Positions 1-22,638 of a stretch of DNA of 22,638 nucleotides are shown in pieces. Positions within the stretch are counted from its first letter, which is position 1; each line of letters starts with the position of its first letter. The DNA is from a virus, in IMG/VR virus record IMGVR_UViG_3300011114_000722, positions 1 to 22,638 of that record. One strand, given 5' to 3'. The position numbers were made by a program, and so were the translations under genes. The notes below the pieces were generated by a model. The model searched no databases, had not been told where the DNA came from, and was given only the letters and a program-made list of their open reading frames with translations.

Positions 1-28
1 CCCTTTGGTTCCATTGCTGCGGCGTTTT

Positions 29-496
29 ATGAAAGCTAGAACTACCAAAACGCCGCAGGATGACGCTGAGCAGGCTACGCCGGCGAAGGCTCCGCTTGGC
101 TCGCCTCGCATTGCTGCCAGCATAGCCAGCGCTGCGTCGCTGTGGGGCATTGACAAGTCGGAGTTGCAGCGAGCGAAGCGCAACGGCTGCACGGCTTTCC
201 GCTCGAGCCGAGTTCATCGGGAGCCGCTGCTGGCATGGTTCGAGGCGAACCCGTCCAGCTCGGTAGGCGAGCAGGAAAGCGAGGAAAGTCTAAAGAGGGA
301 TAAGTTGAGGGCGCAGGTGGCAATCCTTCGGAACAAGCTGGACGTGGAAAATGGCACGCTCGTGCTGCGGTCGGTAGTGTCGGAGGAGTGGGGGAAGCTG
401 CTGGCTGATGTGTTCGGCATCATTGACAAGAACACCGACCGGACGACCTACAATGCAATCACGAAGGAATTGAAGCACCGGCTTCGGGGCGTATGA
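29..496 (+). CDS. Terminase small subunit (Nu1-like), putative
   Basis: A 155-residue protein directly upstream of, and overlapping by ATGA, the large terminase; this is where the DNA-recognition subunit of lambda-type terminases sits. The middle (WGIDKSELQRAKRNGCTAF) reads like a helix-turn-helix placing its recognition helix, followed by a charged coiled-coil-like stretch (EESLKRDKLRAQVAILRNKLDVENG) typical of Nu1-type oligomerisation helices. I take the ATG at 29. A TTG at 5 is in frame and the frame is open to the window edge, so the true start could lie further upstream. It would recognise phage DNA and hand it to the motor for packaging. The identification rests mainly on synteny and domain style, not on a diagnostic motif. 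Confidence 0.72.
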   Translation: MKARTTKTPQDDAEQATPAKAPLGSPRIAASIASAASLWGIDKSELQRAKRNGCTAFRSSRVHREPLLAWFEANPSSSVGEQESEESLKRDKLRAQVAILRNKLDVENGTLVLRSVVSEEWGKLLADVFGIIDKNTDRTTYNAITKELKHRLRGV

Positions 497-2388
497 GCGC
501 TGGCGAAACGATAAATCCGGAGCCAGTGCAGCGGCTGGACAAAGTCGAGCAGGCGGCGTGGCTGCGCAAGCTGGCAGCCTCGCTCGTGCCTGAGCGGTTC
601 AGCGGAACTATCGTAGAGTACTTTGACGGCAATCTGCGGCTGCCGCACTCCACCAGATACCCGACCTACATGGCAGAGGAATCGCCGTGGCTGATTGAAC
701 CGCTGGTGGCTATTGGCGACCCTAGCGTCCGCAGGGTGGACATCAGAGCGCCGGCAGGAGCGGCCAAGTCGCTGGTTGGCGAGCTGCACATTGCTTGGTG
801 CCTAGACAATGACGCTGGCCTTTACTACTACGTTCATCAGAGCGAGCCGGACGGCGCTGATGCGATGGAGGACAGAATTTTGCCGATGCTGCGGGCAAAC
901 CCGATTCTGGCGAAGCTCCTGCCGCTCGACCGGTTTAAGCAGAGGAACACCAAGATAGTGTTTCCGCACATGAGCCTATACTGCGTGGGCGCAAATCTTG
1001 GCAGCGCGCAGAGCAAGCGCGTCAAATTCCTCACGATGGAGGAACCGCACTTGTACAAAGCAGGCATGATGACAGCTTTTGAGAAGCGCGTGGAAGGCGT
1101 TCGAAACTCGAAAATTATTACGCTCAGCACTGGCAGCGTGCTTGGCGATGAAAGCGACGCCAGCTTCTGCAATGGTAGCGTCGAGGAATGGTGCGTGCCG
1201 TGTCCGCATTGCAAGCAGTACCAAAGAATGACGGACGACCGCGACCGGCTGCGGTTTGACCGCAATCCCTCTACCGTTGACGAAAACGGGCAGCTTATCT
1301 GGCACGCAATAGAAAAGACAGTTCGCTATAACTGCGAAGGTTGCGGGCAGGATTGGCCGACGGACGAGGCGTTCCGGCGGCAGCAGGCGCAGAGCGGGAG
1401 ATACGAAGCCACTAACCACAATGCGCCGGCGCATCACCGCAGCTTCCACCTCGAGGCTCCGGCAATCCATTACTTCCCGCTCGAGAAGATTCTGAGCGAA
1501 AAGCTGAAAGCCAGCTACGCCGCTCGAGCTGGGCAGGTGGAGCCGCTGCGCGACTACATACAAAAGCGGCGAGCAATGGCGTGGGACGAATCGCCGAGCG
1601 AAACCGACGCCGAGCAGGACATGACGCGCATGAAAGGGAATTACCTAAAAGGCGACAAGTTCGACGGCGAGCTGGCGCGCTTCCTTTGCGTAGACAATCA
1701 GGCAGGCAAAGCAAGCCAAGGCGAAGGAGCGCACCGGTGGTATGTCTGCCGAGCCTTCGGCAACAATGAGTCGCGCATCATCAGCGAGGGAAGGATTACG
1801 ACGTGGGAGGAAGTTGAGGAGCTGCGTATAACGCTCGGCGTATCGCCGATGCAAACTCTTGTGGACATTGCGTGGGATACGCAAGCGGTGCAGGAGGTCT
1901 GCGTGCGCTATGGCTGGCAGGGGCTGTGGGGCGACAATACGAACAAGGACTATTTTCCGCACCACGAGATATTCAACGGAGCGAAGGTGCTGCGAAAGTA
2001 TCCGTTCAGCAGCGCCAACGTCGGCCACGTCGGGCTGGGCAAAGGCGGCATCACGAGGCAGGCGCGCTACTTTTTCTGGTGCCAGCAATCCATCAAAAGC
2101 ACGTATCACCGGCTGCGCGGAGGCATGGCAAATTACAGGCTGACGGTTCCGCAGGACGTGAGCACGGAGTATCAGCGCCACACGGCATCGGAATACAAGC
2201 GTCAGGAGGTCGACCGCGGTGGCGCGAAGCGCTGGAAGTGGGTGGTGAATAAGTCGCGAGCAAATCACTTGCTCGACTGCGACCAGATGTGCCTAGTGGC
2301 TGCGCTCATGTCGCCGGCAATCCGCACGCTGCTCTACTCGGCGCAGCCGGAGCCGGAAGCAGCAACGCCGCCGGCTGCGGAAAATTAG
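493..2388 (+). CDS. terL: Terminase large subunit, GpA family
   Basis: A 631-residue packaging motor and nuclease, close to the length of lambda gpA (641). The N-terminal ATPase shows a Walker A-like loop APAGAAKS (residues 86-93) and a Walker B-like strand VKFLTMEEPH (177-186), followed by the coupling-like segment IITLSTGS. A GpA-typical zinc-ribbon pattern follows: CPHC (237-240) and CEGCG (281-285). The C-terminal nuclease part begins near LCVDNQ (398-403, candidate metal-binding Asp401) and continues through VDIAWDTQ. The start ATG overlaps the preceding stop, implying translational coupling. It cuts concatemeric DNA and translocates it into the prohead through the portal encoded downstream. 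High confidence in family; the exact catalytic residues are inferred. Confidence 0.95.
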   Translation: MSAGETINPEPVQRLDKVEQAAWLRKLAASLVPERFSGTIVEYFDGNLRLPHSTRYPTYMAEESPWLIEPLVAIGDPSVRRVDIRAPAGAAKSLVGELHIAWCLDNDAGLYYYVHQSEPDGADAMEDRILPMLRANPILAKLLPLDRFKQRNTKIVFPHMSLYCVGANLGSAQSKRVKFLTMEEPHLYKAGMMTAFEKRVEGVRNSKIITLSTGSVLGDESDASFCNGSVEEWCVPCPHCKQYQRMTDDRDRLRFDRNPSTVDENGQLIWHAIEKTVRYNCEGCGQDWPTDEAFRRQQAQSGRYEATNHNAPAHHRSFHLEAPAIHYFPLEKILSEKLKASYAARAGQVEPLRDYIQKRRAMAWDESPSETDAEQDMTRMKGNYLKGDKFDGELARFLCVDNQAGKASQGEGAHRWYVCRAFGNNESRIISEGRITTWEEVEELRITLGVSPMQTLVDIAWDTQAVQEVCVRYGWQGLWGDNTNKDYFPHHEIFNGAKVLRKYPFSSANVGHVGLGKGGITRQARYFFWCQQSIKSTYHRLRGGMANYRLTVPQDVSTEYQRHTASEYKRQEVDRGGAKRWKWVVNKSRANHLLDCDQMCLVAALMSPAIRTLLYSAQPEPEAATPPAAEN

Positions 2389-2429
2389 CCTTGCAAAAGC
2401 GCCGCTGGTTTCTAGTGTAAAAAAAAACT

Positions 2430-2696
2430 ATGTCAGCAACCGGAACTTTAATGGGCTGTACAGCCGCTGAGCTTGCGACAATCCGCGCAGCGGCGCTTGC
2501 TTGCATCACGAACAATACGGTGCGCGGCACAAGCTACTCGATTGCCAATCGCAACTTTTCTTTTCCTTCTTTGGAAGCGGCAGCCGACCTGCTGCTCGAG
2601 GCAAATTACGCTCTTGGATTTTTGCAGGGAACGCGAGCCACAAGCGCTCGAATGAACTTTAACAGCGCGCTCGGCAAGGGCACGCCGAACTGTTAA
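2430..2696 (+). CDS. gpW-like head-tail connector protein, putative
   Basis: An 88-residue protein between large terminase and portal, exactly where lambda encodes gpW (68 residues), the small protein that joins below the portal ring before tail attachment. The pattern also fits: a short N-terminal helix (AAELATIRAAALACI), a beta-hairpin (RGTSYSIANRNFSFPS) and a second helix (LEAAADLLLEANYAL), which is the gpW helix-hairpin-helix fold. The leader is A-rich (a run of nine A just upstream) with no Shine-Dalgarno. Only four bases separate its stop from the portal start. Sequence identity to gpW is weak, so the call is from synteny and predicted fold. Confidence 0.7.
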   Translation: MSATGTLMGCTAAELATIRAAALACITNNTVRGTSYSIANRNFSFPSLEAAADLLLEANYALGFLQGTRATSARMNFNSALGKGTPNC

Positions 2697-2700
2697 GCCG

Positions 2701-4440
2701 ATGAAAAAGCCGCCAAACTTCCTTGAGCGAGCGATTGCAGCCGTTGCGCCGGCCGTAGCGCTGCGCCGAGCCGTAGCAAAGGAGTCGCTGCACCAATTCC
2801 AATACAATGCAGCGCGCTCGACGCAGAAGCGCGAGCAAGCGCCGGCGCAGATTGCACCAAATAGCTTTTCCGTCCAGCGCGACCGCTTGCAGCTAATGCG
2901 CGAGGCTTTCGACTTGGAGAATAATTTTGCGCCGGCTAAAACGCTCAACCGCAAATACGCAATGTTCGTAGCGCCGCAGAGCTACAACGCGCAGACTGGG
3001 CTGCCGTGGCTCGACAAGATGGTAGAGGATTATCTGAACGAGGTGTGGTTTCCGAACTGCGACTCAACTGAGCGGTATAACTTTTTCCGTATGCTCGAGT
3101 TTGGCGTAATGGGCATGAACCGCGGTGGCGACTACGGCTGGGCTTTCGTTCGAAATGGCGCAGAGGAAGGAATGACGGTGGATGAGCTGGTGCGCTTGCC
3201 GCTGAAAATCCAAGGAGTCGAAGCCGACCGCATCGGCGGCGTTTATCAGAATGTTGTCAGCGAGAATTACGTCAGCGGCGTCGGCATCGGCGACAATGGC
3301 GTGCCGGAGTATTACCGAGTTTTCCGGCGAGGAATGGCAGCCGGTCAATACACCGACCCGGTGGACGTGCCTGCTTCGCAATTCGTCCACTATCAAGACA
3401 CGATGCAAGTGGATATGTACCGAGGCGTGAGCAAGCTGGACGCAGCCTGCGCCGAGCTGCGCGACCTGTACGAAATTATCGACTACATGAAGGGGAAGTC
3501 GAAGCTGGCGTCGGCGCTCACTGTCTTCACGAATTCCTCCGGCGCTATTGCCGGCAGCGGCGCGATGGACGCTTACGCCTCGCAACAGATGAACAACCAG
3601 CAAGGAGGAATGCAGCAGGACATTTACTACGGGCAGGTCAATCATCTTGCCGCCGGCGCTGACATAAAGTTTCCCGACGCAGCCTCGCCGAGCGCCGAGA
3701 CTCAATACCTGATGCAGCTCTTGCTGAAATTGGTTTGCATGACTTACAACGTTCCGTATTCCTTCGGCATTGACGCCTCGGCGCTCGGCGGCGTAAGCAG
3801 CCGGCTCGAGAGCGAGCAGGCACGCGCTGAATTTGAGCGAGGGCAGGCGGTGTTGTCGCCGCACGCGCACAAGCTAAAGGACGCCGCTATTTTTGACGCA
3901 GTCGCAAAAGGCGAGCTGCCGGCAGGCTTTGAAAAACAAATCTGCCGTGGGCGCTTCGGGTACCGCTCGCACCCGCAGCCGGACATTGGACGCGAGGCTT
4001 CTGCGGCTGTCAGCCTATACCAGACCGGCCTGCTTAATCCGCTGAAATTCTGGACGGAGAATGCACAAGACCCCGAGACGGTAGCGTCCGAGATGGTGCG
4101 CTGGCACAAGATAAAAGCCGACGCAGTGGAAGGCACCGGCTATGCGATGCAGGATGTGTTCGGCGCAGGCGCAGCGATGCCTCTGGCGCAGAGCGAGAGC
4201 AGCAGCGAGAGCGTGTCAAAGGTTTTGCCGGAAGCAGGAGGCGTAGCAATGCAGACGGAGGAAGAAGCGCGAGAGTTCGCCGGCGACAAAACGCGGGCGA
4301 CCACCATTCGCATCCTCGTGGAGCTGCTGAAAGCGAAGCTGCCGACCGAGCAGGCAATCGCAGCGGCTTACAGAATTTATGATGCCGGAAAAACTCACGG
4401 CGAGCTGATAAAAGAGGTGGAAGAATACCTTAAGGAATAA
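2701..4440 (+). CDS. Portal protein, lambda gpB family
   Basis: A 579-residue protein following TerL and the gpW-like gene. Length and placement match lambda gpB (533). Family-like features include an early NRKYAMFVAPQSYNAQTGLPW segment with conserved aromatic residues, the barrel-entry region FFRMLEFGVMGMNRGGDYGW, and the conserved central portion YNVPYSFGIDASALGGVSSRLES, which resembles the portal clip/stem region. The C-terminus (about residues 490-579) is Ala/Glu-rich and helical, as expected of the crown/barrel. It forms the dodecameric ring through which DNA enters and to which the tail connects. Nothing indicates truncation. Confidence 0.92.
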   Translation: MKKPPNFLERAIAAVAPAVALRRAVAKESLHQFQYNAARSTQKREQAPAQIAPNSFSVQRDRLQLMREAFDLENNFAPAKTLNRKYAMFVAPQSYNAQTGLPWLDKMVEDYLNEVWFPNCDSTERYNFFRMLEFGVMGMNRGGDYGWAFVRNGAEEGMTVDELVRLPLKIQGVEADRIGGVYQNVVSENYVSGVGIGDNGVPEYYRVFRRGMAAGQYTDPVDVPASQFVHYQDTMQVDMYRGVSKLDAACAELRDLYEIIDYMKGKSKLASALTVFTNSSGAIAGSGAMDAYASQQMNNQQGGMQQDIYYGQVNHLAAGADIKFPDAASPSAETQYLMQLLLKLVCMTYNVPYSFGIDASALGGVSSRLESEQARAEFERGQAVLSPHAHKLKDAAIFDAVAKGELPAGFEKQICRGRFGYRSHPQPDIGREASAAVSLYQTGLLNPLKFWTENAQDPETVASEMVRWHKIKADAVEGTGYAMQDVFGAGAAMPLAQSESSSESVSKVLPEAGGVAMQTEEEAREFAGDKTRATTIRILVELLKAKLPTEQAIAAAYRIYDAGKTHGELIKEVEEYLKE

Positions 4441-4499
4441 GGCGTGAGAAAAAAATTATTGCAAACCGCCGGAAAACCATTACAAATATCAAACCCGAA

Positions 4500-5582
4500 A
4501 TGGTAATACAGCCACCACACAGCTTATTTTCGCAGCTTTTCCGAACGGTGAAGCTCGGCGCAATAGACGCAGCGAAGCGGACAATTCGCGGTGTTTCTTT
4601 AATCAGCGCAGGAGCAGCGAAGGGGCACACCGACGAGGACGGAAAGCAAGTGATGGTGGACGGCACCACGCTGCGGCAGGTTTTCGACAAATGCGTCGAG
4701 GCCGGCACATTGAAAGTAAAGCTCGACCACGGCAGCGGAGTTTCTTGCACGGTGGGCTGGCTCGAGCGCTTTGCGCTAACGGCCACGCAGGTACTGGGCG
4801 ACCTGCACATTTATGATTCCGAAGAATCAGCGCCGCGCATTTTCGAGATTGCTGAAAAGAATCCTACGCACATTGGTATCAGCCTCGAGTTTTCCGGCGA
4901 GGATGAAGCAGGCGACAGCGTATCGCTTGCTCGCTGCGACGAGGTAATTACGGCGGCGCTCGTGAGCGACCCAGCCGCAAACGTTTCGCTTTATTCAGAA
5001 AAAACAAAACTACAAAACACCATGCCTCGAAATAAAAAGCTGGAAACAGCACCCGAAGAAAAGCCAACGCCTGCAATCGCACTGGAGGACGCCGGCGCTG
5101 AAAAAGAACCTACGCTCGGCGAGCTTGCCGCTATGTTTAAAACGCACCTTGCCGACTTTGCGGCGTTCAAATCAGCCTACGCCGTCGACTCCGTGCTTGC
5201 GCCGGATACTGAGAACACGCAAGGCGCAGAAGGAACAGCGCCAAAGGCAACCGACCCCGAAACGATGCCGGTCGCAAAAGGCGAGAACGACACAAAAGTA
5301 ACCACAGCAGCAGCGGAGCCGGACGGCGACGGAGCCAAGCTGGCAAAGGCTGCGGAAATGGGCGCAGCAGTAGCGGTGCGCGCCTTCGCTTCCAAGTTCG
5401 GCATCAACCTGTCGCCGGCAGGAGCGCCGGCAAATACTGCGGCGAAGCCGGAGAAAACATTCGCGCAACTGCACGCAGAGGAAACCAAGAAATTTGACGG
5501 CGACGCTGACTTGGCAATGCTTCATTGCATCAAGAATTACAAAAAGGAGTACGCAGCCAGCCGGCTCGTAGCTCCACGCTAA
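4500..5582 (+). CDS. Prohead serine protease fused to scaffold domain (lambda gpC-like role)
   Basis: A 360-residue two-part protein. The N-terminal part (about 1-168) looks like a phage maturation serine protease: a His in VKLDHGSG (His77), a Ser in THIGISLEFSG (Ser128), and the terminal strand VITAALVSDPAANVSLYS (149-166), which matches the usual protease pattern ending in a DPAAN-like element. After about residue 170 the sequence becomes low-complexity, Ala/Glu/Lys/Pro-rich and helical, as in scaffold domains. The gene lies between portal and decoration/capsid genes, as lambda C does. An in-frame ATG at residue 175 with its own leader may produce the scaffold alone (separate entry). The leader contains A-rich sequence and no Shine-Dalgarno. 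The catalytic assignment is inferred from spacing and context. Confidence 0.85.
   Translation: MVIQPPHSLFSQLFRTVKLGAIDAAKRTIRGVSLISAGAAKGHTDEDGKQVMVDGTTLRQVFDKCVEAGTLKVKLDHGSGVSCTVGWLERFALTATQVLGDLHIYDSEESAPRIFEIAEKNPTHIGISLEFSGEDEAGDSVSLARCDEVITAALVSDPAANVSLYSEKTKLQNTMPRNKKLETAPEEKPTPAIALEDAGAEKEPTLGELAAMFKTHLADFAAFKSAYAVDSVLAPDTENTQGAEGTAPKATDPETMPVAKGENDTKVTTAAAEPDGDGAKLAKAAEMGAAVAVRAFASKFGINLSPAGAPANTAAKPEKTFAQLHAEETKKFDGDADLAMLHCIKNYKKEYAASRLVAPR
5022..5582 (+). CDS. Internal in-frame start: scaffold protein (Nu3-like), putative
   Basis: The ATG at 5022 is in frame with the protease gene (residue 175) and would give a 186-residue scaffold. The bases before it (AAAACTACAAAACACC) closely resemble the A/C-rich leaders before stand-alone genes at 10554 and 19503, which also end in ACACC or ACAACACC just before ATG. 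The protein composition changes at the same point, from a folded protease to a charged, Ala-rich helical sequence. In lambda, scaffold Nu3 is made from a start inside gene C in the same frame, so the arrangement has precedent. The product is predicted, not proven; residues 169-174 could simply be linker. Confidence 0.6.
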   Translation: MPRNKKLETAPEEKPTPAIALEDAGAEKEPTLGELAAMFKTHLADFAAFKSAYAVDSVLAPDTENTQGAEGTAPKATDPETMPVAKGENDTKVTTAAAEPDGDGAKLAKAAEMGAAVAVRAFASKFGINLSPAGAPANTAAKPEKTFAQLHAEETKKFDGDADLAMLHCIKNYKKEYAASRLVAPR

Positions 5583-5624
5583 TTTGACGGATAAAACCAA
5601 CAACAACTAACACCAAATAATTAC

Positions 5625-5993
5625 ATGAGCACACAAAACGAAACAGGGTTTAAGACCTTTCTCGCATCGGGCGCAATCAGCGCTTTTCGAGCGGTAGCAG
5701 TCCAGTCGGACGGCACCATCACGCCGGTTGCTGGCAACGCAGCAGTCGGAATCGGGGTTACGCAAGCAGACATTGCCGATGCAACCTACGGCGCTGTTCG
5801 CCTTTGGACTTCTGCCGGAACCATGATGATTGCAGTCAGCGGCTCAGCCGTAACGCCTGCAACCACCTACGGCATCATCACAGGCGGCTACGCCGGCGCA
5901 GTCAACGGCACCTTCGCTCCTGCTTCGCTTATCGGCTTGTATGCCGGAGTGGCCAGCAACGGCATCGTCTTGGAGTTCGCGCACAGCAACTAA
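5625..5993 (+). CDS. Head decoration/cement protein (gpD-like role)
   Basis: A 122-residue, Ala/Gly/Thr/Val-rich all-beta protein directly before the major capsid gene, where lambda gpD (110 residues) lies. The segment AVQSDGTITPVAGNAAVGIGVTQAD has the form common in small capsid-stabilising proteins, including those annotated DUF2190-like: a strand carrying a value that would otherwise be modified, then a GIGVTQAD-type turn. It probably sits on the outside of the expanded capsid at the three-fold axes. The leader (ACAACAACTAACACC...) is A/C-rich without Shine-Dalgarno. A short fibre-type beta protein is the alternative, but position favours decoration. Confidence 0.75.
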   Translation: MSTQNETGFKTFLASGAISAFRAVAVQSDGTITPVAGNAAVGIGVTQADIADATYGAVRLWTSAGTMMIAVSGSAVTPATTYGIITGGYAGAVNGTFAPASLIGLYAGVASNGIVLEFAHSN

Positions 5994-6041
5994 ACGATTG
6001 AAATAATACACAGAAAATAATCATTAAACTAACACAAAAAT

Positions 6042-7010
6042 ATGCCTTACACAAACGCACAAGCCACACCGCGCAGCGATATTTACGCGCTCGTGATGCA
6101 GGCGAACACCGACTTCAATAAACTTTTTATTGGAGACCTCGTATTGCCTCCTAAGCCGGAGCCGATCCGCCTAGGTATTTACATGAAAGCAAAGCTGGCA
6201 AACGCTGAGCTGCTGAACGCTGACGCTCAGCCACGCGCTCAGGGAGCCACCTACGCACGCGCAAATCGCAAATACGATACAGACACTTTCGACTGTCTCG
6301 AATACGGCGAAGAAGCAGTAATTGACGACAGCTACGAAAGCGAAGTGGAGCGCTTTATGAACTTGGAAGCCACCGAAGCCATGCTGCTCGAGCGCAGCCT
6401 GCGCATCAGCTACGAAGCTCGAGTCGCTGCGGCAATCATGAACGCGTCCACGTTCACCGCGACTGCCGCCACGGCAGCCTACACAGCGGCGAATGTCGCA
6501 ACGATTGACGTTGTGAATGATGTCGACCTCGCAAAGACCCGCCTGCTCAAAAACGGCATCATTGCAAACGCCGCAGTCATGTCGCAGGACTTGTTCAATC
6601 GCATCAGGCGCACGACGCTCCTGCAAAATCAAATCTACGGCGTGGTGCCTCGCAGCGCCGGACAGCGTATGCTGCCAGCCGAAGAAGATGTTGCACGCGC
6701 TCTTGGCGTGGATAACCTCTACGTCGGCAAAGCGCCGAAGAACGGCAACCAAAAAGGGCAGGCTTACTCCGGCTCCTTTGTTTGGGGCACGGCCTATATC
6801 TGGGTCGGCAATGTCGCCGGCGGCGAGTATCAGGCAGGCGGCGTAGGTCGCACGATTCAATGGGACAAAGACACCACGGGATTGTTCACGCCGGAAACCT
6901 ACCGCAGCGATGAGCGCCGCGCAAACATCCTGCGCGTTCGCCAGAATGTGGCCGAGAAAATCATTGACGAGACGGCCGGCGAGCTTATCACCACAAGCTA
7001 CACAGCCTAA
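6042..7010 (+). CDS. Major capsid protein
   Basis: A 322-residue protein at the lambda E position, followed by a strong terminator, as befits a highly expressed gene. Typical capsid features are visible: an early extended arm, LVLPPKPEPIRLGIY, the EEAVIDDSYESEVERFMNLEATEAMLLERSLRISYEARVA long spine-helix region (residues about 87-130), a central MSQDLFNRIRRTTLLQN stretch, and a late SGSFVWGTAYIWVGNVAGG beta segment. No N-terminal delta domain is present, which agrees with a separate scaffold gene. The leader is A-rich with repeated ACA and no Shine-Dalgarno. Confidence 0.9.
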   Translation: MPYTNAQATPRSDIYALVMQANTDFNKLFIGDLVLPPKPEPIRLGIYMKAKLANAELLNADAQPRAQGATYARANRKYDTDTFDCLEYGEEAVIDDSYESEVERFMNLEATEAMLLERSLRISYEARVAAAIMNASTFTATAATAAYTAANVATIDVVNDVDLAKTRLLKNGIIANAAVMSQDLFNRIRRTTLLQNQIYGVVPRSAGQRMLPAEEDVARALGVDNLYVGKAPKNGNQKGQAYSGSFVWGTAYIWVGNVAGGEYQAGGVGRTIQWDKDTTGLFTPETYRSDERRANILRVRQNVAEKIIDETAGELITTSYTA

Positions 7011-7021
7011 GCTGGCACGCT

Positions 7022-7058
7022 AAAGGGCGCAGGCGATTAAAACACGCCTGCGCCTTTT
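7022..7058 (+). terminator. Rho-independent-like terminator after major capsid gene
   Basis: A perfect 10-bp GC-rich stem (7026-7035 with 7045-7054, GGCGCAGGCG/CGCCTGCGCC) around a 9-base loop, extended outward by a G-T and three A-T pairs (7022-7025 with 7055-7058) ending in TTTT. It lies 12 bases past the capsid stop and would reduce or end transcription before the glycosyltransferase gene. The flanking A and T runs also allow function in the reverse direction. Confidence 0.85.
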
Positions 7059-7084
7059 CTGCGAAATTCTAATGACGTATCACA

Positions 7085-8872
7085 ATGGACAATAAAACCA
7101 AACCACTGATAACTCTCGCGACAATCGTCGGGCAGGAGGAAGCAGTTATCTCCCGCTACATTCACGCCTTCTCTGACGCCGTTGACCACATGGTTTTCGT
7201 GCAGGCAGTCGGAGGCGCAGCGCCTGACTTATCTATGGCGCTGGCGAAGATGACGTGCGAGGACTTTAAGATTCCGGCCACTTTCCTAGAGTATAAAAAT
7301 CAGGCAGGCGAATACGAGCACGTAGACAATTTCGCTGCTGCAAGGCAGGTGGCGTGGGACGCTGCCGCAGCCACCGGCGCTGACTATCTCATGTGGGCAG
7401 ATTGTGACGATACGCTGGCAGCCGGCAGCGCCGAGGCAATCAGCGCAGCGGCTACGGAGGCTAAGTATGACGTTTACGTAATTCCATACAAAGTGGGAGG
7501 CTTCGTTAATGTGGCACAAGAAGTGATGCGCGAGCGGCTGGTGCGCAATACCGGAAAATCCCGCTGGCGCTACTCCGTGCACGAGCAGCTTCGCTTTGAC
7601 GAAGCGGTCAGCTACAGCATCTTGCGCGATGCAATGGTGCTGCACGAGCCGCACGCAACAAAAGCCGGAGGGCATCACCGGAACGTGAACATTTTGCACG
7701 CAGCCACCGAGGATGCAGCGCGCAATTTCTTCTACTTGCATCAGGAGTATTTCCGAACGAATCAGCACGAGAAGTCAAAAGCCTTCGGCGAGGCAGCGTT
7801 TGCCGCCGGCGGTCTGGATACGCTCGAGGCTTACGAAATCCTGCTCAATTTGGCGCAAATGGAAACCGGCGCGAAGGCGAAGGAATACGCCGCTCGAGCA
7901 TTTGAGACGATGCCGGAAAGACGCGAGGCGCTGGCGTTGCTGGCAAACTATGCAATCATTGACAAAAACCACGAGAAAGCGCTTCTGCTTGCGAGGATGA
8001 TGATGGGACTGGGCAAGCCAAAGCGCAGTTACTGGTCACTAAACTGCGACTGGTATGGCTGGAAAGGCTCTGAGCTGTATATGCAAGCGCTCCGGCTCAA
8101 TGGGCAAAGCACAGAGGAATTCGAGCAAAGATACCGCGAAGGCGCAAAGCCTGTCTTTTCGATTATCCACGCCACCCTAGGCAGACCAGAGAAGGCGCTA
8201 GGCATCAGAGAAATGTGGTTGAGCCGTGCCCACTATCCTGAGCGCGTGGAATACATCTACGGGCTGCACGAAGGCGATGTGAAGTCCGGCGCAGTTCTTG
8301 CCGGATTTCAGCACACCGTATCGCCGGAGGGCTGCGGCTGCCCAACGAATTACGACGCTGCCGCCGGCGCAGCGCGAGGCAAGGTGCTTGTGCAGGCGCA
8401 GGACGATTGCTACCCTCCGGCAGGCTGGGACGATATGCTGCTAGAGGCAATCGGCGACCTTGACGCTCCTTGCTTTGTCGCCGTATCCGACGGGACGCGA
8501 AAGGACAAGCTGTGCGTCAATTCAATCATGACGACGGTTTACGCTAAGCAGAAAGCGGCGAAGGAAGGCAGCGGCAGCGGATTCTTTCCTCGAGCCTATG
8601 ACGGGACATTTGCCGATACCGAAAACACTTACAGAGCTTATCTGGACGCAGAGGCAGGGGCGGTGAAGCTGGCAGAGGCTAAGCACATCGTGATTTACCA
8701 CGACCACCCGCACTACAATCCTGCAATCCCTTGGGACTCCACTTACGAGGCTGAGAACTCCACGGAATCAACGCGCAGGAACTGCGCAATTTTCCACGCC
8801 AGAAATCCGCAGGCGGCAAGCGACAAAGTCTTGCAATTCGACGGCGAGCCGGCAAAGGTGGAGGCGTCATGA
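7085..8872 (+). CDS. Two-domain glycosyltransferase (GT2-TPR-GT-A type)
   Basis: A 595-residue protein. Residues 1-200 look like a family 2 glycosyltransferase of the GT2-plus-TPR kind: ITLATIVGQEEAVISRYI at the start, DNFAAARQVAWDAA, then the acidic metal/sugar-nucleotide motif WADCDD (104-109). Residues about 205-345 are helical with TPR-like repeats (EAYEILLNLAQMETGAKAKEYAARAFE and ALALLANYAIIDKNHEKALLLA). Residues about 355-560 begin again as a GT-A fold (PVFSIIHATLGRPEKAL) with a second acidic motif QAQDDCYPP (437-445). No signal peptide. It lies between capsid and connector genes, behind a terminator, and overlaps the next gene by ATGA. It may glycosylate virion proteins or a host surface polymer; the substrate is unknown. 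Confidence 0.82.
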   Translation: MDNKTKPLITLATIVGQEEAVISRYIHAFSDAVDHMVFVQAVGGAAPDLSMALAKMTCEDFKIPATFLEYKNQAGEYEHVDNFAAARQVAWDAAAATGADYLMWADCDDTLAAGSAEAISAAATEAKYDVYVIPYKVGGFVNVAQEVMRERLVRNTGKSRWRYSVHEQLRFDEAVSYSILRDAMVLHEPHATKAGGHHRNVNILHAATEDAARNFFYLHQEYFRTNQHEKSKAFGEAAFAAGGLDTLEAYEILLNLAQMETGAKAKEYAARAFETMPERREALALLANYAIIDKNHEKALLLARMMMGLGKPKRSYWSLNCDWYGWKGSELYMQALRLNGQSTEEFEQRYREGAKPVFSIIHATLGRPEKALGIREMWLSRAHYPERVEYIYGLHEGDVKSGAVLAGFQHTVSPEGCGCPTNYDAAAGAARGKVLVQAQDDCYPPAGWDDMLLEAIGDLDAPCFVAVSDGTRKDKLCVNSIMTTVYAKQKAAKEGSGSGFFPRAYDGTFADTENTYRAYLDAEAGAVKLAEAKHIVIYHDHPHYNPAIPWDSTYEAENSTESTRRNCAIFHARNPQAASDKVLQFDGEPAKVEAS

Positions 8873-9201
8873 GTATGCAAACAATCCTTGCCGCTGACTT
8901 GCTCGCTCTGCGCGGAACGGAAATGACGGCGTCTGCAGTAATTGGCGTAACGACATACACAGTTTTTCTGGATGATTTGCAAAGCGTGGATGCTGATGCC
9001 TTCGGCGGAATGGAGATTGAGAACATGAGAAAAGTGCATTTCCTGACTGCAGACTTGGCAAGCATAGTGAACGGAACCACGATGACATTGCTGGAGCCGA
9101 CAGCCACGCCTAACGCGCCAATCCAACGAAAGAAAATCGTGCTGTCCTCAGTAATTAGCGCCTGTGGCGCTGAGCTGATTGTAACCGTCCGTGGCGCTTA
9201 A
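8869..9201 (+). CDS. Head-tail connector/stopper protein, putative
   Basis: A 110-residue protein at the lambda FI/FII position. The start overlaps the glycosyltransferase stop (ATGA) and is preceded at four bases by GGAGG (8860-8864), an unusually good Shine-Dalgarno for this phage. The sequence alternates strands and short helices (VIGVTTYTVFLDDLQ, MRKVHFLTADLASIVNGTTMTLL, KKIVLSSVISACGAELIVTVRG), consistent with a small beta-barrel head-closure protein that seals the portal after packaging. There is no diagnostic motif; the call is positional. Confidence 0.55.
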   Translation: MSMQTILAADLLALRGTEMTASAVIGVTTYTVFLDDLQSVDADAFGGMEIENMRKVHFLTADLASIVNGTTMTLLEPTATPNAPIQRKKIVLSSVISACGAELIVTVRGA

Positions 9202-9207
9202 ATTCCT

Positions 9208-9648
9208 ATGACTTCAAACGTTGTTACCCACGCCGCAGAAAACGCGCTTGCCGGCCTGCTGACTACCGCATTCGTGGGCACAGTAGCCGAAGCGAAAGTG
9301 TTCGTTTCTGACTCGAATACTGCAAAAGTTCCGCAGCCTTACGTGGTTGTGTATTCATCGGCAGCGGAGGAAGAAATTGCGCCAGCCTGCGGTATCTACA
9401 AAATCGAGCTGAGCGTTCAGTTTTACTCTCATGTAGTGGAAACATCGGCAGCCGAGCGCGACGCAATATGCACGGCGATTAACAATGTAGCCTACAGCGC
9501 CTGCGCCGCTGCGCTCAGCGCTGCCGCCGACTTCCATTGCTACGGGTTCGTTCCAAATGCCGGCAACATGACGATTGACGCCGATCAGAAAAGCTACATT
9601 TACACCGTACTGTTTACGGCGCATTGCATGGCTCGCGACAATGCCTAA
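9208..9648 (+). CDS. Tail completion/terminator protein, putative (gpU/gpZ role)
   Basis: A 146-residue protein between the head-closure candidate and the tail tube. The pattern AAENALAGLLTTAF, then YVVVYSSAAEEEIAPACGIYKIELSVQFYSHV, and helix AERDAICTAINNVAYSACAAAL, then final strand KSYIYTVLFTAHC is the alpha/beta layout common to tail terminator proteins such as gpU: an N-terminal helix, a beta sheet with one long helix packed against it, and a final edge strand. It would cap the tail tube and join it to the head. Only six bases separate it from the previous gene. Assignment is from order and secondary-structure pattern. Confidence 0.6.
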   Translation: MTSNVVTHAAENALAGLLTTAFVGTVAEAKVFVSDSNTAKVPQPYVVVYSSAAEEEIAPACGIYKIELSVQFYSHVVETSAAERDAICTAINNVAYSACAAALSAAADFHCYGFVPNAGNMTIDADQKSYIYTVLFTAHCMARDNA

Positions 9649-9740
9649 ACAGCAGGCTTGCAAAGTGCGCATACAAGCGTATAAGTATCTCGCAGATTGA
9701 CGTATTACACCATCAACAAACCACTCAAAAATTTAATTTT

Positions 9741-10100
9741 ATGGCAGTAATTACAATCGGAACAACCGGAGCCTCTTGGGGACTCACAGCCGAAACCGGA
9801 ATGTTAGTGCAAACAGTCACGGTCAAGGCTACTCGTGAAAAGAATCAGGTGCGCGATAACGTAGGGGAATTTGCAGCGGTGAGCTTTTACAATCCTTTGC
9901 AGACTTTCGCAATCTCCGGCGTGCTGACCGGCACCATCACGAATGCAGCCGCCGGCCTGCTGCTTACGGTCGCCAACACGAACACCGCCAACGGCGTAAC
10001 CACGGGCGGAATTTACGTGGACGACATAGAGATTGCCAAGGCGAATACGGAGTTCAAAAAGATTACGGCAAACGCCACGCAGTATCCTCTCATTGCATAA
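9741..10100 (+). CDS. Tail tube protein, putative
   Basis: A 119-residue protein. I chose ATG 9741 because it has the A/C/T-rich leader shared by other genes here, while the 39 upstream codons of the open frame look non-coding (His/Gln/Cys-rich). The sequence is all-beta (TVKATREKNQVRDNVGEFAAVSFYNPLQTFAISGVLTGTI, then GGIYVDDIEIAKANTEFKKITANATQYPL), as expected for a tube subunit, with an ending resembling the loop-rich tail-tube family. It lies before the G/T chaperones, as lambda V does. It is short for a tail tube (lambda gpV is about 246), so a minor tail protein is possible. Confidence 0.55.
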   Translation: MAVITIGTTGASWGLTAETGMLVQTVTVKATREKNQVRDNVGEFAAVSFYNPLQTFAISGVLTGTITNAAAGLLLTVANTNTANGVTTGGIYVDDIEIAKANTEFKKITANATQYPLIA

Positions 10101-10130
10101 CGCCGCCGGCGCTCCTGCTGGCTTTGACAT

Positions 10131-10535
10131 ATGGACAACATCCCAACAAACGACATTAAGCTGGCAAGTATCTTGATCTCCCTCGGCGTTCCTTTGCGGC
10201 ATACCGACCCGATAACTTGCGTCGCAAGCAATGATGCAGGAGCGGGCAGAAAAGAGGTTTACACGTTCTGGTTTGACGTATCGAACGGCAAGAAAGCGCA
10301 GGCAATGGAGACGATGAGCGCCTACGCCTCGGCTCGTGATTGGAAAGAAATCACGCTGGACATAGAACACCCGCTTTACTGGATGAAAGGCGTGCTCGAA
10401 AACCGAGAAAACCTCCTACACTGGATTCGGAAAAAGGTGCAGCCGATGAAGATTATCACCTGCGGCTCAAAGACGGTGTTGATTGGCGAGAACGCCAGCA
10501 AATCTCTGCGCGATAAAATGAGGAAAATGATTTAA
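10131..10535 (+). CDS. Hypothetical tail-region protein
   Basis: A 134-residue protein of a type I have seen as a conserved hypothetical in tail regions of phages, but with no function known to me. It opens with an LASILISLGVPLR helix, then a beta section (EVYTFWFDVSNGKKA), an acidic/aromatic middle (DIEHPLYWMKGVLENRENLLHWIRKK) and a basic tail (SKSLRDKMRKMI). No signal peptide or membrane segment. It sits between the tail-tube candidate and the G/T chaperone pair, a place that holds no extra gene in lambda, so it may be a phage-specific assembly factor. Confidence 0.6.
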   Translation: MDNIPTNDIKLASILISLGVPLRHTDPITCVASNDAGAGRKEVYTFWFDVSNGKKAQAMETMSAYASARDWKEITLDIEHPLYWMKGVLENRENLLHWIRKKVQPMKIITCGSKTVLIGENASKSLRDKMRKMI

Positions 10536-10553
10536 CCAAAACACAACAACACC

Positions 10554-10928
10554 ATGACAGAACCCGACAACATCATCGACAACGGCTTTTTTGAAATTTT
10601 TGATTTCAAAGGCATAGAAATCCAGCCGCTAACCTACGCACGCCGAGCGCTGATACTTGGCTTGGTCAATCCGGCTGCGCTTTCTTACATGGACGCGCCT
10701 ACATTTCTTTACGGCGCGATATGTCCAGAGCGCGAGCTGATACGCGCACGCCGGAACCTCGAGGCTTTTGATACCGCAGTGGCCGCATGGATTGAGCGCG
10801 TAAAATTCAGCACGACAGACTCGGAGGAAGCCGGCAGGCTGATACAGGCGCTGCTCGAGCATAGCGAAACAAACAAAGCCGAACCCCTGACCGATGCCTC
10901 TTTACAATCTGACCCACTGGGAAACTAA
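10554..10928 (+). CDS. Tail assembly chaperone, G-like
   Basis: A 124-residue protein just upstream of a second short frame, with a canonical -1 slippery heptamer immediately before its stop (see separate entry); this is the hallmark of the lambda G/T chaperone pair. It is acidic overall and helical, as G-like proteins are (ARRALILGLVNPAALSYM, ERELIRARRNLEAFDTAVAAWIERV), and lies two genes before the tape measure. G-like chaperones bind the tape measure and recruit tube subunits. The leader AACCAAAACACAACAACACC shows the A/C-rich type. The frame at 10894-11109 is rejected as coding. Confidence 0.75.
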   Translation: MTEPDNIIDNGFFEIFDFKGIEIQPLTYARRALILGLVNPAALSYMDAPTFLYGAICPERELIRARRNLEAFDTAVAAWIERVKFSTTDSEEAGRLIQALLEHSETNKAEPLTDASLQSDPLGN

Positions 10929-10950
10929 TGGAGCCGCAAGCGTGCGCGGC
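10919..10950 (+). promoter_or_regulatory. Programmed -1 ribosomal frameshift site (G to GT)
   Basis: G GGA AAC at 10919-10925, aligned as X XXY YYZ with the G-gene reading frame and followed at once by its TAA. Lambda uses GGGAAAG at the same place. Slippage by -1 leads to codons CTA then ATG GAG... of the downstream frame, joining it without interruption. A 5-bp GCCGC/GCGGC hairpin (10933-10937 with 10946-10950) begins seven bases after the heptamer, suitable spacing for a stimulator. Confidence 0.8.
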
Positions 10951-11116
10951 GTTCCTCTCTGTGTTGGCACGCTACTTTGGCTGGTCAGAGCATTTCATTC
11001 TGTGGGAGCTACCGATGTGCCGAGCCAACGCGTATTCGCACGCGCTGATGCGAATGCACCACGTAAACACTCAGCCGCCTACGCAGAGCTTATCTGCGGC
11101 ACGAGATGAGATTTGA
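10928..11116 (+). CDS. Tail assembly chaperone, T part (read by frameshift from G, or from its own ATG)
   Basis: This frame encodes 62 residues from ATG 10928, or the C-terminal 63 residues (Leu plus these) of a 187-residue GT fusion if ribosomes slip at 10919-10925. The pattern LARYFGWSEHFILWELPMCRANAYSHALMRM is typical of T-like tail chaperone domains: Gly-Trp-Ser, then aliphatic/Pro and a helix. The fusion is expected in small amounts and would bind the tape measure while G recruits tube protein. The ATG overlaps the G stop (TAATG), so independent re-initiation is a possible alternative. It overlaps the next gene by 11 bases. Confidence 0.7.
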   Translation: MEPQACAAFLSVLARYFGWSEHFILWELPMCRANAYSHALMRMHHVNTQPPTQSLSAARDEI

Positions 11117-11555
11117 CCCCTCAGGCATGGACGCTGCATTTGAAAGGATGCGAAAGGCCGCTAAGGACAAAGGCAAAGACCTTGCCGGCGAGCAAGGGAA
11201 GGCGTTCTTGCAATCCGCAAAGCGCGAGGCATGGCAGGCAGCGCCGACAAAAGACCTTTTAGTGTCCACCGCGCAGCGCCTAGGTTGGCGACTAAAGCGT
11301 CAGAAAGGCGTAAGCATGGCGAAGGAGCTGGCGAGGCGCATTAGGGCAAGGGGCACGTTTTCCCGTGGCTGGAAGATTACCAGCATCAGCAGCGCAGCCA
11401 CTAAAATTCGTATCTGGATTGGAAACGCCGTTACTTACGCCGGCGCTGCGGACGCTAAAAGCCACAGCGCAGAAAAGGCTGCCAACATCGTAGGCGGAAA
11501 ATTCAAGGACAAGCTAACGAGGCTTGCAAAAGCGGCGACTTCAATGTTTACTTAG
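11106..11555 (+). CDS. Hypothetical basic tail protein
   Basis: A 149-residue, strongly basic protein (many Lys/Arg, as in RLGWRLKRQKGVSMAKELARRIRARG) that overlaps the T frame by 11 bases and ends three bases before the tape-measure gene. An N-terminal amphipathic Ala/Lys helix (about 8-50) is followed by a beta-rich piece (GWKITSISSAATKIRIWIGNAVTYA) and a second basic helix. The arrangement is reminiscent of HK97 gp10-like/minor tail proteins (helix, then strands, with a TY near the end), but the position between chaperone and tape measure is unusual. I do not assign a function. Confidence 0.6.
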   Translation: MRFDPSGMDAAFERMRKAAKDKGKDLAGEQGKAFLQSAKREAWQAAPTKDLLVSTAQRLGWRLKRQKGVSMAKELARRIRARGTFSRGWKITSISSAATKIRIWIGNAVTYAGAADAKSHSAEKAANIVGGKFKDKLTRLAKAATSMFT

Positions 11556-11558
11556 TCT

Positions 11559-12899
11559 ATGGCAACCGCATCCGCAACCGGCTACCTCGAGCTGAACATT
11601 GCAGGCTTTGACAAGGCTATTTCGTCGGCGAAAAAAATGCTGGTTGGACTCGCCGGCGCTTTTGCGGGATTCAAGTTGGCGGAATTTTTCAAGGATGGAA
11701 TTGCAAACGCGATAAACTTCGGCAATGAGATGCACAACGCCGCGCAGAAAATCGGTGGCATGGACGCAGGCGTTTTGCTGATTACGCAGAAAGCGCTGGA
11801 AAACGCAGGGCTGAGCGCCGGCGAAGCGCGAACACAAATCAACGGCATGGTGGAGTCAGGGCAAAAGCTCGGCACGCTGTTTAAGGGCGGCGACACAGCG
11901 GCAGCGTTGCAAGCCAGCGCAGCGAGCTACGGCAGCGCCGCCGGAATACTGAGCCGGAGCGCCGCAGCAATTAGCAAAGTGTTTGAGCTGATGGAGTCAA
12001 TCGGTTCAAAAGTGCAGACCTATTTTCTCGCAATGACAGAAGGCTTTGTGAAGCCGCTCACTGCTGTCCTTCAATACCTAAATCAAATTGACCTCGCCGG
12101 CGCAGGCGCATCGTTCGGCAAAGCTATTGCTGACGCCGCTACGATTATTGTAGGGCTGGTAAAAAATGGCGACGTAGGGCTTGTGCTTGGGCTGAGCATA
12201 AAAGTCGGCTTTATGAACGCAGTGGAGTGGCTTACCGGCGCTCTGAAAAACTTGTTTGGGGACAGCGGAGTTAGCAAGGCTATGGGCGACACCCTTGAGA
12301 AATACATTTTCGCTTTCAAAGAAATGTTCCTCGGAATCGCCAGCGCGATTTCTTCCGCTATACTTCTGGCGATTTCCAAAGCAATGCACGGCATAGCAGA
12401 GATGATGCCGGAGTCGCTCGGCGGAAAAATGCACGCTGCCGCAACTTCTACATTCATAGAATCAAGAGCATCTGACAAAGAGTCCGAAGGACATTTCACA
12501 AAGAGCAAGGGAGCATTTGGCTCGGGCAGTGATTTTGGAGGATTTATGTCCGGATTGATCACCGGCGTCACTACGGACGCAAGCAAAGCGCGTGGTGACC
12601 TCGCGACAGCCGTTGCTGCTGCCACCGCAACTGGTAAGGCGCTAGTTGACTCAGGAGTAGGAAAGGCTGGAAAGAAATTTGAACTCAATCAGGCAGCCCT
12701 CGGCACGCAGGAGCCTTACAAAGTAATTGCTGACTCGCTAGCGAAAGTGGGCGGCGGCGGCGGCTTCATTTCATCGAGCATGAGCATCGAAGCGCGAGAG
12801 GCGCTAAAAGCAAACCAAACGAGACAAATGCAGCTCGAGGTGTTAAAAGCAATTCAAGTGGGCGTGCAAGCGTTCGTGCAACCGGTAATGCTCAACTAA
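11559..12899 (+). CDS. Tail tape measure protein
   Basis: A 446-residue Ala/Gly-rich, mainly helical protein after the G/T pair, as expected. Hydrophobic segments near residues 27-50 (MLVGLAGAFAGFKLAEFF) and about 245-270 (IASAISSAILLAISKAM) match the putative membrane-active segments of tape measures. The C-terminus ends in helices (EAREALKANQTRQMQLEVLKAIQ). Tape-measure length sets tail length; at about 0.15 nm per residue it predicts a tail of roughly 65-70 nm, short for a siphovirus (lambda gpH has 853 residues). No lytic or peptidase domain recognised. The start is a plain ATG three bases after the preceding stop. Confidence 0.85.
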   Translation: MATASATGYLELNIAGFDKAISSAKKMLVGLAGAFAGFKLAEFFKDGIANAINFGNEMHNAAQKIGGMDAGVLLITQKALENAGLSAGEARTQINGMVESGQKLGTLFKGGDTAAALQASAASYGSAAGILSRSAAAISKVFELMESIGSKVQTYFLAMTEGFVKPLTAVLQYLNQIDLAGAGASFGKAIADAATIIVGLVKNGDVGLVLGLSIKVGFMNAVEWLTGALKNLFGDSGVSKAMGDTLEKYIFAFKEMFLGIASAISSAILLAISKAMHGIAEMMPESLGGKMHAAATSTFIESRASDKESEGHFTKSKGAFGSGSDFGGFMSGLITGVTTDASKARGDLATAVAAATATGKALVDSGVGKAGKKFELNQAALGTQEPYKVIADSLAKVGGGGGFISSSMSIEAREALKANQTRQMQLEVLKAIQVGVQAFVQPVMLN

Positions 12900-12901
12900 T
12901 T

Positions 12902-13648
12902 ATGCCAATCATACAAGTCGGAAACATTGGTGCGAATTATCAGCCGGACGGCGACAACGTAAAGCAAGGCGCAGACGGCAGCGGCGATGCAACGCTAGTT
13001 TACAAGGTATCAGCGGTAGGCTTCACGCTTGCCAACATTCCTGCACCGCTGAGCGTTCACCCTGTGTATTCTCAGCTTCGGCTCTACGAGGCGTCGGTGG
13101 CTCGAGAGGCAGGGTCGTGGATGACAGTTACGGCCACTTACCGAGGGGTGTTGCTGGCGAACCCTGCGATTTATATGCAGGAGCAGTTTACGATTTCGAC
13201 GACGGAAGCGCCCGTAGAAACGCATCCTTTGTTTTCTCTGCCTAGGGCTGCTCCCCGAGTAACTTCCACGGAGCTTTCGCAAATAAGGAAGGCGCTGGAA
13301 AGCAATGTGGAGTATAACGTAAATACATTTCCCGCTGTGACGGCGTTCGGAATAGTTTTGTGGCAAAAGCTGCGGCGAGGGATTGAAAGCTACCTGCGCA
13401 TCGGCGGCGTTTATCGGCAGACCTACATACAAGTTGATATTCCGCAGAACTACTCGGGTATGGGGCGCATTGCCGCCGTTGCAGGAGCGCCCGCTACGCC
13501 GGCTGGGACGAACTTTCTGTGGACTGCTTTCAATTGGCGCAAGCAAGGCGGCGTCGTTACGGTAGAAAAAGAGTATACGCTTAGCGGGCTGGAAGGGTGG
13601 GAGCCGGAGCTTTACGACAGCACTTATCTCGCAGCATTTGGATTGTAA
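12902..13648 (+). CDS. Tail-tip protein, unknown family
   Basis: A 248-residue protein directly after the tape measure, where distal-tail and baseplate genes lie. It is mostly beta: VKQGADGSGDATLVYKVSAV, YSQLRLYEASVAREAGSWMTVTATYRGVL, and TVEKEYTLSGLEGWEPELY at the end. No collagen, fibronectin or hydrolase motif was seen. The start has no Shine-Dalgarno (the stop of the tape measure is two bases before). A distal tail protein or adaptor role is plausible from position, not shown by sequence. Confidence 0.65.
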   Translation: MPIIQVGNIGANYQPDGDNVKQGADGSGDATLVYKVSAVGFTLANIPAPLSVHPVYSQLRLYEASVAREAGSWMTVTATYRGVLLANPAIYMQEQFTISTTEAPVETHPLFSLPRAAPRVTSTELSQIRKALESNVEYNVNTFPAVTAFGIVLWQKLRRGIESYLRIGGVYRQTYIQVDIPQNYSGMGRIAAVAGAPATPAGTNFLWTAFNWRKQGGVVTVEKEYTLSGLEGWEPELYDSTYLAAFGL

Positions 13649-13668
13649 AAAAATAAACACACTAAAAT

Positions 13669-14043
13669 ATGGCAAACGAAGCACAAGCAAACGCATCGCT
13701 GAATTTCAGCAAATCCGGCGCTGTTCTGGCAGGCGCAGCCGGCACAGCGACGACAGTCGCTGGCACCAAGTGCGCGAACGTCACGCAGCTTATCCCTACG
13801 GCATCAACTGTGGTGGCCTTCGGCGCAATCACCGCTGTCGGCTGGTTCATCATTCAAAACCTCGACAATACAAATTACGTAGACATTGGCTTTGACAATT
13901 CTACGTGGCCGATTCGATTAAAGGCAGACGCGAACGCAGGCAATGCCGGCGGATTCATCATGGCGCAAGGCAACTCGCCTACGGTATATGCTCGAGCAAA
14001 TTCTGCGTCCTGCTCAATTCTTGCGCGTGGCCTTGACTTGTAA
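13669..14043 (+). CDS. Small beta-rich structural protein
   Basis: A 124-residue protein in the tail-tip cluster with an A-rich leader (AAATAAACACACTAAAAT). The sequence is nearly all strands and small residues (AQANASLNFSKSGAVLAGAAGTATTVAG, GWFIIQNLDNTNYVDIGFDN, SPTVYARANSASCSILARG). The NLDNTNYVDIG element occurs in small beta-sandwich virion proteins in many phages; their exact role is usually not known. It could decorate the tail or form part of the fibre base. Followed after five bases by the fibre-like gene. Confidence 0.65.
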   Translation: MANEAQANASLNFSKSGAVLAGAAGTATTVAGTKCANVTQLIPTASTVVAFGAITAVGWFIIQNLDNTNYVDIGFDNSTWPIRLKADANAGNAGGFIMAQGNSPTVYARANSASCSILARGLDL

Positions 14044-14048
14044 TTTCA

Positions 14049-15182
14049 ATGAGCGATTACGGATTACCGGATTTTGAAGCAGGCTCGCCGCTGGCGATAC
14101 AGCTGTCGGCTTCGGTAATGAATGCGCTGCGCGACCGCATCAGTCGGAACACTCCGCTGGCAGGCAATGGCATCAGGACGCGCCAAACGGAAGCGGGCAC
14201 AATCATTGAAATCAACAGGCAGCCGCTTACGCTGGGCGCTTACGACAATCCATACCTGCTCGGCTCGCGTGGATATGGCAGCAGCACCGCCGGCGCAGCT
14301 ACTGTTATTGGCAGCAGCCTAAACTGGGGCAGCGCCACGGCTGATGCTTATACGGCGTGGGGAGGCAGCGCAGACACCACAGCGGCAGTTACTGTGCCGT
14401 ATTATGACCAGTGGCATCGCGACCGACCGCCGCTCGATTCATCGGACGACATTACGATGGGCGGCAAGGTGTCAGTCATGACGAGGATTCTGCACAATAG
14501 CGGAGATAATTACTACGTGCCGGAAATGCGCGCTTGCACCTTCGATTCCCGAGGGGCGCTAGTGCTCGTGGACGTCGAGTCGCCGGCTTCGGGCGCTTCG
14601 AACTATTCGACGCGCATCAGGGCAGAGATGCACCCGTGGCAATGCTACATAACAGCGCTCGCAACGAATAGCTGCTCGGTAAAAATCAACCCGAACTCCA
14701 CGCTGATGCAGACGTGGGATTATCGCGCTGCTTGGTATCTGGCAACGTGGAGGGATGCATGGGCACACGCGAATATAACGAACTTTGCGAGCACTTTCGT
14801 TTTGACAGCAGCCACACATTGTGTCTGGATGGAGGTTGAGTTCACAGGAGGTGATATAACTTCTGTTTATATAAAAAATGGAGTCCCAGGAGCAGTGACT
14901 TGGAATGCCGATCTTCGTTATGTTTCTTCTGACAATCATGTAGTTGGCTCTGGCGATTTTATTTGGTATCAACTGCTTGCCTACTTTAAGCCGAGTGCCA
15001 GTGGTGATGGAGGGGCTGAAGTTGATGCTGTTTTCGGTGGCGTAAATTACAAGCTGATGTGCCCAACGACCACTCATTTGATGCAGGGTTATATCCGTGC
15101 AGCAGAGAGTAACGATCCGACCTCTGTTGATGATTATTACGCCATCACCCCTTGGTATGGCTGCTGGTTCCCGACCTCATAA
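14049..15182 (+). CDS. Tail fibre/receptor-binding protein, probable
   Basis: A 377-residue protein. Residues about 8-60 (EAGSPLAIQLSASVMNALRD and the GIRTRQTEAGTIIEI strand) look like a conserved attachment domain; residues 60-377 are Gly/Ser/Thr/Trp-rich beta sequence typical of fibre tips. From about 14800 the DNA changes: it becomes more T-rich, loses the GCCGGC/CTCGAG words common upstream, and a GATC appears at 14910, one of very few in the window. This suggests the C-terminal half was exchanged by recombination while the N-terminal anchor stayed. It would bind the host surface. No enzyme motif was seen. Confidence 0.68.
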   Translation: MSDYGLPDFEAGSPLAIQLSASVMNALRDRISRNTPLAGNGIRTRQTEAGTIIEINRQPLTLGAYDNPYLLGSRGYGSSTAGAATVIGSSLNWGSATADAYTAWGGSADTTAAVTVPYYDQWHRDRPPLDSSDDITMGGKVSVMTRILHNSGDNYYVPEMRACTFDSRGALVLVDVESPASGASNYSTRIRAEMHPWQCYITALATNSCSVKINPNSTLMQTWDYRAAWYLATWRDAWAHANITNFASTFVLTAATHCVWMEVEFTGGDITSVYIKNGVPGAVTWNADLRYVSSDNHVVGSGDFIWYQLLAYFKPSASGDGGAEVDAVFGGVNYKLMCPTTTHLMQGYIRAAESNDPTSVDDYYAITPWYGCWFPTS

Positions 15183-15228
15183 ACTTTCTCCTTTTAATTT
15201 CAAAAAACACAGCTACTATCCAATAACC

Positions 15229-15465
15229 ATGAGCAATCTCAGTCCGGTAACTCAAACCATTCAATTGATGACAGCTGGACAAACTGTCACGATTCCAGTG
15301 AATTCCTGTCGATGGACAGTAACAGTCCTCACAGGCACAGCCTCCATCGGTGCAGCAACCGGACTTCCTGCAGGCTTTTCGGATTCTGACGAAGGACGCC
15401 TGCTCGCTGCCATCTCCGTCGTCACAGCAACTCCAGGAACAGCCTACATTCGTTACTCTGTCTAA
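15229..15465 (+). CDS. Small beta-rich hypothetical protein
   Basis: A 78-residue protein beginning at ATG 15229 after an A-rich leader (CAAAAAACACAGC...); the open frame extends to 15097 but overlaps the fibre gene and looks non-coding there. Mostly strands: QTIQLMTAGQTVTIPVNS, RWTVTVLTGTASIG, GTAYIRYSV at the end. It lies between two fibre-like genes and six bases before the next, so it is likely a virion accessory, perhaps a fibre base or chaperone. No motif recognised. Confidence 0.6.
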   Translation: MSNLSPVTQTIQLMTAGQTVTIPVNSCRWTVTVLTGTASIGAATGLPAGFSDSDEGRLLAAISVVTATPGTAYIRYSV

Positions 15466-15470
15466 GTCCT

Positions 15471-16295
15471 ATGCCTAGCTCATACATTCAATCAGGCGAG
15501 GCAACAAGCATTGACAATATAACAGGCTTGGGGACAGGGATTGTCGCAGGAGATTTGGCTCGCCCCATCTTCGCCACGACCGCCACGGCAGCGGGCACAA
15601 CCACGCTGACTGTAGCGAGCGCGAGCACGCAGGAGTTCACAGGCAGCACGACGCAGACGGTCACGATGCCAGCACCAGCCGGACTAGTTCTTGGCTGGTC
15701 AACAACCTTCATCAACAAATCCACTGGCAGCGTCACGCTGAACGCAGCAAATGCGTCCGCTTCAATTATCGTCCTCGCGGGTGGGCAATCGGTGACATTG
15801 GTGTGCAAAAACCTTGGTGGCGGGGCAGTGGCAGCGGCATGGGATGTAGTCGGAACTTCACCGGAACTTTGGTTTGCCTCGGCGGGATCGGGGACAGTGG
15901 CGCTGACTGATAATGTCGAAACCACCTTAACTTTCTCCACAGCCACAGGGGGAAACATCACTGGCTGGTTCGATGGCACAACGATTACGGCTGGACTGGC
16001 TGGATACCTAACATTCGAGGGTGTCATTGGGATAAATGCAGACGCGAGCGGAGACACCTCTGCCAATGATGTGGACATGGGCATTTCCAAAAATGGAACG
16101 ACTTACAAAATATACAACGCTTCAACGCAGTTTATGAGATGGGACTCGTCTGATACTACATTCTACCTGCCATTCACTTACACAGTCGCCTGCGCTGTTG
16201 GAAACACGTTTTTAGTTCGCGTCAAATACTCAGACGGCGGCACCGGCACCGTCGCACTTGCGGCACGGACACTCAAGGTCACCTACAACGCATGA
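15471..16295 (+). CDS. Fibre-like protein with C-terminal beta-sandwich
   Basis: A 274-residue protein with N-terminal SNIDNITGLGTGIVAG-like repeat style (here TSIDNITGLGTGIVAG), a Ser/Thr/Ala-rich shaft, and a C-terminal beta domain (about 140-274: VETTLTFSTATGGNITGWF, YLTFEGVIGINADA, TFYLPFTYTVACAVGNTFLVRVKY, ALAARTLKVTY). The strand order resembles C1q/TNF-like jelly rolls found at phage fibre tips, but this is a pattern judgement. It probably forms trimers. DNA in this gene lacks the CTCGAG/GCCGGC words and has a GATC at 15886, in line with the transfer-derived block. Overlaps the next gene by ATGA. Confidence 0.62.
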   Translation: MPSSYIQSGEATSIDNITGLGTGIVAGDLARPIFATTATAAGTTTLTVASASTQEFTGSTTQTVTMPAPAGLVLGWSTTFINKSTGSVTLNAANASASIIVLAGGQSVTLVCKNLGGGAVAAAWDVVGTSPELWFASAGSGTVALTDNVETTLTFSTATGGNITGWFDGTTITAGLAGYLTFEGVIGINADASGDTSANDVDMGISKNGTTYKIYNASTQFMRWDSSDTTFYLPFTYTVACAVGNTFLVRVKYSDGGTGTVALAARTLKVTYNA

Positions 16296-16537
16296 ACCAA
16301 TATACTCCACTGATTGTTTCGCTCCGTAATACTTACACCGATTTCAGCGACGGCGCAAAAGCAGCCTTCGGCACAGCATACGACACCGTAGTTGCCCATA
16401 TCCGCCGTGGCGACATCGGCGCGGCAAAGCTCGCCGTGATCATGGTTACTATCCCCGATGAAGTTCCCGGCGTGCCTGCGGAAGAGTTGAAAAAGTGGAC
16501 GGAGAGGAAGGCGGAGATTCTGAAACTGTTTCCGTAG
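16292..16537 (+). CDS. Hypothetical small protein after fibre gene
   Basis: An 81-residue, mainly helical protein, start overlapping the fibre stop (ATGA) and therefore probably co-translated. Two helices (AAFGTAYDTVVAHIRRGDIGAAKLAVIMV and EELKKWTERKAEILKLF) are joined by a VTIPDEVPGVPA linker. Charged C-terminus. A fibre-assembly chaperone would be in keeping with its position and size, but no known family was recognised. Confidence 0.6.
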   Translation: MNQYTPLIVSLRNTYTDFSDGAKAAFGTAYDTVVAHIRRGDIGAAKLAVIMVTIPDEVPGVPAEELKKWTERKAEILKLFP

Positions 16538-16540
16538 CTC

Positions 16541-16717
16541 ATGTGCGACATATTTTTAGTCGAGGACGATGAAGGGGTGGCAAAAAGCCTTTCCACTTGG
16601 CTGACGGCAGCTTATCGCACTTCGATTGGCGAAGCCGCCGCCGATGCAAACCCGCTTGTTTTTTCGCGGGTCGGATCACTTTACGAACTGAACGCGCACT
16701 CACAGAATAAGTCATGA
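16541..16717 (+). CDS. 58-residue hypothetical protein
   Basis: A small frame of 58 codons plus stop that tiles exactly between its neighbours: it starts three bases after the preceding TAG and its TGA overlaps the next ATG (ATGA at 16714). The opening MCDIFLVEDDEGVAKSLSTWL superficially resembles the first strand and helix of a response-regulator receiver domain, but the protein is far too short and lacks the rest. The tight tiling is the main support that it is expressed; function unknown. Confidence 0.5.
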   Translation: MCDIFLVEDDEGVAKSLSTWLTAAYRTSIGEAAADANPLVFSRVGSLYELNAHSQNKS

Positions 16718-16944
16718 CACTCGAAAACGCCTTGCTCATAGCCGTAAGCTCCGTAACAGGCGCGTTATGTTTTTTGGCAAAAATTCTCTGGCATCGCAGC
16801 GAGCAGTGCGAGGCAGACCGTAAGGAGCTGAGGAGTGCAATCGAATCCGTAAAAACTCAAGCTGGCGAGAACCACGGTATGCTAATGGCGTATCGTATGT
16901 GCCCCGGAAAACCCTGCCCCTTTAAGGAATCCATAAACCCATGA
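16714..16944 (+). CDS. Small membrane protein, lysis cassette (i-spanin-like?)
   Basis: A 76-residue protein with one N-terminal membrane segment (NALLIAVSSVTGALCFLAKILW, about 5-26) followed by a charged helix suited to a coiled coil (SEQCEADRKELRSAIESVKTQAGE) and a Cys/Pro-rich tail. This topology fits an inner-membrane spanin (Rz-like) or a holin-associated protein, though it is short for either. It overlaps the genes on both sides by ATGA and leads into holin-like, lipoprotein and endolysin genes. Alternative: antiholin. Confidence 0.6.
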   Translation: MTLENALLIAVSSVTGALCFLAKILWHRSEQCEADRKELRSAIESVKTQAGENHGMLMAYRMCPGKPCPFKESINP

Positions 16945-17126
16945 ACAAAACAAAGCTCATTTCACTCGTCCTTGCGTTTGCCGCAATCCCGCTTTCCGTG
17001 GATGCTACCATCATCAAACTTCCAATCATTCCTGCGTCCGTATCTATGTATTGGCCGTTAATCATTGCAGTTGCTTCCGCCCTTCATAAGTGGGCATCAA
17101 CAATACAAGAAAAACCAAAGCCATGA
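16941..17126 (+). CDS. Holin-like membrane protein, putative
   Basis: A 61-residue protein with two hydrophobic segments (LISLVLAFAAIPLSV, about 6-20, and YWPLIIAVASALHKWA, about 37-52) and a short basic tail (EKPKP), the size and layout of small class II holins. The start overlaps the upstream stop (ATGA) and its own stop overlaps the lipoprotein start. It precedes the endolysin, whose release through the membrane it would permit. The first segment could instead be a signal peptide. Confidence 0.58.
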   Translation: MNKTKLISLVLAFAAIPLSVDATIIKLPIIPASVSMYWPLIIAVASALHKWASTIQEKPKP

Positions 17127-17326
17127 GGCCGAAGTATTCTGCTTCATTTATCCTGCTCGCGCTTTTTGCTGTTCTAGCCGCGCTTTACCTTACGGGCTGC
17201 TCCGCTATCCCGTATCGCGTATCTCTCCACTACGGGGTTGCTACGGCTTCTTATGACGGGAAGCGGGTGCTGTTGGATGTTAATGGGGATGCAATCGGAG
17301 AATCATTAAAAGGATATGCCAAGTGA
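17123..17326 (+). CDS. Small lipoprotein, o-spanin-like (Rz1-type role)
   Basis: A 67-residue protein whose N-terminus is a lipoprotein signal: basic MRPKYS, hydrophobic LLALFAVLAALY, then lipobox LTGC with Cys about residue 26. The mature part is only about 41 residues, so a small outer-membrane lipoprotein is expected. Small lipoproteins next to holin and endolysin are usually outer-membrane spanins; here it lacks the Pro-rich stretch of Rz1, so this is position-based. ATG 17123 overlaps the holin stop and has no good Shine-Dalgarno. It implies a diderm host. Confidence 0.65.
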   Translation: MRPKYSASFILLALFAVLAALYLTGCSAIPYRVSLHYGVATASYDGKRVLLDVNGDAIGESLKGYAK

Positions 17327-17864
17327 TGAAATACGCTTGGCTATCTTGTCGCCGGAACAAGCCCGTGACGCGCTTGCGCTGCTGGCTGAGCGGGAGGTAG
17401 GGGTGCGCGAGGAAGGCGGCAATAACTGCGGCGCTCGAATACGGGAGTATCAGAAAGCCACGTGGCTTGCGCCCGATGCGTGGCCGTGGTGCGCAGCCTT
17501 CGTGGATTGGTGCGTGCTGCAATGGCTCAAAAGTCCGAGCGTATGCGAGCTGCTGAAAGTAGCCGAGCCGGAGCAATGGCGACCAAAGACGGCCGGCGCG
17601 TGGGATTTGGCGAGCTGGGCGAAAAAGCACAGCCTGCGCGTGGCCGGCTCGAGCAGCGAAGCAAGGCGAGGCGACATTTGCATTTTCGATTTCAACGGTC
17701 ACGGCCACGTCGGGATTGTGGCAGCGGACAGCGAGCGAGGAGATGTCAGCACGATAGACGGCAATACGAACGGCAGAGGCGAGCGCGACAGCGCTACCGG
17801 CGACGGCGTATGGCTAAAGCATCGCAGCCGAGATTTAGTGCGCTGCTTTGTTCGGCTTTGCTGA
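17316..17864 (+). CDS. Endolysin with CHAP-type cysteine amidase/peptidase domain
   Basis: A 182-residue protein showing the CHAP/NlpC-P60-like signature: catalytic Cys in WPWCAAFVDWC (Cys59), catalytic His in NGHGHVGIV (His131), then STIDGNTNG (Asp148/Asn150) as the third polar residue. No signal peptide, so it needs the holin to reach peptidoglycan. The CWCAAFV form is common in phage lysins for diderm hosts. It overlaps the lipoprotein by 11 bases (AAAAGGAT just upstream gives a weak SD), and its last 30 bases overlap a leftward gene. GCCGGC and CTCGAG words return here (17592, 17648), so the block boundary lies within or before this gene. Confidence 0.88.
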   Translation: MPSDEIRLAILSPEQARDALALLAEREVGVREEGGNNCGARIREYQKATWLAPDAWPWCAAFVDWCVLQWLKSPSVCELLKVAEPEQWRPKTAGAWDLASWAKKHSLRVAGSSSEARRGDICIFDFNGHGHVGIVAADSERGDVSTIDGNTNGRGERDSATGDGVWLKHRSRDLVRCFVRLC

Positions 17865-18014
17865 GCCGCCGGCAATCCGCACGCGCTCGAGCGCTCGAGC
17901 CTCGGCAGCAGCAAGCCACGCATCATCGGCGTCGCGGCGCTGCGCCTGCACAGCAATAGCGTCCAGCTCTGCGTCGGATATTTCGTCGGGCTGCAATGAA
18001 TCTGCGAGCATCAT
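17835..18014 (-). CDS. Small leftward protein, unknown, acidic/Ala-rich helix
   Basis: On the minus strand ATG ATG at 18014/18011 opens a frame of 59 codons ending in TAA at 17835-17837; an in-frame TAA lies 24 bases upstream of the ATG. The product is mostly a charged amphipathic helix (DEISDAELDAIAVQAQRRDADD, then AWLAAAEARALERVRIAGG), composition far more protein-like than the Arg/Cys-rich alternative frames in the same place. It runs opposite to every other gene here and overlaps the endolysin end by 30 bases. The leader has T/A-rich sequence but no Shine-Dalgarno. It may be an early or lysogeny-type regulator; unknown. Confidence 0.55.
   Translation of the reverse strand: MMLADSLQPDEISDAELDAIAVQAQRRDADDAWLAAAEARALERVRIAGGSAKPNKAAH
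17885..17900. repeat. 16-bp perfect palindrome of two CTCGAG sites
   Basis: GCTCGAGCGCTCGAGC, its own reverse complement, contains two CTCGAG words eight bases apart, inside the leftward small gene. It is the densest occurrence of this over-represented word in the window. It could be a coding coincidence (it spells ALERVR-type codons on the minus strand) or a protein-binding site. Confidence 0.6.
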
Positions 18015-18140
18015 GCTGTCGAAATAGCGGAAAAATTAAAAAAAGCAAAAACATTTTACGAAGGAGAAACCGCCTTATTTTCCTTTTGCCTAAAATAAAG
18101 GCTTGCAAGAAATCAGCGCCGGCGCTTTCCTCGCCTTTCA
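18015..18140. promoter_or_regulatory. Divergent intergenic region with dyads (possible switch/operator region)
   Basis: This is the only divergent gap in the window, between the leftward 59-residue gene and the rightward gene at 18141. It holds an interrupted dyad: GCCTTATTTT (18072-18081) against AAAATAAAGGC (18092-18102), one bulged A; and a 12-bp palindrome AGCGCCGGCGCT (18115-18126). It is A/T-rich in the first half (runs of A near 18037-18055). I cannot assign a -35/-10 pair with confidence. The AAGGAG at 18061 is not followed by a suitably spaced start. Confidence 0.45.
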
Positions 18141-18368
18141 ATGAATACCAACCAACCAACCAACCAAAGGCAAAGCGACTCCTGCCGCTTTGCTGAATAC
18201 TGGAAAGTCCAGTGGCGCGATGAGGCAAATTACGCGTGGCGCGACATTCAGAGAAAGCACTTCACGATTGAGGCAGCGCAGGCAGCGGCTGCGGCTTATC
18301 AGCAAAAGCACGGCTGCGCTGCGCGGCTGATTTCTATTACCATGACCGGCAGGAAAGCCGTGGCGTAA
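18141..18368 (+). CDS. Hypothetical early protein
   Basis: A 75-residue protein and the first rightward gene after the divergent gap. The first codons after ATG consist of five ACCA repeats that encode a TNQPTNQ stretch. The remainder has aromatic and Ala-rich helix segments (FAEYWKVQWRDEANYAWRDIQRKHFTIEAAQAAAAAYQQKHGCA) and ends with a strand (ARLISITMTG), like small phage proteins that bind or modify other proteins. No family was recognised. Confidence 0.6.
   Translation: MNTNQPTNQRQSDSCRFAEYWKVQWRDEANYAWRDIQRKHFTIEAAQAAAAAYQQKHGCAARLISITMTGRKAVA
18147..18166 (+). repeat. Tetranucleotide repeat (ACCA)x5 at the start of a gene
   Basis: Five tandem ACCA units begin six bases after the ATG of the gene at 18141. 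Gain or loss of a unit would shift the frame. Five units is short for a known phase-variable locus, so the repeat may be a chance Thr/Asn/Gln/Pro codon run. Confidence 0.8.
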
Positions 18369-18385
18369 GATTCCAAAATACAACA

Positions 18386-18736
18386 ATGAACAAACACTCC
18401 AAAGCAATCAACGAAGCGGCAGCATCTCTCGAGCTGGCGCGCAAATTCATCGAAAAATACAACGTTCCGGAATGCCTGACGCTGATGTTCGGATACGAGA
18501 AGCCTACATTTGCTCTCGTCGTATATGACGACGGAGGAACGGTCGCAGCCTGCGGCGAAGCGTTCGGCACCTCCGGCTGGATTGAGACGCCGAAGCACGA
18601 CGGCTCGGCTGACTGGGCGCTGGATATAGACGGTGTGAAAATCATTCTCTACTCAGCAAAGCAAAGGATGCCGCTAGAGCCTCGTCCCGTGGCGTCAAAG
18701 CAGTTTCCGCTGCAAATACAGGAGGCGGCGCAGTGA
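18386..18736 (+). CDS. Hypothetical early protein
   Basis: A 116-residue protein after an A/C-rich leader (CCAAAATACAACA). An N-terminal helix (HSKAINEAAASLELARKFIEKY) is followed by strands (CLTLMFGYEKPTFALVVYDD, WALDIDGVKIILYSAKQR). The last part resembles small phage proteins of unknown function that show a WAxxxxDGVKIxLxxA pattern. The C-terminus ends with a Gln/Ala-rich tail. Its stop overlaps the GTG start of the next gene. Confidence 0.65.
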   Translation: MNKHSKAINEAAASLELARKFIEKYNVPECLTLMFGYEKPTFALVVYDDGGTVAACGEAFGTSGWIETPKHDGSADWALDIDGVKIILYSAKQRMPLEPRPVASKQFPLQIQEAAQ

Positions 18737-19002
18737 GGGTGGACGCAATGGACTCCGCTTTGTTCGGCGTCGATATGCTCGGACACTCAATGCGGGAGGC
18801 GGTGCTGTCGCCGGTGGCGCAGCGGTTCCTGATTTCTCCGTTCACTACTTTCGACTCCGGCGACGAGATATGGCAGGAGCGCAAGCGTGCGTGGATACTA
18901 GCCGGCGCAGGTTCGAGCAACGGAAAGGCAACAGCCGACCCCGTGATTGGTGCACCGCTGAGTGATAAACAATTTATGATAAAACACAAACGCAGAAACT
19001 AA
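18733..19002 (+). CDS. Stand-alone WQERKRAW-motif protein
   Basis: An 89-residue protein from GTG 18733 (GTGA overlap with the upstream stop) preceded at seven bases by AGGAGG (18720-18725). An ATG at 18748 is an alternative start. The segment SPVAQRFLISPFTTFDSG followed by EIWQERKRAWI resembles the conserved region near the N-terminus of many large phage DNA methylase-like proteins (usually ...PPFSVLDAR...WQERKRAWI...). Here nothing catalytic follows: the protein ends after a short GKATADPVIGAPLSDKQF tail. It may therefore be a relict, or a free-standing partner domain. Family recognition is from memory of the motif. Confidence 0.6.
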   Translation: MRVDAMDSALFGVDMLGHSMREAVLSPVAQRFLISPFTTFDSGDEIWQERKRAWILAGAGSSNGKATADPVIGAPLSDKQFMIKHKRRN

Positions 19003-19013
19003 ACACAAAACAA

Positions 19014-19046
19014 ATGAACGAAATTACACTGCCACAACAGATATGA
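19014..19046 (+). CDS. 10-codon leader peptide coupled to the HTH gene, putative
   Basis: ATG 19014 has a typical A/C-rich leader (AAACTAAACACAAAACAA) and opens a 10-codon frame, MNEITLPQQI, whose TGA overlaps the ATG of the HTH gene (ATGA). No Shine-Dalgarno precedes the HTH gene, so it may depend on ribosomes arriving from this peptide. It could also be a deletion relict of a longer gene. Confidence 0.4.
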   Translation: MNEITLPQQI

Positions 19047-19333
19047 AAAACTGGAAGCGAAGAATCACAGACAGGCGCACCGGCCTGCCGAAACGTGGAG
19101 CGCTGAGCCGATTGTCGGAGCGCCTCGGCATCCAATACTCCACGCTTTCTGCTTGGTATTATACAAGCAAGGAGTTGCCGGACGGCAGGGACGCCGAGAT
19201 AGAAACGGCGCTCAAAAGCGGCGTCAGCCTGAGCGCTAAAAAGCGCAGCGATACCGGCAAAAAGCGTGGCGCATACAAGAAAAAGAGCGCCGTAGCAGAA
19301 ATAATTTTTGGCGCTCCTGCGAAGGAGGAATGA
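19043..19333 (+). CDS. HTH DNA-binding protein, Cro/CI-like or excisionase-like
   Basis: A 96-residue, very basic protein (Lys/Arg-rich ends). Residues about 18-46 (GALSRLSERLGIQYSTLSAWYYTSKELPDG) form a helix-turn-helix: a LSERLGIQYSTLSAWY pattern typical of XRE/Cro-type readers, then a variable tail. The C-terminal half (KKRSDTGKKRGAYKKKSA) is likely to add non-specific DNA contact. It lies in the early region with a short leader peptide directly before it. It could act as a transcriptional regulator; its target may be the dyads at 18015-18140, which is speculation. Confidence 0.65.
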   Translation: MKNWKRRITDRRTGLPKRGALSRLSERLGIQYSTLSAWYYTSKELPDGRDAEIETALKSGVSLSAKKRSDTGKKRGAYKKKSAVAEIIFGAPAKEE

Positions 19334-19401
19334 GGTTCAAGGCTAAAATAAAAAAGAAATACCTTGGCAGAAATGTAGCACCATGCTACTTTCTTAACTA
19401 A
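19330..19401 (+). CDS. 23-codon frame, doubtful
   Basis: ATG 19330 overlaps the HTH stop (ATGA) and is directly preceded by AAGGAGGA, but the one-base spacing is too short for an efficient Shine-Dalgarno. The product would be a basic peptide (MRFKAKIKKKYLGRNVAPCY and three more residues). Included for completeness; likely not functional. Confidence 0.2.
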   Translation: MRFKAKIKKKYLGRNVAPCYFLN

Positions 19402-19421
19402 GACTAAAACCAACCCACTCA

Positions 19422-19447
19422 GCCTCGCTGCAATCCGGCTGCGAGGC
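19422..19447 (+). terminator. Hairpin upstream of the 204-residue gene
   Basis: A 7-bp GCCTCGC/GCGAGGC stem (19422-19428 with 19441-19447) and a 12-base loop in the 169-base gap before 19503. No T-run follows, so it is a weak terminator or an mRNA structure. Its right side contains GCAATCCGGCTGCG (19430-19443), also found in the hairpin at 20130-20157. The rest of the gap is A-rich leader sequence. Confidence 0.4.
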
Positions 19448-19502
19448 GGGTGAAACTAAAACAATAACTAAGTAAAAACCCAAAAAACAACAAAACAACA
19501 CC

Positions 19503-20117
19503 ATGCTCAAAGCATCCAAAAACACAAAAACATCAACCCCAGCTCCTACCGGCGCTCACGTAGCGCGCTGCGTCAGAATCATCGACCTCGGCAGGCAAAC
19601 CACCGACGGCATCTATGGATTGAAAACCCAGCCGAAGGTTCAAATCACGTGGGAGCTTCCCACCGAGATGCACGTATTCAGCGCCGAAAAAGGCGAGGAA
19701 CCGTTCGTGGTTTCGCAGGAGTATACGCTGAGCCTCGACGAAAAAGCCACGCTGCGCCACCACATCGAGTCATGGCGCGGTCGAACAATGACGGCGAAGG
19801 AGCTGGAAGGCTTCGACGTCGCGGCTCTGATTGGCAAGACCTGCACGTTGAACGTAATCCACGGAACCAGCAAGCGCACCGGCAATCAGTTCGCCATGCT
19901 CTCGTCCATTGCGCCGATGATGAAAAGCGCCGTCTGCCCGCCGGCAATCCTGCCGCTGATTGTCTACGACATTGCCAATGGGCGCGACAAGGTGTTCGCC
20001 TCGCTACCTCCTTGGACGCAGGCGAAGATTGAAGCGTGCGAGGAATGGAAGGAGCAAGCGCCGGCAGCCGCAGGCGAGCCGGAGGAAACCGCAGCAGCGC
20101 CGGACGAGACTTGGTAG
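19503..20117 (+). CDS. Phage DNA-binding/recombination accessory protein (DUF669-like), putative
   Basis: A 204-residue protein directly upstream of a RecE-like nuclease. The pattern PAPTGAHVARCVRIIDLGRQ, then QPKVQITWELPTE, FVVSQEYTLSLDEKATLRHHIESWRGR and CTLNVIHGTSKRTGNQFAMLSSIAP is what I recall for a widespread phage early protein family beside recombination nucleases, beta-rich and likely binding single-stranded DNA in the OB-fold manner. The C-terminus is acidic (EEPEETAAAPDETW-like), as in many SSBs. It has an A/C-rich leader ending in ACAACACC. The family is recalled, not verified; SSB-like function is inferred. Confidence 0.68.
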   Translation: MLKASKNTKTSTPAPTGAHVARCVRIIDLGRQTTDGIYGLKTQPKVQITWELPTEMHVFSAEKGEEPFVVSQEYTLSLDEKATLRHHIESWRGRTMTAKELEGFDVAALIGKTCTLNVIHGTSKRTGNQFAMLSSIAPMMKSAVCPPAILPLIVYDIANGRDKVFASLPPWTQAKIEACEEWKEQAPAAAGEPEETAAAPDETW

Positions 20118-20129
20118 GCTAATCGCAGC

Positions 20130-20157
20130 GCCGCAGCCGGCGCAATCCGGCTGCGGC
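20130..20157 (+). terminator. Strong hairpin terminator after the 204-residue gene
   Basis: A perfect 11-bp GCCGCAGCCGG/CCGGCTGCGGC stem (20130-20140 with 20147-20157) and a six-base loop, followed by TTT. It lies 13 bases past the stop. The T run is short. The loop and right arm carry GCAATCCGGCTGCG, shared with the hairpin at 19422-19447. Confidence 0.7.
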
Positions 20158-20180
20158 TTTGCTCAACTAAAGCAAACACA

Positions 20181-20966
20181 ATGATTATCAAAAACATGGC
20201 AGACCAGCTTTACCGAAACGTTGCTGGCCTCAGTCAATCGGCGCTTAAAAACCTGTCAAAGTCGCCGGCGCATTTTTTGTATGCACAAGAAAACCCACCG
20301 GCTGCATCGCCGGCAATGTTCCTCGGTCGCCTATTCCACCACCTTGTTCTGACGCCGCAGGATCCGCAGTGGTGGGCTGTGAAGCCGGACGGCATGAGCT
20401 TCGCCACCAAGGAAGGAAAAGCGTGGCGCGAGGCTGCCAGCGGCATCATCGTAACGGCTGAGCAATGGGACGCAGCGAAGGGAATGGCGAGCGCGGTTCT
20501 GGCGCACCCGAATCTGCCAGCCTTCACCGACACAGAGCTGAGCATTGTGGACACTCGGCTGGCTCCGGCAGAATCGCTGCTAAAGGGAAGGCTGGACGCC
20601 GTAGCCGGCGACATTTATGACCTCAAATCCTGCGAGGATGCACGGCCGGAAGCGTTCGCACGAACTATCCACGCGTATTCCTACCACGTGCAGGCTGCTC
20701 TGTATCTCGATTTATACAACGCAAACGTAGCCGCTGCCAACGCCGCTCGAGGCTTTTACTTTGTGGCTGTGGAATCAGCAGCGCCGCACGGGTGCCGGAT
20801 GTATCGGCTGAGCGACGACGCGGTTGAGCAAGGGCGCGCTGAATACCGGCGACTCCTGCGGCTGCACGATGAATGCGTCCGGCAAGATTTGTGGCCGGCT
20901 TACACCGACGAATGCGTCGAGCTGTCTTTGCCTATTTGGGCGCGCAGCAGCAAGGAGGCAGAGTGA
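20181..20966 (+). CDS. Exodeoxyribonuclease VIII/RecE-like PD-(D/E)XK nuclease
   Basis: A 261-residue protein with the signature of the phage RecE-type nuclease family: LSQSALKNLSKSPAHFLY (18-35), AMFLGRLFHHLVL (45-57) and then KGRLDAVAG, IYDLKS (Asp139; Asp147 and Lys149 as the catalytic D...DxK) and YHVQAALYLDLY (168-179; Gln171 and Tyr175 as in RecB-like nucleases). It would resect double-stranded ends for recombination or replication with the 204-residue protein upstream. I start it at 20181, just after the leader CTAAAGCAAACACA; an in-frame ATG at 20196 is the alternative. The stop overlaps the next gene's GTG. Confidence 0.85.
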   Translation: MIIKNMADQLYRNVAGLSQSALKNLSKSPAHFLYAQENPPAASPAMFLGRLFHHLVLTPQDPQWWAVKPDGMSFATKEGKAWREAASGIIVTAEQWDAAKGMASAVLAHPNLPAFTDTELSIVDTRLAPAESLLKGRLDAVAGDIYDLKSCEDARPEAFARTIHAYSYHVQAALYLDLYNANVAAANAARGFYFVAVESAAPHGCRMYRLSDDAVEQGRAEYRRLLRLHDECVRQDLWPAYTDECVELSLPIWARSSKEAE

Positions 20967-21292
20967 GCGCGCAGCCGGAGCTGGATTTCCTCGGCGCAGT
21001 ATTGCGTGACCAAGGGATAAAAACCGTGCTGTCAAAAAACGAGGAATGGCGGCAGCGCTTTTTTCTGGCTGCTCAGCGCATCTTGTCCAGAACCGGCAGC
21101 GTAACGTCCGAGCAGGTCGTGGACGAGATAGGCTTGCCGGACGGCAATCCCTCGGCAACGGGCGGCGCTATGCGAGCGTTTGCCTGCGCCAATAAATTGC
21201 ACATCGTAGGCTACGTAAAATCAACTCGCTCGAGCAGGCACTGCGGAGCAATAGCAATCTGGACAAATGCACGAAATAACCACAACGGCTGA
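20963..21292 (+). CDS. Winged-helix-like early protein, putative
   Basis: A 109-residue protein starting at GTG 20963, which overlaps the nuclease stop (GTGA), with AAGGAGG (20952-20958) four bases upstream, the best Shine-Dalgarno seen in the window. The open frame extends upstream but there overlaps the nuclease and is Arg/Cys-rich. The pattern WRQRFFLAAQRILSRTGSVTSEQVVDEIGLPDG and ATGGAMRAFACANKLHIVGYVKSTRSSRHCGAIAIW is common in phage early genes: helix, helix-turn-helix-like piece, a wing (YVKSTRSSRHCGAIAIW). It probably binds DNA or a protein in replication; exact role unknown. Confidence 0.65.
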   Translation: MSAQPELDFLGAVLRDQGIKTVLSKNEEWRQRFFLAAQRILSRTGSVTSEQVVDEIGLPDGNPSATGGAMRAFACANKLHIVGYVKSTRSSRHCGAIAIWTNARNNHNG

Positions 21293-21464
21293 GTTGGCCG
21301 CAGAGCTGAGATACCGAGTGGACGAGCGCCTCGGGCTGAGCGGATACGCAGCCGGCAAGCCAGTGCCGCCGGAATTGCTGGCGCTAGTGCGCGCAGGCGT
21401 GGCGACTTGGGCTGCGAGGAATTACCCCGATTTATTTGAAAAGCTAAAAACAAAAACACAATGA
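21267..21464 (+). CDS. Small helical hypothetical protein
   Basis: A 65-residue protein overlapping the previous gene by 26 bases and the next small frame by ATGA. Mainly helical (ITTTAELAAELRYRVDERLGL, PPELLALVRAGVATWAARNY) with a Lys-rich end. No motif recognised. Confidence 0.5.
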   Translation: MHEITTTAELAAELRYRVDERLGLSGYAAGKPVPPELLALVRAGVATWAARNYPDLFEKLKTKTQ

Positions 21465-21565
21465 ACATCACCGACCAATCAGCCACCATGACTATCGAAT
21501 CACCGCCGCTGGCTTCCACTGACACAAAAACCGCGAACGGCGAGTTCGCTGCACCGCTTGGTTAG
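21461..21565 (+). CDS. 34-residue frame, possible 5' relict of a disrupted gene
   Basis: ATG 21461 (with an A/C-rich leader, AAAAACAAAAACACA) overlaps the preceding stop and opens 34 codons: Ser/Thr/Pro/Ala-rich, ending in EFAAPLG at TAG 21563-21565. It stops nine bases before the methyltransferase start, just where the word composition of the DNA changes. It may be the surviving beginning of a gene cut when the methyltransferase block came in. Confidence 0.35.
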   Translation: MNITDQSATMTIESPPLASTDTKTANGEFAAPLG

Positions 21566-21573
21566 GCGCGATT

Positions 21574-22503
21574 ATGCAAATCTCGAACATCATCCAACTC
21601 GCGGAAATCATCTACCTGATACAGGAGGAATCACCGTGGAGTGTCGCAACGCAAACGTGGCCGGAACACTGGTCGCAACCCACGCGCTCGCTCCAGTGGT
21701 ATATCGACGCCAACTGGCTCATCCGAATCGGCGAGTTGATTTACGACCCGCGACAAGCGCCTAACGAAAAGCTCAGCCGGTTGGAATCCTTCGAGGCCGA
21801 AGGCGTGACTGTCCACCACTGCGATTGCATGGAACTCATGCGCGCAACGCCAGACGGCGCGTTCGATCTCGCCATTGTTGACCCGCCCTACGGCATCGGG
21901 ATCAACATGAACCAAGGACGCAGGAAGGGCGACGTGATAAAGCACGCCCGCAAGACATGGGACGCAAGCTCTCCGGCAGCGGAATACTGGAACGAACTGC
22001 GGCGCGTGTCCCGCGAGCAAATCGTGTGGGGCGCAAACAACTTCGGATGGATACCGCCGCATAACGGGTGGGTCGTGTGGGACAAAGACATCACTGGAGA
22101 CGTTGGCTTCTCGCGGGCGGAACTCGCCTACAATAGCACCATCAGCGTCGTGGACATGGTTCGCATCCGGGCGCAAAGCGGCGCGGAGACATACACGAAC
22201 AAAATCCACCCGACGCAAAAGCCCGTCGCCCTCTACGCATGGCTGCTCACGAACTACGCCAAGCCGGGGCAGCGCGTGCTCGACACGCACTTCGGGAGCG
22301 GGAGCATCGCAATCGCGGCGCGAAACTTCGGATGTGAGCTTGTCGCCTGCGAGATTGATGCCGACTACTTCGCCGCGTCGGTCGCCCGAATCACGAGAGA
22401 CTTTTCGCAGCAGATGCTTTTTTCGGCGGGTGGGGCGGAGCCGGTGGGCGAACAACTCGACGCGTTTGAGCACAGCGGCGCTCAGCGGAACGAAAACAAA
22501 TGA
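21574..22503 (+). CDS. DNA adenine-type methyltransferase (beta-like motif order)
   Basis: A 309-residue SAM-dependent methyltransferase. Catalytic motif IV is DPPY (103-106, in FDLAIVDPPYGIGI), followed by HPTQKP (212-217) and the SAM-binding motif I-like DTHFGSGS (237-244), then ACEIDADY. Order IV before I indicates the beta class, and DPPY suggests N6-adenine. Residues 1-70 (IIQLAEIIYLIQEESPWSV, PTRSLQWYIDANWLI) seem an extra N-terminal part. The gene lacks CTCGAG and GCCGGC words and has two GATC (21865, 21900), unlike most of the window, suggesting recent acquisition. Might protect phage DNA from host restriction. ATGA overlap with the following gene. Confidence 0.88.
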   Translation: MQISNIIQLAEIIYLIQEESPWSVATQTWPEHWSQPTRSLQWYIDANWLIRIGELIYDPRQAPNEKLSRLESFEAEGVTVHHCDCMELMRATPDGAFDLAIVDPPYGIGINMNQGRRKGDVIKHARKTWDASSPAAEYWNELRRVSREQIVWGANNFGWIPPHNGWVVWDKDITGDVGFSRAELAYNSTISVVDMVRIRAQSGAETYTNKIHPTQKPVALYAWLLTNYAKPGQRVLDTHFGSGSIAIAARNFGCELVACEIDADYFAASVARITRDFSQQMLFSAGGAEPVGEQLDAFEHSGAQRNENK

Positions 22504-22638
22504 CCACGACCGAACACCTAGAGAAAATCAAAGCCAAGTGCGAGGCGAACATCGTGACGGATGCGAAGCTAGCTCACGTATTAAGTCATGACGTTGACCA
22601 AGTATTTTTAGCCAGTGCTATCGCTGGCTGGCGCTCGA
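22500..22638 (+). CDS. Partial hypothetical gene at window edge
   Basis: An ATG overlapping the methyltransferase stop (ATGA) opens a frame that remains open to the window end, 46 codons so far. It begins MTTTEHLEKIKAKCEANIV, a helical start recalled from small phage proteins of unknown function. Incomplete. Confidence 0.5.
   Translation, partial: MTTTEHLEKIKAKCEANIVTDAKLAHVLSHDVDQVFLASAIAGWRS

Follow-up and report, generated by a model that had tools for sequence, protein, structure and literature searches.

Glycosylation of phage virions has been documented in few cases, and in the open literature found these are confined to mycobacteriophages (PMC11256854, PMC11600133, PMC12619734). In Che8, the cluster O phages and their relatives, virion glycosylation is encoded by separate genes located near the 3' end of the genome or in a glycosyltransferase/methyltransferase cluster (PMC11256854, PMC11600133), and the glycosyltransferases of Maravista lie near the 3' end of its genome (PMC11256854). 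GmaR of Listeria is both a flagellin O-GlcNAc transferase and an antirepressor; its N-terminal GT-A domain is followed by TPR repeats, and its substrate, flagellin, is an abundant self-assembling protein (PMC9638930).

The present analysis concerns a viral stretch of 22,638 nucleotides (the window; IMG/VR record IMGVR_UViG_3300011114_000722), which encodes a two-headed glycosyltransferase (GT) beside the major capsid protein gene. Similar to GmaR, the window GT begins with a GT-A domain and continues into TPR-type repeats, and its target is predicted to be a protein. GmaR carries an antirepressor domain at its end; the window GT has a second GT-A domain there, and its gene is carried by a phage next to a capsid gene. 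The peptide S-glycosyltransferases SunS (from prophage SPbeta) and ThuS likewise combine a GT-A domain with a helical part but have a single head; their substrate is a bacteriocin peptide, and we know of no link between them and a capsid gene. The chondroitin polymerase K4CP has two GT-A domains in one chain, and its alignment to the window GT spans both, yet this enzyme builds a polysaccharide, shares about 10% identity with the window GT and, to our knowledge, has no TPR middle. The mycobacteriophage systems are similar in that the glycosyltransferases are phage-encoded and the target is the virion there and is proposed to be the virion here. They consist of separate glycosyltransferase genes, whereas the window has one fused two-headed enzyme at the capsid gene. 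The sequence-only reading had suggested that the locus may be comparable to, but different from, the mycobacteriophage systems, and the difference holds, as the Maravista enzymes are encoded near the 3' end and the window GT beside the capsid gene. The component parts (GT2-type GT-A domains, TPR repeats and phage virion glycosylation) are already known (PMC11256854, PMC11600133, PMC12619734), and no description of a fused two-headed GT paired with a capsid gene was found in the open-access literature. Consequently, if the substrate is a virion protein, what is new is the fused two-headed form fixed at the capsid gene.

Locus layout and domain architecture

The features of the window around the GT gene are as follows.

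5625..5993, + strand: small protein at the decoration/cement position (role inferred from position), candidate substrate
6042..7010, + strand: major capsid protein gene (phrog_1005, E=2.8e-24; synteny), the constant upstream partner
7025..7055, + strand: terminator-like hairpin with T-run between the capsid and GT genes, -22 kcal/mol
7085..8872, + strand: two-headed GT gene, 595 aa, ATG start, by profile and fold matches
7109..7645, + strand: head 1, GmaR/SunS-like GT-A domain, residues about 9-187, by AF2 model and profile matches
7394..7411, + strand: WADCDD motif of head 1, residues 104-109
7673..8134, + strand: TPR-type helical middle, residues about 197-350, by AF2 helices and profile matches to consensus TPR proteins
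8150..8848, + strand: head 2, GT-A domain, residues about 356-588, by VIA-align matches
8393..8407, + strand: QAQDD motif of head 2, residues 437-441
8869..8872, + strand: ATGA overlap of the GT stop and the next start
8869..9201, + strand: 110-aa gene coupled to the GT gene, head-tail connector by position only

The 595-residue open reading frame and its two acidic motifs, one in each head and both with a predicted role in metal binding, are present as the sequence-only reading described them. That reading also had the GT gene coupled to a connector gene by ATGA; the overlap is real and recurs in 21 of 30 distinct relatives, but the label of connector reflects position only, and family searches with the product of 8869-9201 gave no match. 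The right part of the window encodes a CHAP endolysin (17316-17864), an exonuclease-VIII-like protein (DUF3799; 20181-20966) and a DNA methyltransferase (21574-22503).

The fold of the GT has been probed using a combination of profile searches and structure prediction. The GT protein alone matches Pfam Glycos_transf_2 at E=1.3e-4 and 22.4 bits, under the cut-off of 23.3, and 49 of 50 family members match this profile at E<=0.01. The single protein also matches phrog_13126 ('beta-1,4-glycosyltransferase') at E=8e-15 over residues 82-338; this match covers head 1 and the TPR part only, and the function name is an annotation. GmaR is matched by the single protein at E=0.003 only and by the family profile at E=6.4e-17 (profile positions 2-202), while SunS matches the first half at E=2.3e-13 and consensus TPR proteins are also matched by the family profile. 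An AF2 model from the single sequence (pLDDT 35) was set aside, and the model used was built from the 50-member family alignment (mean pLDDT 94.1, pTM 0.83). In this model, a GT-A domain (about 9-187) is followed by paired helices (197-350), a second GT-A domain (about 356-536) and a helical tail.

The top Foldseek matches of the model are SunS and ThuS (E=5.7e-13), followed by the two-domain chondroitin polymerase. Alignment to SunS and ThuS with VIA-align gives Z of 17.6-18.8 over residues 1-296 and an rmsd of about 14 A over the whole range, which presumably reflects a different placement of the domains. Head 2 aligns with WrtF (Z 17.9, 3.1 A, 201 residues) and ppGalNAc-T2 (Z 16.9, 3.2 A, 213 residues), and more generally with many GT-A enzymes, TarS and TarP among them, at Z of about 16-18. 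The best matches in a viral structure library are GT2 proteins from giant viruses and uncultured phages. The proposal of the sequence-only reading that two GT-A halves surround a TPR-like middle is thus backed for both halves by the AF2 model, the profile matches, Foldseek and VIA-align 2, and comparison of the predicted structure with GT-A folds did find the second one. These results support a protein modelled as a TPR-type helical middle flanked by two GT-A domains, with a GT-A fold in head 1 as well as in head 2, in which the order of GT-A domain and TPR-type repeats is that of the GmaR/SunS-type protein glycosyltransferases.

Conservation of the two heads

The first search for GT relatives returned 5 viral contigs. 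An alignment of those 5 raised the number to at least 411 and a deeper alignment to at least 563, from which the best 80 per search were taken; the sequences fetched include 203 full or nearly full GT sequences, which form 55 clusters at 85% identity. Nine positions in head 1 (W104, D106, D108, D109, R149, R151, H166, E167 and H187) never vary among the 203 sequences. As the search patterns derived partly from head 1, which could make this invariance an artefact, it was rechecked in loci selected by their capsid gene, and the head-1 motif is intact in 59 of the 59 such loci that cover it. Head 1 is intact in every member that covers it, and its loss was never seen. In the head-2 motif, D440 is kept in 193 of the 203 sequences and D441 in 157, and head 2 has been lost at least 4 times, as judged by well-supported branches in a tree built from head 1 together with the TPR part. 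Where both heads remain, both are under purifying selection, with dN/dS of 0.03-0.16 in head 1, the TPR part and head 2 (six close pairs, simple counting method).

In the members examined among L209 and L215-L240, the degenerate head 2 is followed by a separate ORF of about 212-227 aa. One of three such standalone ORFs tested (L235) resembles Glycos_transf_2 at E=5e-4, below the cut-off; since the match was obtained for one of the three, replacement of head 2 is a suggestion.

Additional domains were observed in other members. A second ORF right after the GT gene again matches the GT profile in L142 (6757-7920), L151 (6727-7896) and L154 (4890-6065), and those of L142 and L151 carry a Methyltransf_24-like C-terminal domain. 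The GT of L152 (6138-8483) is longer by about 230 residues and weakly like phage glycosyltransferases (phrog_16010, E=0.003); the extra C-terminal part is possibly a third head.

Association with the capsid gene

A search for the gene beside capsid genes in related phages found the pairing from both directions. Among the 157 GT-selected loci with informative upstream sequence, many of which are related to each other and not independent, a capsid gene lies upstream on the same strand in 151 (median gap 65 nt; at most 150 nt in 137 and at most 1.7 kb in 14). Capsid identity to the window drops to about 33% across these loci, and in distant relatives other genes occupy the 3' side of the GT gene, the capsid gene remaining its neighbour on the other side. 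The 80 capsid-selected loci comprise 65 with the GT gene, 9 without it despite at least 1.5 kb of following sequence and 6 that are too short, so that 65 of the 74 informative loci carry it, one of them in inverted form (L121). The placement of the GT within the head-to-tail gene order, as proposed by the sequence-only reading, can consequently be put in a stronger form, namely a fixed capsid-gene partner across a wide family with few natural GT-less sites. The close ones are L103 and L132, in which a relative of the window's next gene directly follows the capsid gene.

In six GT loci (L208, L210-L214) the upstream capsid gene is missing, and the GT adjoins a portal gene on the other strand. 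The L121 locus was considered as a GT-less case and rejected because the GT is present there on the opposite strand; both the GT and the next gene (5266-6584) run opposite to the capsid gene close to the contig end, which may reflect a rearrangement or an assembly error. In L004 an ORF between the capsid and GT genes (5261-6067) begins, by eye, like a GIY-YIG endonuclease and is perhaps a homing gene. In L039 a fucosyltransferase-like gene (8719-9681; GT10, E=1.7e-9) occupies the same interval, and in L045 the GT gene is followed by dehydrogenase-E1-like and zinc alcohol-dehydrogenase-like genes (12974-14610), perhaps with a part in the metabolism of sugars or cofactors.

Among 144 distinct capsid 3' regions, 127 contain a terminator-like hairpin downstream of the capsid gene, compared with 3 of 432 shuffles that preserve base composition only. 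As the same hairpin is also found behind the capsid genes of relatives without the GT, it is a feature of the capsid gene. The hairpin at 7025-7055 is therefore real, but it does not isolate the GT gene in particular, as had been thought. This hairpin would lower GT expression.

Candidate substrates and alternative roles

The window GT is judged to be, with somewhat better than even confidence, a bifunctional protein glycosyltransferase, encoded by the phage and acting on a virion head protein. For head 1 and the TPR part, the nearest relatives with a solved structure are enzymes that act on proteins or peptides, which suggests the protein part of this reading. The virion-head part is suggested by the capsid gene, which stays upstream while the 3' genes change in distant relatives. 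The reading is also favored by the unequal fates of the heads together with the low dN/dS, by the glycan-type neighbours in distant relatives (GT10-like, methyltransferase plus head-2-like ORF, and E1/ADH-type) and by the change in the decoration-position protein where the GT is missing. In the proposed mechanism, the GmaR/SunS-like head 1 would put the first sugar on a side chain while the TPR middle holds the acceptor protein, and head 2 would add the following sugar to give a short sugar chain on the virus head; we infer both this order of the heads and the nature of the sugars. Synthesis of the GT would be late and at a lower level than that of the capsid protein, as expected from a gene beside the capsid gene and below its terminator, and this would suit an enzyme with an abundant substrate.

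Both the capsid and the decoration-position protein are candidate substrates. Head proteins are favored by gene position, and a protein acceptor is favored by what the relatives of head 1 act on and by the presence of the TPR part. No capsid position was found at which Ser/Thr clearly tracks GT presence, which counts against the head-protein reading. Position 136 was considered, being Ser/Thr in 91% of close relatives with the GT and Gly in both close relatives without it, and was rejected because other GT-carrying members also have Gly or Ala. L103 and L132 are as similar to the window as GT-carrying relatives are (portal 59%, capsid 71-72% and tube 53-55% identity), and their decoration-position proteins are barely or not alignable by BLAST to that of the window and form a long branch (1.89) in the tree of that protein. 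The gene normally found after the GT has also diverged in these two loci. In the capsid tree both fall with L100, which has a one-headed GT lying 2.9 kb away. These results are hints, from sequence comparison and from one or two events only, that the decoration-position protein may be the partner or substrate of the GT.

The fixed capsid neighbourhood could have other origins. Synteny can be passed down with the head module, the related loci are not independent, and the six loci without a capsid gene upstream also count against the head-protein reading. Alternatively, the GT may act late in infection on outer glycans or flagellin of the host surface and thereby block re-adsorption of progeny or competing phages, with its place in the head operon setting the timing only. 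Host-surface modification is generally known to be common among phage glycosyltransferases, and in the model TarS/TarP and WrtF, which are teichoic acid or glycan enzymes, match the fold of head 2 equally well. The substrate of GmaR is flagellin (PMC9638930), one of the surface targets considered here. This role is nevertheless unlikely, given a capsid pairing that is fixed down to about 33% capsid identity and loci in which, among those inspected, no GtrA/GtrB-like membrane partner was noticed beside the GT. Less likely again is a substrate among the downstream-encoded tail or connector proteins in place of a head protein: the ATGA coupling to the next gene points that way, as do the glycans found on both capsid and tail tube in mycobacteriophages (PMC12619734), but it is the 3' neighbours that are swapped in distant relatives and the capsid neighbour that is kept.

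Two further roles are very improbable. A switch of the GT to a role in head structure or assembly, with catalysis no longer important, would explain its constant place between the capsid and connector-position genes; it is difficult to reconcile with head-1 motif residues that are invariant in the 203 sequences and with L103 and L132, which keep the rest of the head module without the GT. A DNA glycosyltransferase that decorates hypermodified bases is about as doubtful. A passage in PMC12619734, citing Pyle 2024, describes such a role for some phage glycosyltransferases, but the nearest folds of the window GT act on proteins or glycans, and a search of 16 related records, which may be fragments, found no thymidylate-synthase-type hydroxymethylase (PF00303) with working controls. 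The Tet_JBP search in the same test carries no weight because its control gave no signal.

Glycosylation of a virion head protein, if correct, would establish this modification as common throughout a phage lineage, with the enzyme beside the capsid gene in hundreds of environmental contigs. It would also provide a ready test system, with a constant head 1, a variable head 2, natural relatives without the GT and few candidate substrates. More tentatively, the family may represent a widespread lineage, probably infecting Verrucomicrobiota among others, with built-in head glycosylation, in which a fused two-step GT is inherited with the capsid or decoration protein; the starter head would stay constant, whereas the extender head would vary through loss, replacement or the addition of tandem or third heads, and the sugar coat of the virion could change with it. 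The host of the window virus is probably in Verrucomicrobiota. Distant GT relatives occur in contigs binned to this phylum (L243, L244, L245, L247), other bins being Armatimonadota and Burkholderiaceae, and the window terminase resembles that of Verrucomicrobia phage P8625. The isolated Verrucomicrobiota phages P8625 and Moulinsart, whose head genes are similarly ordered, have no annotated GT at that place.

As neither the GT nor the capsid protein had a tblastn match among 50,697 named phages, named relatives are distant only, and the GT matches in named phages are both distant and partial. Standalone glycosyltransferases of Streptomyces phages, such as gp35/gp36 of Teutsch (L159:9411-10678), match head 2 of L045 at about 27% identity and lie away from the annotated portal gene. 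In the podovirus contig ctKR88, a GT that matches distant members of the family is encoded two genes after the capsid gene.
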